Origin: Halobacteroides halobius DSM 5150
GTDB lineage: Bacteria > Bacillota > Halanaerobiia > Halobacteroidales > Halobacteroidaceae
DNA: 64,000 nucleotides
Reading direction: 5' to 3'
Assembly: GCF_000328625.1 (NCBI RefSeq)
Contig: NC_019978.1
Location: 682,001-746,000, forward strand
Part shown: piece after piece, positions 1 to 64,000 of the stretch
How positions within the stretch are numbered: the stretch's first letter is position 1
Layout of the letters: each line of letters starts with the position of its first letter
Made by a program: the position numbers and the translations under genes
The notes under the pieces: model-generated
What the model was told of the DNA's origin: nothing
Databases searched by the model: none
What the model saw: only the letters and a program-made list of their open reading frames with translations

Positions 1-1
1 T

Positions 2-727
2 CCAGATAAATTAACAAGTTTAAAGCAAAAGAAGAAAATAATATCTAGTTTAGGTATAGAAACAATTATTGATCAAGATTTTACTTTAGAATTTGCTAGG
101 CTTTCTTATCATGATTTTATTAAAAAATTAAATAATTATTGTACCATAAAAGAAATTATTGTGGGCCAAGATTTCAGTTGCGGTTACCAAGGAGTAGGAA
201 CTCCTAAAAAACTGGCTAAGCTAGGAGAAAAGAAGGGTTTTAATGTACAAGTAGTACCACCAATTAAAATAGATAATCAAGAAGTAGGTAGTACTAATAT
301 TAGGAAGTTAATTAAAAGTGGTAATCTAGTAGAGGTTAAGCAACAATTAGGCAGAAACTTTACTTTAGATGCTAAAGTAGTTAAAGGAGATCAACGGGGT
401 AGAGAGATAGGATTTCCAACTGCTAATTTAGAACCTGTTGTTAGTTATGCCTTACCTCCTGCTGGAGTTTATGCTTGTCAAGTTAAGTTGTCTGATAAGA
501 AATATTCAGGGATAGTTAATATAGGTTTAAGGCCTACATTTAATAAGGATGAACTATCTATTGAAGTACATCTTTTTGACTTTAATCAAAATATATATGG
601 AGTAAGATTAGAGTTAGAACTTATAGAATGGATCAGAAGTGAAAAGAAATATGAAACTAGCCAAGAATTAGTAGCCCAAATAAAGAAAGATGTTAAGCAA
701 GCAAAAAATATTTTAAATTACGCTTAA
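2..727 (+). CDS. ribF: Bifunctional riboflavin kinase/FAD synthetase, 5'-truncated by window edge
   Basis: Phosphorylates riboflavin to FMN and adenylates FMN to FAD in the cytoplasm. The frame is open from base 2, so the start lies outside the window. The visible N-terminal part ends the nucleotidyltransferase domain (IIVGQDFSCGYQGVGTP, then INIRKLI-type SSTxIR motif seen as STNIRKLI). The C-terminal half is the flavokinase domain, with GDQRGREIGFPTANL and GVYACQV and the NIGLRPTF motif. It lies directly upstream of rpsO, the usual ribF-rpsO-pnp order of Bacillota. No terminator is seen before rpsO, only a new promoter. Identification is secure; only the 5' end is missing. Confidence 0.95.
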   Translation, partial: PDKLTSLKQKKKIISSLGIETIIDQDFTLEFARLSYHDFIKKLNNYCTIKEIIVGQDFSCGYQGVGTPKKLAKLGEKKGFNVQVVPPIKIDNQEVGSTNIRKLIKSGNLVEVKQQLGRNFTLDAKVVKGDQRGREIGFPTANLEPVVSYALPPAGVYACQVKLSDKKYSGIVNIGLRPTFNKDELSIEVHLFDFNQNIYGVRLELELIEWIRSEKKYETSQELVAQIKKDVKQAKNILNYA

Positions 728-732
728 TCCAG

Positions 733-761
733 TTTACTTTTTTAGTTTAGTATGTTAAAAT
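733..761 (+). promoter_or_regulatory. Putative sigma-A promoter of rpsO
   Basis: A -35 like TTTACT (733-738), a 17-bp spacer and a -10 TAAAAT (756-761) preceded by TG at 753-754 (extended -10). It lies just after the ribF stop and would start transcription about 85 bases before rpsO, giving the ribosomal protein its own leader. Confidence 0.5.
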
Positions 762-797
762 TTAATTTGGAAGCAACCATTTACTAGGTTAGTTATT

Positions 798-843
798 CCT
801 CCGGTAATTAACTTGGTAATTGGGGGTTATAGTGCTAAGGAGG
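798..843 (+). promoter_or_regulatory. rpsO leader with alternative pairings of a CCTCC element
   Basis: CCTCC at 798-802 can pair with GGGGG at 822-826 (with AATT/AATT pairing nearby) or with the GGAGG of the ribosome binding site at 839-843. S15 is known to repress its own mRNA through leader structures in several bacteria. The use of this exact structure is inferred; only the complementarity is seen. Confidence 0.35.
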
Positions 844-851
844 TGAAAGTT

Positions 852-1118
852 ATGTTATCTAAAGAAAAAAGACAAGAAATTATTGAAGAGTACGGTGTAC
901 ATGAAAATGATACTGGTTCTGCACAAGTCCAAGTTGCTTTATTAACAGCTCGAATTGACCAACTTACTGATCATTTAGAGAATAATCATCAAGATCATGA
1001 TTCTAGACGTGGTTTAATGAAGATGGTTGGTAAAAGGAAGAAGTTTTTAACTTATTTAAAAAATAATAAGATTGAAGTTTATCGTGAGCTGATTGGTAAA
1101 TTAGGACTAAGAGGTTAG
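852..1118 (+). CDS. rpsO: 30S ribosomal protein S15
   Basis: Primary 16S rRNA-binding protein of the small-subunit platform. It is 88 residues, the usual S15 length, with the family pattern [14 protein letters not shown] near residue 23 and [19 protein letters not shown] from about residue 48. ATG at 852 is chosen over an in-frame TTG at 813 because a strong AAGGAGGTGA lies just before it and family members begin at this point. The gene has its own promoter and is followed by a strong terminator, so it can be expressed apart from pnp. Confidence 0.97.
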
Positions 1119-1127
1119 TCTAGTGTT

Positions 1128-1156
1128 AAGAGCGGGAAATCCCGCTCTTATATTTT
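1128..1156 (+). terminator. Rho-independent terminator after rpsO
   Basis: Stem AAGAGCGGG (1128-1136) pairs with CCCGCTCTT (1141-1149) around a short AAAT loop, followed by ATATTTT. It separates rpsO from pnp. Confidence 0.9.
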
Positions 1157-1234
1157 AGGAAATGTATAATTTTCCTGAAAAAAATCAAAATATTAAATAA
1201 AGATTAGATTGTTGGAAAGGAAGGGGATAGATTT

Positions 1235-3352
1235 ATGGCACAAAAATGGTCAATGGAGCTTGGCGGTTCCAATTTAACAATTGAAACAGGAGAATTGGCT
1301 CAACAAGCTAATGGGTCAGTTTTAGTACGTTATGGTGATACCGTAGTATTAGTTACGGCAACTATGTCTGATCCAAGACCTGGAATTAATTATTTTCCTT
1401 TAATGGTTAACTATGAAGAAAGATTATATGCTGTAGGAAAGATTCCAGGAGGTTTTATTAAACGAGAGGGTAGACCGAGTGATGCGGCAACATTAACTGC
1501 AAGATTGATTGATCGTCCGTTACGTCCTTTATTTCCAGAAGGATTTAGACATGATGTTCAGGTAGTAGCTACTGTTTTATCAGTTGATTCAGATAATGCT
1601 CCAGATATTGCAGCTATGATTGGAGCTTCTGCTGCGTTAGCAATCTCTGATATTCCATTTGAAGCACCAATTGGTGGGGTTAGAGTAGGTTTGGTTGATG
1701 GAGAATATATGATTAATCCTACTATAGCACAAATGAAAGAAACTAAGATTGATTTAACGGTTGCAGGAACTGAAGAGGCAGTTATGATGGTAGAAGCTGG
1801 TGCTAATGAAGCAACAGAAGAGGAAGTAATTGAAGCTATTGAATTTGGGCATCAAACAATCAAGGAAATTGTTAAATTAGAAAAAGAAATGGTAGCTGAA
1901 ATCGGAAAAGAAAAAGCTGATGTTGAATTAGAGATTATAGATCGACCAGAAATTGAAGAAGAAGTCAAAGACTATGTTGGAGATGATTTAAAAGAAGCTT
2001 TACAAACTAAAGTTAAAGCTAAAAGAAGTAAGCAAATTAGTGCGGTTAAAGAAGATACCAAAAAATACTTTGCTGACAAATATGATGATGCAGAAGATTT
2101 AGATGAAATTAAAGAGGTAGTCAGTAATACATTAGATAAGATTATAAAGAATGTAATTAGAAGCTTGGTTATTGAAGAAGGTACTCGAATTGATGGACGA
2201 GATTTAGATGAGGTGCGTCCAATTTGGAGTAAAGTTGATCTATTACCTCGAGCTCATGGGTCTGGAGTCTTTACTCGGGGCCAAACTCAAGCAATGACAG
2301 TAGCTACTTTAGGTGCTGTAGGGGATGAGCAAGTTTTAGATGGGTTAGAAGAAAAAGAATCTAAACGATATATGCATCATTATAATTTTCCTCCTTATAG
2401 TGTAGGGGAGACTAATCCATTACGCTCACCAGGCAGAAGAGAAATTGGACATGGTACTTTAGGAGAGAGGGCTTTAAGGCCAATGATTCCAAATAGTGAT
2501 GAATTCCCATATACACTTAGATTAGTTTCTGAAGTATTATCTTCTAATGGTTCTACTTCACAGGCTAGTATTTGTGGAAGTACTTTAGCTTTAATGGATG
2601 CAGGAGTTCCAATTAAGGCTCCAGTATCAGGAATTGCTATGGGACTAATTAAAGCAGATGATGAAGTTGCTATTTTAACTGATATCCAAGGAATAGAAGA
2701 TCACAATGGTGATATGGACTTTAAAGTAGCAGGAACTAAAGATGGAATTACTGCTTTACAATTAGATATTAAAATCAAAGGTATTTCTAAGGAAATATTA
2801 GCCAGAGGTTTAGAGCAAGCTAGAAAAGGTAGACTTCATATTTTAGATAAAATGTTAGAGACAATAGACCAACCTAGAACTGAAAAATCTGAATATGCTC
2901 CTGCAATTATGACTTTAAAGATTGATGAAGATAAGATTAAAGATGTAATTGGAAAAGGTGGTAAGACGATTAAGGGAATTATTGATGAAACAGGAGTTAA
3001 GATTGATATAGAAGATGATGGAACTATCTATATAGCCGCTGAAGATCAGGCAAGCGGTAAAGAAGCTAGAAAGATAATTGAGAATTTAACAAAAGAAATT
3101 GAAGTAGGGCAATATCATATGGGGACAGTAAAACGAACTACTGATTTTGGAGCTTTTGTAGAAATCGTCCCTGGAAAAGAAGGTTTACTTCATATTTCTG
3201 AATTAGCTGACCGACATGTTAAGAAAGTAGAGAATATTGTTAAAAAAGATGATGAGTTGTTAGTTAAAGTAATTGATATTGATGATCGAGGTAGAATTAG
3301 TTTATCCCGTAAGCAAGCGTTAGAAGAGCAAGAAGAGCGTGAGAATAATTAA
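1235..3352 (+). CDS. pnp: Polyribonucleotide nucleotidyltransferase (PNPase)
   Basis: Phosphorolytic 3'-5' exoribonuclease that degrades mRNA; a trimer and usual part of RNA-decay complexes. It is 705 residues, the normal length. Two RNase PH-like domains flank an alpha-helical linker. They are followed by a KH domain ([17 protein letters not shown]) and a C-terminal S1 domain ([21 protein letters not shown]). The ATG at 1235 follows GGAAAGGAAGGGG. It sits after rpsO as in most Bacillota and has its own terminator. Confidence 0.97.
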
Positions 3353-3364
3353 ATAAATGGGAAC

Positions 3365-3405
3365 AAAACATAAACTAGATTGCTTCTGGTTTATGTTTTT
3401 ATTTT
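3365..3405 (+). terminator. Terminator after pnp
   Basis: AAAACATAAACTAG (3365-3378) pairs with CTGGTTTATGTTTT (3386-3399), with one G-T pair, and is followed by TATTTTAT. Confidence 0.75.
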
Positions 3406-3429
3406 ATATTTATTTTTAGAGGTGATAAA

Positions 3430-4269
3430 ATGAAATTTGGCATACATGCTTCAATTGCTGGTGGGATTGATCAGGCAGTTCTTAGAGCTGCTAAATTAGA
3501 GTGTGGTACACTACAGATTTTTTCTACAAATCCTAGAGGATGGAAGTCAAGAGAGATAAGTGACGATGAAGTAAGCAAGTTGCAGCATAATTTAGTGGAG
3601 AATAATATAGCCCCACTTGTGATACATACTCCTTATTTATTAAATTTAGCTTCACCTAAAGAGGAATTATATAATAAATCAATTACAGCTTTAAAGCAAG
3701 GGGTTAAAAGAGCAGATAAATTAGGAGCTAAGTATCTTGTGTTACATCCAGGTAGTCATACAGGCTCAGGAATTGAGGCTGGCATAAAAAGAATTGGCGC
3801 CGGTTTAAAGCAAGTTATTTCTGAGACTAAGCCAGAGGTTATGATCCTATTAGAAAATGTAGCAGGAAGAGGGACATCTATAGGAGCTTCATTTGAAGAG
3901 TTAGCAAAGATTATTTCGTTGGTTGATGATTCTAAAAAGTTAGGAATTTGTTTTGATACTTGCCATGGTTTTGCAGCTGGTTATGACTTAAGAAATAAAA
4001 ATGAAGTTGATAAGATTTTATCTCAAGTTGATAGTATCTTTGGGATAGACAAGCTGGGGGTTATCCATGCTAATGACTCTAAAGGAGCTTTTGATTCTAA
4101 TAAGGACCGGCATGAACACATTGGCCAAGGGAAGATTGGATTATCAGGTTTTAGAAATTTATTAAATCATCCTTTGCTAACAGATAAAACAGTTATTTTA
4201 GAGACGCCAGTAAATGATGAGGGTAATGATAAACATAATTTAGCTACTCTTCGTAGTTTAGTAAATTAA
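3430..4269 (+). CDS. nfo: Deoxyribonuclease IV (AP endonuclease, Nfo family)
   Basis: Cuts 5' of abasic sites in base-excision repair; a TIM-barrel enzyme with three zinc ions. It is 279 residues, typical for the family. Metal-ligand motifs are visible: VLHPGSH, LLENVAGRGTSIG, CFDTCHGFAAGYDL, VIHANDSKGAFDSNKDRHEH and ILETP. ATG at 3430 follows AGAGGTGATAAA. It stands alone between two terminator or intergenic regions. In spore formers this enzyme often repairs DNA during germination; that role here is inferred. Confidence 0.95.
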   Translation: MKFGIHASIAGGIDQAVLRAAKLECGTLQIFSTNPRGWKSREISDDEVSKLQHNLVENNIAPLVIHTPYLLNLASPKEELYNKSITALKQGVKRADKLGAKYLVLHPGSHTGSGIEAGIKRIGAGLKQVISETKPEVMILLENVAGRGTSIGASFEELAKIISLVDDSKKLGICFDTCHGFAAGYDLRNKNEVDKILSQVDSIFGIDKLGVIHANDSKGAFDSNKDRHEHIGQGKIGLSGFRNLLNHPLLTDKTVILETPVNDEGNDKHNLATLRSLVN

Positions 4270-4361
4270 TACATGATTTTTAAGTATAAATTTTTAAATT
4301 TTAATAGGATTTTATCTGAGAATATAGAATTATACTATTAAGAAGGGAGGAATAGTTTGTT

Positions 4362-5297
4362 GTGAGAAAATCATTGGTAATGGTTTTGTTATGTCTTATG
4401 TTTGTTTTGCTAATCAGTCAAACAGGTTTAGCAACCCCAAGATTTGCGGTAAAAATAATTTATACTGTTCAACAGGGAGATGCATTAGTAGAATTAGCTA
4501 ATCAATTTGGTGTTAGCGTAAGAAGAATTAGAAGGGTTAATGGTTTGAATAAGAGTGAATTTATAAGGTATGGTCAAAAGTTAGTAATACCTCAAGAAAC
4601 TAGTATTCTATCTAGTGAGGTTTCTAAGAATGAGAACCTTTATTATTCTTTTTATCGTCCCCAAGAGAGGTTGGCCAAATATAAGTTAGATTGTAACGGA
4701 AAATATGAGGTTACCATTGTTAAGGAGACTACTCCAAATATTGATACTAGTGATCTAAGAACTTTAGAGTATTATATAAAAAGAGGAGATAACTTATATG
4801 AGCTAGCTAATGAATTTAATACTAGTGTAGCTGTAGTTAAGAAGATAAATAATCTTGACTCAAATATAATTAGATTAGGTAAAAAAATTGAGTTACCAAT
4901 TAATAATTTAACTCCTAAAGAAGTAATATATCGGACCATTAGTGATAGAGAGTTTGAGTTATTAGCTAGATTAATTCACGCTGAATCTAGAGGGGAACCA
5001 TATATTGGACAAGTTGCTGTAGGTGCTGTATTATTAAATAGAGTTATTAGTCCATCTTTTCCGGATAATATTAGAGATGTTATTTATCAGCCAGGTCAAT
5101 TTAGTCCAGTAGCTAATGGTCAAATAAATTTAGAACCTAATGCTACTTCATATCGGGCAGCTAGAGCTGCTTTAAGAGGTCAGGATCCTACTCGTGGTGC
5201 TTGTTATTTTTATAATCCAGATACCGCTAGATATTTATGGTGGTTTGAAACTAGAGAAATAGTAGTTGAAATTGGAAATCATGTTTTTGCAAAGTAA
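4362..5297 (+). CDS. LysM-containing SleB-type cell wall hydrolase, two LysM
   Basis: Probable secreted peptidoglycan hydrolase. An N-terminal signal peptide (about residues 1-25) is followed by LysM 1 (about 34-76, YTVQQGDALVELANQFGV), LysM 2 (about 143-186, YYIKRGDNLYELANEFN) and a C-terminal hydrolase_2/SleB domain (ELLARLIHAESRGEPYIGQ and the catalytic Glu in HAESRGEP). In Bacillus SleB is the spore-cortex lytic enzyme. GTG at 4362 is supported by GGGAGG 11 bases upstream. It is a paralogue of the next gene; its LysM copies are diverged, unlike those of the neighbour. Spore or vegetative role cannot be decided from sequence. Confidence 0.88.
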   Translation: MRKSLVMVLLCLMFVLLISQTGLATPRFAVKIIYTVQQGDALVELANQFGVSVRRIRRVNGLNKSEFIRYGQKLVIPQETSILSSEVSKNENLYYSFYRPQERLAKYKLDCNGKYEVTIVKETTPNIDTSDLRTLEYYIKRGDNLYELANEFNTSVAVVKKINNLDSNIIRLGKKIELPINNLTPKEVIYRTISDREFELLARLIHAESRGEPYIGQVAVGAVLLNRVISPSFPDNIRDVIYQPGQFSPVANGQINLEPNATSYRAARAALRGQDPTRGACYFYNPDTARYLWWFETREIVVEIGNHVFAK

Positions 5298-5337
5298 TCC
5301 TTTAGTCTCCCATTGGGAGGTTAAAGGATTTTTTAGT
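5298..5337 (+). terminator. Terminator between the two SleB-type genes
   Basis: TCCTTTAGTCTCCC pairs with GGGAGGTTAAAGGA around CATT-like loop bases, followed by TTTTTTAG. It ends transcription of the first hydrolase gene. Confidence 0.9.
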
Positions 5338-5414
5338 TTACAATAACTACCATTGCTAATTAAGAGAGGTTATAATAAAATTATGGTACGATTTAGTTTA
5401 AAGGAGGTGTAATT

Positions 5415-6344
5415 TTGTCGCGTAAATTGACTATTGTAGTTAGTTTAGTTATGCTGGTAATTATGTTATCTGTTATGAATGTACAAGCTGCTTCCTTTAA
5501 TTATTATGGAGTTCAGTCGGGAGATACGTTATATGAGTTAGCAAATCAATTTAAGACATCAGTACAAAAGTTAAAAGATATTAACAGCTTAGAGACTAAC
5601 TATCTTTATGTGGGCCAAAAGTTAAAAGTCCCAGTAGATAATAGTAGTAAATTATACACAGTCAAATCAGGAGATACGTTATACGAGTTAGCAAATCAAT
5701 TTAAGATATCTGTACAAAAGCTAAAAGATATTAATAGCTTAGAGACTAACTATCTTTATGTGGGCCAAAAGTTAAAAGTCCCAGTGGATAATAGTAGTAA
5801 ACTATATACAGTTCAGTCGGGAGATACGTTATACGAGTTAGCAAATCAATTTAAGACATCGGTACAAAAGTTAAAAGATATTAACAGATTAGAGACTAAT
5901 TATCTTTATGTGGGCCAAAAGCTGAAGTTGCCGCAAGCTAAAGTTATTCAAGCTACTGCTAGTCTTAATGAAAAGACTAAGGTTAAGATATCACAAGAAG
6001 AATTAAAGTTATTAACTAGAGCTGTTTATTCTGAAGCAAGAGGAGAACCATATAGTGGCCAAGTAGCTGTAGCAGCTGTAATTTTAAATAGAGTTGAGCA
6101 TGCTGGATTTCCTGATACAATAAGAGGTGTGATCTTTGAACCTTGGGCTTTTACAGCTGTTCATAATGGCCAATACTGGTTAAACCCAAATAAGACTGCT
6201 AGAAAAGCAGCACTGGATGCTGTTAAAGGTTGGGACCCTACTGGAGGAGCTATTTTTTATTATAATCCAGCCAAGGTAACTTCTAATTGGATTTATACCA
6301 GAGAAGTAGTCAAAAAAATTGGAGATCATTATTTTGCAATTTAA
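5415..6344 (+). CDS. LysM-containing SleB-type cell wall hydrolase, three near-identical LysM
   Basis: Probable secreted peptidoglycan hydrolase, paralogous to the gene before it. A signal peptide (1-26) is followed by three LysM domains of 50 residues each (about 31-180) that are nearly identical, then a hydrolase_2/SleB domain (ELKLLTRAVYSEARGEPYSGQ, catalytic Glu in SEARGEP). The TTG start at 5415 is supported by AAGGAGGT seven bases upstream. Near-identity of the LysM repeats points to recent tandem duplication or gene conversion. It is followed by a terminator shared with the convergent cwlD. Confidence 0.88.
   Translation: MSRKLTIVVSLVMLVIMLSVMNVQAASFNYYGVQSGDTLYELANQFKTSVQKLKDINSLETNYLYVGQKLKVPVDNSSKLYTVKSGDTLYELANQFKISVQKLKDINSLETNYLYVGQKLKVPVDNSSKLYTVQSGDTLYELANQFKTSVQKLKDINRLETNYLYVGQKLKLPQAKVIQATASLNEKTKVKISQEELKLLTRAVYSEARGEPYSGQVAVAAVILNRVEHAGFPDTIRGVIFEPWAFTAVHNGQYWLNPNKTARKAALDAVKGWDPTGGAIFYYNPAKVTSNWIYTREVVKKIGDHYFAI
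5506..5955 (+). repeat. Three tandem 150-bp LysM-coding repeats
   Basis: Three consecutive 150-bp units encode SGDTLYELANQFK-x-SVQKL repeats. The heptamer TGGGCCAAAAG recurs at 5611, 5761 and 5911, exactly 150 bp apart, and most bases between units are identical. Confidence 0.9.
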
Positions 6345-6353
6345 GAAGTTAGT

Positions 6354-6381
6354 AAAGAGGGCCAATGGCCCTCTTTTATAA
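6354..6381 (+). terminator. Terminator after the LysM-SleB gene
   Basis: AAAGAGGGCC (6354-6363) pairs with GGCCCTCTTT (6367-6376), loop AAT, followed by TATAATTTT. The stem contains a GGGCCAA copy and a near-inverted copy. It may also stop the convergent cwlD transcript, though its T-run on the other strand is weak. Confidence 0.85.
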
Positions 6382-6392
6382 TTTTGATGAGA

Positions 6393-7076
6393 TTAATTTT
6401 CTAGTTGGTTATTTAAGTAATTAATAACCCCTTTTCCAATTGCGCGAGCAATTTTTTCTTGTTTTTTGGGGTTTGTAATTCTATTACGGTCTTGGGAGTT
6501 ACTAATGAATCCAACTTCTATAATTACAGCAGGAATTTTAGTCTTTTTTAAAAGATAGTAAGAGGCTGATTTAATTTGACGATGATTTTGGGGTTGAATT
6601 GCTATTAATTGCTTTTGAATTGCTGCTGCTAGTTTTTTTCCTTGTTTATCATCAGAAGCATAGAAAGTTTGGCCCCCAAAAGAGCTGGAGCTAGGAAAAC
6701 TATTAACATGAATGCTAACTAATAGATCTGCTTTATTTTGGTTTGCTACTTTAACCCGATGTCGAATATCTTTATTACGATCATCTTGATATAATCTATC
6801 TTCTGTGCGAGTCATGATTAAGTTAAAATTACCTCGACTTAGAAAATTAGCTAATTTTTTAGCGATAGCTAGATTGATATTTTTCTCTAACACTCCATTT
6901 TTATGTGTACCTGGATCAACTCCTCCGTGTCCAGCGTCAATTATAATTGTTCTTTTAAGTTGTGAAGTAGTAGGTTTGCTTTTGATCACCCATGTAATTC
7001 CAGAACTTAATAAAAAAATACTAATTAATATTAACATAATAATTGGAATAGAAATAAAATAAAGTCTTCTTTTCAT
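6393..7076 (-). CDS. cwlD: N-acetylmuramoyl-L-alanine amidase, CwlD-like
   Basis: Cleaves the amide between muramic acid and the stem peptide; in Bacillus CwlD works with PdaA to form muramic-delta-lactam in spore cortex. It is 227 residues: an N-terminal membrane anchor (about 5-31) and an Amidase_3 domain. Zinc and catalytic motifs are seen: IDAGHGG (46-52), the Glu in LEKNINLA, SIHVNSF and IIEVGFISN. ATG at 7076 is preferred to one at 7085 because AAAGGA lies at the right distance only for the former. It is convergent with the SleB gene and divergent from the deacetylase genes. Confidence 0.88.
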   Translation of the reverse strand: MKRRLYFISIPIIMLILISIFLLSSGITWVIKSKPTTSQLKRTIIIDAGHGGVDPGTHKNGVLEKNINLAIAKKLANFLSRGNFNLIMTRTEDRLYQDDRNKDIRHRVKVANQNKADLLVSIHVNSFPSSSSFGGQTFYASDDKQGKKLAAAIQKQLIAIQPQNHRQIKSASYYLLKKTKIPAVIIEVGFISNSQDRNRITNPKKQEKIARAIGKGVINYLNNQLEN

Positions 7077-7293
7077 TATAATCATCCTTTATCCAAACTT
7101 AAATTTTATTTCAAGAGCCTGCCTTATAAAAGTTATATTGTGAGATATTTATTATATGTCCAGTAAAATATTCCAAGAAGATTAAATGGTTTACTTTAAG
7201 ATAGAATCTTCATTTTCGTTAGAGTGTAAGTGATATTTCCTTCTTGACTTGAATAAATAGATAGCAAGGGATATTGAAGAAGGAGGTTCAACT

Positions 7294-8064
7294 ATGACTA
7301 TTGAGTTTAGTAAATATGATCTATTAATTTTGTGTTTGATACTAAGTATTAGTTTCTTTTTGTTAGGATTAACAGTAGATAATTCCTATTTACAAGAAGC
7401 AATTAAAGTAAATAGTGAGAGATTAGTACCAATTTATAAAGTTAATACTGATCAGAAAAAAGTAGCAATCACTTTAGATGGAATGTGGGGGGCAAAAAAG
7501 ACTCCTCAATTATTACAAATTTTTAGGAAGTATGATGTAAAGATAACTTTCTTTTTTGGTGGTAACTGGTTAGAGGAGAATCCTAACCTGGTTAAAGAAA
7601 TAGCTGCTAGTGGTCATGAGGTAGAAAATCATAGTTATACCCATCCTCATATGACAAAATTAGGAGTCAATTCAATAAAAAAAGAATTGCAACGAACGAG
7701 TGAATTAATTGAGAAATTAACAGGAGAAAAACCAAATTTATTTAGACCTCCCTTTGGAGAGTATGATAATCAGTTAATCAAGACTTGTCGTAATTTAGGG
7801 TATCATGTTATTCAATGGAGTATTGATTCTTTAGACTGGAAGGATGTTAGTGCCGATTTTATTGTTAATCGAGTACTAAAAAATGTAAGTTCAGGGGATA
7901 TTATTTTAATGCATAATAATGGTGCTAACACACCACAAGCTTTAGAAAAATTAATTCCTAAATTACAGCAGAAGGGTTATGAAATTGTTCCTGTATCAGA
8001 ATTGATTTATCAGGAGAATTATTATATTGAACCACATAATGGATTACAAAAAAAGGTTAGATGA
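7294..8064 (+). CDS. Polysaccharide deacetylase, PdaB-like, with altered first motif
   Basis: NodB-fold membrane-anchored protein that probably acts on spore peptidoglycan. A membrane segment lies at about residues 9-29. Motif 1 reads TLDGMWG (60-66): the catalytic-base Asp is kept but the second, metal-binding Asp of TFDD is Gly. Motif 2 HSYTH (113-117) and motif 3 RPPFGEYD are intact, as is the late DIILMH. PdaB-type spore proteins are known to deviate at motif 1. ATG at 7294 follows GAAGGAGG. The next gene is a related protein 9 bp downstream, so the two form one unit. Confidence 0.82.
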   Translation: MTIEFSKYDLLILCLILSISFFLLGLTVDNSYLQEAIKVNSERLVPIYKVNTDQKKVAITLDGMWGAKKTPQLLQIFRKYDVKITFFFGGNWLEENPNLVKEIAASGHEVENHSYTHPHMTKLGVNSIKKELQRTSELIEKLTGEKPNLFRPPFGEYDNQLIKTCRNLGYHVIQWSIDSLDWKDVSADFIVNRVLKNVSSGDIILMHNNGANTPQALEKLIPKLQQKGYEIVPVSELIYQENYYIEPHNGLQKKVR

Positions 8065-8073
8065 GGTGGTAAA

Positions 8074-8811
8074 ATGTCCAAACGAAAAATTAAATTTTTT
8101 TACTTACCTTTTAATCGTGATGTCGTTTTTGGCTTACTATGTATGTTTATTTTACTTAGTTTTGGGTTGATAAATCTCTTAGACTCTCCGGCTAAAGTTG
8201 AACAGCCTGTCTTTCAACAAGAAGTTAAGCCTTATTATCACGGGCCAACAGATAAACAGAAGGTAGCTTTAACAATTAATGTAGCTTGGGGCCAAGAGTA
8301 TTTACCAAAGATGTTGGATACATTAGATAAGTATGATGTAAAAGCAACTTTCTTTTTTGTTGGTACATGGGTAAAGAAATTTCCTGAATTAGTTAAAGAA
8401 ATAAAAAAAAGAGGACATGAATTAGGTAATCATGGAATTAAACACCTTCATCCTAAACAGTTATCAAAAGATAAGTTAATCAATTTAATTAAAGAAAATG
8501 AAAAATTAATTCAAAAAGTAGCTGATTATAAGACAGATTTATTTGCTCCTCCTTATGGGGAAGTTGATAAGCAGGTAGCTCAGGTTGCTGCAGAAATAGG
8601 TTATAAAACAATTATGTGGAGTACCGATACTATTGATTGGCAACGTCCTAGCTCCCAAGTGATTATTAAGCGGGTCTTAAATAAAATAGAAGCAGGCGGG
8701 ATTGTACTGATGCACCCTACAAAACCAACAGCTAAGGCATTACCTACTATAATTAATAAACTCGAAGATAAAGGATATAGCTTAGTAACTGTTTCCCAAT
8801 TATTGGAGTAG
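8074..8811 (+). CDS. Polysaccharide deacetylase-like protein lacking catalytic Asp (YlxY-like)
   Basis: NodB-fold protein with an N-terminal membrane anchor (about residues 17-36). Motif 1 reads TINVAWG (67-73), so both Asp residues of TFDD are gone, and motif 3 is APPYG rather than RPPYG. The His pair HGIKH (120-124) and IVLMHP remain. Bacillus YlxY, found beside pnp, has the same NVAWG sequence, which supports orthology and an old loss of normal activity. The second gene of a pair with the deacetylase homologue upstream. It may be a binding or scaffold protein; that is inference. Confidence 0.78.
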   Translation: MSKRKIKFFYLPFNRDVVFGLLCMFILLSFGLINLLDSPAKVEQPVFQQEVKPYYHGPTDKQKVALTINVAWGQEYLPKMLDTLDKYDVKATFFFVGTWVKKFPELVKEIKKRGHELGNHGIKHLHPKQLSKDKLINLIKENEKLIQKVADYKTDLFAPPYGEVDKQVAQVAAEIGYKTIMWSTDTIDWQRPSSQVIIKRVLNKIEAGGIVLMHPTKPTAKALPTIINKLEDKGYSLVTVSQLLE

Positions 8812-8819
8812 TGGTTAAA

Positions 8820-9674
8820 ATGAGAGATATTAAGATTTTTTTGCGTAAACGAGTAATTATATTAATGATTGTGGCTTTAATTATAATTTTATTAGTAGGA
8901 TTATTTGCTGAATTAGATAAATTCAGACGTTATATTTGGGGTGTAGAGCCAAAAGTTACTTTTTTAGGAGAAGATCTAACGGGGTATTTAAGATCAGAAG
9001 TAAAAAATAAGGTTTACCAATTGTCATCTCATATTATTACCTATCCTATTGCAGCTGGTCTTGATGCTAATACAGGTAAGATAAACTCAGAATTAAAGGG
9101 AAAAATCGTAGATATCACTGCTACAGTCAAGAAAATAACGGAAGCTAAAGAAGGAAGTCAAGTGGCTCCAACAACTTATCAAATAACTCCCTTTTTAACT
9201 ACTCAGGATATAAAAAAGATTAATCATGAAATTAGTACTTATACTACTATAATAAAGGGTAGCCAAAGCCGAAAAGAGAATATAAAGTTAGCTACTGAAT
9301 TGATAAGTAATCAGTTGGTTTTAGCTGGTGAAGTCTTTTCTTTTAACCAGATAGTTGGCCCACGAACTAAGAAGAGAGGATTTAAAGAAGGACCAGAGAT
9401 AATTAATGGTCAGCTGTCTACTGGAGTAGGGGGAGGGATTTGTCAGGTGTCAAGTACTTTATATAATGCAGTTCAATCAGATCAATTTAAGATAATAGAA
9501 CGTCATTCTCATTCTAAAGAGGTTGGTTATGTTCCTAAAGGAGAAGATGCAACTGTAGCTTGGGATTACTTTGATTTTAAATTTAAAAATAAATTAGCAA
9601 CCCCAATTATTATTAAGGGTAAAGTAGAAGCTAATAGATTGAAGATTACTATTTTAGCAAATAAGAAGGAATAA
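8820..9674 (+). CDS. VanW family protein
   Basis: A 284-residue protein with one N-terminal membrane segment (about 12-32) and a C-terminal VanW domain (GEVFSFNQIVGPRTKKRGF, then GVGGGICQVSSTLYNAV). VanW domains occur in cell-surface proteins of Bacillota and in vancomycin clusters, but the biochemical role is unknown. ATG at 8820 is preferred to an upstream GTG at 8811 that overlaps the previous stop. It is close behind the two deacetylase-like genes and likely co-transcribed, which places it in a cell-wall unit. Confidence 0.8.
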   Translation: MRDIKIFLRKRVIILMIVALIIILLVGLFAELDKFRRYIWGVEPKVTFLGEDLTGYLRSEVKNKVYQLSSHIITYPIAAGLDANTGKINSELKGKIVDITATVKKITEAKEGSQVAPTTYQITPFLTTQDIKKINHEISTYTTIIKGSQSRKENIKLATELISNQLVLAGEVFSFNQIVGPRTKKRGFKEGPEIINGQLSTGVGGGICQVSSTLYNAVQSDQFKIIERHSHSKEVGYVPKGEDATVAWDYFDFKFKNKLATPIIIKGKVEANRLKITILANKKE

Positions 9675-9733
9675 TAAAACAAGTCAAGAATAAAAAACAA
9701 TGAGAAATTAATTTTATACTAGGAGGTAAGAAG

Positions 9734-10168
9734 GTGGAAATTGAAATTAAAAAATTAGATCCAGCAGCAGTTATCCCTAGCTATCAACATGGTAGTAATG
9801 AAGATGCAGGAATGGATCTTTGTTCTATTGAAGCGGGAACTATTAAGCCAGGAGAGTATAAATTATTTAAGACAGGGTTAGCTATTGGATTACCAGATGG
9901 TTATATGGGTAAAGTCTGTCCTAGAAGTGGGCTTGCTTTAGATCATGGAGTAACTGTACTTAATGCTGAAGGAACTATCGATCCTGCTTATCGAGGTGAG
10001 ATAGGGATTGTATTAATTAATCAAGGGGCTAAACCATATCAAATAGAAACAGGGGATAGGATAGCTCAGTTAATTATAGAAGAGTATAAAAAAGTAACTT
10101 GGAAGATAGTCCAACAGCTAGATACTACTACACGAGGTAGTGGTGGATTTGGGCATACAGGAAAATAA
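9734..10168 (+). CDS. dut: dUTP diphosphatase
   Basis: Hydrolyses dUTP to dUMP, limiting uracil in DNA and feeding thymidylate synthesis; a homotrimer. It is 144 residues with the five dUTPase motifs: [37 protein letters not shown] and the C-terminal glycine-rich [14 protein letters not shown] at 9734 follows AGGAGGT with a six-base gap. A perfect palindromic terminator follows directly. Confidence 0.95.
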
Positions 10169-10173
10169 TAACC

Positions 10174-10206
10174 AAGTCTACTGCTTAAGCAGTAGACTTT
10201 TAATCT
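10174..10206 (+). terminator. Terminator after dut
   Basis: A perfect 26-base palindrome (arms AAGTCTACTGCTT and AAGCAGTAGACTT, 10174-10199) followed by TTTAATCT. Confidence 0.85.
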
Positions 10207-10226
10207 ATAAGGAGGGTAAGTGCATA

Positions 10227-12101
10227 ATGTTAAGTAAATTAAATTTAAAACAAAAATTAATGATAAGTATGATTGCTTTAGCAGTAATTCCAGTTTTAAT
10301 TTCTGGAATTATTAGTTATACTCGTAACAGAAATTTAATTAAAGAACAAGTAATTAAAGAAAATGAGTTGCTAGCTAATCAATTAGCTAAACGAGTTCAA
10401 GAAAAGATGTCTGTTTTAACTAAGACTGTTAATGTAATAGCTGATTTAGAGGGCATTGAAAGTATGAAGAATAAAAAGCACCAACAAATATTTAATAAGT
10501 TTAAACAAAAGTATCCTATATTTCAGTATTTATATGTTACTAATGAGGAAGGGCAATTAATTACTTTTAGTGCAGATACTGACCAATTAGGCAATGATTT
10601 TAGTCATCGTTCGTGGTTTAAAGGAGCAATGAGAGGCTATTCTTATATTTCTAATGCTCATATTTCTACTACAACTAAGTCTCTTTGTCTTACTATATCT
10701 ACCCCGATAAAAAATAACAATGGTCAGATAACAGGAGTTTTAGGAGCAGATATTAGTTTGATGGCTTTACAATCAATGGTTACGGGAGTCAAATTGGGAC
10801 AAGCAGGCCAGGTTTATCTAACTGATAGTCAGGGAGTAGTCATTGTTCACCCTAATTATAAAGATATGGTTTTAAAACAGGTAAAGAAAGAAGAGTTAAA
10901 ACCTGTTCAGAAGGCTTTAGCTGGTAAAGTAGGAACGATAACATATGTAACTAACAAGGGTACCGAAATGTTAGCTACCTATGAACCTTTACAACGGTTA
11001 AATTGGGCCTTAGTAGCTCAACAACCAACAGGGGTAGCATTTAAAGTATTAAAAGAAAATTTATTTAGTAAGTTATTAACAATTTTAGTTGCTACTTTAT
11101 TGGCAGTAGGAATCTCAACTTGGTTGGCCCATAATTTTAGTCAGCCTATTTTAAAATTAGTAGGAGCAATGCGACAAAAGGCACGAGGAGATTTAACTGT
11201 TGATTTAAATTTGGATAGAGATGATGAATTAGGAATGTTAGCTAATACTTTTAGTCAAGGAACTGAACAACACCGGAAATTGGTATCTGATTTATTAGAT
11301 ACAATAGATAATCTATCAGCTTATAGTGAAGAATTATCAGCTTCAGCTGAAGAGGGAAATGCAATTATAGAAGCTAATGATCAAAACTTATCGGAAGTAT
11401 CGGCTGGAGTAGAGCAGATTTCGGCTAGTAGTCAAGAAGTAAGTGGTTTGGCTCAGGAAGCTAATTCTCAAACTAAGATTGGTAGTCAAAATATCCAAGA
11501 GACTGTCTCTAGCATGGAAGAGATTAATCAAGCTGTAGAAGAAACAGTTAAGGTGCTTAATAGCTTAGATAATAAATCACAACAAATTAGCAAAATTGTA
11601 GAGTTAATCCAAAATATAGCTGAACAAACTAATTTATTGGCTTTAAATGCGGCTATTGAAGCAGCTAGGGCAGATTCTACCAGTAAGAATGCAGGTCAAG
11701 GTTTTGCAGTAGTAGCTGATGAAATCAGAGAATTAGCTGAAGAGACAGCTCAAGCAACTAATCAGATAGAAGATTTGATTAAGGAGACTCAAGATAAATC
11801 AAGTGCTGGCTTGGAGTCTATAAATCAGGTAGAGGCTAAGGTTAAAGAAGGAAAAGAAGTTGCTCAAGAAACAGGAGCAGTATTTGATGAGATTGAAGCT
11901 GCTATTGAGAACACATCAAGTCAAATGGAAGAGATAGCAGTTGTAGCCCAAGAATTAGCTCAAAATAGTGAGCAGGCTAAGAGTGCTTCTCAAGAGATTA
12001 ATAGTATGTCTGATGAGATAACTAATTCTTCTCAAGAGTTGGCCCAAATGGCAGAAAAGTTACAAGGGTTAGTAGCTAAATTTAAAGTAGAACAAAGTTA
12101 G
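10227..12101 (+). CDS. Methyl-accepting chemotaxis protein with Cache sensor
   Basis: Transmembrane chemoreceptor of 624 residues. TM1 about 13-33, an extracellular Cache-type sensor ([20 protein letters not shown] and GVLGADISL), TM2 about 280-300, a HAMP segment ([14 protein letters not shown]) and a cytoplasmic signalling domain with the tip [19 protein letters not shown] followed by [16 protein letters not shown]. Between EAARA and GFAVVA there are nine residues (DSTSKNAGQ), about four more than in most receptors. ATG at 10227 follows AAGGAGGGTAAGT. No other chemotaxis genes are in the window; ligand unknown. Confidence 0.92.
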
Positions 12102-12193
12102 AGGTTTTTTATAGATATTTTGATATTTTATATTAATTCACCATAAGTATAATTAGGTATTAATCTAGTACCGTCAAAATAGGGAGTGGTTAA

Positions 12194-12454
12194 ATGAGAT
12201 TAAGTGAACTAGAGGGAAAAGAAATTGTAAATTTGCATAATGGAGGAAGATTAGGTTTAATTGATGAGACGGAAATGGTTTTTAACCCTAATACTGGTAG
12301 CTTAGAATCTATTTTGATACCTAATCAGCAGGGGATGTTTGGATTTGGTGGGAGAAATGAAGAATTAATAATTCCGTGGGAATCAGTAGTTAAGATTGGT
12401 GATGAAATAGTTATTGTAAATTTATCCATTGATGCGGAAGATCAATTGTTTTAA
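12194..12454 (+). CDS. YlmC/YmxH family PRC-barrel sporulation protein
   Basis: An 86-residue PRC-barrel protein with RLSELEGKEIVNLHNGGRLG at the N-terminus and IIPWESVVKIGDEIVIV near the C-terminus, the hallmarks of the YlmC/YmxH family. In Bacillus ymxH lies just before spoVFA, as here. Its molecular role is not established. ATG at 12194 follows AGGGAGTGGTTAA. The lysine-riboswitch leader begins right after it. Confidence 0.85.
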   Translation: MRLSELEGKEIVNLHNGGRLGLIDETEMVFNPNTGSLESILIPNQQGMFGFGGRNEELIIPWESVVKIGDEIVIVNLSIDAEDQLF

Positions 12455-12458
12455 ACCC

Positions 12459-12487
12459 TTGACAAATTGAATTAAATATTAGAAAAT
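12459..12487 (+). promoter_or_regulatory. Putative promoter of the lysine-riboswitch/dapB transcript
   Basis: A consensus -35 TTGACA at 12459-12464. At the 17-bp position the -10 is only GAAAAT (12482-12487), while perfect TATAAT hexamers lie at 12487-12492 and 12499-12504, at long spacing. The -35 is convincing, the exact -10 is not. Confidence 0.5.
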
Positions 12488-12510
12488 ATAATAGACAGTA
12501 TAATAAAGAG

Positions 12511-12689
12511 TAAAGATAAGATTGAGGAGCAATAATTATCAGTAGTTATAGAGGGTTAGCCAGCTATAATCTATAATGAAAGGAATTATTGCCGAAGTCT
12601 ATCCTAGTGGCTGCTAGGTTAGATTGGGGCTGTATTTAATAAATACAGAACTGTCACTAATTTTTAGTGAAGGGCTATCTTATCGTTTC
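12511..12689 (+). ncRNA. Lysine riboswitch (L box)
   Basis: Conserved L-box blocks occur in order: GAGGAGC (12524-12530), TGAAAGG, TTGCCGAAG (about 12590-12597), GGCTG, CTGTCACT (12651-12658) and GAAGGGCTATCTT. P1 closes by GATAAGAT (12515-12522) with ATCTTATC (12677-12684). An antiterminator, ATCGTTTC with GAAGCGAT (12682-12703), overlaps both the P1 3' strand and the terminator 5' arm, so the forms exclude each other. Lysine binding should favour termination before dapB. Family knowledge: such elements control lysine synthesis and transport in Bacillota. Confidence 0.93.
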
Positions 12690-12698
12690 GATTATGAA

Positions 12699-12729
12699 GC
12701 GATTGGTAGCTACCAATCGCTTTTGTTAT
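12699..12729 (+). terminator. Riboswitch-controlled terminator before dapB
   Basis: An 11-bp perfect stem, GCGATTGGTAG with CTACCAATCGC (12699-12720), is followed by TTTTGTTAT. Its 5' arm is also part of the antiterminator, as expected for a transcriptional OFF switch. Confidence 0.9.
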
Positions 12730-12775
12730 AGTTAATAGAAAATATACTAATTATTTAAAGTAAGGGAGTGATAAA

Positions 12776-13570
12776 GTGAAAACTAGTATTGTAGTTTCCG
12801 GGGCCAATGGCAGAATGGGCCAAGCAGTAGTAGAAATGATTTCTGAAGTAGATGATTTTAAATTGGTAGGAGCAGTTGATGTAACAGAAGTAGGTAAAGA
12901 TATTCATCAACTATTAGGGTTAGATGAAGATCCTGTTAAGATAACAGAAAACTTAGCTGAAACCTTAGAAGAGGTTAAACCTGATGTAGTTGTAGAGTTT
13001 ACTAATCCTCAAGTAGTGATGGAGCATATTCAGACTACTCTAGAATATAATATAGATATTGTGATTGGTACAACAGGAATTACAGAAGCTGATTTAACTA
13101 AGATTGAAGAGTGGAACCAAGATAAAAGTAAGATTGTGATTGCTCCTAATTTTGCTATTGGAGCAATTTTAATGATGAATTTTGCTCAGAAAGCTGCTAA
13201 GTTTATGGATGATGTAGAGATTATTGAACTACATCATGATAATAAAATAGATGCTCCTTCAGGGACAGCTATCAAAACAGCAGAGTTAATTGGTAAGAAT
13301 CTAGATAAACCTGATAAAGAAGTAGAAGAGATAGAAAAATTAGAAGGAGCTCGTGGTGGTCTACAAGATAAAATTAATATTCATAGTGTACGTTTACCAG
13401 GTTTAGTAGCCCATCAAGAAGTAATTTTTGGTGGAGAGGGTCAGACTTTGAGTTTAAAACATGATTCTATTAATCGTAAGTCATTTATGCCAGGAGTTGA
13501 ATTAGCTATTAAAAAGTTAGTTGATATCGATGGAGTAGTTTATGGTTTAGAGAACTTAATTGATCTTTAA
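12776..13570 (+). CDS. dapB: 4-hydroxy-tetrahydrodipicolinate reductase
   Basis: Reduces 4-hydroxy-tetrahydrodipicolinate to tetrahydrodipicolinate with NAD(P)H in the diaminopimelate/lysine pathway. It is 264 residues with the nucleotide loop SGANGRMGQAVVEM, the GTTG motif and the active-site ELHHDNKIDAPSGTA. The GTG start at 12776 follows AGGGAGTGATAAA. Expression is under the lysine riboswitch. No terminator separates it from spoVFA, so read-through into the dipicolinate operon is possible. Confidence 0.96.
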   Translation: MKTSIVVSGANGRMGQAVVEMISEVDDFKLVGAVDVTEVGKDIHQLLGLDEDPVKITENLAETLEEVKPDVVVEFTNPQVVMEHIQTTLEYNIDIVIGTTGITEADLTKIEEWNQDKSKIVIAPNFAIGAILMMNFAQKAAKFMDDVEIIELHHDNKIDAPSGTAIKTAELIGKNLDKPDKEVEEIEKLEGARGGLQDKINIHSVRLPGLVAHQEVIFGGEGQTLSLKHDSINRKSFMPGVELAIKKLVDIDGVVYGLENLIDL

Positions 13571-13591
13571 AATTATTTAAATTAAACAAGC

Positions 13592-13619
13592 ACTTCCTAG
13601 AGTAAGGTTACATATAATA
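13592..13619 (+). promoter_or_regulatory. Putative sigma-K-type promoter before spoVFA
   Basis: CATATAATA at 13611-13619 fits the mother-cell -10 pattern CATANNNTA, and AC at 13592-13593 lies 17 bp upstream as in sigma-K promoters. In Bacillus subtilis spoVF is a sigma-K operon, which supports the call. The match is short and therefore tentative. Confidence 0.5.
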
Positions 13620-13643
13620 ATTTTGAGGAAAGGGGGATAGTCA

Positions 13644-14522
13644 TTGAGTTATAAATTACAAGATAAAAGTATAGCTTTACTAGGTGGAGATGATAGGGAA
13701 GTTAAATTGTTATCTATGTTAAAAGAAACAGGAGCTAAGTTACAAGTATTAGGAGAGGTTACTAAAATAGAAGGTATTAAAGTAGTTAACTCATTAACCG
13801 AGATTGATAATAAAGTAGATGCTGTAATAGCCCCTATGACTGGTATTAATCAAGACTATCAAATTAAAAAGACTTTTGTAGACAAAGATATAACCTTAAC
13901 AGAAGAATTCTTTGCAAAATTACAGCCCGCTACTAAATTCTTTATTGGGTTTGCTAAGCCTCAACTTAAGAAGTGGTGTACTAAGTATGATTTAGAATTG
14001 ATTGAATTAGCTGCTTTAGATGAAGTAGCTATATTAAATGCAGTTCCTACTGCTGAAGGAGCTATTGAACTTGCTATTAGAGAAGCTTCAATTAACTTAC
14101 ACAATAACAATTCATTCGTATTAGGTTTAGGGCGGGTTGGTTTGACTGTAGCTAGAATGTTAAAAGGATTAGGCAGTAATACTTTTGGAGTAGCTAGAAA
14201 AAATAAAGATTTGGCCCGTGCTTTAGAAATGGGGCTTACGCCAGTTAATTTTAAAAATTTAAGTAGTGAGATAAATAAAGCTGATTTTATCTTTAATACA
14301 GTACCTGTAAAGGTTCTGGATAGAAAGCTTTTAGAGCAAGTTAATCCTAATACTTTAATTATTGATTTAGCTTCGGCTCCTGGAGGTACAGACTTTGAAA
14401 CTGCCCAACAACTAGGTATTCAAGCTGAGTTAGCTTTAGGATTACCTGGTAAAGTAGCTCCTACCAGTGCTGGAGAGATTCTAGGTAATGTTATCCCTCG
14501 TTTTATTCTAGAAGAATCATAA
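13644..14522 (+). CDS. spoVFA: Dipicolinate synthase subunit A
   Basis: With SpoVFB it oxidises dihydrodipicolinate to dipicolinic acid in the sporulating mother cell; the product is stored with calcium in the spore core. It is 292 residues, with an N-terminal segment ALLGGDDREVKLLSML and a central Rossmann motif VLGLGRVGLTVARML. TTG at 13644 follows GAAAGGGGGATAGT. The neighbours spoVFB, asd, lysC and dapA follow in the same order as in Bacillus. Confidence 0.95.
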   Translation: MSYKLQDKSIALLGGDDREVKLLSMLKETGAKLQVLGEVTKIEGIKVVNSLTEIDNKVDAVIAPMTGINQDYQIKKTFVDKDITLTEEFFAKLQPATKFFIGFAKPQLKKWCTKYDLELIELAALDEVAILNAVPTAEGAIELAIREASINLHNNNSFVLGLGRVGLTVARMLKGLGSNTFGVARKNKDLARALEMGLTPVNFKNLSSEINKADFIFNTVPVKVLDRKLLEQVNPNTLIIDLASAPGGTDFETAQQLGIQAELALGLPGKVAPTSAGEILGNVIPRFILEES

Positions 14523-14551
14523 AATGTAGTCTTTTAGGGAGGTGCTTGTTT

Positions 14552-15145
14552 GTGGATTTAGCTGGCAAAAAAGTAGGTTTTGCTTTAACTGGTTCCCATT
14601 GTACATTAGCTAAGGTTATTCCTACTATGGAGAAATTAGTAGGAGCAGGAGCAGATGTTTATCCTATCATATCTAAGTCAGTACAAGAAAATGATACTAG
14701 ATTTGGGACAGCTAAAGAGTGGCGTAAGGAAGTAGTAGAAATAACAGGTAATCAACCAATAACAACTATTCCAGAAGCAGAGCCAATTGGTCCGCAAAAA
14801 TTATTTGATATACTAGTGGTAGCTCCATGTACAGGAAATACTCTAGCTAAAATTGCTAATGGAATCACAGATACACCTGTAACGATGGCAGTTAAAGCTC
14901 AATTAAGAAATAGTAGGCCAGTAGTATTGGCAGTAGCTACTAATGATGCATTGGGCAATAATGGGAAAAATATCGGCATGATACTTAATACACCACATAT
15001 TTATTTTGTCCCTTTAGGGCAGGATAATCCTATAGGAAAACCCAATTCTTTAGTAGCTAGAATGGATTTGATTGTTGATACTGCTAGGTATGCACTAGAA
15101 GGTAAACAATTACAACCTGTTATTATTGAATACAAAGGAGTTTAA
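14552..15145 (+). CDS. spoVFB: Dipicolinate synthase subunit B (flavoprotein)
   Basis: Flavoprotein-fold subunit of dipicolinate synthase, 197 residues, with GKKVGFALTGSHCTLAK at the N-terminus and VVAPCTGNTLAKIANGITDTPVTMA. GTG at 14552 is preferred to TTG at 14546 because it lies nine bases after GGGAGG, against three for the other, and matches where family members begin. It follows spoVFA by 29 bases and probably forms the active enzyme with it. Confidence 0.95.
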   Translation: MDLAGKKVGFALTGSHCTLAKVIPTMEKLVGAGADVYPIISKSVQENDTRFGTAKEWRKEVVEITGNQPITTIPEAEPIGPQKLFDILVVAPCTGNTLAKIANGITDTPVTMAVKAQLRNSRPVVLAVATNDALGNNGKNIGMILNTPHIYFVPLGQDNPIGKPNSLVARMDLIVDTARYALEGKQLQPVIIEYKGV

Positions 15146-15192
15146 AAATCAATTTATAATTTTAACTCAAACTAATTTAGGAGGTATTGAGT

Positions 15193-16200
15193 ATGGAGAA
15201 GTATAATGTAGCGGTAGTAGGTGCAACTGGAGCTGTAGGTCGTGAAATGGTTAGTATTTTAGAGGAAAGGGATTTTCCATTTGCTAATTTAAGGTTATTA
15301 GCAACAGAGCGTTCTGCTGGAACAGTGATGACTTGTAAAGGTGAGGAGTATGTAGTAGAAGTGACGACCCCAGATTCTTTTGAGGATATTGATATTGCTT
15401 TATTTAGTGCTGGTTCTGGTGCTAGTAAAAAATTAGCTCCTGAAGCTGTTAAAAGAGGAGCGGTAGTAGTTGATAATAGTAGTGCTTACCGAATGGATGA
15501 TGAAGTGCCATTGGTAGTACCTGAAGTTAATCCTGAAGATATTTTTGAGCATACAGGGATTATTGCAAATCCTAATTGTTCTACAATTCAGATGGTGGCG
15601 GCTTTAAAGCCTATTTATGATCAAGTAGGAATCAAACGGTTAGTCATTTCTACTTATCAGGCGGTATCAGGAACTGGTAAGGATGCTATGGATGAATTAG
15701 AACAACAAAGCAAGGCGGTACTAAATGGTGAAGAAGCCAATCCAGAGATTTATCCTCACCAAATAGCTTTTAATGTATTACCGCATATTGATATTTTCTT
15801 TGATGATGGCTATACTAAAGAGGAAATGAAGATGGTTAATGAAACTCAAAAAATTATGAATGATAATAATATTAAGGTTACTGCTACAGCGGCTAGAGTT
15901 CCAATCTTTAATGGGCATGCTGAATCAATAAATATAGAAACTAATGATAGAGTAACTGTTAAAGAAGCTAAAGAGTTATTAGCAAATACTCCAGGCGTTA
16001 GAGTTGAAGATGATCCAGATAAATTAAAATATCCTCTACAAAATCAAGTTACTGAAATTGATGATGTTTTAGTAGGGAGGATTCGTGAAGACCACAGTAT
16101 CGATAATGGTTTAAATTTATGGGTTGTAGCTAATAACTTAAGGAAAGGTGCTGCTTTAAATACGATTCAAATTGCGGAGAAGATGATTGAAGAAAAGTGA
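15193..16200 (+). CDS. asd: Aspartate-semialdehyde dehydrogenase
   Basis: NADPH-dependent reduction of aspartyl phosphate to aspartate semialdehyde, the branch to lysine, threonine and methionine. It is 335 residues with GATGAVGREMVSIL, the active-site Cys in NPNCSTIQM, and the late His region. ATG at 15193 fits AGGAGGT seven bases before, better than the in-frame TTG at 15187. It lies in the spoVFAB-asd-lysC-dapA run; its stop is 13 bp before the apparent start of aspartate kinase. Confidence 0.96.
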   Translation: MEKYNVAVVGATGAVGREMVSILEERDFPFANLRLLATERSAGTVMTCKGEEYVVEVTTPDSFEDIDIALFSAGSGASKKLAPEAVKRGAVVVDNSSAYRMDDEVPLVVPEVNPEDIFEHTGIIANPNCSTIQMVAALKPIYDQVGIKRLVISTYQAVSGTGKDAMDELEQQSKAVLNGEEANPEIYPHQIAFNVLPHIDIFFDDGYTKEEMKMVNETQKIMNDNNIKVTATAARVPIFNGHAESINIETNDRVTVKEAKELLANTPGVRVEDDPDKLKYPLQNQVTEIDDVLVGRIREDHSIDNGLNLWVVANNLRKGAALNTIQIAEKMIEEK

Positions 16201-16212
16201 GGTGATTAAGGT

Positions 16213-17430
16213 CTTGGGATAGTCATACAGAAATTTGGAGGGACTTCTGTAGCAACTTCTGAGAGGCGAGAACAGGTAATTGATAAAGTTTTAGAGTCTC
16301 TTAATCAAGGTTATAAACCTGTTCTTGTCGTTTCTGCTATTGGTAGAGACGGGGATCCTTATGCTACAGATACCTTAATTGATTTTGCTGAAAATGTACA
16401 CGAAAGAATAGATTCTAGAGCACAAGATTTATTAATGTCTTGTGGAGAAGTTATTTCAACAACAGTGATTACTCAAGCTTTAAAGGCTAGAGGATATGAA
16501 GCTGAGCCATTAACAGGAGCTCAAGCTGGAATTATTACTAATGAGGAATTTGGAGATGCTAAGATTAAAGAGGTCAATACTCATCGGATACAAGAAATAT
16601 TGGATGAAAATAAGATACCAGTAGTAGCTGGGTTTCAAGGTGTATCAAAGAATAGAGAGATAACAACTTTAGGTAGAGGGGGTTCTGATACTACAGCTTG
16701 TGCCCTAGGAGCTGCTTTACATGCTGAAATGGTAGAGATCTATACTGATGTTGAGGGAATAATGACAGCTGATCCTCGAATTGTACCTAATGCTAAGACA
16801 CTAAAACATATTAGTTATGATGAAGTTTGTGAGCTTGCTTATCAAGGAGCGAGAGTAATCCATCCTCGAGCTGCAGAAATAGCTAAACGAGAAAGAGTTC
16901 CAGTTATTATTCGTTCTACTTTTAGTGATGCAGAAGGAACTGTGATTTCTAATGCTTTTGAGCAAGAAGAAATAGAGATTAAAGGAGATAAGCCGGTGAC
17001 TGGAATTACAAGCAGGAACAATTTGGTATTGATTAAGATTTATCCAAAGGCACAACAAAAAGATGCTACTGCTTTAGGTTGTTTTAAAGTTTTAGCTGAT
17101 GCTGAAGTAAGTGTTGATTTTATTAATGTTAGGCCAGATTTGATTAGTTTTATGATTAATGATAGTTTACAGAACAAAGCTGCCGAGTTATTAGATGAAG
17201 AAAATTATAATTATGAAATATTTAATAATTATATTAAAGTTTCTATAGTAGGCGCAGGGATGACAGGAATACCAGGTGTAATGGCTCAGGTTGTTAAAGC
17301 CTTAGCAGATAATGAGGTTTCTATCTACCAAACTACAGATTCTCATACTACTATTTCCTGTTTAATTGAAGCTGAGGATGAAGAAATAAGTTTATGTGCC
17401 CTACATGATTATTTTAAGTTAGGGGACTAA
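16213..17430 (+). CDS. lysC: Aspartate kinase (DapG/LysC type); start codon abnormal
   Basis: Phosphorylates L-aspartate, the first step of the aspartate-family pathway. The 405-residue reading has QKFGGTSVATSERREQV at the N-terminus, GRGGSDTTACALGAALHA, TDVEGIMTADPRIVP and two C-terminal ACT regions (VLIKIYPK and VSIVGAGMTGIPGV). The conserved N-terminus is coded without any ATG, GTG or TTG in frame: the frame reads CTT GGG ATA GTC ATA CAG AAA from 16213, after an in-frame TAA at 16207. TTG at 16214 is one base out of frame. Either a CTT or ATA start is used or one G is missing. GAGGTGAT lies just upstream. Confidence 0.88.
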   Translation, partial: LGIVIQKFGGTSVATSERREQVIDKVLESLNQGYKPVLVVSAIGRDGDPYATDTLIDFAENVHERIDSRAQDLLMSCGEVISTTVITQALKARGYEAEPLTGAQAGIITNEEFGDAKIKEVNTHRIQEILDENKIPVVAGFQGVSKNREITTLGRGGSDTTACALGAALHAEMVEIYTDVEGIMTADPRIVPNAKTLKHISYDEVCELAYQGARVIHPRAAEIAKRERVPVIIRSTFSDAEGTVISNAFEQEEIEIKGDKPVTGITSRNNLVLIKIYPKAQQKDATALGCFKVLADAEVSVDFINVRPDLISFMINDSLQNKAAELLDEENYNYEIFNNYIKVSIVGAGMTGIPGVMAQVVKALADNEVSIYQTTDSHTTISCLIEAEDEEISLCALHDYFKLGD

Positions 17431-17446
17431 TGGAGGTGTCTTGTTA

Positions 17447-18325
17447 ATGGAATTTGGTGAAGTATTAACTGCTATGGTAACACCCTTTAATGAGAATAAG
17501 GAAGTTGATTATGAACAGGCAATTAAATTGGCTCGATATTTAATTGATAATGGATCAGATGGGTTGTTGGTATTAGGGACAACTGGTGAAGTACCAACCT
17601 TATCTCAACAAGAAAAATTAAATTTATTAGAGATAATAATTGATGAAGTAGGAGAAGAAACAACAGTTATTGCTGGAACGGGCTGTTATTCAACTGCTAA
17701 AAGTATTGAATTTACTAACAAAGCAGAGAGAATAGGGGTAGATGGAGTCATGTTAGTAACTCCTTATTATAATAAACCACCTCAAGCTGGATTAGAGAAT
17801 CATTTTAAAGCAGTAGCTCAAGCTACCAAGTTACCTGTTATTTTGTATAATGTGCCTAGTCGAACAGGTAGGAATATAGAACCAGCTACAGTTGCTAAAT
17901 TAGCTGAAATTGATAATATTGTAGCAGTTAAAGAAGCAAGTGGCAGTGTAGAGCAAGCAGCTAAAATTAGGGCACTAACAGATGACAGTTTTATGATCTA
18001 TAGTGGTGATGATGGATTAACATTACCAATTCTATCGATTGGTGGTACCGGAGTAATTAGTGTAGCCTCTCATTTAGCTGGAAATGAAATTAAAGAGATG
18101 ATTACTGCTTATAAAGAAGGAAAAGTGGAATTAGCTGCACGAAAGAATGCAAAGTTAAATGAATTATTTGAAGCTGTATTTATGACCACTAATCCAATTC
18201 CAGTAAAGAAGGCATTAAATTTAACTGGGCCAACAGTAGGTGGATTACGTGCTCCATTGATTGAATTACCATCTGATTTAGAAAGAAAATTAAAAGAAGT
18301 ATTAGTTAATTATAAATTATTATAA
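17447..18325 (+). CDS. dapA: 4-hydroxy-tetrahydrodipicolinate synthase
   Basis: Condenses pyruvate with aspartate semialdehyde via a Schiff-base lysine. It is 292 residues, TIM barrel, with GTTGEVPTLS, the catalytic Tyr in YNVPSRTGRN and the Schiff-base Lys in VAVKEASGS. ATG at 17447 lies ten bases after GGAGG; an in-frame TTG at 17441 is closer than usual. It ends the operon; a terminator follows directly. No lysine riboswitch precedes it, unlike dapB. Confidence 0.95.
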   Translation: MEFGEVLTAMVTPFNENKEVDYEQAIKLARYLIDNGSDGLLVLGTTGEVPTLSQQEKLNLLEIIIDEVGEETTVIAGTGCYSTAKSIEFTNKAERIGVDGVMLVTPYYNKPPQAGLENHFKAVAQATKLPVILYNVPSRTGRNIEPATVAKLAEIDNIVAVKEASGSVEQAAKIRALTDDSFMIYSGDDGLTLPILSIGGTGVISVASHLAGNEIKEMITAYKEGKVELAARKNAKLNELFEAVFMTTNPIPVKKALNLTGPTVGGLRAPLIELPSDLERKLKEVLVNYKLL

Positions 18326-18330
18326 GTTAG

Positions 18331-18360
18331 GCTACCTTTAGTTAGGTAGCTTCTTTTTTT
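18331..18360 (+). terminator. Terminator after dapA
   Basis: GCTACCT (18331-18337) pairs with AGGTAGC (18344-18350), followed by TTCTTTTTTT. Confidence 0.9.
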
Positions 18361-18389
18361 AGTGATTGGCCCTAGGTTAAAATCTTATC

Positions 18390-18418
18390 TTGTATTTATA
18401 GAAAAAATCCTTTATAAT
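18390..18418 (+). promoter_or_regulatory. Sigma-A promoter of the RNase J gene
   Basis: TTGTAT (18390-18395), 17-bp spacer, TATAAT (18413-18418). It implies a leader of about 145 bases before the coding region. Confidence 0.75.
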
Positions 18419-18436
18419 ATAAATTAGAACTAATCA

Positions 18437-18521
18437 CGGGGAAGTTTTAACGCCGAATTAAACTTCGCTTATAAAAATCAGTTTTGAATTAATTTTGAGT
18501 CTACAAAGTATTAAAATTCGG
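18437..18521 (+). promoter_or_regulatory. Structured leader of the RNase J mRNA
   Basis: GAAGTTTTAA (18441-18450) can pair with TTAAACTTC (18458-18466) with one bulge, enclosing CGCCGAA. The loop-side CCGAATT (18453-18459) is also complementary to AATTCGG at 18515-18521, so two foldings compete. No known riboswitch class was recognised. Confidence 0.35.
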
Positions 18522-18570
18522 AATATTAAACAATTAGGACGGGTAAAATTTTATACGGAGGTATTATTAA

Positions 18571-20235
18571 ATGTCACAAAAAAATAATGATTCGGTTTCA
18601 ATAATTCCACTAGGAGGAATCGGAGAGATCGGTAAGAATATGATGCTAGTGGAAATGAATGATGAAATTTTGGTAGTAGATGCTGGAGTAAAATTTCCTG
18701 AAGAAGATTTACATGGTGTTGATCTTGTGATTCCAGATATTTCTTATTTATTAAGAAATAGGGAGCGTGTAAAAGGAATTGTTTTAACTCACGGACATGA
18801 AGATCATATTGGAGCTTTACCATTTATTTTAAAGAAATTAAATGTTCCAATCTATGGAACTAAATTAACTTTAGGACTTTTAAGGGAGAAGTTAAAATCC
18901 CATAATCTACTATCTAGGTCTTATTTAAGACAAGTAAATCCTGGTAATTCTACTAAAGTAGGTTCTTTTAAAGTTGATTTTATTCGAGTCAATCATAGTA
19001 TTGCTGATGCATGTGCTTTAGCAATTCATACACCATTAGGTGCAATTGTGTATGCTAGTGATTTTAAATTTGACCAAACTCCGATTAAAGGGGAAATGAC
19101 TGATATCCATAAATTTGCTGAATTAGGTGATGAAGGAGTTCTAGCTTTATTCTCAGATAGTACTAATGTAGAAAGAGAAGGATACACTAATTCAGAAAGG
19201 CAAGTAGGTCAAACTTTGAATAATGCTTTTGAAAATGCAAATGAAAAGATATTAGTAGCTAGTTTTGCTTCAAATTTCCATCGGATTCAGCAAGTATTTG
19301 ATATGGCAGTTAAATATAATCGTAAAGTAGCCTTAAGTGGTCGGAGTATGCTCAATAATGTAAAAATTGGTAGAGAATTAGGTTATTTTGAGGTTCCCGA
19401 TAATTTAATTATTGATATAAATGAGATCAATAATTTTTCACCTGATAAGGTAGTATTATTAATGACTGGTAGTCAAGGAGAACCAAGAGCAGCCTTAACT
19501 AGAATGTCAAGAGGAGACCATAGAATAAGTTTAAATAAAGGAGATACAGTTGTTGTCTCTGCAACTGCTATTCCTGGTAATGCTAAAGCTGTTGGTCATA
19601 CAATTAATCAATTATTTAAGCAGGGAGCAAATGTAATTTATGAAGCATTATCTGGAGTACATGTTTCAGGTCATGCTAGTCGAGAAGAATTAAAATTAAT
19701 GTTAAACTTAACTCGTCCTAAATATTTCTTCCCGGTTCATGGAGAGTACAGACATTTACATTTGCATGCTGATTTAGCTAAGAAAGTAGGAGTTCTTAAA
19801 AATAATATCTTTCTTCCTGATTTAGGAGATCGGATTGTTTTAACAGAAGATAAAGGTTATACCCAAGGTACAGTTCCTGCAGGGAGAATACTAGTAGATG
19901 GTTTAGGTGTTGGTGATGTAGGTAGTATTGTACTACGGGATAGAAGATTATTATCTGAAAATGGAATATTGATGGTAGTAGTTACAATTAATAGTAAAGG
20001 GCAAGTGGTAGCTGGTCCAGATATTATTACACGTGGTTTTGTTTATGTAAGAGGTTCAGAAAAATTAATTAATGATGCTACTGAAAGAGTAGAAAAAGTA
20101 TTGTCTAAATGTGAGGAAAAGCATATTACTGAATGGTCAGTATTAAAATCTAAGATTAGAGATGCCTTAGATAGTTATTTATATAGACGAACTAAGCGTA
20201 ATCCAATGATTATGCCAATTATCATGGAAGTATAA
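18571..20235 (+). CDS. Ribonuclease J
   Basis: Metallo-beta-lactamase/beta-CASP ribonuclease with endonuclease and 5'-3' exonuclease activity, central to mRNA decay and rRNA maturation in Bacillota. It is 554 residues, the family length. Zinc motif HGHEDH (74-79), then NHSIADACALAI, the beta-CASP part with SGRSML and MTGSQGEP, and the C-terminal VHGEYRHL. ATG at 18571 follows ACGGAGG. Position after dapA matches rnjB (ymfA) of Bacillus, but it is the only copy visible here, so rnjA or rnjB cannot be assigned. Confidence 0.95.
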   Translation: MSQKNNDSVSIIPLGGIGEIGKNMMLVEMNDEILVVDAGVKFPEEDLHGVDLVIPDISYLLRNRERVKGIVLTHGHEDHIGALPFILKKLNVPIYGTKLTLGLLREKLKSHNLLSRSYLRQVNPGNSTKVGSFKVDFIRVNHSIADACALAIHTPLGAIVYASDFKFDQTPIKGEMTDIHKFAELGDEGVLALFSDSTNVEREGYTNSERQVGQTLNNAFENANEKILVASFASNFHRIQQVFDMAVKYNRKVALSGRSMLNNVKIGRELGYFEVPDNLIIDINEINNFSPDKVVLLMTGSQGEPRAALTRMSRGDHRISLNKGDTVVVSATAIPGNAKAVGHTINQLFKQGANVIYEALSGVHVSGHASREELKLMLNLTRPKYFFPVHGEYRHLHLHADLAKKVGVLKNNIFLPDLGDRIVLTEDKGYTQGTVPAGRILVDGLGVGDVGSIVLRDRRLLSENGILMVVVTINSKGQVVAGPDIITRGFVYVRGSEKLINDATERVEKVLSKCEEKHITEWSVLKSKIRDALDSYLYRRTKRNPMIMPIIMEV

Positions 20236-20238
20236 AGG

Positions 20239-20275
20239 TTAGGGTGGTTAAATGCCACCCTAATTTTATTTTTTT
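20239..20275 (+). terminator. Terminator after the RNase J gene
   Basis: TTAGGGTGG (20239-20247) pairs with CCACCCTAA (20255-20263), followed by TTTTATTTTTTT. Confidence 0.92.
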
Positions 20276-20339
20276 GTAGGAATTTAATTTATCTAACAAG
20301 AATATAATAAACTAGAAGAACTTAAAAGGAGTTGTTATA

Positions 20340-21092
20340 ATGAAAAAACAACTACAAGTATTAGTATTCTTCGTTTTAGTGGTGGGTTTATTAGTCTCTA
20401 GTACTATTAGTTTAGCAAATTCTAAAACAGCTTATCAAGAATACAAGCTAGGATTGAATAATTTTAGAAATGGTAATTACCAACAAGCAGTTGTGAATTT
20501 AATAGAATCAATTTCTATAGATCCTGATTTGTTATATCCTCATTACATACTGGGATTAAGTTATGATAGGTTAGAAAAATATAGTTTTGCTGAAACTCAG
20601 TTAGAGAAGGCTCATCAAATTAATCCCGAGCATTATAGGGTATTAATTAACTTAGGGCGAGTTTATCTAGACCAAGGAAAAATAAAAGAAGCGATAAAAG
20701 TTTTAAAGAGAGCGATTCAAGTTAAGCAAGATCAAGATGAAGCTTATAATATATTAGGAAGAGCTTATATGAAACAAGGATTATTAAAAAAATCAATCAA
20801 GTATTATAAACAGGCAGTACATAAAAATAAGAAAAATTGTTATGCTATTAATAATTTAGGTTTGGCTTATATTCGAATTAGTCAGTATAAAAAAGCAGTT
20901 TCTATTTTAAGACTAGGAGCTAAATTAGATTCTAAACTATCTTATTTATATAATAATCTGGGAATTGCTTATGAGAATACAGGCCAACTGTTAGAAGCTC
21001 AAGAAGCTTATCAACAAGCACTAAAGTTAAAGTCTAATTATCAAAAGGCTCAGATTAATTTAAAAAGAGTAAACAGATTATTAAGTAATTAA
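20340..21092 (+). CDS. Secreted tetratricopeptide-repeat protein
   Basis: A 250-residue protein with a signal peptide (about 1-26, cleavage near SLANS) and about six TPR units (for example YILGLSYDRLEKYSFAE, YNILGRAYMKQGLLKKSIKYY and YNNLGIAYENTGQLLEAQEAY). TPR domains bind proteins, so an extracytoplasmic scaffold role is likely; no specific partner is suggested. ATG at 20340 follows AAAGGAGTTGTTA. It stands alone between RNase J and a small unknown gene. Confidence 0.8.
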   Translation: MKKQLQVLVFFVLVVGLLVSSTISLANSKTAYQEYKLGLNNFRNGNYQQAVVNLIESISIDPDLLYPHYILGLSYDRLEKYSFAETQLEKAHQINPEHYRVLINLGRVYLDQGKIKEAIKVLKRAIQVKQDQDEAYNILGRAYMKQGLLKKSIKYYKQAVHKNKKNCYAINNLGLAYIRISQYKKAVSILRLGAKLDSKLSYLYNNLGIAYENTGQLLEAQEAYQQALKLKSNYQKAQINLKRVNRLLSN

Positions 21093-21202
21093 TTAAAATT
21101 AATAATGAATTATTTTTTAGATAATGAAACAAATAAAGAAACACTTGTTAAATCTATAACACATATATTATAATAAAAATAAAAGGTATAAAGGAGGGAG
21201 AT

Positions 21203-21475
21203 ATGAGAAGATCAAAGGGGGATTATGAGGTTTTATTAGAAATTACTGATGCTGATAATCTCAACAATAGTTATGCCTTATTAAGGGATGAAGAGCGGTA
21301 TGGAATAGAGAATAATAATATTAACTCACCTTATAATGGAGTGACATGGAAGAATTCAGCTGACGAAATGCTAGATTATATAGAAGAAAATGTAGAAGAA
21401 ACAGATGATTATATAAAAGAACATTTTATTGGTGCAATAAAGGGAAAATTGAAAATGCTATCATATCAGCAATAA
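21203..21475 (+). CDS. Hypothetical acidic protein, 90 residues
   Basis: Not recognised. The 90-residue product has no signal peptide or membrane segment and is acidic in the second half (EEEN-type stretch NVEETDDYIKEH). AAAGGAGGGAGAT before ATG at 21203 is a strong binding site, and a clean terminator follows, so it is very probably a real single-gene unit. Confidence 0.7.
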   Translation: MRRSKGDYEVLLEITDADNLNNSYALLRDEERYGIENNNINSPYNGVTWKNSADEMLDYIEENVEETDDYIKEHFIGAIKGKLKMLSYQQ

Positions 21476-21480
21476 TTTCA

Positions 21481-21508
21481 ACCGCCTAAAAAGGCGGTTT
21501 TTTTATAT
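21481..21508 (+). terminator. Terminator after the 90-residue gene
   Basis: ACCGCC (21481-21486) pairs with GGCGGT (21493-21498), loop TAAAAA, followed by TTTTTTTATATTT. Confidence 0.93.
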
Positions 21509-21551
21509 TTATAATTTAAAATGGACATACTAAAAATGAGAGGTGATTATA

Positions 21552-21680
21552 ATGTATATAGATTTAACTGGGGTAAAAGAAAGGATGACTGAAAGGCAAA
21601 TTTTTATAAATAGGCTGCAAAAGATGGATAAAAATGGAGTTGAAAAAGAGATAGAAGGTGAAATAAAAGACAATATTTAG
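21552..21680 (+). CDS. Small unknown protein, 42 residues
   Basis: Begins MYIDLTGVKERMTERQ and ends KDNI. GAGAGGTGATTATA before ATG at 21552 is a good ribosome binding site, and a terminator starts 11 bases after the TAG at 21678-21680. The product is charged and helix-prone with no membrane segment. It does not match the Spo0E signature or any family known to me. Independent gene bounded by terminators on both sides. Confidence 0.6.
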   Translation: MYIDLTGVKERMTERQIFINRLQKMDKNGVEKEIEGEIKDNI

Positions 21681-21690
21681 TATGAAATAT

Positions 21691-21720
21691 AAAGAGCAAC
21701 GCCGAAACGTTGCTCTTTTA
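21691..21720. terminator. Bidirectional terminator
   Basis: AAAGAGCAACG (21691-21701) pairs with CGTTGCTCTTT (21708-21718), with A-run before and T-run after, so it can serve the small gene at 21552 and the convergent queT. Confidence 0.9.
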
Positions 21721-21727
21721 ATAGTAG

Positions 21728-22204
21728 TTAACCTCGAATCTGATCTCCCCATTTTTCTGCAAGATAACCAACTAGTGGAATTCCTATGATATAAACAGAA
21801 ATTGCTTCTCCAAGACCTACATAGAGGCTAGTAATCCAATAGGGAAGTCCAATCGTAAATTTTAGAATTAAAGCTACTCCCAAGCCATTAATAAGTACAG
21901 GATAGAGTCCTGCTGTCCATTTATTATGTGCTCTAGTAGCTAATAACCCTGCGATTAATGTTAATAGACTACCAAAAATAATATCAATTAAGCCTAATCC
22001 ACCAAATATATTAGCTATCATGCAACCAATCCATAATCCTATAGCAGCCCACGGGCCAAAGTAAAAAGGTAATAATGTTAGTGCTTCAGAGATTCTAACT
22101 TGAATTTGGCCATATGAAATAGGCGCAAATAATAGAGTAATTACTGTATATATAGCAGCTAGAATTCCTATTTTAGCAATTAGTTTAGAGTTAATCTTAG
22201 CCAT
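21728..22204 (-). CDS. queT: QueT family transporter (ECF S component for queuosine precursor)
   Basis: Integral membrane protein, 158 residues with about five membrane segments, likely the substrate-binding S component of an ECF importer for a queuosine precursor. Family sequence APISYGQIQVRISEALTLLPFYFGPWAAIGLWIGC is diagnostic. ATG at 22204 touches the AAAGGAG site with no spacer. ATT four codons later is nine bases from it, giving MNSKLIAKIG, which resembles family starts. No convincing preQ1 riboswitch was seen upstream. Confidence 0.85.
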   Translation of the reverse strand: MAKINSKLIAKIGILAAIYTVITLLFAPISYGQIQVRISEALTLLPFYFGPWAAIGLWIGCMIANIFGGLGLIDIIFGSLLTLIAGLLATRAHNKWTAGLYPVLINGLGVALILKFTIGLPYWITSLYVGLGEAISVYIIGIPLVGYLAEKWGDQIRG

Positions 22205-22415
22205 CTCCTTTCTATTTTTACGTATTCTTAATTTTTCCTTCTGTCATTGTATTATTCAAGGCTATAGTAAAAAGTCCTTGTTTTAGTTTTATATTTTTGA
22301 AGCAGAGACTCTTATGGTAAATATTTACTGATAATATTTAACTAAATTTAGTTTAAAATTTCTGATAAAACTAAAAATATTACTGTAAAAATAAAATCAG
22401 GGTAGAGAAAGGAGT

Positions 22416-25130
22416 GTGGAGATTATCAGTTCAGAGAACAAAGAATCAATAACTTATCATAAATCGATTGACCAAATAACTGATGAGTTTAACACTAAGC
22501 AAGAAGAGGGACTTTCTGAGAGTGAAGCTAAAAAGAGATTAGATGATTACGGGCCAAATCAACTAAAACAGGAGTCAGCTATCTCTCCTTGGGAGATCTT
22601 AGTAGAACAGTTTAAAAATATTATTGTTATTTTATTAATTATTGCTTCTGGAATTTCTTTTGTGATTGGTGATGTTTTAGAAGGAGTTGCAGTTTTAGCT
22701 GTAATTATTATCAATGCTATATTCGGCTTTTTTACTGAATATAAAGCTGAAAAATCCGTTCAAGCCCTTAAAGAGATGGTAACGACAAAGGCTAAAGTGA
22801 TTCGGGATGGTAGTTTAACGGAAGTCGATGCTGATAAGATTGTACCAGGTGATTTATTAGTTTTAGATGAAGGAGATAAGGTCACAGCAGATGGGAGATT
22901 AATCAAAGCTGATAACTTAGCTATTGCTGAGGCTGTTTTAACAGGTGAAGCAGAGCCTGTAGATAAGAATACTGATACTTTAAAAAAAGAGGATATACCT
23001 CTTGCTGAACGTAGTAATATGGTCTTTATGGGTTCATCGGTTACTAGAGGTAATGGAGTTGCTGTGGTAACTGGTACAGCAACTGATACACAGATGGGCC
23101 AAATTAGTGATATGTTACATGAAACTGAATCAGAAGCAACTCCATTAGAAGAAAGATTAGATAAAATGGGTAAATCATTAATAGTAGTTACTTTAGTGAT
23201 TGCCGCTATTGTATCAGTAGTTGGGATCTTTATTGGTCGAGAAGTAATGGAGATGATTGAAACAGGAGTTGCTTTAGCCATTGCTGCTGTGCCAGAAGGT
23301 TTACCAGCAGTAGCTACAATAACTCTAGCAATTGGAATGAAAAAGATGGCCCAGTATAATGCTTTAGTTAAACGATTACCAGCAGTAGAAACATTAGGTT
23401 CTACAACAGTTATTTGTACAGATAAAACAGGAACTTTAACTGAGAATCAGATGACCTTAAAGGAGATTTATCTTGGTCAAGATGAAGATGTAGTAGAGAT
23501 TACAGGAACAGGTTATAAACCAGAAGGTGAATTTAAAATAGGAGAAGAAACCATTAATCCACAAGAGAATGAGAAGTTATCACTTATTTTAAAAGGTGGA
23601 ACATTATGTAGTAATGCGGTAGTTAAAGAAGAAGATTCTCTATGGAATGTAGTAGGGGATCCTACTGAGGGTGCTTTGGTTACAGCAGCTCAAAAAGCAG
23701 GTTTTGATCGAGAAGAAATGCAACATGAAGGCGGATATGAAAAGTTAGAAGAAATTCCTTTTACTTCGGACGCAAAATACATGGCAGTATCTTATCAAAC
23801 TCCAGAAGAAAAAGAGTTAGTAGTAGCTAAAGGAGCGCCTAGTGTAATTATTGATATGTGTGATCAGATTAGTACGCAAGGAGATGTTAAATCTTTAGCC
23901 GAGAGTACTAAAGAGAATCTTAGAGAAAAAAATGAAGCTATGGCCCAAAAAGGTTTAAGGGTCTTGGCCCTAGCCTATCAAAAGAGTGAAGAACAAAATT
24001 CTCCTTTAGAAAGTAGTGTCAAATCAGGACTTATCTTTTTAGGATTTGTAGGAATGGTAGATCCACCACGGCCTGATGTTAAGGAAGCAATTACAGAAGC
24101 AAGTAGAGCAGGGGTTAAAACAGTTATGATTACTGGTGACCAGCGTGATACTGCTCAAGCAATTGGTCGTAAGGTAGGGATTGCTGATAAAAATAAAGGA
24201 GCAGTAACGGGAGAAGAAATTGAGGGTCTTTCATTAGCAAATTTAATCCAAAAGATTAAAAATAACTCAATATTTTCTCGGGTGTCTCCAGAAAACAAAT
24301 TAGATATTATTAAGGCTCTAAATGAAGAAGATGAAATTACAGCAATGACTGGAGATGGTGTTAATGATGCACCTGCCTTAAAAAGAGCTAATATTGGAGT
24401 AGCAATGGGCCAACGTGGTACAGCAGTAGCTAGAGAAGCATCAGATATGATCTTGCTAGACGATAACTTTGCTACTATTGTAAAAGCTGTTAGACAAGGT
24501 CGAGTAATTTTTGATAATATTCAAAAGTTTATTTATTATCTTTTTTCTTGTAACTTAAGTGAGATTCTTCTTATCTTTTTAGGGATTATTTTACAGGTTC
24601 CTATTCCATTGCTTACTTTACAGATTCTGTGGTTAAATCTCGTTACTGATGTCTTCCCGGCACTTACTTTAGCCTGGGAACCACCTGAAGAAGAAGTAAT
24701 GGAGCAACCACCACGTAATCCTACGCAAGGAATTTTAACCGCTGATTTTAAGAAAAGAATTGGCTTACATGCTTTGATTGTTTCTTTAGGTCCACTATTA
24801 GTTTATTTATATGCTCTTAATATCGAATTACCACTAGCTACAAGTCGGACTATGAGTTTTGTGACCCTTGCTTTTGTGCAATTATTTCATGTTTTCGATG
24901 CTCGACGAGAAGAAGGATTAGGTTTTGATAAGACAATGTTTGAGAATATTTATTTATGGGGTGCTATTGTAATAACAATTTCATTGCAACTGGTAGCTGT
25001 TTATCTACCTTTCTTTCAACCAATTTTAAATACAGTACCTTTGCCATGGAATTTATGGATGATAGTTTTATCAGGGTCTATTATTCCAATTATTATTATT
25101 CAACTTTCAAAACTGATATTTGCCAAATAA
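22416..25130 (+). CDS. Calcium-transporting-type P2 P-type ATPase
   Basis: Cation-pumping ATPase of 904 residues, SERCA-like. It has a cation-ATPase N-terminal domain, about ten membrane segments, the actuator motif TGEAEPVDK (Ser of TGES is Ala), VPEGLPAVATITLAIG in M4, DKTGTLTENQ with the phosphorylated Asp, and GDGVNDAPALK. Likely exports Ca2+; Na+ or K+ cannot be excluded. The GTG at 22416 is only one base after AAAGGAG, whereas ATT at 22422 is seven bases away, so the true start is uncertain by two codons. Confidence 0.9.
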   Translation: MEIISSENKESITYHKSIDQITDEFNTKQEEGLSESEAKKRLDDYGPNQLKQESAISPWEILVEQFKNIIVILLIIASGISFVIGDVLEGVAVLAVIIINAIFGFFTEYKAEKSVQALKEMVTTKAKVIRDGSLTEVDADKIVPGDLLVLDEGDKVTADGRLIKADNLAIAEAVLTGEAEPVDKNTDTLKKEDIPLAERSNMVFMGSSVTRGNGVAVVTGTATDTQMGQISDMLHETESEATPLEERLDKMGKSLIVVTLVIAAIVSVVGIFIGREVMEMIETGVALAIAAVPEGLPAVATITLAIGMKKMAQYNALVKRLPAVETLGSTTVICTDKTGTLTENQMTLKEIYLGQDEDVVEITGTGYKPEGEFKIGEETINPQENEKLSLILKGGTLCSNAVVKEEDSLWNVVGDPTEGALVTAAQKAGFDREEMQHEGGYEKLEEIPFTSDAKYMAVSYQTPEEKELVVAKGAPSVIIDMCDQISTQGDVKSLAESTKENLREKNEAMAQKGLRVLALAYQKSEEQNSPLESSVKSGLIFLGFVGMVDPPRPDVKEAITEASRAGVKTVMITGDQRDTAQAIGRKVGIADKNKGAVTGEEIEGLSLANLIQKIKNNSIFSRVSPENKLDIIKALNEEDEITAMTGDGVNDAPALKRANIGVAMGQRGTAVAREASDMILLDDNFATIVKAVRQGRVIFDNIQKFIYYLFSCNLSEILLIFLGIILQVPIPLLTLQILWLNLVTDVFPALTLAWEPPEEEVMEQPPRNPTQGILTADFKKRIGLHALIVSLGPLLVYLYALNIELPLATSRTMSFVTLAFVQLFHVFDARREEGLGFDKTMFENIYLWGAIVITISLQLVAVYLPFFQPILNTVPLPWNLWMIVLSGSIIPIIIIQLSKLIFAK

Positions 25131-25219
25131 TAAAGTATTTTTTGCCAGTAATATAAATCTAGATTTTTCCTATACTAACTAATAGAATAGTTTCTAAAAT
25201 ACCAAAGGGAGTGATCTTG

Positions 25220-26122
25220 TTGGATCAAGATAATAAATCAGTTAATCAGGATATTCAAAACTCACCTAATATTGGAACCCAGCCGAATCCAAATCGAGGG
25301 CAAAAGAAAAAAAAGCAACAACAGCAAGCTAAACAGGCTAAGCAGAAAATGAACCAATTAAAGCAATTAGGACAATTAAATTTACCTCAGGGTGAAAGTA
25401 ATATTCATGCTCTAACAATTGTTGGTCAAATTGAGGGGCATAAGGTCTTACCGCCTAAAAACAAAACAACTAAGTATGAACATCTACTGCCACAATTAAT
25501 AGCTATTGAACAAAGTCCTAAGATTGAAGGAGTAGTAGTTATTTTAAATACAGTAGGAGGAGATATTGAAGCTGGTCTAGCTATTTCAGAGATGCTTAAT
25601 AGTTTATCTAAACCAACTGTCTCTTTAGTTTTAGGTGGTGGACACAGTATTGGTGTACCAATTGCTGTAGCAACTGATTATTCATTTATAGCTGGATCTG
25701 CTACTATGACTATTCATCCTGTAAGATTAACAGGGATGGTAATCGGTGTGCCACAAACTTATGATTATTTAAATAAGATGCAAGAAAGAATTACTCAATT
25801 TGTTGCTGAAAACTCTAGTGTTTCTGGAAAAAGATTTGAAGAATTAATGTTTGAGACAGGAGAATTAGTAAGGGACGTAGGAACAGTATTGATTGGAGAT
25901 GAAGCAGTAAAAGAGGGAGTTATTCAAGAAGTAGGAGGTTTAGGTAATGCTATTAAAAAGCTTAATACGTTGATTGCTGAAGATAAGAAACAAAATCCTA
26001 GTAAGTATCAGCAAGCTCCTCCTAAAAATCAACAGCAACCTAATCCTAGAGAGAGTGTAATGCAAGCTATATCCAAAGAGCAAGGAATGATTGAATCAAT
26101 GAATCAAGATGGTGATGTATAA
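25220..26122 (+). CDS. tepA: Translocation-enhancing protein TepA, ClpP-like
   Basis: ClpP-fold serine protease family protein of about 300 residues, with a low-complexity Lys/Gln-rich N-terminus ([19 protein letters not shown]) and the protease fold from about residue 60. Catalytic Ser is in [13 protein letters not shown], His in TIHPVRLTG. In Bacillus TepA lies before ylzJ and spoIIIE, as here. The start is one of two TTG codons (25217 or 25220), five to eight bases after GGGAG. Its TAA overlaps the ylzJ-like ATG by one base. Confidence 0.88.
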
Positions 26123-26331
26123 TGCTTTATTCTATTATTTCAGAAGATAATATAGTAGAAGAAGATGAAATGAAACAGAAAAAAGAAGTGGAAATCAATG
26201 GGGTAACTATGGAAGTTGATCTAGATAATCCTTATTCGGGTAAGGTAACTAGAATTATTAGTTCTAACCCACAGGATTATTTAAATAATCAATTAGGAAC
26301 TAAAGTGAAGTTTGGCCCTGATTTTGAGTAA
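26122..26331 (+). CDS. YlzJ-like protein
   Basis: A 69-residue protein between tepA and ftsK, the position of ylzJ in Bacillus; the start [15 protein letters not shown] resembles family members (ILYTIMP-type). Function unknown. The ATG overlaps the tepA stop, so the two are translationally coupled. Followed by a terminator. The middle contains VEINGVTMEVDLDNPYSGKVTRIIS. Confidence 0.7.
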   Translation: MLYSIISEDNIVEEDEMKQKKEVEINGVTMEVDLDNPYSGKVTRIISSNPQDYLNNQLGTKVKFGPDFE

Positions 26332-26333
26332 AG

Positions 26334-26364
26334 AATAACCGTCCGTAAGGGCGGTTATTTTAGT
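26334..26364 (+). terminator. Terminator after the ylzJ-like gene
   Basis: AATAACCGTCC (26334-26344) pairs with GGGCGGTTATT (26349-26359), loop GTAA, followed by TTAG and T-rich DNA. Confidence 0.85.
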
Positions 26365-26414
26365 GTTAGAGTACTAATTTAATTTAATTTTTACTATATA
26401 AATTATTTAACTTA

Positions 26415-26423
26415 TGTTATAAT
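26415..26423 (+). promoter_or_regulatory. Extended -10 promoter before the Na/Pi transporter gene
   Basis: TGTTATAAT: TATAAT (26418-26423) preceded by TG (26415-26416). No good -35 at 17 bp, which is acceptable for extended -10 promoters. Confidence 0.4.
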
Positions 26424-26480
26424 ATAGAATTGGTTGTAATATGTTGTACTACAGTAAATAAAATTGAAAGGGGTCGGTAA

Positions 26481-27425
26481 ATGATCTTTTTTTCTGTAGT
26501 GCAATTAATTGCAGGATTGATCTTATTTCTTGGCGGTTTACAAGCAGTTAAAGATAGTTTTTATCAAGCAGCTGGTGATAAATTAACTACTATAATTAGG
26601 TTATTAACAACTAATGTTATTACTGGAATCTTAACAGGTATGGTAGTTACAATGTTAATCCAAAGTAGTAGTGCTACAACTGTAATTATTATTAGTCTGG
26701 TTAATGCTGAAGTTTTATCTTTACGCAAGGCTTTAGGAGTAATTATGGGGGCCAATATTGGAACTACAGTAACTGTACAGTTAATTTCTTTTAGTTTAGG
26801 ACAGTATATAGGTTGGATAATAATAGCTAGTTTAATTATTAATATTATCTATTGGTTAACTAAACAGAGATTATTGAAATATCTTGGTAGAGGTTTATTA
26901 GGATTTAGTATACTATGGATTGGATTAGAGATGCTAAGTAATATAATGACCTATTGGCAAGATGTAGAGTGGTTTATTGACTTCTTGGCCCAATTATCAA
27001 GTAATCCTTTATTAGGACTTTTGTTAGGTATTTTAGTAACAGCTACTATTCAAAGTAGTAGTGCTTTAACGGGATTAGTTGTAGCTTTGGCTAAGGTTAA
27101 TTTGATAGGTTTACCTGCTGCTATTAGTCTAACTTTGGGAAGTAATATAGGTACTTGTATTACTGCTTTTTTAGCAGCAATGGGATCCTCACTAGCAGCT
27201 AAACGAACTGCTATAATGCATTTATTATTTAATATGTTAGGAGCAATTGTTTGGTTACCATTATTACCTATATTTACTAGAGTAGTTCTTTTGACTAGTG
27301 AACAATTAACACGTCAAATTGCTAATGCTCATACCATCTTTAATCTGGTTAATACAGGGCTTATTTTAGGGGTTAGAGATCAATTTGTTGCTTTAGTAGT
27401 TAAGGTTACTAAAAATAGGGAGTGA
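26481..27425 (+). CDS. Na/Pi cotransporter family protein
   Basis: Membrane protein of 314 residues with about eight membrane segments and the two QSSSA signatures of the Na/phosphate symporter family (VTMLIQSSSATTVIIISL and TATIQSSSALTGLVVAL), arranged as an inverted pair. Likely phosphate import driven by sodium; other anions are possible. No C-terminal PhoU domain, so shorter than many homologues. ATG at 26481 follows AAAGGGGTCGGTAA. Its stop is eight bases before the uppP start, so the two are coupled. Confidence 0.85.
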   Translation: MIFFSVVQLIAGLILFLGGLQAVKDSFYQAAGDKLTTIIRLLTTNVITGILTGMVVTMLIQSSSATTVIIISLVNAEVLSLRKALGVIMGANIGTTVTVQLISFSLGQYIGWIIIASLIINIIYWLTKQRLLKYLGRGLLGFSILWIGLEMLSNIMTYWQDVEWFIDFLAQLSSNPLLGLLLGILVTATIQSSSALTGLVVALAKVNLIGLPAAISLTLGSNIGTCITAFLAAMGSSLAAKRTAIMHLLFNMLGAIVWLPLLPIFTRVVLLTSEQLTRQIANAHTIFNLVNTGLILGVRDQFVALVVKVTKNRE

Positions 27426-27430
27426 GAAAG

Positions 27431-28201
27431 ATGTCATTGATTAAAGTAATTATTTTAGGAGCTGTGCAGGGGTTAACTGAATTCTTGCCTGTTAGCAGTT
27501 CCGGTCACTTAGTATTATTTCGTAGCTTATTAGGTTTAGAAAAGAATATAGTTTTAAATGTTTTCTTACATTTTGGTACTTTGTTAGCGGTTTGTATTGT
27601 TTATTGGGATGATGTTTTAGATATAATTACTTTTAAACCGAAGTATCGTAAATTTACTATTTATTTAATTTTAGGTTCTGTACCTGCTGGGGTAATAGGT
27701 ATTTTATTTGAAGATTTTATTACTAGTTTGTTTACTCCAACAGCAGTTGGATTTATGCTACTGATTACTGGTTTGTTACTCTGGCTTTCAGATAAATTTG
27801 ATGGAACAGACCGCAAGATGGAAGAAATGAATTTAATGGATGCATTAGTAGTAGGATCTGCTCAAGCTTTTGCTATTATTCCTGGTATTTCTCGTTCGGG
27901 TTCTACTATTGTAGGGGGCTTATTTAGAGGATTAGAGAGGAAATTAGCTGCTAAGTATTCTTTTTTATTATCAGTTCCAGTAATTGCAGGTGCGACTTTA
28001 TTGAAAACATTAGATTTAGTTAAGGTAGGGGTTGGAGAAGAAAGTATCACTTACTTAGTTGTAGGAACTTTAACAGCAATGATTGTAGGTTACTTAGCAA
28101 TTAAACTATTACTGAAGCTAATCAATCAAGAAAAATTAAGTATCTTTGCTTATTATTGTTGGATATTAGGAGTTATAACTATTATATTAAATCGAGGTTA
28201 A
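27431..28201 (+). CDS. uppP: Undecaprenyl-diphosphatase
   Basis: Membrane phosphatase of 256 residues that recycles the lipid carrier of peptidoglycan synthesis; loss of this recycling sensitises cells to bacitracin. Family motifs GAVQGLTEFLPVSSSGHLVL near the N-terminus and IIPGISRSGSTI near residue 155 are intact. ATG at 27431 lies eight bases after GGGAG; a GTG at 27422 overlaps the previous stop. Confidence 0.95.
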   Translation: MSLIKVIILGAVQGLTEFLPVSSSGHLVLFRSLLGLEKNIVLNVFLHFGTLLAVCIVYWDDVLDIITFKPKYRKFTIYLILGSVPAGVIGILFEDFITSLFTPTAVGFMLLITGLLLWLSDKFDGTDRKMEEMNLMDALVVGSAQAFAIIPGISRSGSTIVGGLFRGLERKLAAKYSFLLSVPVIAGATLLKTLDLVKVGVGEESITYLVVGTLTAMIVGYLAIKLLLKLINQEKLSIFAYYCWILGVITIILNRG

Positions 28202-28233
28202 CCCAAGAGAAAATTTTATAGGAGGTGAGTAGT

Positions 28234-30525
28234 ATGAAAGAAGCTCTAAACATTATTATTAAAAAAAGAAAGTTTGAATTAGCGGGATTTATAGTATTTG
28301 TAGTAGGAATTTTGGCTGAATTAAGTTTCTTTACTAATGTTGGAGTAATAGGTAGTTGGATAGCTTATAGTCTGAATATATTATTTGGACAAGGGCGTTT
28401 TTTTATTCCTATTTTTATTTCATGGTGGGGCATAGCTATTATTTATAAATCACAAGTAAAGATAAGAGTTAGTTCTAGATATGTTGGTACTATGATCTTA
28501 TTTATAGTGTTTTTGGCTATCTGTCATCTAGGAATAAAGCATCCTAATGAGTTAAAACAGGCCTTAGCAGGTGAAACAGGCGGGGGATTAATTGGTGGTT
28601 TTTTATTGTATCTATTGCGTAAAGGTTTTGCGGATTTAGGAAGTAAGATTATTTTATTATCTTTAGGCATAATTGGTTTTTTATTAGTTATGGATATATT
28701 ATTAGCTAATGTTATAGAGTGGTTTAGAGATAAGTATCATTTGTTTGTAAACAAGATATTTAATTTTAAAAAGCAATTATTTGATTTAAAGAATAAAAAG
28801 ACTAAGTTTAAGAAAAAGAAGGGGTTAATAAATAAAATTACTAATTATTTCAAGAAGGATAAATCCTCTTCTACCAAGAAAAATGAGGAAGAGAAGGGTA
28901 AATCTGAGATAAAAGATAGCAATAATTTAACATTAAAGTCTGAAGCCCAGCAGAAAAAGAATTCTAAGGAACAAATTAAGAGTGCTAAAAAAGAAGTAGC
29001 AGTCAGTCAATCTTCACGAAAAAAAACAAATAAAAAAGTTAAGCAAGAAAAGACTAGATCTAAAAAAAGAAAGCCGAATAAAAAGACTAAAAAGCAACAA
29101 GAAATAATTAAACAAGCTAAGAATAACGAGGATTATCAACTGCCACCTCTTTCTCTATTAAATGAAGTCACTGATAAAGAGGCTACTTTTGTAGATAAAA
29201 CCCAAATTTTACAGCAGACTTTAGATAATTTTGGAGTAAATGCTAAAATAACTGATGTTCACTGTGGGCCAACAATTACCCGCTATGAGATTCAACCTGC
29301 TCCTGGGGTTAAAGTTAGTAAGATAGTTAACTTAGCTGATGATATTGCTCTTTCTTTGGCAGCTTCTGATGTAAGAATTGAAGCCCCAATTCCTGGAAAA
29401 GCTGCAGTGGGGATTGAAGTACCTAATAATGAACAAACTCTAGTAACTCTAAGAGAGGTTCTAGCATCTGATAAATTCAAAGCAGAAGATTCTAAATTAA
29501 CTATTGGGTTAGGAAATGATATTGCTGGTGAATCAATGACTGCTGATTTAGCGAAAATGCCTCATATGTTAGTAGCAGGAGCTACAGGCTCTGGAAAAAG
29601 TGTTTTTATCAATAGTATAATTAATAGTATTTTGCGTAAAGCTACTCCTAAAGAAGTTAAATTCTTATTAGTTGATCCTAAAATGGTGGAATTAACAGCT
29701 TATCAGGGGATCCCACATTTAGTTTCTCCAGTGGTAACAGATGCTAAAAAGGCTGCTACTGCTCTTCGCTGGGTAGTTAAAGAAATGGAGAATCGTTATG
29801 AGTTATTTGCTGGTAGTAATGCTCGAGGAATAGAAAGTTATAACCAGAAGATAGATGATGATCCATTACCTTATGTAGTAGTAATTATTGATGAGTTAGC
29901 TGACTTAATGATGGTTTCAGCTAGTGAAGTAGAAGATGCTATCTGTAGATTGGCCCAAAAAGCCAGAGCTGCAGGAATACATATGATTTTAGCTACTCAA
30001 CGCCCTTCAGTAGATGTAGTAACAGGTGTTATTAAAGCAAATATTCCAACCCGAGTTTCTTTTTCTCTTTCTTCACAGGCAGATTCAAGGACTATTCTTG
30101 ATACAGGAGGAGCAGAGAAGTTATTAGGTCAAGGTGATATGTTATTTGCACCTGTTGGTTCTAATCAACCTATTAGATTACAGGGGGCTTTTATCTCAGA
30201 GGATGAAGTTAAAAAAATGGTTAAGTTTGTTAAAGAACAAGCTAAACCTAATTTTGCTGATCAGATTGCTGATATTAAGGACAGTAATGTAGAAATTGAA
30301 TTAGATGATGAAAAAGATGACTTATATGAAGAAGCAGTTAAATTAGTGGTAAATAACAGGGCTTCTATCTCTTTTTTACAAAGAAAATTAAGTATTGGTT
30401 ATAATCGAGCTGCACGTATGATTGATAAAATGGAAGAGGAAAATATTGTTGGCCCGCACCGTGGCAGTAAAGCAAGAGAAGTTTTAATTAGTAAAGAAGA
30501 ATTAAATCAGATGTTAAAAGAATAA
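28234..30525 (+). CDS. ftsK: DNA translocase FtsK/SpoIIIE
   Basis: Hexameric DNA pump at the division or sporulation septum. It is 763 residues: four N-terminal membrane segments (about 15-170), a Lys-rich linker (about 185-300), the motor with Walker [11 protein letters not shown] (about 449) and Walker [12 protein letters not shown], and a C-terminal gamma winged helix ([22 protein letters not shown]). ATG at 28234 follows AGGAGGTGAGT. The position after tepA-ylzJ matches spoIIIE of Bacillus, and the organism sporulates, so it likely moves the forespore chromosome. Confidence 0.96.
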
Positions 30526-30529
30526 CGTA

Positions 30530-30558
30530 TTGAATTTTCTGAAAAAAAATGATATATT
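30530..30558 (+). promoter_or_regulatory. Sigma-A promoter of the gntR/nucleoside transporter operon
   Basis: TTGAAT (30530-30535), 17-bp spacer, TATATT (30553-30558). A small inverted repeat AGGTTAGACCT at 30571-30581, just inside the transcript, could be a GntR operator; that is a guess. Confidence 0.65.
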
Positions 30559-30611
30559 AGTAGTAGGTAAAGGTTAGACCTCTTACAATCATACAGGGAT
30601 AGGAGGAAATT

Positions 30612-31349
30612 ATGAGTTTAATAAGGAAAGATTCTAGACCACTATATATTTTAGTAAAAGAGAAATTGGATGAACAGATTGAAAATGGTACTTATCAATC
30701 CGGAGATAGATTACCTTCTGAAGCCAAATTGGCTGAAAAGTTTGGTGTTAGTCGGGCTACTTTGCGTGAAGCATTAAGGGTTTTAGAAAAGGAAGGAATA
30801 ATTAATCGAAAACAAGGGGTAGGTACTTTTATTGCAGACAAAGCTGCTTTATTTAGAAGTGGGATTGAAGAGTTAGCAAGTATTACTGAAACTATTGAAG
30901 CAATGGATTTAGAAGCTGGAACAATTGAATTAGCTGTAAAATCAAACCAAAGGTTTCCGGATTTAGCCAAGGAGTTTGAAATAGATGCCCAAAGCAAGAT
31001 GGTTAGCTTGCAACGGACTAGAACAGCTAATGGAGAACCTGTTGCTTATTGTAGAGATTTTTTGCCTCAGAAATTTTTAAATGAGGAAGTTACAGATGAT
31101 AACTTTGATGCTTCTTTGTTTGATTATCTACAAGAAGAATGTAACTTATATATTACTTATGCTGTAGCAGATGTTTTGGCTGTTACTGCTGATAGATTGT
31201 TAGCAGAGAAATTAAATGTAGAACTGGGCAGTCCTTTATTATTGCTTAAACAAATGCATTATGATGATCGAGATACACCAATACTATATTCTGAGAATTA
31301 CTTTAGAAATGATAAGTTTGAGTTTCATGTGTTGCGAAATAGAAGTTAA
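30612..31349 (+). CDS. GntR family transcriptional regulator (HutC/UTRA type)
   Basis: A 245-residue repressor-type regulator: N-terminal winged helix (residues about 8-75, LPSEAKLAEKFGVSRATLREALRVLEKEG) and a C-terminal UTRA ligand domain (about 95-240). Bacillus ymfC, of the same family, also follows spoIIIE. It is directly upstream of a nucleoside-type ABC importer and probably controls it. ATG at 30612 follows GGATAGGAGGAAAT. Confidence 0.9.
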   Translation: MSLIRKDSRPLYILVKEKLDEQIENGTYQSGDRLPSEAKLAEKFGVSRATLREALRVLEKEGIINRKQGVGTFIADKAALFRSGIEELASITETIEAMDLEAGTIELAVKSNQRFPDLAKEFEIDAQSKMVSLQRTRTANGEPVAYCRDFLPQKFLNEEVTDDNFDASLFDYLQEECNLYITYAVADVLAVTADRLLAEKLNVELGSPLLLLKQMHYDDRDTPILYSENYFRNDKFEFHVLRNRS

Positions 31350-31407
31350 TAAAATCTATAAAATTATAAGCCTATAAGGGATTTAATAAATATAGGAGGG
31401 ATTAATT

Positions 31408-32553
31408 ATGAAAAAGAAAAGTCTATTAGCTCTTTCAGTTTTATTAATGATGGCTTTAGTAGTTGGCTGTGCTGGAGGAGACCAACAACAGGAAGCAAAA
31501 GATCAACAGGCTAAAGAAGGGTTAAAAGTAGGAATTGTTTTATCTAGTGGAGGTAAAGGAGATAAATCATTTAATGACTCTGCTTTAAGAGGTTTAGATA
31601 GAGCTAAAGAAGAAGGAATTATTGCTGATTATAAGTATATAGAACCTAAACAAGTATCAGCTGTTGAAAAAGGGCTAAGATTTTTAGCCAAAAGAGATTA
31701 TGATTTAGTAATTGGAGTAGGATTTATGCAACATGATGCTGTAAAGAAAGTATCAAGTAATTTTTCTGATACTAACTTTGCAATTATTGACTCTGTAGTT
31801 AAGAATGATAATGTAGCATCTTTGACATTTAAAGAGCATGAAGGTTCTTTCTTAGCTGGAGCATTAGCAGCTTTAATGACTACACATGAAGAAGTTAAAG
31901 GTATTAATCAACAGCAAGTAGTAGGCTTCTTAGGTGGGATGGATGTACCACTAATTCATAAGTTTGAGCTAGGTTATACTTCTGGAGTTAAGTATATTAA
32001 TAAAACAGAAGGTACTAATGTAAATGTTAAGATTGCTTATGCTGGAAATACACCAGCTGCATTTAATAACCCAGCTAAAGGTAAAGAAATTGCTTTAGCT
32101 CAGTATGGTGCAGGCGCAGATATTATTTATCATGCTTCTGGTGGAACTGGTGGAGGTTTATTTAAAGCAGCTAAGAAGACAGGACATTATGCTATTGGGG
32201 TTGACTCTGATCAGGATTGGGTTGAGCCAGGTCATATCTTAACTAGTATGCAAAAAAGAGTAGATAATGCAGTTTATAAAATAGTCAAAAAGCTTAAAAA
32301 TGATAACTTTACTACTGGGCTTAAAGTATACGGGCTAAAAGAAGGTGGAGTTGCTTTAACTAGTTTAAGTGGTTTAGGGCCAATGACTAAGATAGCTAAG
32401 GATCTAGGAGATATTTCTGAGGAAGGTATAACTAAAATTAAAGAAATGAAAGCTAGAATTCCAGATGAAGTCAAAGAAAAAATTAAAGAAATTCGGCAAA
32501 AAATCATTGCTGGTGAAATTAAAGTACCTAATTATTTAAAGCAAAATAAATAG
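31408..32553 (+). CDS. BMP family ABC transporter substrate-binding lipoprotein
   Basis: Extracytoplasmic binding protein of 381 residues with a lipobox (ALVVGCAGG, Cys 21) and a BMP domain (GIVLSSGGKGDKSFNDSALRG). BMP proteins bind purine nucleosides in several Bacillota. The three transporter genes that follow complete the importer. A stable hairpin without a T-run follows, likely letting this gene be expressed more than the ATPase. Confidence 0.93.
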   Translation: MKKKSLLALSVLLMMALVVGCAGGDQQQEAKDQQAKEGLKVGIVLSSGGKGDKSFNDSALRGLDRAKEEGIIADYKYIEPKQVSAVEKGLRFLAKRDYDLVIGVGFMQHDAVKKVSSNFSDTNFAIIDSVVKNDNVASLTFKEHEGSFLAGALAALMTTHEEVKGINQQQVVGFLGGMDVPLIHKFELGYTSGVKYINKTEGTNVNVKIAYAGNTPAAFNNPAKGKEIALAQYGAGADIIYHASGGTGGGLFKAAKKTGHYAIGVDSDQDWVEPGHILTSMQKRVDNAVYKIVKKLKNDNFTTGLKVYGLKEGGVALTSLSGLGPMTKIAKDLGDISEEGITKIKEMKARIPDEVKEKIKEIRQKIIAGEIKVPNYLKQNK

Positions 32554-32562
32554 ATTATAAAT

Positions 32563-32591
32563 GATAGTTGCCAGTTTATCTGGCAGCTATC
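32563..32591 (+). other. Intergenic hairpin between binding protein and ATPase genes
   Basis: GATAGTTGCCAG (32563-32574) pairs with CTGGCAGCTATC (32580-32591), 12 bp with a five-base loop. No T-run follows, so it is more likely an mRNA-stabilising or partial-attenuation element than a true terminator. Confidence 0.7.
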
Positions 32592-32615
32592 TAATTATAA
32601 GAAAGGAGGATTATT

Positions 32616-34139
32616 ATGGCACCAATTTTAGAGATGAGGGATATTACTAAGAAATTTCCTGGTGTATTAGCTAATGATCACGTTAATCTAGATTTAAATA
32701 AAGGTGAAATTCATGCTTTAGTAGGTGAAAATGGTGCAGGAAAATCAACTTTAATGAATGTTTTGTTTGGGATCTATCAACAAGAGGAAGGACAAGTCTT
32801 CTATAAGGGTGATCCACTTAATATAGATAATCCTAATGATGCTATTGATCTTGGGATTGGAATGGTACACCAGCATTTTATGTTAGTGCCTCCTTTAACA
32901 GTGGCAGAGAATATTATTTTAGGTGAGGAACCTACTACAGGTTTTGGAAATTTGAATTTATCTAAAGCAATTAAAAAAATTGAAAATTTATCTCAAGAGT
33001 ATGGCTTAAATGTTGATCCCAGAGCCAAGATCGAAGATATCTCTGTAGGAATGCAACAAAGAGTTGAGATTCTAAAGGCTCTTTATCGAGAAGCTGAAGT
33101 ATTAATCTTAGATGAACCAACAGCTGTATTGACTCCTCAAGAGGTAAAAGGTCTGTATAAAATTATGAATACTTTAGTTGACCAAGGAAAGTCTATTATT
33201 TTTATTACTCATAAATTAGATGAGGTTTTAACAGTTTCTAAGCGGGTGACTGTCTTACGTGATGGAAAATCAATCGGAACGGTTAAGACAGCTGACACAT
33301 CAAAGACTGAATTAGCTGAGATGATGGTAGGCCGTGAGGTTGTACTACAGGTTGATAAAACACCGGCTGAAAGAGAAGAGGTTAAAGTAGAGGTTGATAA
33401 TTTAACAGCTGACAATGATAGAGGAATGCCAGCTTTAAGTGGAGTTTCTTTTAAAATCCATGGTGGAGAGATATTAGGTGTTGCTGGTGTAGAGGGTAAT
33501 GGACAAACGGAGTTAGTAGAAGTGTTAACAGGGTTGCGTAAGGCTAAGGCAGGTAGTTTTAGTTTAGAGGGGCAATCACTATTTAATGAGTCTGCTCGAG
33601 AAATAAAAGAAGCTAAAGTAGCTCATATTCCAGAGGATAGACATAAGCATGGTTTGGTATTAGATTATACCATTGAGGATAATTTGATTTTAGGTTATCA
33701 TTATCAAGCTCCTTTTGCTGAAGGAATAAATTTAAATTTTAATGCTTTAGACAAGCACGCCCAAAGATTAATTCCTGAGTATGATATTCGGCCTAGAAAT
33801 AAAAATGCTTTGGCCCGTTCATTATCTGGAGGTAATCAACAAAAGATTATTGTGGCTCGTGAATTTGATTTAGATCCAGAATTTTTAGTTGCTTCTCAAC
33901 CTACACGTGGAGTTGATATTGGGGCAATTGAATTTATTCATAAGCGAATTATCGAACAACGTGATGCTGGTAAAGCAGTATTATTAGTCTCGGCTGAATT
34001 GTCAGAAATTATGTCACTAAGTGATCGGATTGCAGTGATGTATGAAGGAGAAATAGTAGATATTGTAGATGCTAATAAAACAACTGAAGAAGAAATTGGT
34101 CTATTAATGACTGGAGGAAAAGCTGAACAAACTAGCTAA
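32616..34139 (+). CDS. Nucleoside-type ABC transporter ATP-binding protein (double ABC)
   Basis: Fused ATPase of 507 residues with two ABC domains. Domain 1 has Walker A GENGAGKSTLMNVL and signature ISVGMQQRVEILKAL; domain 2 has the degenerate GVEGNGQTELVEVL and LSGGNQQKIIVARE. This twin arrangement is typical of BMP-linked nucleoside and sugar importers. It energises the two permeases encoded next. Confidence 0.94.
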   Translation: MAPILEMRDITKKFPGVLANDHVNLDLNKGEIHALVGENGAGKSTLMNVLFGIYQQEEGQVFYKGDPLNIDNPNDAIDLGIGMVHQHFMLVPPLTVAENIILGEEPTTGFGNLNLSKAIKKIENLSQEYGLNVDPRAKIEDISVGMQQRVEILKALYREAEVLILDEPTAVLTPQEVKGLYKIMNTLVDQGKSIIFITHKLDEVLTVSKRVTVLRDGKSIGTVKTADTSKTELAEMMVGREVVLQVDKTPAEREEVKVEVDNLTADNDRGMPALSGVSFKIHGGEILGVAGVEGNGQTELVEVLTGLRKAKAGSFSLEGQSLFNESAREIKEAKVAHIPEDRHKHGLVLDYTIEDNLILGYHYQAPFAEGINLNFNALDKHAQRLIPEYDIRPRNKNALARSLSGGNQQKIIVAREFDLDPEFLVASQPTRGVDIGAIEFIHKRIIEQRDAGKAVLLVSAELSEIMSLSDRIAVMYEGEIVDIVDANKTTEEEIGLLMTGGKAEQTS

Positions 34140-34160
34140 ACATTTAGGGAGGTAATGTGA

Positions 34161-35222
34161 ATGCCTGAAGATATTAACGTTAAAAATATACTTAAGGAAT
34201 TATTGATTCCTTTATTAGCTATAGTCTCTTCTTTTATTATAGGAGCAATTATACTTTTATCATCTGGTTATGATCCTGTTGCTACCTATATGTCTTTATT
34301 TCAGGGGGCTTTTGGTAGTTTAAATAGTGTAGCAAATACATTATTGCAAGCAACACCATTAATCTTTACAGGATTAGCTGTTGCTATTGCTTTTAGAGCT
34401 GGTCTATTTAATATTGGTGGAGAGGGTCAATTATTAGTTGGAGGTTTAGCGGCTGCTTGGGTAGGTACTTGGGAAGGAATGCCAATGGTTATTCATCTTC
34501 CTTTAACTATCACTGTAGCTATGTTAGCAGGAGCATTATGGATAGCTATACCTGCTGTTTTAAAAGCAAAGTTAGGTGTTCATGAAGTAATTACAACGAT
34601 TATGTTTAACTATATTGCTTATAGTTTTACTGCTTATTATAGTTTAAAGGTGTTGGCTAAACCTGGTAATATTCAAACCCCTAATATTGAACCATCAGCC
34701 TATTTATGGCGTTTTTCTAATATAATAGATATGTATTCTTATCTTAATCTAGGCTTTATAATTGCTTTAGTTGTTATAGGGATTATTTATTATCTATTGT
34801 GGAAGACTACAATTGGTTATGAAATTAGAGCTGTAGGGATTAATCCTAATGCGGCTGAATATGGAGGGATTAATTCTACTAAAAATATTATTTTAGCTTT
34901 GTTAATTAGTGGTGCTTTAGCCGGTTTAGGTGGTGCAGAAAGAGCATTAGGTCTATTCCATAATTACCGTAGTGGTTTTTCAGCTGGATATGGTTTTACA
35001 GGAATTGCTGTAGCATTATTAGGTAGAAATCATCCTGTAGGTGTATTTTTGGCTGCTTTATTATTTGGAGCTTTAGCTAATGGACGGACCTATATGAATA
35101 TGATGGCTGGTGTACCAGTTGACTTAGTTAATATTTTACAGGCTGTGATTATTTTATTTGTAGCTGCAGATCTATTATTTAGAAGGTTATTAGCAATGGG
35201 TTCTGAAGGGAGGAAGGAATAA
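34161..35222 (+). CDS. ABC transporter permease (nucleoside-type), first subunit
   Basis: Membrane permease of 353 residues with about ten segments and the family pattern AIAFRAGLFNIGGEGQLLVGG plus GAERALGLFHNYRSGFSAGYGF. It pairs with the next permease to form the channel. Its stop overlaps the next start by one base (35222), so the two are coupled. Confidence 0.92.
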   Translation: MPEDINVKNILKELLIPLLAIVSSFIIGAIILLSSGYDPVATYMSLFQGAFGSLNSVANTLLQATPLIFTGLAVAIAFRAGLFNIGGEGQLLVGGLAAAWVGTWEGMPMVIHLPLTITVAMLAGALWIAIPAVLKAKLGVHEVITTIMFNYIAYSFTAYYSLKVLAKPGNIQTPNIEPSAYLWRFSNIIDMYSYLNLGFIIALVVIGIIYYLLWKTTIGYEIRAVGINPNAAEYGGINSTKNIILALLISGALAGLGGAERALGLFHNYRSGFSAGYGFTGIAVALLGRNHPVGVFLAALLFGALANGRTYMNMMAGVPVDLVNILQAVIILFVAADLLFRRLLAMGSEGRKE

Positions 35223-36112
35223 TGGAATTTTTAACTGCTATTTTTGATTTGGGAACCCTTAGATCAACTTTAAGAATGGCAACTCCATTAATGTTAGCAG
35301 CAATTGGGGGTATTTTTTCTGAAAGATCAGGGGTAATTAATATTGCTTTAGAAGGTATGATGTTGGCAGGTGCATTTATAGCAGTAGCTATTAGTAGTTT
35401 TACTGGTAGTGCTTGGTTAGGGTTGTTAGGTGCCATAGTTTTTAGTGGATTATTTGCTTTAATTCATGCCGTGGTAAGTATTAGATATCATGCTGACCAG
35501 GTAGTTAGTGGGGTAGCACTAAATATGTTAGCAGCAGGTGGGACAGTATTTTTGTTAAATATTTTCTTTAATACTTCTGGAACTTCCCCTTCAGTTAATG
35601 CGTTACCTTATTGGGGTATCTTTAAGCCTACGGTTTATTTAGCATTATTAATAGTTGGAGTTTCATATTATGTTTTATATTATACCTCTTTTGGTTTGCG
35701 GGTCAGATCGACTGGAGAACATCCTCATGCCGCTGATTCTGTAGGTATAAATGTAAATAAAATTAGATATATTTGTGTGATTTTAAGTGGTATGTTAGCT
35801 GGAATAGCAGGAACTCATTTATCATTAGGAGTTTTAGATTCTTTTCGTGAAGGAATGACTGCTGGGCGAGGATTTATTGCTTTAGCAGCTATGATATTTG
35901 GAAAATGGCATCCATTTGGAGCTTTAGGTGCTAGTTTATTATTTGGTTTTTTCCAGGCTATCCAGATTAGATTACAAGGGGTACTTCCTATCCCTAATGC
36001 ATTTATTCAAATGCTCCCTTATATATTTACAGTAATTGCTTTAGCTGGAGCAATTGGTCGAGCTACGCCTCCAGCTGCGAGTGGTGAACCATTTGAAAAA
36101 GGAAAGAGATAA
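35222..36112 (+). CDS. ABC transporter permease (nucleoside-type), second subunit
   Basis: Membrane permease of 296 residues with FSERSGVINIALEGMMLAGA and GTHLSLGVLDSFREGMTAGRGFIALAAMIFG, hallmarks of the branched-chain/nucleoside permease family. It ends the operon. ATG at 35222 overlaps the previous TAA; a strong terminator follows. Confidence 0.92.
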   Translation: MEFLTAIFDLGTLRSTLRMATPLMLAAIGGIFSERSGVINIALEGMMLAGAFIAVAISSFTGSAWLGLLGAIVFSGLFALIHAVVSIRYHADQVVSGVALNMLAAGGTVFLLNIFFNTSGTSPSVNALPYWGIFKPTVYLALLIVGVSYYVLYYTSFGLRVRSTGEHPHAADSVGINVNKIRYICVILSGMLAGIAGTHLSLGVLDSFREGMTAGRGFIALAAMIFGKWHPFGALGASLLFGFFQAIQIRLQGVLPIPNAFIQMLPYIFTVIALAGAIGRATPPAASGEPFEKGKR

Positions 36113-36118
36113 ATTTTT

Positions 36119-36150
36119 AACCGCAGGTTTTCCTGCGGTTTATTTATATT
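36119..36150 (+). terminator. Terminator after the nucleoside transporter operon
   Basis: AACCGCAGG (36119-36127) pairs with CCTGCGGTT (36132-36140), loop TTTT, followed by TATTTATATTT. Confidence 0.9.
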
Positions 36151-36205
36151 TAGAGGAGGTAAATTGTCTAATAATAGAGAAATATAACATAAAGGGGGAA
36201 TAAGC

Positions 36206-36514
36206 GTGGAAGAAATAGCAACTAAACTAAAAAACCAAAGAGAGCAATTGGGAATCACCTTAAAAGAAGCTGCAAAGGATACGAAAATCAGATTAGAATA
36301 TTTACAAGCTATTGAAAGTGGTAATTTTAGTAATATTGGACAAGAAGTTTTTTTAAAGGGGTTTTTAAAGATTTATTCTGATTATTTAAACCTAGATACT
36401 AAAGAAATTATAGCAGAGTATGAAGCAGCTAAATCCGACTATAATCTAGACAGTGAAGACCAAGATTCATTAGCTGATAAATTATCAATGAATAGAGTTT
36501 CCCCAAAATTATAA
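36206..36514 (+). pseudogene. rodZ: rodZ, N-terminal fragment (disrupted by IS)
   Basis: N-terminal part of RodZ, the cell-shape protein that links MreB to the membrane. The HTH_25 domain is seen (LKNQREQLGITLKEAAKDTKIRLEYLQAIESG, then FLKGFLKIYSDYL). Genuine rodZ sequence ends at 36491; the last residues to the stop at 36514 are read from the IS end. GTG at 36206 follows AAAGGGGGAATAAGC. The C-terminal half begins at 37989. The fragment lacks the membrane segment, so it would be a soluble HTH peptide. Confidence 0.92.
36484..36491 (+). repeat. Target-site duplication, left copy
   Basis: ATCAATGA directly before the IS left end; identical to 37981-37988 after the right end. Confidence 0.9.
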
Positions 36515-36536
36515 TACCAGCAAGCCAACATTGCTA

Positions 36537-37805
36537 TTATAGCAATAGTTTAGACAACATTAATTGTTGTGATTGTTGGTATTTGATATTTTTATTAATA
36601 AAACTTTGGATACCTGTTCGGGTTTTCTTGAAAATATTATAAATTCCAGTAGCTATTGCATAATAATCAAATTCGGGGATATCATAAATTCTTTCAGATA
36701 ATTTAGTTATCCACATATTTAATTTAGTTTTATTTCGCTTTTCTGACAGCATAGCAATAAAACCAATTAAAATACTAAGTAGCAAATCCATAGTTCTAAT
36801 ACTATTTAAAGATCTGACTCTAATATTTTCTAAATTGAATTGTTGTTTTTTAAATCGAAAGTATTCTTCTACTTTCCATCTTTTTAAGTATGCTTCAAAT
36901 ATAGTTTTAGTAAGTTTTTTTGATTCAGGAGCTAAATTACTAATTAATATCATAGGGGTTAGCCCAAGCCCTTTTACTATAACCATAGTTAAATCTTTAT
37001 CTGGCATAGCAGGAAGTTTTATTTCAGCATAACTATACTTTGCTTTTTGGGGATTATTGTTTTTATCTTTAAAATTAGCAACATATTTACCTTTGTAAAA
37101 CTTTGCTACATCTAATATATTCATTGTTTGCCCTTTATAAATAACATTTCTAGTTTTTTTAGCTCTAATAACAAAATTACATTCATCATTGTTTTTTGTA
37201 AAATATTTATAAAAACGATTATTATCGTACCAACGATCTAAGGCATAAATACCTTGATTCCCAAAGTGTGATTTAACAAAATCAAGACCTTTGATAGTCT
37301 CTATATTCTGACTTTTGAATCCTTTTTCTTTAGTAGAATAAACCCGAGAATATACAGAAAGCGGCATCTCATGTTCTTCTGTTAATGCTGCAATTTCAAA
37401 AGTATCATAACCATCGTTAATTTTCCCAGTGCTTCCATCACGAACTTGGTCTAATGCTTCTAATTTTTTGCTTGCAGGTTTAACTATATCAGATTTATCA
37501 CAACAAAAAATTGTGTTTTCGTTAATGCATGTTTTAACTGAATTAATATAATTATTCATAACTGTTGATCTTTGATCAAAATTTTTACAATTGCGAGATA
37601 AACGATCAATTACTTTTTTTAATGTTATATCTTCTTTTAAAGCTCTAGAAATTTCACTTAATAATATAGATTGACTTTCTAATAGACCATATAATATTTG
37701 AAAAATGAATTTAGATTTTGGTTTTGATAAATTTTTAGTGATTTTATCTGAAAAAGTTGATAATTTTCGTTTCAATTGATAGATAAGTTTGGTATAATTA
37801 ATCAT
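36537..37805 (-). CDS. IS4 family transposase (DDE)
   Basis: Cut-and-paste DDE transposase of 422 residues. Likely catalytic residues: Asp in FCCDKSDIVKP, Asp in GIYALDRWYDNN, and Glu in the Y-(2)-R-(3)-E-(6)-K signature YLKRWKVEEYFRFKKQQF that defines the IS4 family. ATG at 37805 follows AGGAGGT nine bases upstream. A long inverted repeat around its promoter and ribosome binding site should limit translation from outside transcripts. Orientation is opposite to rodZ. The gene appears intact. Confidence 0.93.
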   Translation of the reverse strand: MINYTKLIYQLKRKLSTFSDKITKNLSKPKSKFIFQILYGLLESQSILLSEISRALKEDITLKKVIDRLSRNCKNFDQRSTVMNNYINSVKTCINENTIFCCDKSDIVKPASKKLEALDQVRDGSTGKINDGYDTFEIAALTEEHEMPLSVYSRVYSTKEKGFKSQNIETIKGLDFVKSHFGNQGIYALDRWYDNNRFYKYFTKNNDECNFVIRAKKTRNVIYKGQTMNILDVAKFYKGKYVANFKDKNNNPQKAKYSYAEIKLPAMPDKDLTMVIVKGLGLTPMILISNLAPESKKLTKTIFEAYLKRWKVEEYFRFKKQQFNLENIRVRSLNSIRTMDLLLSILIGFIAMLSEKRNKTKLNMWITKLSERIYDIPEFDYYAIATGIYNIFKKTRTGIQSFINKNIKYQQSQQLMLSKLLL

Positions 37806-37874
37806 GGTGAAATGACCTCCTATTTGGTTTTGGTTGCCAAACTAATTATACCAAATTTAGGAGTTCATTTCACC
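37806..37874 (-). promoter_or_regulatory. Transposase promoter and RBS-sequestering inverted repeat
   Basis: Arms at 37806-37828 and 37850-37874 are nearly perfectly complementary; the inner arm includes the ribosome binding site AGGAGGT. A minus-strand TATAAT lies at 37850-37845, so the element's own transcript should begin about 37838, inside the loop, and lack the outer arm. Transcripts entering from outside would fold and hide the site, a protection known for IS10 and IS50. Confidence 0.6.
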
Positions 37875-37980
37875 TTTTTTTATTTTAGAGCAGTTACTAT
37901 CTGTTTTACCAAAAGTTATCCACAATTTTATTATCAATAAGTTCTAATTTATTATTTTTGAAAAAATGGGGAAACTCTAC

Positions 37981-37988
37981 ATCAATGA
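37981..37988 (+). repeat. Target-site duplication, right copy
   Basis: ATCAATGA directly after the IS right end; identical to 36484-36491. Confidence 0.9.
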
Positions 37989-38572
37989 TTATTGACAATA
38001 ATCAAAATAAGTGTTTGAATGGTATTATAGTTTTAGTAACTTTTAGTATATTATTTACTGTTGGGTATTTAGGAAGCATAGTTTATGACCAATGGCAAAG
38101 TGGTAAATTAAAAACAAGGGTTGAACAGGCAATGGTACAGGTTAATCAGTATGTAAACCAGACTAAAGATAAAGAAGATACTAAAGAAGAAAAGAGTAAT
38201 CAATTTGTAATAGAAGAGAAGAATAAAGAAAAAGAAGATATCTCTCCTAAACAACAGCAAGGTAATGTTAATAAACAGGCAACTGTAACTAAAGAAGCAG
38301 TTAAAGTAAATAAAACACAACAGAAAGAGAAAATAACTATTGAAGTGCAGACAATTGATAAAACCTGGTATTCTATACAAATTGATGGTGAATCTAAGTT
38401 TAAAGGGATAGTAAATAAAGGAGAAGTAAAGCGCTTTTCTGGAAAAAAAATAAAGTTGAAGATTGGAAATGCAGCTGGGGTTAAAGTTGTTAAAAATAAT
38501 AAAGTATATGGTCCATTTGGTAAAGAGGGGGAAGTTATAACTAAAGTTTTTTCTGCTTCGTTAAATGAATAA
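37989..38572 (+). pseudogene. rodZ: rodZ, C-terminal fragment (disrupted by IS)
   Basis: C-terminal part of RodZ: a membrane segment (GIIVLVTFSILFTVGYLG), a charged Lys/Glu linker, and a periplasmic-type DUF4115 domain (TWYSIQIDGESKFKGIVNKG). Joining 36491 to 37989 gives one frame of 289 residues through ...DKLSM-IIDNNQ..., a normal RodZ. The open frame now runs from TTG at 37958 within the IS, with no good ribosome site, so translation is doubtful. Confidence 0.9.
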
Positions 38573-38636
38573 TAAATTAAAGGCAAGAATATAGTTTAAT
38601 AAAAGCTTTTTCTGATACTGGAAAGGCGGTAATTTG

Positions 38637-39377
38637 ATGGGGGATAACTCAATTAATAGGCAAATAGATTGGCAGTTAGCTGATATTATATTAGTGTTAT
38701 TTTTCACCCTTACTGTAACTCCAATTTTATTTCATGTAGTATGGTGGGGGCTAGATCAAATACTTGCTTTAGATTCTTTGATGCAAATTAGGTTGTTGAT
38801 TTTAAATTTAATTCAGGCGGTTTTATTAGGAAGTTTAACCTTAATAGTAGTTACAAGAAATTATTATCTGTCTGTTAGTAATTTTGGTTTAAAAAAAATA
38901 GATATCGATTCTATTTTAAAGTATGGAGTAGTAGGAGGAATCGTGATTTGTATTTTTGTGGTATTAATTAATAACTTAATACATGCAGTAGTAAGTAAAA
39001 TCTATGGTATAAATCCTCCTACTCAACAAGTAATTAAGGATTTATTAAAATCCAATAATAACTGGATATTTATATTACATACTTGTTTAATTGTTATTAT
39101 AGCCCCTATATCAGAGGAAATTTTTTTTCGGGGGTTTATTTATTCTTATTGTAAGAGTAAATTAGGCATAACTAAAGGAATATTATTAAACGGAGTTATT
39201 TTTGGATTAGCTCACTTTAGCATTTGGGTTTTTATACCAACTTTTTTGGGTGGAATAATTTTAGCTTGGATTTATGAACGGACTAATTCATTGTATTCAT
39301 CAATTTTAGCTCATGGAGTTTGGAATTTAATTATTGTATTATTGATTTTTATTATTTGGAAAGCAGGAATTTTTTAA
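38637..39377 (+). CDS. CPBP family intramembrane glutamic endopeptidase
   Basis: Membrane protease family protein (Abi/CaaX type) of 246 residues with about seven membrane segments. Conserved motifs EEIFFRGFIYSY, a His in FGLAHFSIW and AHGVWN are intact. Substrate unknown; relatives process prenylated peptides or bacteriocins. ATG at 38637 follows AAAGGCGGTAATTTG. It follows rodZ by about 60 bases. Confidence 0.87.
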   Translation: MGDNSINRQIDWQLADIILVLFFTLTVTPILFHVVWWGLDQILALDSLMQIRLLILNLIQAVLLGSLTLIVVTRNYYLSVSNFGLKKIDIDSILKYGVVGGIVICIFVVLINNLIHAVVSKIYGINPPTQQVIKDLLKSNNNWIFILHTCLIVIIAPISEEIFFRGFIYSYCKSKLGITKGILLNGVIFGLAHFSIWVFIPTFLGGIILAWIYERTNSLYSSILAHGVWNLIIVLLIFIIWKAGIF

Positions 39378-39414
39378 TTTAATTTGGAGATGCTATAGAA
39401 TAAAAGGTGATATT

Positions 39415-40635
39415 ATGTCAAGTCGGATTTTTTATAAAGAGATTAGCCAATATATATTAAAATGGACTGGATTTAGTCTAATAGTAGGTTTTTTAGGGGC
39501 TTGTCTAGTTTATAGTATGGAAGAGTTTGTCACTGTATTGGCTCAAATAAGGAAGGTGCATTACTTATTAACTCCTTTAATTGGAGGGGGAATAGTTGGT
39601 TTAATTATTTATTATATTGATTCTAGAGCTGCCGGTTTAGGAACTAATATTTATATTTCTTATACTAAAGGAAATACTAATATACATCAGCCAATTAAAT
39701 TATTTTTAAGTAAGATACTTGCTACTCAAGCTACATTAGGTTTGATAGGGTTTGGTGGATTAGTTGGCCCTTTATTATTGCTAGGCAGTAGTCTAGCTTT
39801 TTTTATTAGAGAGATACTAGAATTATTTAGAATTAGGTTATATAAAGAAGCCAGAGTAGTAAGTGCTTGTGGAGCAGCAGCAACAGTTGGTTCACTATTG
39901 AAAGCTCCTTTGGGTGGAGGGATTTTTGCTAGTGAGATACTATATAAGTCTGCCTTAGACTATAATGAGCTTTTTCCAGCTATACTAAGTAGCAGCTTTG
40001 GTTACTTTTTTTATAAATTTATTAGTCCCACAAGTCAATCGGAGATAATTATTAATTTTCCCCAATTTCAAGTTGCTGATTTAATGCTCTTAGTAGTGGT
40101 TGCTTTAATCTGTGGTTTGTTAGGGCAATTTTTTATTTCATTATTTAACTGGACTAATAATTTGTTTAGTACTTTACCAATCCAAAATTTATTTAAACCT
40201 ATGCTTGTAAGTTGTATAATTATATTATTTTATACAAGGGCCAATCTAGATTTGAAGATTAATATAACTGAGGTAACAGAATTATTCTCTGATCCATTAC
40301 CCATTAAGCTAGCAGTTACATTATTGTTACTAAAGATTTTATTAACAATTGTAGTTATTAGTAGCGGTGGTAGTGCTGCTGTATTAAATGTAGCTATATT
40401 AAGTGGAGCTATTACAGGTAATATGTTATATCATATTTTTTCTAGTATCCCTTTACCAACCTTGATGATCGTTGGTTCAGCAGCTACTATTGCTTCTATA
40501 GCTAATGTTCCATTAGCTACAATAATTCTCTTTACTGAGGTATTTAATTTAAATTCTGTTCTACCAGTAGTAATTGGAGGTATTGTTGGATTTTTAATTG
40601 GTAGACCTAGAACTGTTTTTGAATATATAGAATGA
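39415..40635 (+). CDS. ClC family chloride channel/transporter, gating Glu missing
   Basis: ClC-fold anion channel or exchanger of 406 residues with about ten membrane segments. Family landmarks include GLGTN for the GSGIP motif, GGLVGPLLLLG in place of GREGP, KAPLGGGIFASEILY and SGGSAAVLNVAILSG. The gating glutamate is Val 117, so a channel-like behaviour is possible. ATG at 39415 follows AAAAGGTGATATT. Adjacent to surE. Confidence 0.85.
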   Translation: MSSRIFYKEISQYILKWTGFSLIVGFLGACLVYSMEEFVTVLAQIRKVHYLLTPLIGGGIVGLIIYYIDSRAAGLGTNIYISYTKGNTNIHQPIKLFLSKILATQATLGLIGFGGLVGPLLLLGSSLAFFIREILELFRIRLYKEARVVSACGAAATVGSLLKAPLGGGIFASEILYKSALDYNELFPAILSSSFGYFFYKFISPTSQSEIIINFPQFQVADLMLLVVVALICGLLGQFFISLFNWTNNLFSTLPIQNLFKPMLVSCIIILFYTRANLDLKINITEVTELFSDPLPIKLAVTLLLLKILLTIVVISSGGSAAVLNVAILSGAITGNMLYHIFSSIPLPTLMIVGSAATIASIANVPLATIILFTEVFNLNSVLPVVIGGIVGFLIGRPRTVFEYIE

Positions 40636-40651
40636 TTTTAGGAGGATTAAA

Positions 40652-41395
40652 ATGAGGATTTTATTAACTAATGATGATGGTATTTTTGCTCCAGGAATTC
40701 AAGCTTTATGCAAAGAGTTAGAAAAAGAACATGAAGTATTAGTAGTAGCACCTGATAGAGAAAGGAGTGCTACAGGACATGCAATTACTATTCATCATCC
40801 GTTACGGGCCAAGGAAATGAAGTTTGAAGAAATTGAATCTAAATGTATTGCAGTGGATGGAACTCCAGCTGATTGTGTTAAAATAGCTGTTGAGTCGTTA
40901 TTAGAGGAAGAAGTGGATTTGCTTGTCTCAGGTATAAATGCAGGACCTAATTTGGCCCATGATGTATTATACTCGGGAACTGTATCTGCAGCGATAGAAG
41001 GGCTAATGGTAGGGATTCCTTCTGTAGCGGTTTCTTTAGCTACTTATGATGAGTGGGATTTTAGTCCTGGTGCTCAGTTTATGAAAGGATTTGTAAAAAA
41101 ATATAGCCAGCATGAGTTGGATCGAAATATATTATTAAATATTAATTTGCCAGCTAAAAGTGACGCCGAAGTCAAAATTACTAAATTAGGAGACCATGGT
41201 TACCATAATACTTTTGAAAAAAGATTTGACCCTCGAGGAGAAAGATATTATTGGTTAGTAGGGGAAATAGAAGAAGGGACTGACCAAGAGTCTGATTTAG
41301 TAACTGTCAATGATGATTATATTTCTATTACTCCTCTTAGAGTTGATTTAACTGCTAATGATAAACTGGAAGAACTTAGAACCTGGGATCTGTAG
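40652..41395 (+). CDS. surE: 5'/3'-nucleotidase SurE
   Basis: Nucleoside monophosphate phosphatase of 247 residues with metal-binding LLTNDDGIFAPGI at the N-terminus, VVAPDRERSATGHAITI, VDGTPADCVKIA and SGINAGPNLAHDVLYSGTVSAA. Involved in stationary-phase survival and nucleotide salvage. ATG at 40652 follows AGGAGGATTAAA, 17 bases after the ClC stop, so probably co-transcribed. Confidence 0.95.
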   Translation: MRILLTNDDGIFAPGIQALCKELEKEHEVLVVAPDRERSATGHAITIHHPLRAKEMKFEEIESKCIAVDGTPADCVKIAVESLLEEEVDLLVSGINAGPNLAHDVLYSGTVSAAIEGLMVGIPSVAVSLATYDEWDFSPGAQFMKGFVKKYSQHELDRNILLNINLPAKSDAEVKITKLGDHGYHNTFEKRFDPRGERYYWLVGEIEEGTDQESDLVTVNDDYISITPLRVDLTANDKLEELRTWDL

Positions 41396-41459
41396 TAATT
41401 ATTCCTCTTCTTACTGAATAGCTTATACTAAAGCTAAGAAAATGTAAGGAGGGGATTTA

Positions 41460-41825
41460 ATGTCTAAAGTTAAGGTAGTTGGAGTTTTTCGAGGCTTAAT
41501 AATAAGCATAGCTTTATTATTAATTAGCAATTTAATATTAGGAATAGTTACTAGCTATACAAGTATTGCTATTTCTTTAACTAGTAGGTGGATAACTATC
41601 TTTCATTATATAGCTATCTTTATTGGTGGAGCTATTGCTGCTTATTCTGCTGAAAATAATGGCTGGTTAAATGGAGGTTTGGTGGGGTTGATTTATATGG
41701 TGGCAATAGTTTTATTGGGATTGTTATGGTATCCCTTTAACTTATCTTTGCTTCTAGCATTAAAAATACTAATTGCTTTTATTGTATCGGCATTGGGAGG
41801 AATAATTGGAATTAATATTATTTAG
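41460..41825 (+). CDS. TIGR04086-like membrane protein
   Basis: A 121-residue protein with four predicted membrane segments, resembling the small TIGR04086/YrzE group of Bacillota (a helix pair, then HYIAIFIGGAIAAYSAENNGWLNGGLVGLIYM). Function unknown. ATG at 41460 follows AAGGAGGGGATTTA. The next gene begins within about 13 bases. Confidence 0.65.
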   Translation: MSKVKVVGVFRGLIISIALLLISNLILGIVTSYTSIAISLTSRWITIFHYIAIFIGGAIAAYSAENNGWLNGGLVGLIYMVAIVLLGLLWYPFNLSLLLALKILIAFIVSALGGIIGINII

Positions 41826-41837
41826 GGGGAGGTATCA

Positions 41838-42296
41838 ATTAAGAAATTAGAAGTTATATTTAGGGATGAATCTAAAGGTGAGATTTCTAATTTAGTTTAT
41901 AATTCTTTGCTAGAGTGGAAAAAAAGAAGAGAGGAGAAGCAAAGTTTAGAAACTCAATTTATAGAAGAGATTAGTTGGTTACCAATTATTAGCTTTATTT
42001 TTGGTACAATTACAGTTGGTTTTTTAAAAGCAATAGGTAGTCAAATTTGGGCGGGGTTAAAAAAATATTTTTCCCAAGCAGAAGAGAAAAAGGAGATGCC
42101 AAGCTTTGAAATTCAATTTAGTTATAAAGGAGTAAAGATAATAGCTAAATTTAATAATAATGACCGAAAAAAAATTAAAGATGCCCTAAAGAATTTAGAT
42201 GGACTCCTTAAATCTATACCTCATAAACAGAATTTAAATCAAATTACTTTTGTGTTAGATTCAACTGGAGATTGGAAGCAACAAGATAGTTATTAG
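41838..42296 (+). CDS. Hypothetical membrane-anchored protein, probable ATT start
   Basis: Not recognised. The frame from ATT at 41838 gives 152 residues: IKKLEVIFRDESKGEISNLV, a membrane segment (LPIISFIFGTITVGFLKAIG) and a soluble C-terminus (FEIQFSYKGVKIIAKFNNNDRKKIKDALKNL). Strong GGGGGAGGT lies four bases before the ATT, while the first TTG (41907, 129 residues) has no ribosome site. Likely one operon with the gene upstream; a terminator follows. Confidence 0.7.
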   Translation: MKKLEVIFRDESKGEISNLVYNSLLEWKKRREEKQSLETQFIEEISWLPIISFIFGTITVGFLKAIGSQIWAGLKKYFSQAEEKKEMPSFEIQFSYKGVKIIAKFNNNDRKKIKDALKNLDGLLKSIPHKQNLNQITFVLDSTGDWKQQDSY

Positions 42297-42320
42297 GCAC
42301 CAGTAAGGTGCTTTTTTTAT
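42297..42320 (+). terminator. Terminator
   Basis: GCACC (42297-42301) pairs with GGTGC (42307-42311), loop AGTAA, followed by TTTTTTTATTTT. Confidence 0.85.
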
Positions 42321-42374
42321 TTTGGTGTATATAAAAATGTGAGAAGATTAATACTAATGATAAGGTGGTGTAAA

Positions 42375-42836
42375 ATGATAATAAGTTTAGTTTGGATTTA
42401 CTTATTTTTAATTTTAGCTGTTGGAATGATCTTAGTAGTTCCTACAGAGAAGATAAGAGATCTGTTACCTTTTGGTTTAGTAGGTGGTTTTTTAGTAGCT
42501 ATAATTATTCAATATTTAGCAGTTAATATATTTAGATTATGGGAATTTAATTATGCCTTAGTGCCTTTAGCTGGGTTTCCTTTAGGAGTTGGACTAGCTT
42601 GGGTTCCACCTGAAATCGTTTTTGGTTATTTTTGGCCCTCGTTAGAGACAAAGCTGACAAGAGTTATGTATATATTATTTTTTGCTATAGTATCTACCTT
42701 ATTAGAATATTTATTTTTATTAATGGGATATAGAAAGTATCTTAATTGGAATATTTATTCCACTTTTTTATTAGCAGTAGTAATTCATTCCGCTTTAGCC
42801 TATTATTTAACAAGTAAGGAGCAACTAAAAACCTAA
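42375..42836 (+). CDS. Small polytopic membrane protein, CBO0543-like
   Basis: A 153-residue protein of five or so membrane segments, with WPSLETKLTRVMYILFFAIVSTLLEYLFLLMGYRKYLNW recalling the CBO0543 family of Bacillota (recognition tentative). ATG at 42375 is preferred to an upstream in-frame start at 42339 because AAGGTGGTGTAAA lies just before it. Function unknown. Confidence 0.6.
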   Translation: MIISLVWIYLFLILAVGMILVVPTEKIRDLLPFGLVGGFLVAIIIQYLAVNIFRLWEFNYALVPLAGFPLGVGLAWVPPEIVFGYFWPSLETKLTRVMYILFFAIVSTLLEYLFLLMGYRKYLNWNIYSTFLLAVVIHSALAYYLTSKEQLKT

Positions 42837-42884
42837 AATGTAGTTATATTAATAACTAATAGAATAACAAACGAGGTGACAGTT

Positions 42885-44441
42885 ATGGCAATAACTGAAA
42901 CAGAAATCGACAAAGAATTAGTAGCTCTGAAGGAACTTGATAATTATTGGAATGAAAAAGAATTTTCATTGTTACCACATCAATATCAGACTGTAAAAAG
43001 AGTAGTGGATGAGATGCAAGGAAGAGCTTTGTTAGCTGATGAAGTAGGATTAGGGAAAACAATAGAAGCGGGGATGATTTTAAAGGAGTATTTAGCTCGG
43101 GGAGAGATAGAAACTTGTTTAGTATTAACACCTGCTTCATTAGGATTCCAATGGTGGAATGAACTAACTGATAAATTTCAAATAGATGCATTTAATAATC
43201 GTAAAGGGAAAGGATGGCATTATTTTGATGTAATTATTTCTTCATTAGATAAGGCTAAGCGTTCTCCTCATTGTGATCATATTTATGAGAGAGGTTTTGA
43301 TATGGTAATTGTTGATGAGGCCCATAAGTTAAAGAATAGTAAGACAATGAATTGGAATTTTGTGAATAAAATTCCTAAGGACTATTTATTGTTGTTAACT
43401 GCTACCCCAATTCAAAATGACCTAAAAGAATTGTATAATTTAGTTAGTTTAGTACAACCAAAGTTGTTTGGTGATTATAAGACTTTTAAGAAAAAATATA
43501 TTCAGGGGAAACATGAAGTGCAGAATTTAGATAATTTACAAGATCAATTATCTGAGGTAATGGTTAGAAATAGAAGATCAAAAATTGACTTAGAATATAC
43601 TGATAGACGAGTAAAATTAGTTTCAGTTAACTTAACCCCGCCAGAACAAGAGCTATACCAGCGGATTACTGATTTAGTAACTACAGAGTATAAAAAGTGT
43701 GTAAATAAGAATAAAAGCATTTTTCATTTATTAACACTACAACGTGAAGTATGTAGTAGTTCTTTTGCAGTAGCTAAAACACTAGAAAAAATGTATGAAG
43801 ATGGTTATGATTCAATTCATGATCAATTAGAAGAGTTATATCAATTAGCTGTCAGTATTCAGAATAATCAAAAGATGAAAGAAGTAGAAAAAATACTGGA
43901 TGATAATCCAGGAAAAGCTATTATTTTTACAGAGTATCAGGGGACTCAAAGCTATATTGGTTATTATTTAAATGAACAGGGATATAATCCAGTCTTCTTT
44001 AATGGTAGGTTATCAGATAGTCAAAAAGAATGGGCCAAAAGTAGATTTATGAAGGATGGAGATGTTTTAATTAGTACTGAGGCAGGCGGTCAAGGAATAA
44101 ATCTTCAGTTTTGTAATACAATTATTAATTATGATTTACCTTGGAATCCGATGAAGATAGAACAAAGAATTGGTAGAGTCCACCGCTTAGGTCAAGATAA
44201 GGATGTTCTAATCTATAATTTGGCTACAAAAAATACTATTGAAGAGAAAATAATTGATTTATTAGACAAAAAGATAAATTTATTTGAATCTGTAATTGGT
44301 GGATTAAATAACTTAGTAGTAGATCGAACTAACAGTAATTTAGAAAGTAGTATTTTAGAAATTTTAGCTGAAGCTAATGATGAAAAGGAAATAGATAATA
44401 AGTTGGATAAGTTAGGAGAAGATTTACTACAAGAAAAATAA
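42885..44441 (+). CDS. SNF2-type DEAD-like helicase (YqhH-like)
   Basis: Nucleic-acid-stimulated ATPase of 518 residues, Swi2/Snf2 fold: Walker A LADEVGLGKTIEAGMIL, DEAH box VIVDEAHKLKN, motif III LLLTATPIQND, and in the second domain STEAGGQGINLQFC and QRIGRVHRLGQ. No zinc or chromo domain. Such stand-alone SNF2 proteins of Bacillota resemble Bacillus YqhH; role unknown, probably DNA or RNA-polymerase remodelling. ATG at 42885 follows GAGGTGACAGTT. Confidence 0.85.
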   Translation: MAITETEIDKELVALKELDNYWNEKEFSLLPHQYQTVKRVVDEMQGRALLADEVGLGKTIEAGMILKEYLARGEIETCLVLTPASLGFQWWNELTDKFQIDAFNNRKGKGWHYFDVIISSLDKAKRSPHCDHIYERGFDMVIVDEAHKLKNSKTMNWNFVNKIPKDYLLLLTATPIQNDLKELYNLVSLVQPKLFGDYKTFKKKYIQGKHEVQNLDNLQDQLSEVMVRNRRSKIDLEYTDRRVKLVSVNLTPPEQELYQRITDLVTTEYKKCVNKNKSIFHLLTLQREVCSSSFAVAKTLEKMYEDGYDSIHDQLEELYQLAVSIQNNQKMKEVEKILDDNPGKAIIFTEYQGTQSYIGYYLNEQGYNPVFFNGRLSDSQKEWAKSRFMKDGDVLISTEAGGQGINLQFCNTIINYDLPWNPMKIEQRIGRVHRLGQDKDVLIYNLATKNTIEEKIIDLLDKKINLFESVIGGLNNLVVDRTNSNLESSILEILAEANDEKEIDNKLDKLGEDLLQEK

Positions 44442-44457
44442 TTGCAAAAAATAAAAT

Positions 44458-44535
44458 TGGCAGGGGAAATAGGACTTGAACCTACAACTTTCGGATTTGG
44501 AGTCCGACGCTCTAGCCAAATTGAGCTATTCCCCT
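44458..44535 (-). tRNA. tRNA-Trp (CCA)
   Basis: On the minus strand, acceptor AGGGGAA pairs with TTCCCCT, the discriminator is G, and CCA is encoded. Anticodon loop CTCCAAA gives anticodon CCA within the perfect stem TCGGA/TCCGA; D arm TAGCTCA...AGAGC and T arm GTAGG TTCAAGT CCTAT are canonical. Followed by T-rich sequence. Confidence 0.97.
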
Positions 44536-44553
44536 GCGTTACTTCCATAGAAA

Positions 44554-44582
44554 ATTATAACTTATATTGTTCATAAATGCAA
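44554..44582 (-). promoter_or_regulatory. Promoter of tRNA-Trp
   Basis: Minus-strand -35 TTGCAT (44582-44577), 17-bp spacer, -10 TATAAT (44559-44554), about 19 bp before the mature tRNA 5' end. Confidence 0.75.
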
Positions 44583-44598
44583 GGGAAAAATAAATTTT

Positions 44599-46008
44599 TT
44601 AGCTAACTATAAATGAGGCAACCCCAAATAAAATGGCTGTTATTCCAGCAGCTGTAAGGGCAGGTATTAATTTATATCTGGTGTACTCAATAATTGGTAT
44701 ATTTAAGATAGTACAAAGTGTATTAGCATTATCACTTAAAGGAGAAGCAAAGGCACCAAAAGTACCACTAGAAAATACGGCACCAATAGTAAGTAAAATA
44801 TTTGTGCCTGAGTTATGGGCCAAAGTAACTCCTAGAGGCATTAATAAGCCCCAGGTTCCCCAAGATGAACCAATAAAATAGGAGATTAATGCTCCTAATA
44901 AGAAGATTACCGGAGCAACAAAATAAGTTGGGATCAAATCACCGATATTAGCTATAATGTATTTAGAAAATCCTAAATCTCCTGATACTTCAGTTAATCC
45001 CCAGATAAGTGTTAGAAGAATAATAACTGACATCAAATTATTACCTCCTTCAATAAAAGAAGTAATAATTTTTTTAAGAGAGAAATTTTGTAGTTTAAAA
45101 AAGATTATAGATAACAATAAAGCAATAACTAATCCTTGTAACATGGCACCTAAAACATCACTAGCAATAAAAGCCCCTAAAAAAGTAGGAGCTTTTTGGT
45201 ATCCATCCCACCAGGTTAAGAAAATAGTTAAAAATAAAGTAGTAATTAGTGGTAAGATAAGATTCCAAGGTTTAACTGGAGTTTCTTTTGTGTAAGCATG
45301 TTTACATTCTTGGAGACATTTCTCTTTGGGATCTTTATTTTGTTTTTCTGTTTTTTGTTTATTGTTATTTTCTTTAAAAAAGCTAAAATAAAGACCTACT
45401 AGAATTATTACAAAGGAGAAGAAATTAAAGGGAATACTCCTAATATAGATTGCATAAGGGTTTTGCTCTACTCCTATTTTTTGCAAAGGAAACTGGACAA
45501 CAGATACCATATAACCTACAAAGGCTGTAGCTATAGGTACTAAAGCAACTACAGGACTACTACTAGCCCCGATTGCAAAAGCAAGTCTTTTTGAAGATAA
45601 GTTTAACTCTTTTTGTAAAGATTTAATAATCGGAGCAACAGTTATAATTCGTAAGTTAGGAGCACTAAAAGTTCCTAAAATTGAAAGCCAAATAATTGCA
45701 AAGGCACTTTTCTTTGTTTTAATCTTGTTACTAATTAAATGGACAAAACCTTTAATGCCTCCCGTTAATTTAATTATATTGATTAAGCCTGCAAATAAAT
45801 AAAGAAAGATAATAACTCTGATATTATTACTTTTAGTAAGGTTATTAATACTATAGTATAATAATTTTTTAATGCCCCCTAAAGGAGTTGGTTCAATGAG
45901 ATAACTTCCAGTAAGTAACCCTAAAAATAAGCCAGGGATTACTTGTTTAGTTAAGATAGAAATAGGAATAACAATTAAAAAAGGTAATAAGGCTCTCCAG
46001 GATTCCAT
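44599..46008 (-). CDS. Na+/H+ antiporter NhaC family protein
   Basis: Polytopic membrane protein of 469 residues (about ten or eleven segments) with the family features VIPGLFLGLLTGSYLIEPTPLGG, GTFSAPNLRIITVAPIIKSL, FIGSSWGTWGLLMPLG and FASPLSDNANTLCTI. Likely exports Na+ for protons, useful in salt. A charged loop (KENNNKQKTEKQNKD) is in the middle. ATG at 46008 follows AAGGAGG. A Spo0E-like small gene lies 23 bases upstream on the same strand. Confidence 0.85.
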   Translation of the reverse strand: MESWRALLPFLIVIPISILTKQVIPGLFLGLLTGSYLIEPTPLGGIKKLLYYSINNLTKSNNIRVIIFLYLFAGLINIIKLTGGIKGFVHLISNKIKTKKSAFAIIWLSILGTFSAPNLRIITVAPIIKSLQKELNLSSKRLAFAIGASSSPVVALVPIATAFVGYMVSVVQFPLQKIGVEQNPYAIYIRSIPFNFFSFVIILVGLYFSFFKENNNKQKTEKQNKDPKEKCLQECKHAYTKETPVKPWNLILPLITTLFLTIFLTWWDGYQKAPTFLGAFIASDVLGAMLQGLVIALLLSIIFFKLQNFSLKKIITSFIEGGNNLMSVIILLTLIWGLTEVSGDLGFSKYIIANIGDLIPTYFVAPVIFLLGALISYFIGSSWGTWGLLMPLGVTLAHNSGTNILLTIGAVFSSGTFGAFASPLSDNANTLCTILNIPIIEYTRYKLIPALTAAGITAILFGVASFIVS

Positions 46009-46031
46009 ATCATTAAATCCTCCTTAAAGGT

Positions 46032-46196
46032 CTAAGTATTTCTTAATAGTTTATTGATTAATTCATCTAACTTTTGACTTAAATTGATTACTTCATCTCT
46101 AGAGAAATCATCTTTTGTTTTTACTGTTTGGTTTAATTTTTTCTTTACTTTTTTTATTTGCTCTTTTATCTGTTCTGGATTATCTTTTATATTCAT
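46032..46196 (-). CDS. Spo0E-like aspartyl-phosphate phosphatase
   Basis: A 54-residue protein, MNIKDNPEQIKEQIKKVKKK at the N-terminus and the family signature VINLSQKLDELINKLL (SQxLDxLI) near the C-terminus. Spo0E-type proteins are small helical hairpins that remove phosphate from Spo0A~P and delay sporulation. ATG at 46196 follows AGGAGGTTATATT. The gene is small and easily missed; it is close upstream of nhaC. Confidence 0.82.
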   Translation of the reverse strand: MNIKDNPEQIKEQIKKVKKKLNQTVKTKDDFSRDEVINLSQKLDELINKLLRNT

Positions 46197-46254
46197 AATA
46201 TAACCTCCTAGTTTATATTATGGATTAAGTTTCTTTATTTTATGTAGAAAATAT

Positions 46255-46283
46255 TTGTATTTTTATACTTTGTTTTGTATAAT
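46255..46283 (+). promoter_or_regulatory. Promoter of argCJBD, with shared arginine-promoter motif
   Basis: TTGTAT (46255-46260), 17-bp spacer, TATAAT (46278-46283). TGTATAATTATAAA at 46276-46289 recurs exactly over the carA -10 and resembles an ARG box (TGAATWWWWATTCA). Confidence 0.8.
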
Positions 46284-46315
46284 TATAAAAAAGTTATCGT
46301 TTAAGGAGGCAACTT

Positions 46316-47344
46316 ATGAAAGTAAGTGTAATTGGTGCTACTGGATATACAGGTGTTGAGTTAGTTAGATTATTAAATGAACATCCTAATATAGAACTTA
46401 GTCTTTTAACTTCAAATAGTTTTGCAGAAAATAAAATAGATGAGATTTACCCTCATCTAAAAGAAGAAGTAGAGATTATATGTCACAAGCTAGATATTGA
46501 GCAGATAGTTACCAATTCCGAGGTAGTATTTACTGCTTTACCGCATGGAGTATCGATGGATATAGTTCCTAAGTTAGTCAATAGAGGAGTTAAAGTGATT
46601 GATTTAAGTGGTGATTATCGCTATCAGACTTTAGCTACTTATGAAGAATATTATCAAAAGCATGCTAGTCCTCAATTATTAAGCCAAGGAGTTTATGGCT
46701 TACCAGAATTAAATCGAAAAAAGATAAAAGATAGTAATTTAGTAGCTAATCCTGGTTGTTATCCAACGGTTTCTTTGTTGGCCCTTGCTCCTTTATTAAA
46801 GACTGGTTTAATTGATCCTCAAAGTATTATTATTGATGCTAAGTCAGGTGCAACTGGTGCAGGAAGGAAATTGTCTTTAGGAACGCATTTTTGTGAAGTA
46901 AATAATAATTTTAAAGCTTATAAAGTAGGACAACATCGTCATCGTTCGGAGATAGAAGAGAAGTTATCTATCTGGTCTAAGCAAGAGGTGAAATTAAACT
47001 TTACTCCTCATTTATTACCAGTTAAACGTGGTATTTTAGCTACTATTTATGCTGATTTAACAGATGATATAGCTGAATTAGAATTATTTAAGCAATATCA
47101 AAATCACTATCAAGAAGAATTATTTGTAAGGGTTAGAGAAGATAATATGCCTGAACTTAAGTATGTAGCTGGTTCTAACTATTGTGATATTTCTCTAAAG
47201 GTGACTGATGGAAATAAAGTAATTATTGTAGCTACTATTGATAATTTAATTAAAGGGTCAGCAGGACAGGCGGTACAGAATTTAAATTTATTGGCTGGTT
47301 GGGAAGAAGATTTAGGTTTAAAAAAGGTAGGACTTTATTTATAG
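46316..47344 (+). CDS. argC: N-acetyl-gamma-glutamyl-phosphate reductase
   Basis: NADPH-dependent step of arginine synthesis giving N-acetylglutamate semialdehyde. It is 342 residues with GATGYTGVELVRLL, the catalytic Cys in NPGCYPT and late His region HLLPVKRGI. ATG at 46316 follows AAGGAGG. First gene of an argC-argJ-argB-argD operon. Confidence 0.96.
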   Translation: MKVSVIGATGYTGVELVRLLNEHPNIELSLLTSNSFAENKIDEIYPHLKEEVEIICHKLDIEQIVTNSEVVFTALPHGVSMDIVPKLVNRGVKVIDLSGDYRYQTLATYEEYYQKHASPQLLSQGVYGLPELNRKKIKDSNLVANPGCYPTVSLLALAPLLKTGLIDPQSIIIDAKSGATGAGRKLSLGTHFCEVNNNFKAYKVGQHRHRSEIEEKLSIWSKQEVKLNFTPHLLPVKRGILATIYADLTDDIAELELFKQYQNHYQEELFVRVREDNMPELKYVAGSNYCDISLKVTDGNKVIIVATIDNLIKGSAGQAVQNLNLLAGWEEDLGLKKVGLYL

Positions 47345-47368
47345 AAGTAGTAGAAAGGAGAGATAAAT

Positions 47369-48553
47369 ATGAAAGAGATTTCAGGAGGAATTACTAGCCC
47401 GCAGGGTTTTTTAGCTGCAGGAGTAAGAGCAGGAATTAAGGAGACAGGTAAAGATATAGCATTAATTTATAGTGAGACTATAGCTCAAGTAGCAGCTGTA
47501 TTTACTACTAATCAAGCAGCAGCTGCACCAGTTAAATTGAGCAAACAAAACTGTCAGGATGGTTTGGCCCAAGCAATTATAATTAATAGTGGTAATGCTA
47601 ATGCTTGTACAGGTCAACAAGGTGGAGAAGATGCTAAAAAAATGATTGATTTAACCGCTAATGAGCTTAATATAGCTTCAGAAAAGGTCTTAGTTTCATC
47701 TACAGGAATTATTGGTAAGAAGTTACCAATGGGTAAACTAACTGCAGGGATTAAACAGGCTTGTTCTAGTTTGGATGTTAATAATCAAGCAGCTGAAGCA
47801 ATTATGACGACTGATACTTATGCTAAAGCATTAGCTGTAGAATTTGAAGTTGCAGGAGAGAAGATTAAATTAGGTGGAATTGCTAAGGGTTCAGGGATGA
47901 TTGAGCCTAATATGGCAACGATGTTATCTTTTATTACTACTGATTTAGCTATTAAACAGGAGTTATTAGATGCTGCATTAGAAGAAGCTGTAAATAATTC
48001 TTTTAATCAAATTACGGTTGATGGAGACCAGAGTACAAATGATACAGTAGCTATTTTAGCTAATGGGCAAGCTAAGAATAAAATAGTGAGTAAAGAAGAT
48101 GATGGATATAATAAATTTTATCAAGCATTAGAATATATCTGTCAAGAATTGGCCCAACAAATTGTTAAAGATGGAGAAGGTGCTACTAAATTTGTTGAAG
48201 TCAATGTAAAGGGGGCTTTAAATAAAAAAGATGCTGATGAAATAGGGAAGAAGATTGCTAATTCTAATCTAGTTAAGACTGCTTTATTTGGAGAAGATCC
48301 TAATTGGGGTAGAATAGTAGCAGCATTAGGTTCTACAGGTATAAAAGTTGAGTTAGATAAATTAGAGGTTGAAATTAATGGGCAGTCTATTTTTGGCCCG
48401 CAAGAGCAAAAATATGAAACTGCCAATAATCTGTTAGAAGCAAAGGAAGTGGATATAACTATAAAATTGAATTTAGGAGAATATGAGACTCAGGTTTGGA
48501 CTTGTGATTTAAGTTATGAGTATATTGAGATTAATGCTGAATATCATACGTAA
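47369..48553 (+). CDS. argJ: Glutamate N-acetyltransferase / amino-acid acetyltransferase (bifunctional ArgJ)
   Basis: Recycles the acetyl group from acetylornithine to glutamate. It is 394 residues with the self-cleavage region KGSGMIEPNMATMLSF (Thr as new N-terminus), SGNANACTG and EDPNWGRIVAALG. Presence of ArgJ implies the cyclic acetyl pathway; no argA or argE is in the window. It follows argC by 24 bases. Confidence 0.96.
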   Translation: MKEISGGITSPQGFLAAGVRAGIKETGKDIALIYSETIAQVAAVFTTNQAAAAPVKLSKQNCQDGLAQAIIINSGNANACTGQQGGEDAKKMIDLTANELNIASEKVLVSSTGIIGKKLPMGKLTAGIKQACSSLDVNNQAAEAIMTTDTYAKALAVEFEVAGEKIKLGGIAKGSGMIEPNMATMLSFITTDLAIKQELLDAALEEAVNNSFNQITVDGDQSTNDTVAILANGQAKNKIVSKEDDGYNKFYQALEYICQELAQQIVKDGEGATKFVEVNVKGALNKKDADEIGKKIANSNLVKTALFGEDPNWGRIVAALGSTGIKVELDKLEVEINGQSIFGPQEQKYETANNLLEAKEVDITIKLNLGEYETQVWTCDLSYEYIEINAEYHT

Positions 48554-48599
48554 TTGATATAAAGTTGCATAATTAAAATTAAATAAAGGTGGTGCTAAG

Positions 48600-49463
48600 A
48601 TGCAAGAATTAATTAAAAAGGCTGATACTTTAATTGAAGCTTTACCTTATATGAAAGAATTTTATAATCAAACAGTAGTAATTAAATATGGTGGTAATGC
48701 TATGGTAAATCCAGAAATTATGGCTTCTGTATTAGAAGATATCACTTTATTAAAGTATGTAGGAGTTAATCCAGTTTTAGTTCATGGTGGTGGCCCTGCA
48801 ATTAGCCAAAATTTAGATCAATTAGGGATTAAGACAAAGTTTCATCGTGGTTTAAGAGTAACCACAAAAGAAATTATGGAGGTTGTAGAGCAAACTTTAG
48901 TAGGAAAGGTTAATAGTCAAATAGTATCATTAGCTAATCAAGCTGGGGTTGATGCAGTTGGATTATCAGGGGTAGATAGCAATTTAATCCAAGCTAAGAA
49001 ACACCACTTAGCAAAGCAATTTGATTTAGGGTATGTAGGAGATGTTAAAAGGATTAATCCTCAATTATTAAAAACAGTGATTGAGAATGATTATTTGCCT
49101 ATTATAGCTCCTATTGGAGTGGGTAAGCATGGTGCCAGTTATAATATTAATTCAGACTCAGTAGCTGGAGAAATAGCTGCTGCCTTAGAAGCAGAAAAAC
49201 TAATTTTATTAACTAATGTAGAAGGAATTTTATCTGACCCTGAAGATGAAGATTCACTTATTTCTCGACTTAAGACTAGTGAAGTTGAAGAAATGATTGC
49301 CCAAGACCAAATTGTAGGAGGGATGATTCCTAAAGTTAAATCTTGTGTAAATGCTTTGCAAAAAGGAGTTAATCGAACTCATATTTTAGATGGAAGGGTA
49401 GATCATGCTTTATTATTAGAGATCTTTACTGATCATGGTATTGGTTCAATGATAACAAAATAA
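48600..49463 (+). CDS. argB: Acetylglutamate kinase
   Basis: Phosphorylates N-acetylglutamate. It is 287 residues with VVIKYGGNAMVN, LVHGGGPAIS, the middle GLSGVDSNLIQAKK and GGMIPKVKSCVNAL. No N-terminal arginine-sensing extension is evident beyond the usual short helix (QELIKKADTLIEALPYMKEF), which in arginine-sensitive relatives takes part in inhibition. ATG at 48600 follows AAAGGTGGTGCTAAG. Confidence 0.96.
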   Translation: MQELIKKADTLIEALPYMKEFYNQTVVIKYGGNAMVNPEIMASVLEDITLLKYVGVNPVLVHGGGPAISQNLDQLGIKTKFHRGLRVTTKEIMEVVEQTLVGKVNSQIVSLANQAGVDAVGLSGVDSNLIQAKKHHLAKQFDLGYVGDVKRINPQLLKTVIENDYLPIIAPIGVGKHGASYNINSDSVAGEIAAALEAEKLILLTNVEGILSDPEDEDSLISRLKTSEVEEMIAQDQIVGGMIPKVKSCVNALQKGVNRTHILDGRVDHALLLEIFTDHGIGSMITK

Positions 49464-49488
49464 TTAACAAATGTAAGGAGTGTTGAGT

Positions 49489-50682
49489 ATGAAAAAGAAA
49501 GAAGTTATGCAAGCTGATAAGAAGTATCATATGAATGTATATGGTGATCGTATTCCTGTAGTAGCTAAGAAGGGCCAAGGAGTTTACTTATATGATAAGG
49601 ATGGAACAGAATATTTAGATTTTACTGCTGGGATCGCAGTCAATGCTTTAGGCTATAATCATCCTCAGGTAACAAAAGCTATTCAAAAGCAAGCAGAAAA
49701 TATACTACATGCATCAAACTTATATTATTTTGAGATTCAAAGTAAGTTATCCAAATTACTAGTTGAGAATTCATGTGCTAATAAAGTGTTTTTTGCTAAT
49801 AGTGGGGCAGAAGCTAATGAAGGAGCAATAAAATTAGCTAGAAAATACTTTACAAAACAAAGTAAGGATAAGTATAAAATAATAGCTACTAAAGATTCTT
49901 TTCATGGTCGAACTTTAGCTACTTTAGCAGCTACTGGACAAGAAAAATACCAAAAGCCATTTACTCCTTTGCCCCAAGGTTTTGATTTTGCTCCGTATAA
50001 TGATTTGGAAGCTGTTAAAGACCTGATTGATGAAAAAACAGCAGCAATAATAGTAGAGCCGATTCAGGGTGAAGGGGGAGTTAATCCTGCTACTAAAGAG
50101 TATCTTCAGGGATTAAGAGAGTTATGTGACCAAAAAGAAATTTTGCTAATCTTTGATGAAGTGCAAACAGGAGTAGGTCGGACAGGTAGTTTATTTGCTT
50201 ATCAGGAATATGGAGTCAAGCCAGACATATTTACTTTAGCTAAGGCGTTGGGTAATGGAATGCCGATCAGTTCTATATTAGCTTGTGGAGATGTAGCAGA
50301 AGCTTTTGAACCTGGTGATCACGCTTCTACCTTTGGAGGTAATCCATTAGCCTGTCGAGCAGCTTATGCTACTTTAAAAATAATCTTAGAAGAGAATATT
50401 ATAGACCAAGTAAAAGAAGTAGCAAATTATTTCCAGACAGAATTAGCAAAGTTAGAGGATAAATATGCAATAATTAAAGATGTTAGAGGAAAAGGCTTAA
50501 TGATAGGTGTTGAATTAAGAGTTTCGGTTAAACAAATTATAAAGCAGGTTAGAGAAGAAAATATACTAATTTTAAATGCAGGGGAAAATGTCTTAAGATT
50601 CTTACCACCATTAATTATTAACAAAGATCATGTAACTAAGCTAATAGAAACACTAGATCAAATATTATCTGAATTAGATTAA
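49489..50682 (+). CDS. argD: Acetylornithine aminotransferase
   Basis: PLP-dependent aminotransferase of 397 residues that makes N-acetylornithine; it may also serve diaminopimelate synthesis. Motifs: FANSGAEANEGAIKLAR, FDEVQTGVGRTGS and the PLP-Lys in TLAKALGNGMPIS. ATG at 49489 follows AAGGAGTGTTGAGT; an in-frame TTG at 49480 is too close. It ends the arg operon. Confidence 0.95.
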   Translation: MKKKEVMQADKKYHMNVYGDRIPVVAKKGQGVYLYDKDGTEYLDFTAGIAVNALGYNHPQVTKAIQKQAENILHASNLYYFEIQSKLSKLLVENSCANKVFFANSGAEANEGAIKLARKYFTKQSKDKYKIIATKDSFHGRTLATLAATGQEKYQKPFTPLPQGFDFAPYNDLEAVKDLIDEKTAAIIVEPIQGEGGVNPATKEYLQGLRELCDQKEILLIFDEVQTGVGRTGSLFAYQEYGVKPDIFTLAKALGNGMPISSILACGDVAEAFEPGDHASTFGGNPLACRAAYATLKIILEENIIDQVKEVANYFQTELAKLEDKYAIIKDVRGKGLMIGVELRVSVKQIIKQVREENILILNAGENVLRFLPPLIINKDHVTKLIETLDQILSELD

Positions 50683-50814
50683 TTTTTAATTTAAAGGAAA
50701 TTAGCCAAGATAGTCTTGCTCTTAAACTAGGGTGGGATGAATTGGCTATTTTAATTTTTGAACTAAATTTAATATTTGTATATCTTAATAATTAAATATA
50801 ATAGTGATTTTAAC

Positions 50815-50843
50815 TTTAAAATCTAATTATAAAGTGGTATAAT
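50815..50843 (+). promoter_or_regulatory. Promoter of the PfkB-like/CBS/antiporter operon
   Basis: TATAAT (50838-50843) preceded by TGG (extended -10); weak -35 TTTAAA at 50815-50820. Confidence 0.55.
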
Positions 50844-50879
50844 AAGTGCAACAATAACTATAAGATAGGGAGGGGTAAA

Positions 50880-51827
50880 ATGATTACAACAGTAACTTTA
50901 AACCCTGCTATTGACAGGGAGTATTTTGTACCGGAGAATAAACCAAAAGAGCATCAGTATATTTATACTGATAAAGATATTAATGTTACTCCAGGTGGTA
51001 AAGGGGTTTTAAGTAGTATTAATCTGAAACACCTTGGTCACTCTGATGTGCAAAATATTGGTTTTGTAGGAGGAAGACAAGGTCTTTTCTTTGAGAAGAT
51101 GATTCAAGAACATAAAATTACAACTAATTATGTTTATACGAAAAATGAGATTAGAAATAATATTTTTGTGATTGGAAAAGATCCTGTTACTTACACTCAT
51201 TATAATGATTACACTTATCGAGTTGAACCACGTGAGGTTGAAGAATTAATTAAGCGTTTTAAAAGGGGAATTACTGATAGCGATTTTATTATGATTTCAG
51301 GTTCAATCCCTGAAGGAGTGAATTTTAGTATCTATCAACGATTAATTGAAATTTGTCATGATTTAGATAAAGAAGTTTATCTGCATGCTAGTGGAGAAGC
51401 TTTAAATCGTGCTTTAGAAGCAAAACCTAAAGTGGTTGTACCTTATTTTAAGCATACTAATAAAATATTAGATAAGCCAGTCTCTGATTTTGAAGACTAT
51501 ATTTGGGCTGGTAAAAAATTATTAGAAGGAGGGGCGCAGTATGTAATGTTGCCTTATCATTGTGATCGGTTATTATTTGATGATACAGGCGTGTACTCTT
51601 TATCACCTAAAAATTTCTGTTTAAGAAACTGGTTAGGGGCAGGAGAAGCATATAATGCTGCTTTTTTTGATTATGTAAATCAACATGGATTTGATTTTAT
51701 TGAAGCTAATAAGTATGCTGGGGCAGCAGCCTTAGATATAGCTGAAAGAAAAAGTGTTTTTCTTGAGAATAAAGAAGAAATTGAAGAACATTTAGATCAA
51801 ATTGAAGTTGAGAAATTGGAGGTGTAA
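50880..51827 (+). CDS. PfkB family carbohydrate kinase-like protein with GAGE motif
   Basis: Ribokinase/PfkB fold protein of 315 residues, closest in outline to 1-phosphofructokinase/tagatose-6-phosphate kinases: TTVTLNPAIDREYFVPE at the N-terminus and PGGKGVLSSINLKHLG. The catalytic signature, normally GAGD, reads LGAGEAYNAAFF, so the base is Glu 256, and GGKG is followed by VLSS in place of INVS. Activity is therefore doubtful. It is five bases before a CBS-domain gene and two antiporter genes, not sugar genes, which points to a sensor role (inference). Confidence 0.75.
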   Translation: MITTVTLNPAIDREYFVPENKPKEHQYIYTDKDINVTPGGKGVLSSINLKHLGHSDVQNIGFVGGRQGLFFEKMIQEHKITTNYVYTKNEIRNNIFVIGKDPVTYTHYNDYTYRVEPREVEELIKRFKRGITDSDFIMISGSIPEGVNFSIYQRLIEICHDLDKEVYLHASGEALNRALEAKPKVVVPYFKHTNKILDKPVSDFEDYIWAGKKLLEGGAQYVMLPYHCDRLLFDDTGVYSLSPKNFCLRNWLGAGEAYNAAFFDYVNQHGFDFIEANKYAGAAALDIAERKSVFLENKEEIEEHLDQIEVEKLEV

Positions 51828-51831
51828 GTTA

Positions 51832-52290
51832 ATGAGTATAGTTAAGAAGTATATGATGCGAACTCTAAATTCAGTTTGTGCTAGTGATAAGTTAGAAGAT
51901 GTAATTGAAGTGATGCATAGAACTGAAATGTCTGTTTTGCCTGTGGTTAGTTATGAAAATGAATTTTTGGGTACAATTTATGGGAAAAATATCCTAAGAA
52001 ATATTATTCCAGAAGAATATGGATTTTTAGAGAGTCATCGCTTATTATATGAAGTCAATCAGGCAGCAGAAAACCTTGATGAAATTAAGGATAAAAAGGT
52101 AAAAGAATATATGTCAACAAATACAGTGCCAATTAAGGAAATGTCTAAGATGGATAATTTAGCTGATATTATGCTCCATAATGATGAGTCCTATTTATTT
52201 GTAATCAATGAAGATAATAAACTAAGAGGTTATATTTCTCGGGCTGATTTGCTTTGTTATTTATTAGATGTAGGAGAGGATAGAAGATGA
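51832..52290 (+). CDS. CBS-domain pair protein
   Basis: A 152-residue protein made of two CBS domains (about 1-60, MMRTLNSVCASDKLEDVIEVMHRTEMSVLPVV; and about 88-148, KVKEYMSTNTVPIKEMSKMDNLAD). CBS pairs commonly bind adenosine nucleotides and regulate transporters or enzymes. ATG at 51832 follows GGAGGTGTAAGTTA. Its TGA overlaps the antiporter ATG (ATGA), so they are translationally coupled, which favours a direct regulatory link. Confidence 0.85.
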   Translation: MSIVKKYMMRTLNSVCASDKLEDVIEVMHRTEMSVLPVVSYENEFLGTIYGKNILRNIIPEEYGFLESHRLLYEVNQAAENLDEIKDKKVKEYMSTNTVPIKEMSKMDNLADIMLHNDESYLFVINEDNKLRGYISRADLLCYLLDVGEDRR

Positions 52291-53591
52291 ATTTAGAAGC
52301 AGTAAATACACTACAAGAATTACAACACTGGTTATTAACTAATCAATTAAGTAGTAAATCATTATATATAATTGGATTTTTTGCTGTCTCTGCTTTACTG
52401 ATTGTATTAGCAACTAAAAAATTAAAAGTACCGATTGTTGTGGGATATGTTTTTGTGGGGATACTTTTTAGTGGTAGTGTGGTTAAGTATTTTCCGTTTT
52501 TATCAAATCTTCAGACAGAATGGTATACGTTAATAATAGAGAATTTCTCTTATGTGGCTGATGTAGCTTTAGCATTTATTGCTTTTACTATAGGTAGTGA
52601 ATTATCAATTAAAATTTTAAAGAGTTTAGGTAAGAAGATTTTATTTATTGTTCTGTTAGAGTCTTTTGGAGCTTTTACATTAGTAACTTTAGGTTTATTG
52701 GCTTTAGGAAAACCATTTTATTTGGCTTTAATTTTAGGAGCTATTGCATCTGCTACTGCACCTGCTGCTACAGTAATGGTGTTACAAGAGTATAATGCTG
52801 AAGGTAGCTTAACTTCTACTTTATTAGCGGTAGTAGGAATTGATGATGCGGTGGCGTTGACTATTTTTAGTTTTGCTGAACCTATTTCTTTAATCCGAGC
52901 TCAAGGAACAGGAAGCCTATCATTTACTAATGCTTTTTTACATCCTTTGTTGGAGGTGGTAGGCTCGATTGTCTGTGGTTTAGCAATCGGTTATCTTTCT
53001 GTTAAGTTAATGGTTAATTTTGAAGATAAGACGAAAAAAGTATTGACTTTAACAGCTACAGTATTAGGAGCTTCTTCTCTTGCAGTTTTATTTGAATTAT
53101 CTCCTTTAATTATTAATATGGCAGTAGGATTTGCATACCGTAACTTTGTTAAAAAGAATTTGGGAATTGCAGAAGATTTAGAGACTTTAACTATTCCTAT
53201 TTATGCTTTCTTTTTTATGTTAGCAGGAACTAAGATTAGAATCACTGCTGTTACTTCAACAACCTTTTTAATTACCTCTTTAGTTTATACACTAACAAGG
53301 GCTACTGGGAAGATAGGTGGTGCTTCTTTGGGAGCTCGATTAGGTCAAGCTGAAGAAAAGGTAAAAAAATATATAGGATTAGGTTTATTATCTCAAATTG
53401 GAGTTGCTGTTGCTTTAGCTTATACAGTACAACGAGATTTTGCTGCAATGCCTAAAGTAGGTCTATTAGTCTTTAATATCTTGTTATTTACAACTGCAAT
53501 CACAGAAGTGGTTGGCCCGTTAGCTGTTAAGTATGCTATTACTAAAGCTGGAGAAGCTAAAAGTGGTGAACTCAGTAGAGATAGAGGATAA
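52287..53591 (+). CDS. CPA-type cation/proton antiporter, first paralogue
   Basis: Polytopic Na+/H+ exchanger-domain protein of 434 residues (about 12 segments). It has an N-terminal cytoplasmic helix, VPIVVGYVFVGILF, SATAPAATVMVLQEYNAEG, and the double-Asp signature VVGIDDAVALTIF that marks the ion site. Highly similar to the next gene along its whole length. Cation (Na+ or K+) cannot be told. Start ATG overlaps the CBS stop. Confidence 0.87.
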   Translation: MNLEAVNTLQELQHWLLTNQLSSKSLYIIGFFAVSALLIVLATKKLKVPIVVGYVFVGILFSGSVVKYFPFLSNLQTEWYTLIIENFSYVADVALAFIAFTIGSELSIKILKSLGKKILFIVLLESFGAFTLVTLGLLALGKPFYLALILGAIASATAPAATVMVLQEYNAEGSLTSTLLAVVGIDDAVALTIFSFAEPISLIRAQGTGSLSFTNAFLHPLLEVVGSIVCGLAIGYLSVKLMVNFEDKTKKVLTLTATVLGASSLAVLFELSPLIINMAVGFAYRNFVKKNLGIAEDLETLTIPIYAFFFMLAGTKIRITAVTSTTFLITSLVYTLTRATGKIGGASLGARLGQAEEKVKKYIGLGLLSQIGVAVALAYTVQRDFAAMPKVGLLVFNILLFTTAITEVVGPLAVKYAITKAGEAKSGELSRDRG

Positions 53592-53673
53592 ATAAGTTTA
53601 TAACTTTGTCCCGCTTTAGAAAGAGCATAATTAGTAGTTAGCGATTTAGAACTTTAAAGGTGGTTAGATAAAG

Positions 53674-54987
53674 ATGAAAGCAGCAAAAGAATTGAATTTT
53701 GTGGAAAGAATATATGAGATTGAAGAATGGCTGCTAATTAATCAGCTAGGAAACAAAGTGATTTATATTATAGGAGGGCTGTTGTTTGCAGCCTTATTTA
53801 TTGTTTTAATGGCTAAGAAATATAAAGTTCCAATTGTAGTAGGGTATGTTTTTTTAGGGATCTTATTAAGTGTTGATTTAGTAGAAAAATTACCTTTTTT
53901 ATCAGTAGGACAGAAGGCTTGGTATGCTTTTGTGATTGGTAGTCTGGATTATATTCCTCAATTGGCGTTAGCATTTATTGCTTTTACAATTGGTAGTGAA
54001 TTATCAATTAAAATATTTAAGAATTTAGGTAAAAATATTGTCTATATTGTGTTATTAGAGGCTTTTGGTTCTTTTATCTTAGTTACTTTAACACTTTATA
54101 CTATAGGAAAACCTTTATATTTAGCTTTGTTACTAGGGGCTATTGCGTCTGCTACTGCTCCAGCGGCTACAGTAATGGTTTTACAAGAGTATAATGCTAA
54201 AGGATTATTAACGTCTATGATTTTAGCGATTGTAGGAATTGATGATGCGGTAGCTTTGATTATTTTTAGTCTAGTGGAGCCTTTAGCTTTGATCTTATAT
54301 TCTGGGACAGGTGATTTAGCTTTAACTAATATTTTAGTGGTGCCCTTAGTTGAGATAATAGGTTCAATAGTTATAGGATTAATAATTGGTTATATTTCTC
54401 AACGATTTATGAATGGATTAGAAGATAAGACAAAGATGATTTTAACTTTAGGGACAACAGTAGTAGGTAGTTCAGCGTTAGCTATCTTAGGTCATTTATC
54501 GCCTCTAATTACTAATATGGCAGTAGGGTTTGCTTACCGTAATTTTGCCAAAAGAAATCTAGGGATAGCGGAGTATTTAGATACGTTAACTGTTCCTTTA
54601 TATGCTATGTTCTTTATTTTGGCTGGTACAGAAATTGAATTTTCTAGTTTAGGTTCTAGTAGTTTTTTAATAATTGCCTTAACTTATACATTAGCTAGAA
54701 TTGTTGGTAAGATAGGAGGAGCTTCTCTAGGAGCTTGGCTAGGCAATGCTCCATCCAAGATTAAAAAATATGTTGGATTAGGATTATTACCTCAAAGTGG
54801 AGTGGCCATTGCTTTAGCTTATACAGTACAAAGTGATTTTGCTAATGCTCCACAAGTTGGCTTGTTAGTTTTTAACACTTTATTATTTACAGCGGCTTTA
54901 ACGGAAGTCTTTGGCCCGTTAGCTACTAAGTATGCTATTGTTCAAGCAGGAGAAGCACATGATTACGAACAAGCACAGGAAAAATAA
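53674..54987 (+). CDS. CPA-type cation/proton antiporter, second paralogue
   Basis: A 437-residue paralogue of the preceding antiporter with the same landmarks (SATAPAATVMVLQEYNAKG, IVGIDDAVALIIF, ITNMAVGFAYRNFAKRNLGIAE). The tandem pair may form a heterodimer or reflect recent duplication. ATG at 53674 follows AAAGGTGGTTAGATAAAG. A strong terminator ends the operon. Confidence 0.87.
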   Translation: MKAAKELNFVERIYEIEEWLLINQLGNKVIYIIGGLLFAALFIVLMAKKYKVPIVVGYVFLGILLSVDLVEKLPFLSVGQKAWYAFVIGSLDYIPQLALAFIAFTIGSELSIKIFKNLGKNIVYIVLLEAFGSFILVTLTLYTIGKPLYLALLLGAIASATAPAATVMVLQEYNAKGLLTSMILAIVGIDDAVALIIFSLVEPLALILYSGTGDLALTNILVVPLVEIIGSIVIGLIIGYISQRFMNGLEDKTKMILTLGTTVVGSSALAILGHLSPLITNMAVGFAYRNFAKRNLGIAEYLDTLTVPLYAMFFILAGTEIEFSSLGSSSFLIIALTYTLARIVGKIGGASLGAWLGNAPSKIKKYVGLGLLPQSGVAIALAYTVQSDFANAPQVGLLVFNTLLFTAALTEVFGPLATKYAIVQAGEAHDYEQAQEK

Positions 54988-54998
54988 AATTTATTTTT

Positions 54999-55029
54999 AG
55001 GACACGGGAAACCGTGTCCTTTATCTTTA
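54999..55029 (+). terminator. Terminator after the antiporter operon
   Basis: AGGACACGG (54999-55007) pairs with CCGTGTCCT (55012-55020), loop GAAA, followed by TTATCTTT. Confidence 0.9.
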
Positions 55030-55101
55030 GATAGAGGAATTTTTTAAATAATCTAGAAGTTATAAATTAAATCAACTAGTTAACTGGAGGTTTAAATTAA
55101 G

Positions 55102-56052
55102 ATGAAAAGAATATTTCTTATACTTGTATTACTAATAATTACTGTAACTGGATGTAGTAAGCCCAATTTTCAATTACAATTTACTGATTACCCTCAAATA
55201 ATGAATGAAAACGAATCTTTTACAGTGGAAGCAAAATTTCTAACTTTTAATGCTGAAGCTAAAGATATGAAAGTTATTTTATCTATCAGAGAATTAAGTA
55301 GTAAAAAAGAGTTATATAGAAAGAGTATTGAACTGTCTAATAAGAACCAACCTTTTTCTTTTACAGGAATTAATTTAGAAAAGGTTAGTGATAATATTTA
55401 TTTTGAATTAAAGTTAATTAAAGATGGGGTATTTACAGTCAAAACTAGTACTCGTTCTAATCCAACTTTAGTAGCTAACTTGCATACTAATATTATAACT
55501 ACCTATTTTGAAGATACTGATAGCGATGGAAATGCCTTATATGCTGCTTGGGGTAATAATTTAAAAGAGGAAAATGATTATTACTGTGCCTTGCCTTATA
55601 AACCTGGGTACGATGGTAGAGTCTATCAAAACTTTACAAAAGAATATGTGAAAGATCGTTGGGTTGAGGTTTATTATCCCAAGAATGAAAAGTATGTTTA
55701 TGTTCAATGGGAGGATGTTGGCCCGTGGAATGTCTATGATCCTGAGTATGTATTTAGTACTAATGATGTAAGACCATACGCTGAAAGAAAAAGAGAAGAT
55801 ACGGGCTGGAGTGGAGAAGTACGTAAAACTAATGGAGCTGGACTTGATATTTCGCCAGAAGCAATGAATTATTTAGGTGGTGATGGATATATCAAGGTTA
55901 ACTGGAGATTTGTATCTTGGGAAGAAGTACAGCAGAATTCCCGACAAGATGCACCATGGCTTAAGGATGTTAGTGGTAGTGAAATTAATACTCAAATATT
56001 TGATATGGATAATAAAAAGCAAAGAACTAATACTTTAGGAGAATTTAAATAA
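55102..56052 (+). CDS. Lipoprotein with C-terminal double-psi-barrel-like region
   Basis: A 316-residue secreted lipoprotein: lipobox IITVTGCS (Cys 18), an extracellular beta-rich N-terminal half (Ig-like by pattern, tentative), and a C-terminal region with YVYVQWEDVGPWN and GAGLDISPEAMNYLG...IKVNWRFV, which resembles RlpA/expansin-type double-psi beta barrels. Role unknown; wall binding possible. Followed closely by an esterase gene. Confidence 0.6.
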   Translation: MKRIFLILVLLIITVTGCSKPNFQLQFTDYPQIMNENESFTVEAKFLTFNAEAKDMKVILSIRELSSKKELYRKSIELSNKNQPFSFTGINLEKVSDNIYFELKLIKDGVFTVKTSTRSNPTLVANLHTNIITTYFEDTDSDGNALYAAWGNNLKEENDYYCALPYKPGYDGRVYQNFTKEYVKDRWVEVYYPKNEKYVYVQWEDVGPWNVYDPEYVFSTNDVRPYAERKREDTGWSGEVRKTNGAGLDISPEAMNYLGGDGYIKVNWRFVSWEEVQQNSRQDAPWLKDVSGSEINTQIFDMDNKKQRTNTLGEFK

Positions 56053-56067
56053 AAGGGAGGATGAGTA

Positions 56068-56796
56068 ATGAAATATCTGGATCAATTGGCTAAGCCTTTT
56101 TTCTGGGAAGCAGGTAATAAAGCTTGTCTGATTATTCATGGATTTACGGGGACTCCAGCTCATATGAGACAACTAGGTGAGTTCTTATATCAAAAGGGAG
56201 ACTACACTGTAAGTGGCATTTTATTACCAGGACATGGTACTTCTATGGAGGATATGGAAGAGAGTACTTGGCGTGATTGGTTACAGGCTGCTAGAGAAGA
56301 ATACGAAAGATTAGATCAGGCATATGATCAGGTTTATGTGATGGGTTTATCAATGGGGGGAGCATTAACTTTATTATTGGCAGAGGAATATAATGTAGAT
56401 AAGATTATTCCTATTGCAGCTCCAATTAAAATTTTTGATAAAAAGGCTTATCTTGCACCAATCTTAAAGTACTTTAAACGTTTTGAACACTGGGAAGAGT
56501 CAGAAGAGAAGGATAAATATGATATTGGTTATTTAGGAATGCCTGTTAAGTCTATTCAAGATTTATTGAAGTTGATGAGATTAGCTAAACAAGATTTGGG
56601 CCAAATAGATTCTCCTGCTTTAATAGTTCAGTCCTATCAGGATGAAACAGTTAAGCCTATTAGCGCTAAGCTAATTTATGATGGGATTATGAGTTTAGAT
56701 AAAGAGATAATGTGGTTAGAGAGGTCAGGCCATGTTTGTACTCTTGGCCCGGAAAAGGATCAGATTCATAAGAAAATACTTAATTTTTTGGGTTGA
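56068..56796 (+). CDS. Alpha/beta hydrolase (carboxylesterase/monoacylglycerol lipase-like)
   Basis: Cytoplasmic serine hydrolase of 242 residues. Oxyanion-hole HGFTGTP, nucleophile elbow GLSMGG (Ser 93 region), acid in YQDETVKP and His in RSGHVCTLGPE. Resembles Geobacillus-type carboxylesterases acting on short or medium-chain esters. ATG at 56068 follows AAGGGAGGATGAGTA, 15 bases after the lipoprotein. Confidence 0.88.
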   Translation: MKYLDQLAKPFFWEAGNKACLIIHGFTGTPAHMRQLGEFLYQKGDYTVSGILLPGHGTSMEDMEESTWRDWLQAAREEYERLDQAYDQVYVMGLSMGGALTLLLAEEYNVDKIIPIAAPIKIFDKKAYLAPILKYFKRFEHWEESEEKDKYDIGYLGMPVKSIQDLLKLMRLAKQDLGQIDSPALIVQSYQDETVKPISAKLIYDGIMSLDKEIMWLERSGHVCTLGPEKDQIHKKILNFLG

Positions 56797-56850
56797 AATC
56801 TGTTATAATGTAGATGGATAAGTTTAATACTTTTATGAAGTGGTGATAGA

Positions 56851-57300
56851 GTGACTAAAAAATTAGGTTTGAATAAATTAAATCAACTAATGACTGTAGC
56901 TGATAAGATTGTAGCTTTAATTGTATTATCAGTTAGTATTATGTTAATTTTTTTAACTCCTAAGATTATTGCCGGAGAAACAAGTGGAGCTAAAGAGGTA
57001 GTTGTGACTTTAGACCAACAAGAGATTGCTCGTTATCCATTAACCAATAATCAGCAACTAAAAAGGATCAAGTTTGAATTTACTATTAAAGGTAAAGAAT
57101 ATCAAGGTGTTCTGAGAATGAAAGAGGGCAAAGTAAGGTTAGAACGATTAAGTAGTGAGATTTCTCCATTGCCAATTCATGCTCAAATGGGTTGGATTAG
57201 TAAGCCTTATGAAATGATTGTTAGTATGCCTGTTAAATTAACGGTAACTATTGAGGGCCAAAAGAAGTCTAAGCAATCAGTTGATATCCGAACATTTTAA
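56851..57300 (+). CDS. NusG domain II-containing membrane-anchored protein
   Basis: A 149-residue protein with one N-terminal membrane segment (about 21-41) and a NusG_II-like beta domain (EVVVTLDQQEIARYPL, GKVRLERLSSEIS, GWISKPYEMIVSMPVKLTVTI). In most family members conserved Cys residues occupy the positions where this protein has none. Function unknown. GTG at 56851 follows GAAGTGGTGATAGA. The next gene is convergent. Confidence 0.72.
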   Translation: MTKKLGLNKLNQLMTVADKIVALIVLSVSIMLIFLTPKIIAGETSGAKEVVVTLDQQEIARYPLTNNQQLKRIKFEFTIKGKEYQGVLRMKEGKVRLERLSSEISPLPIHAQMGWISKPYEMIVSMPVKLTVTIEGQKKSKQSVDIRTF

Positions 57301-57312
57301 TAGTTTAGTTCT

Positions 57313-57345
57313 AAGGGAGAGGCTAAAGCTTCTCCCTTTTTTGTT
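57313..57345. terminator. Terminator between NusG-II gene and HD gene
   Basis: AAGGGAGA (57313-57320) pairs with TCTCCCTT (57331-57338), followed by TTTTGTTTTT. Can serve both convergent genes weakly. Confidence 0.8.
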
Positions 57346-57346
57346 T

Positions 57347-58117
57347 TTACAGTTTTTGATTTAGATAAGAGTTGATTTTATCATAAACTCTCTTTGCTTT
57401 TTTAGTATCAGGTAGTGTTTTAAATAATCTATCAATATAGTCTTTTTCTTTTATAATTCTAAAGCTTTCCTTAAAATTAATATCATATACCCAACCCATT
57501 TGTAGTAGTTTGAAATCATTTAAGGTTTTTAAGTCTTGATAGTTAATTACTTCTTCACGCATTAGTTGTTGATAAATTTCATCTGAGATTTTTGGTTTAT
57601 CAGCTAATCCCAATCCAACTGTACTATTATTAGACGGGCTATTATATTCCTTAAGTACTACTCTCCAAATATCTAATTTATCAGCATCACGAATTAGTTT
57701 GCTATATACTAGACATTTTTTACTCTCAGTCTGTGGTAAAGTAGCTTGATTATGATAGGTAATAGCTTTTAAGATTAATTCAGTTGTAGATTGATCAACT
57801 TCAGTGAAAATATTATTATCTTTTAAAATTTTTACGCCTAGTGCTGCGTGATCTTCAGATTTAGCATCTGCAAAAGTTTTATAACGTTTATATTGCTCAA
57901 ACCTACCTAAATCATGAAATAAAGCTATTGTTTTAGCAGTGTATAACTCTTCTGGTGGTAAGATTTCTTTAGCTATATCGGTCATCCTATTACAGACTTT
58001 ATAACTATGTTTAAATTTTAGATCTATATTTTCCTGATCTTTGGGATTTGAAAATGAGTACTGATCAACATAATTATTAAACCAGTTCTGTAAAGCAAGG
58101 AATAATTTTTTATTCAT
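57347..58117 (-). CDS. HD-domain phosphohydrolase
   Basis: A 256-residue HD protein: FKHSYKVCNRMTDIAKE, the HD doublet in IALFHDLGRFEQY, DHAALGVKIL and IRDADKLDIWRVV. HD proteins hydrolyse nucleotides or cyclic nucleotides; the substrate here is unknown. No GYP motif is seen, so it is not an HD-GYP cyclic-di-GMP phosphodiesterase. Minus strand, convergent with the NusG-II gene. Confidence 0.85.
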   Translation of the reverse strand: MNKKLFLALQNWFNNYVDQYSFSNPKDQENIDLKFKHSYKVCNRMTDIAKEILPPEELYTAKTIALFHDLGRFEQYKRYKTFADAKSEDHAALGVKILKDNNIFTEVDQSTTELILKAITYHNQATLPQTESKKCLVYSKLIRDADKLDIWRVVLKEYNSPSNNSTVGLGLADKPKISDEIYQQLMREEVINYQDLKTLNDFKLLQMGWVYDINFKESFRIIKEKDYIDRLFKTLPDTKKAKRVYDKINSYLNQKL

Positions 58118-58200
58118 TATATAGTGCCTCCTTAGTTTTGATTTATTATGATTGTACGTAGTCTATTATAGTTATTCAATATAAAAAATTAAATTCTTCC

Positions 58201-58229
58201 TTGAATAAAAATACGCACTTATGTATAAT
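58201..58229 (+). promoter_or_regulatory. Promoter of carAB, with shared arginine-promoter motif
   Basis: TTGAAT (58201-58206), 17-bp spacer, TATAAT (58224-58229). TGTATAATTATAAA at 58222-58235 is identical to that at argC (46276-46289). Confidence 0.8.
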
Positions 58230-58269
58230 TATAAATAACAGCTGATAATAATGCAGGAGGTTGAGATAG

Positions 58270-59349
58270 ATGAAAGCAATTTTAGCTTTAGAAGATGGTC
58301 GTTATTTTATTGGTGAGTCTTTAGGTGCTAGTGGTGAAGTAACAGGAGAAGTTGTTTTTAATACAAGTATGACAGGTTATCAAGAGGTGATGACTGACCC
58401 TTCTTATAAAGGTCAATTAGTAACTATGACTTATCCTTTAATTGGAAACTATGGTGTTAATGATATAGATGAAGAAGCGGATGATGTTCAAGTGTCAGGA
58501 TTTATTGTTAGGGAAAATTGTGAAGTACCAAATAACTGGAAGATGGAGAAAACTAGTGAAGATTATTTAGCTCAACGAAATATTATTGGGATTAAAGGAA
58601 TTGATACTAGAGCCTTAACTAAGCATATTAGAGAAAAAGGAGCTATGCAAGGGGTTATTTCTACAGAAGTGTATGACCCAGAAGTATTAGTTAATAAAGC
58701 AAAAACAAGTAAAATGTCTTCTAATCTAGTTAGTCAAGTAAGTACACATAAGATTTATACTTTAGAACCACAAGCAATGAAGTATCATTTAGCTGTGCTG
58801 GATTTAGGAGTTAAACAAAGTATTTTGGATTCATTAGTAGAGCAGGGATGTAAGGTTACAGTTTTACCTGCTAGTAGTGGAGCAGATATGATAAAGGCTT
58901 TGCAACCTGATGGGTTATTAATCTCTAATGGGCCAGGAGATCCTCAAGATATACCACAAGTAGTAGAGACAGTAGAAGAATTAGTAGGAGTGCTTCCGAT
59001 TTGCGGAATTTGTTTGGGTCATCAAGTTTTGGGGTTAGCTTTAGGTGGAGATACTTATAAATTAAAGTTTGGTCATCGGGGAAGTAATCAACCAGTGAAG
59101 GATTTAGAGACTGGACGGGTATATATTACTTCTCAAAATCATGGTTATGCTCTTAAAGAAGATAGTTTATCTCAGGATATTATAGTGACGCATAGAAATC
59201 TAAATGATGATACAGTCGAGGGGCTTAAGCATAAGAATCTACCTATCTTTTCAGTGCAGTATCATCCCGAAGCAGCACCTGGGCCAATGGATTCTAAGTA
59301 TATTTTTAAGGATTTTTTAGAAGTAATGAAGCAAGAAGAAGCAGCTTAA
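58270..59349 (+). CDS. carA: Carbamoyl-phosphate synthase small subunit
   Basis: Glutamine amidotransferase subunit supplying ammonia to CarB. It is 359 residues with the N-terminal CPSase domain (GEVVFNTSMTGYQEVMTDPSY) and C-terminal class-I GATase with the catalytic Cys in CGICLGHQVLGLALGG and His-Glu in YHPEAAPGP. ATG at 58270 follows AGGAGGTTGAGATAG. The operon's promoter shares a motif with argC, favouring an arginine rather than pyrimidine role. Confidence 0.97.
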   Translation: MKAILALEDGRYFIGESLGASGEVTGEVVFNTSMTGYQEVMTDPSYKGQLVTMTYPLIGNYGVNDIDEEADDVQVSGFIVRENCEVPNNWKMEKTSEDYLAQRNIIGIKGIDTRALTKHIREKGAMQGVISTEVYDPEVLVNKAKTSKMSSNLVSQVSTHKIYTLEPQAMKYHLAVLDLGVKQSILDSLVEQGCKVTVLPASSGADMIKALQPDGLLISNGPGDPQDIPQVVETVEELVGVLPICGICLGHQVLGLALGGDTYKLKFGHRGSNQPVKDLETGRVYITSQNHGYALKEDSLSQDIIVTHRNLNDDTVEGLKHKNLPIFSVQYHPEAAPGPMDSKYIFKDFLEVMKQEEAA

Positions 59350-59377
59350 ATTTAAATAATACGGGAGGAGTTAGAGA

Positions 59378-62300
59378 ATGAAGAAGAAAGCAAATAAAGT
59401 ATTAGTTATCGGATCTGGGCCAATTATAATTGGTCAGGCAGCAGAATTTGATTACTCAGGTACACAAGCCTGTAAAGCATTACGTGAAGAAGGAAAAGAA
59501 GTGGTCTTAATTAATAGTAATCCAGCTACGATTATGACAGACCAAGATATTGCAGATAAGGTTTATATTGAGCCATTAACATTAGATTTTGTTAAAAAAG
59601 TAATTGAACAGGAACAGCCAGATGGAATATTACCAACTTTAGGAGGTCAAACAGGACTTAATTTAGCAGTCGAATTAGCTGAAGATGGCTTTTTAGCTGA
59701 TAAAGATGTTGAGTTTTTAGGAACTCCTTTAGATGTTATCCAACAGGCTGAGGATAGAGATCAATTTAAGCAATTAATGAACGAAGTCAATGAGCCAATT
59801 ACAGAAAGTAATATTGTTGAGAATATTGATCAAGCACTTAAATTTGCTCAGCGAAAAGGATTCCCCCTAATTATTAGACCGGCTTATACTATGGGTGGTG
59901 CTGGTGGTGGAATCGTTGATAATAAAGAAGAATTAACAGAGGTTGTTAGCAGAGGACTTAAAAATAGTCCGGTTAGTCAAGTGTTAGTAGAAAGAAGTAT
60001 TGCAGGTTGGAAAGAGATTGAGTATGAGGTTTTAAGAGATAAGAATAATAACTGTATTATAGTCTGTAATATGGAAAACTTTGATCCGGTAGGGATTCAT
60101 ACAGGTGATAGTATTGTAGTAGCACCGAGCCAGACCTTACGGGATAAAGAGTATCATATGTTACGTTCAGCTTCACTAAAGATTATTCGGGCTTTAGGAA
60201 TTGAGGGGGGCTGTAATATTCAATTTGCTCTTAACCCAGATAGTATGGAGTATTCAGTAATTGAAGTTAATCCCCGGGTTAGTCGATCTAGTGCCTTGGC
60301 TTCTAAGGCAACGGGATATCCAATTGCTAAAGTAGCAGCTAAAATTGCTATTGGACTAACCTTAGACCAGATTGAAAATTCAATTACAGGAGAGACAACA
60401 GCTTGCTTTGAGCCAGCCCTTGATTATGTAGTCAGCAAGATTCCTCGTTGGCCCTTTGATAAGTTTTCATCTGCTGACCGAAATCTAAGTACCCAGATGA
60501 AAGCTACGGGAGAAGTAATGGCTATTGGCCGTAATTTTGAAGAGTCACTGTTAAAAGCAATTGATTCTTTAGATAGTGATATTGATTTAACTAGTGCTGA
60601 TTTTAGTCATTTGTCCGACCAAGAGTTAAAGGAATTGATTACTGCTAAAACAGATGAAAGATTATTCTTATTAGTTGAAGCTTTAGATAGAGGAATAACA
60701 ATACAAGAGTTAATTGATCTAACAGGAATTGATCTTTTCTTTCTTCATAAGTTGGCTAAAATAGTTGATTTAAAGCAGCAAATAGAAACAGCAGATAGTT
60801 TAAGTGTTGATTTATTAGAGGATGCTAAAGCTTTAGGAATGAGTGATGACTATATTGCCAAGCTAGCTGATAGTAAGCCAGAGCGAATTGAGATGATGAG
60901 AAATAACTTAAATTTAAAACCAGCTTATAAGATGGTTGATACTTGTGCGGCTGAATTTGAGGCTAAGACACCATACTATTATTCTACTTATGAATTAGAA
61001 GATGAAACTGAGCCTAGTGCTAAGCAAAAGGTGTTAGTAGTAGGAGCCGGGCCAATTAGAATTGGCCAAGGTATTGAATTTGATTATTGTAGTGTCCATT
61101 GTGTGCAAGCACTTAAAGAAGCGGGAGTAGAGGCGATTATTGCTAATAATAATCCTGAAACAGTAAGTACAGACTTTGATACCTCAGATACTCTTTATTT
61201 TGAGCCGATAAACTTAGAGTATATAATGAATATAGTAGAAAATGAAGATGTAGATGGAGTGATTTTACAGTTTGGTGGCCAAACTTCAATTAATTTGGCC
61301 CAAGGTTTAGCAGATAAGGGTGCTCCTATCTTAGGTACTTCGATGGAGAATATGGATTTAGCAGAGGACAGAGATAAATTTCTAAATTTATTACAGGAAT
61401 TAGAGATTCCTTCGCCTCCCGGGGCTAGTGCTACTACAGAAGAAGAAGCAGTTAAAGTAGCTAAAAAACTTGGTTATCCAGTTTTGGTTAGACCTTCTTA
61501 TGTATTAGGCGGGCAAGCAATGGAGGTTGTTTATAATAAAGAAGAATTAGTAGATTATATGAAACGAGCTGTTAAAGTATCTCCAGACCATCCAGTTTTA
61601 ATTGATAAGTATATTATTGGGAAAGAAGCAGAAGTTGATGCAATAGCTGATGGAGAGACTGTTGTAATTCCTGGTATTATGGAGCATATAGAAAAGGCTG
61701 GAGTTCACTCTGGGGATAGTATGGCAGTTTATCCAACCCAGAATTTAAGTGATGATTTAAAGGCTGAAATTGAAGAATACTCAATTAAGTTAGCCCAAGC
61801 ATTAGAAGTTAAGGGCCTAGTTAATATTCAGTATGTAATTGATGAGGATAATAACCCTTATGTACTAGAAGTTAATCCACGAGCTAGTAGAACAATTCCA
61901 ATTTTAAGTAAGGTTACTAAAGTACCAATGGTTAAGCTAGCTACTAAAGCTATGTTAGGAGAAGATTTATCTGATTTAGGTTATGAGACTGGAGTAGTAC
62001 CAGAATCAGATTTAATAACAGTTAAATCACCTGTATTTTCTTTTTCTAAACTATCAGATGTGGATATCTTCCTTGGCCCGGAGATGAAATCAACTGGAGA
62101 GGTAATGGGTACTGATGAAACTTATCCTAAAGCTTTATATAAGTCTATGTTAGCAGCTGGCTTTGAGATACCTAAAGAAGGTAAAGTTTTATTATCAGTA
62201 GCTGATCGGGATAAACCAGAAGCTATTAATCTAGCTATGAGATTAGAAGAGTTAGGATTTAATTTAATAGCCACTTCTAATACAGCTAATTATCTGCAAC

Positions 62301-62551
62301 AAGAAGGAGTTACAGTTAAAGAAGTAGCTAAAGAAGATACCTTAGATGTTATTACAGGTGGAGAGATTGATCTAGTACTTAATACTCCAACTAAAGGTAA
62401 AATCTCTAAGCGATTTGGTTTTAAGTTAAGAAGAACGACCGTTGAGTATAATATTCCGTGTTTAACTTCTTTAGGTACAATGAAGGCTTTATTACAAATT
62501 CTAGATCAAGATATTAAAGAGTTTAAAGCGTTAAGTTTAGATCAATATTAA
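59378..62551 (+). CDS. carB: Carbamoyl-phosphate synthase large subunit
   Basis: Two-ATP-grasp synthetase making carbamoyl phosphate for arginine and pyrimidines. It is 1057 residues with [21 protein letters not shown] near the start and the paired [21 protein letters not shown] near residue 555; the C-terminal MGS-like allosteric domain runs from about 930. ATG at 59378 follows GGGAGGAG, 28 bases after carA. Two GGGCCAA sites lie inside the duplicated GxGPI motif. Confidence 0.97.
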
Positions 62552-62557
62552 ATTATT

Positions 62558-62593
62558 AAGGTGGTATCTTACAGTGGGATACCACCTTTTTTA
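62558..62593. terminator. Terminator after carB (also facing DUF4363)
   Basis: AAGGTGGTATC (62558-62568) pairs with GATACCACCTT (62578-62588), followed by TTTTATC. Its arm touches the convergent gene end. Confidence 0.9.
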
Positions 62594-62956
62594 TCTACCT
62601 ATTTTTTGCCACATAGTATCTACTGTATTTATTTCTACTAAAGAAGTAGTTTTATTTTGGGCGGTAACTGCACCTTGGAGACGATTAATACTTATATCTA
62701 AATTAACAACTTCATCTTTTTCAATATTAAATTGGATGCGAGTAAGCACTGTTTGCCATGCTTTCTCTAGTTTTTTTGCATTTTTAGAAGCTTCTTGCCA
62801 ATTATTATGGAGAATATTTTTTCTTACAGCAGAAATATATTTACTAACATTATCTTCTTTAGTTAGTGATTGTTTTAAGAAGGCACCAGCATTCATCAGT
62901 ATAATAAAAGTTATAAGTATAATAACTGGAATTAAATAGGCAGTAGTTTTTTTCAT
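62591..62956 (-). CDS. DUF4363 family protein
   Basis: A 121-residue protein with an N-terminal membrane segment (about 7-27) and a helical body (KYISAVRKNILHNNWQEASKNAKKLEKAW), matching the DUF4363 family, which often accompanies DUF421 genes as here. Role unknown. ATG at 62956 follows GAGGAGGAAAACA. It sits 15 bases after the DUF421 gene. Confidence 0.8.
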   Translation of the reverse strand: MKKTTAYLIPVIILITFIILMNAGAFLKQSLTKEDNVSKYISAVRKNILHNNWQEASKNAKKLEKAWQTVLTRIQFNIEKDEVVNLDISINRLQGAVTAQNKTTSLVEINTVDTMWQKIGR

Positions 62957-62971
62957 TGTTTTCCTCCTCGC

Positions 62972-63703
62972 TTAGTTGGCCCCTGGATAATCACTAATAT
63001 TAATTGGTACTTCTAAGTTATCATCTTGATAAGTATCAATATACAACTTTCCACTAGTATCTAAAGTTGCTAAGAATACTTTTTTAATATCACTAATTCC
63101 TAAATTATTTAATTGTGATTGTAGCCATTTTTGATCAAGGTTAACTTGTTTAAGATTTTGTTCAATAAGTGCCCCATCATAAATTATTTCAACACTTAAA
63201 CCCTTATAATCTGTAGAAAGATTCATATCTTTTGCTGTTACAGTTTGATATTGTGATTTTTTTAAAACTGATAACTTTCCATTGGTCTCCATAATAGCAA
63301 ATTCAACTTCGGAAGGATTAAAAATCCCTTTATTTCTAAGCATTTCTAAAAGATCAGTAACTCTATAGCGTAATCTAGCTAAATTCTCCTCCATTATTTT
63401 GCCATTCATGATTACTATGGTAGATTCACCATCAATATATTTAGAGGCTGGCCTTGATTTTAGTGTAATAAATTGCATAAGTAAACTACCTGCTGTCCAA
63501 GCTGCTAGTCCAATCCATTGGGGCCAAGTGCCAGTAATTAAATCTGTGGTCAAAGAAGCGGCAATAGACCCAATAGTAATTCCGATGATGTAATCAAAAT
63601 AGGTAAGTTGTCCAATTTGTTGCTTGCCAAGGACTCGAGTGAAGATAAGTAAAGTAATAAAGCCAATTACTGATCTAAATAGTATGACTAGAGTTTCATT
63701 CAT
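62972..63703 (-). CDS. DUF421 (YetF-like) membrane protein
   Basis: A 243-residue membrane protein with three N-terminal segments (residues about 5-80) and a soluble YetF-type domain (ESTIVIMNGKIMEENLARLRYRVTDLLEMLRNKGI and SEVEFAIMETNGKLSVLKKSQ). Spore-membrane relatives of this family occur in Bacillus; function here not known. ATG at 63703 follows GAGGTGATAGA. Forms a two-gene unit with DUF4363. Confidence 0.88.
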   Translation of the reverse strand: MNETLVILFRSVIGFITLLIFTRVLGKQQIGQLTYFDYIIGITIGSIAASLTTDLITGTWPQWIGLAAWTAGSLLMQFITLKSRPASKYIDGESTIVIMNGKIMEENLARLRYRVTDLLEMLRNKGIFNPSEVEFAIMETNGKLSVLKKSQYQTVTAKDMNLSTDYKGLSVEIIYDGALIEQNLKQVNLDQKWLQSQLNNLGISDIKKVFLATLDTSGKLYIDTYQDDNLEVPINISDYPGAN

Positions 63704-63769
63704 TCTATCACCTCATTATTTATATTATGGATTAGTTTAGATTGGAATATTAATTTTTTCTTTATAATC

Positions 63770-63798
63770 TTGACAAAACTACTAAGCTATGTTAATAT
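63770..63798 (+). promoter_or_regulatory. Promoter of the metal-binding-domain gene
   Basis: TTGACA (63770-63775), 17-bp spacer, TAATAT (63793-63798) with a TG two bases before it. Confidence 0.75.
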
Positions 63799-63817
63799 TT
63801 TATACAACAGATACACA

Positions 63818-63833
63818 TAGGGGGTAAGGGTAT
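63818..63833 (+). promoter_or_regulatory. Candidate copper-regulator operator
   Basis: TAGGGGGTAAGGGTAT just downstream of the promoter is unusually G-rich for this DNA and loosely resembles CsoR operators (runs of G and C flanked by TA). Position and gene context support it, but the symmetry is imperfect. Confidence 0.3.
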
Positions 63834-63900
63834 AACAAAAGTATATAATAGAAATATTATTTAGTCTTTAAGGTAATCATAAATTTTAAGGAGGGATAAA

Positions 63901-64000
63901 ATGACAACTGCTAAAGCACTAAGTAAAGAATCATTAGAAATTATAGGCATGAGTTGTGCTTCATGCGCTCAAGCTGTTGAAAATAGTGTAGCTGAATTAG
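63901..64000 (+). CDS. Heavy-metal-associated domain protein, probably copper-transporting ATPase, 3'-truncated
   Basis: The first 33 codons begin MTTAKALSKESLEIIGMSCASCA: an HMA domain with the metal-binding GMSCASC motif. The N-terminal leader before the motif fits CopA-type P1B ATPases more than the short chaperone CopZ, but the rest lies outside the window. ATG at 63901 follows AAGGAGGGATAAA. Likely copper-responsive. Confidence 0.75.
   Translation, partial: MTTAKALSKESLEIIGMSCASCAQAVENSVAEL

Follow-up and report, generated by a model that had tools for sequence, protein, structure and literature searches.

Does a sugar-kinase-like protein encoded beside a CBS-pair protein and two cation/proton antiporters act as an enzyme, or does it belong to the control of ion exchange? 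This question is raised by a locus in the window, the whole stretch of 64,000 nucleotides that was analyzed here. The host genome (2.65 Mb) belongs to the class Halanaerobiia, in which Orenia, Halanaerobacter, Halonatronum, and Natroniella are named relatives. A first-pass annotation had proposed that a pseudo-kinase and a CBS protein set antiporter activity, and it doubted catalysis because of GAGE in place of GAGD and a changed GGKG neighborhood. In the present study, the linkage and the doubt about catalysis both stood, but GAGE did not survive as the reason for that doubt.

Organization of the operon

The ORF check placed the four genes where the first-pass annotation had put them. The genes and two flanking elements are as follows.

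50815 to 50843, + strand: promoter-like site ahead of the operon, TTTAAA-17-TATAAT, the second hexamer being preceded by TG (consensus scan only)
50880 to 51827, + strand: FruK-derived PfkB-like protein, 315 aa (PF00294, 62 bits; ribokinase fold; residues counted over 32 orthologues)
51832 to 52290, + strand: stand-alone CBS-pair protein, 152 aa (PF00571, 66 bits; nucleotide-type model matches; 3' of pfkB in 32/32 copies)
52287 to 53591, + strand: NapA-like cation/proton antiporter 1, 434 aa (PF00999, 111 bits; Asp-Asp and Lys)
53674 to 54987, + strand: NapA-like cation/proton antiporter 2, 437 aa (PF00999, 127 bits; NapA match, E 8e-9; D190-D191, K346)
54999 to 55020, + strand: terminator-like hairpin of 9 pairs, after the last gene (pattern scan)

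All four proteins exceeded their cut-offs in a Pfam scan (PfkB, CBS, and Na_H_Exchanger twice). The CBS start lies 4 nt from the pfkB stop, the CBS stop overlaps the start of antiporter 1 as ATGA, and the paralogous antiporter 2 follows, which is the order that had been described. The pattern scan saw no terminator-like hairpins between the four genes, and the number of promoter-like sites that the consensus scan found in the region was close to chance. Upstream of the window's copy and at 19 relatives' loci, neither a c-di-AMP riboswitch nor any other known RNA scored above the gathering score; two sub-threshold, chance-type matches to known RNAs occurred in the window.

As had been claimed, no sugar genes adjoin the operon. 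Its upstream neighbors are arg biosynthesis genes, and a putative lipoprotein, a hydrolase, a NusG_II protein, and carAB-like genes lie downstream. The putative lipoprotein (55102-56052, +) is without a significant Pfam family, and one Orenia-type genome (L033) has a 43% identical relative in the same place. A different kind of antiporter, the NhaC type (Na+/H+; PF03553, 125 bits), is encoded at 44599-46008 (-), on the opposite strand beyond the arg genes, approximately 5 kb before the operon.

Conservation of the gene order

A whole-genome search of all 59 Halanaerobiia genomes examined identified the PfkB-like orthologue in 29 of them, in 32 copies. The relatives' orthologues were 57-78% identical to the window's protein, and the next PfkB relatives reached 30% at most, leaving a wide gap. 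The CBS gene was located immediately 3' of the PfkB-like gene in all 32 copies and thus in 29/29 genomes, the conserved linkage for which the first-pass annotation had set a check. Among the 31 relatives' copies, the PfkB-CBS spacing was 2-5 nt in 29, and the ORFs overlapped in the other 2. One or two NapA-like antiporters came next in 30 of the 31; the sole copy without an antiporter (L055) stops at a contig edge, and the antiporter of one of the 30 (L041) is approximately 310 nt away. The CBS-antiporter spacing ranged between -37 and about 310 nt, and the PfkB-CBS spacing was far more constant, which suggests that the synthesis of these two proteins is coupled.

The PfkB-CBS-antiporter order spans at least five families. 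Only the window's own family shares the arg genes upstream and the hydrolase and NusG_II genes downstream, so the unit is retained amid changing neighbors. We concluded that the operon is real and that its linkage is far from chance.

The whole unit is present twice in three genomes (G016, G011, and G030). In G030, the duplicate is in tandem (L040:4925-10763) and its PfkB copies are almost identical; besides these two full units, G030 carries a third CBS-antiporter pair with no adjacent PfkB gene (C1:1877159). An independent search for the CBS orthologue, in which each genome offered between a handful and some twenty CBS candidates, returned the same 29 genomes and one more, G010. In G010, neither the PfkB gene nor the first CBS motif is present, and the C-terminal CBS motif remains beside an antiporter as a short ORF (L109:6268-6462, -) that overlaps the antiporter start. 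G028 is among the class members without the unit. We rejected the missing antiporter and CBS parts in G002 (L036, L114) as a real loss; they coincide with runs of N and are, therefore, assembly gaps rather than biology.

No PfkB-like orthologue was detected outside Halanaerobiia at E < 1e-45 among 299 genomes drawn from the phylum. A scan of genome contigs with a few peptide patterns returned Halanaerobiales-type records only, and plasmids held only FruK/LacC-type relatives (best identity approximately 30%).

Catalytic residues of the PfkB-like protein

GAGE is indeed present at residues 253-256 of the window's protein, but it is not general. At position 256, 23 of the 32 orthologues carry D and the other 9 carry E, and G255 is replaced by Ser in 12 (GAS[DE]-type). 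E256 is limited to one order, within which one Natroniella copy has D, and the tree shows 2 changes at this position. The suggested covariation of GAGE with the linkage to CBS and antiporter genes was not observed, D- and E-bearing copies being equally linked. Because GAGE is limited to a clade and does not follow the linkage, we rejected it as a mark of the system. The GGKG sequence itself is intact in the window's protein, and the change in its neighborhood is the loss of the Asn two residues later (GGKG-x-N).

A canonical set of 22 FruK/LacC/Pfk-2-type proteins (20 paralogues, mostly of the same class, plus E. coli Pfk-2 and FruK) provided 37 positions conserved in at least 90% of its members. 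Of these, 21 are kept in at least 90% of the 32 orthologues, and 14 are lost in all 32 in the alignment. The donor and metal residues K185, N187, E190, S224, G226, and G229 (Pfk-2 numbering) are lost in 32/32, as are R29, N43, G110, and D166. The ATP/Mg residues lost by the orthologues are kept in 20-22 of the 22 canonical relatives, and neither the K-x-N-x-x-E donor/Mg motif nor the S-x-G-x-x-G nucleotide loop is present in any of the 32 orthologues. What is kept lies mainly on the phosphate-acceptor side: D14, the GGKG loop, R90, S139, and G253. G253, the anion-hole glycine, and an acidic residue at 256 are each present in 32/32. For single residues, we presume the roles established by work on Pfk-2; the exception is N-x-x-E, the Mg motif (PMC10339645).

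At most donor-site positions, the substitute is nearly invariant (Y 32/32, H 32/32, P 31/32, H 31/32, and R 29/32), and dN/dS values of about 0.03-0.13 indicate strong purifying selection on the orthologues. The donor site is, therefore, a rebuilt pocket and not the product of decay. The earlier doubt about catalysis is strengthened by these results, through donor/Mg residues lost in 32/32 rather than through GAGE. The protein is probably a FruK-derived, catalytically dead sensor of a phospho-ligand. The retention of D/E256 and G253 counts against a purely dead kinase because such a protein would not need these residues.

The PF00294 match exceeds the cut-off of 25.8 bits. TIGR03168 and TIGR03828 were matched at E about 1e-50, with scores below the curated cut-offs (176.5 vs 216.4 and 169.7 vs 292, respectively). 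The AlphaFold model has a ribokinase fold (mean pLDDT 84), and its closest structure is TM0828 (PDB 2ajr, Z 35.2), followed by FruK and LacC; the Z to 2abq was 31.0. TM0828 groups with the orthologues on a long branch of the tree (support 99/97). In the alignment, it keeps N43, K185, and S224; because part of the same donor set is lost, TM0828 may be an intermediate. T. maritima does not figure among the control genomes listed as having PF00999, and a link between TM0828 and such an antiporter is, therefore, not expected. The entry 2ajr is titled a possible 1-phosphofructokinase, and it is without the N-x-x-E residues and two donor-loop glycines; this annotation deserves a check. The window's genome also encodes two FruK-type paralogues (L147, L148) that are canonical and have every motif. 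Members of the PfkB-like clade that are annotated as 1-phosphofructokinase are probably misnamed.

The CBS protein and the antiporters

PF00571 matched the CBS protein in two stretches, and the protein's model matches solved CBS pairs. The second motif has an invariant core, LRG...R...L. The model is nearest to CBS pairs of which several were solved with AMP, ADP, ATP, or c-di-AMP, and this similarity would fit a putative sensor of adenine nucleotides. The curated CbpB model was matched with only 36 bits against a cut-off of 125, by which the protein is not CbpB. The genome carries two c-di-AMP synthase-type (DAC) genes and, thus, both kinds of ligand are likely available.

Antiporters 1 and 2 are paralogues (65% identical); the genome encodes three PF00999 proteins in all, these two included. 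In both, an Asp-Asp pair and the TM10 lysine align with those of NapA. Among CPA antiporters, the Asp-Asp and Lys signature marks electrogenic exchange, and we infer that the operon encodes electrogenic Na+ (or K+)/H+ exchangers. The pair is DD in 28, DN in 5, and GD in 3 of the 36 linked copies of the relatives, GD being found in Natroniella (L039, L042) and in L041. Most unlinked paralogues in Halanaerobiia have Asp-Glu, not Asp-Asp (L108, L115-L126, L143-L145).

Unlinked antiporters of the same group, without PfkB and CBS partners, occur in many genomes. More distant antiporters (34-38% identical) are encoded in several genomes that lack the unit, and a number of them adjoin a P-II-like gene. 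This short gene is located just upstream of the distant antiporter at L132:4613-4948, L134:4266-4607, L136:3004-3384, and L140:6230-6580; three of the four tested matched the P-II profile just under the cut-off. P-II-like proteins are another sensor-type family. These neighborhoods suggest that antiporters of this broad group tend to be accompanied by a soluble protein of the sensor type, of which PfkB plus CBS is the Halanaerobiia version.

Proposed function and alternative explanations

The present results suggest a conserved antiporter control unit of Halanaerobiia, in which ion exchange is controlled by metabolic state in a manner that has not been described. We propose that the PfkB-like protein as a phospho-ligand sensor and the CBS protein as an adenine-nucleotide sensor regulate the electrogenic antiporter post-translationally, a proposal that we regard as evenly balanced. 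The FruK-derived protein would have no ATP-dependent phosphorylation left and would bind a phosphorylated metabolite as a signal. The CBS protein would bind ATP, ADP, AMP, or c-di-AMP and pair with the FruK-derived protein, and the pair would raise or lower the activity of the Na+ (or K+)/H+ antiporter after translation. In these fermenting halophiles, ion exchange would thereby be tuned to glycolysis and energy status. An electrogenic Na+/H+ antiporter costs a fermenting halophile membrane potential, which makes adenylates and glycolytic signals reasonable inputs.

This control unit is supported by a gene order that is maintained (30/31 for the whole order, 31/31 for PfkB-CBS) while the flanks change, and by the presence of both orthologues, PfkB and CBS, in one set of 29 genomes along with duplications of the whole unit. 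The loss of the donor/Mg set with the acceptor side kept under low dN/dS, the nucleotide-type CBS model, the Asp-Asp/Lys signature, the presence of two of the three PF00999 proteins in the operon, and the P-II-like genes beside distant antiporters of related genomes also argue for it. The CBS-antiporter pair of G030 without an adjacent PfkB gene and the unlinked same-group antiporters elsewhere count against it, as does the fact that a conserved gene order can reflect shared transcription only.

Shared transcription is the basis of one alternative, in which the PfkB-CBS pair serves a separate metabolic or regulatory task and the antiporters are only co-transcribed with it because the same salt or pH condition calls for both. 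The tight spacing of PfkB-CBS relative to CBS-antiporter fits this explanation. However, an antiporter is next in 30/31 copies across at least five families, whole units were duplicated independently, and CBS sequences stay with an antiporter without PfkB in G030 and, as half a gene, in G010. We consider a separate task quite unlikely. The PfkB-like protein may instead still be an enzyme that uses an unusual phosphate donor, or a phosphatase or transferase, with D/E256 as the base; it would produce or remove a small phospho-signal read by the CBS protein or antiporter. The acidic residue at 256 and G253 in 32/32, the acceptor-side residues, and a replaced donor site that is conserved rather than decayed are in its favor. 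In contrast, an ordinary Mg-ATP site is unlikely with K185, N187, E190, S224, G226, and G229 all replaced, and the catalytic loop itself varies (Ser for G255, Glu for D256). Retained enzyme activity of this type appears unlikely.

Automatic annotation would name the protein an ordinary 1-phosphofructokinase, near the transporters by chance. The strong TIGR03168 and TIGR03828 matches and the FruK/LacC-like fold agree with this name, whereas the scores below the curated cut-offs, the donor/Mg motifs lost in every orthologue, the two canonical FruK-type paralogues in the genome, and a linkage that is universal and not incidental make it very improbable.

Returning to the control unit, the regulation of an antiporter by two soluble proteins is plausible and agrees with the present results. 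We tentatively speculate on a more specific form, a two-sensor switch in which the PfkB pseudokinase, with its rebuilt invariant pocket, and the CBS protein form a complex that directly gates the electrogenic Na+/H+ antiporter. As parts of this same tentative idea, the PfkB protein would read a glycolytic phospho-metabolite and the CBS protein an adenine nucleotide. If the proposed control unit is right, carbon and energy status would be coupled to the CPA ion exchangers of anaerobic halophiles by proteins without a known link to ion transport, and a bacterial example of a sugar kinase converted into a sensor would be at hand. The idea is directly testable because the partners are small soluble proteins encoded beside the transporter.

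Comparison with known systems

Among the papers searched, we found none joining PfkB or 1-phosphofructokinase with a CBS domain and an antiporter, and none on ribokinase/pfkB with pseudokinase. The PfkB-like protein shares its fold, D14, GGKG, R90, S139, and G253 with the FruK/LacC/Pfk-2 branch, including TM0828. Unlike FruK, LacC, and Pfk-2, it has N43, K185, N-x-x-E, S224, G226, and G229 replaced in 32/32.

In KhtSTU of Bacillus subtilis and CpeABC of Streptomyces, a CPA antiporter has a c-di-AMP-binding RCK_C subunit (PMC10117811). Similarly, a putative cytosolic ligand-binding subunit is encoded here in the same operon as a cation/proton antiporter of the same superfamily; however, a PfkB-like protein and a CBS pair would be the regulators. 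The Pfam scan did not find an RCK_C domain in the four operon proteins and, thus, the operon is not a KhtTU member.

In KefF-KefC and KefG-KefB, a soluble enzyme-fold protein is the ancillary subunit of an adjacent CPA2 antiporter; KefF belongs to the flavodoxin-fold oxidoreductases, and an RCK domain is part of KefC itself. The present operon likewise encodes an enzyme-fold soluble protein beside an antiporter, for which an ancillary role may be envisaged. In contrast to KefFC, this protein has a ribokinase fold and is accompanied by a separate CBS pair, and the Pfam and curated profiles gave no flavodoxin-fold oxidoreductase match in either soluble protein.

CBS-controlled transporters and c-di-AMP-binding CBS proteins include OpuA, MgtE, CorB/MpfA, and DarB/CbpB (PMC10710835). 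Nucleotide sensing by a CBS pair, predicted here, is common to these proteins, several of which control a transporter. In the present operon, the CBS pair is not fused to the transporter and is always paired with the FruK-derived protein.

Non-catalytic sugar-kinase-like regulators are represented in eukaryotes by yeast Gal3p and by the plant PfkB-type proteins FLN1/FLN2, the role of which is uncertain (PMC3409070). As in the present case, a sugar-kinase fold is used, or suspected, as a regulator and not as an enzyme. However, these eukaryotic proteins are related to transcription and involve no transporter, and the comparison drawn is one of description. If the two-sensor switch is true, we know of no earlier bacterial pseudokinase of the PfkB family for which control of a transporter has been shown.
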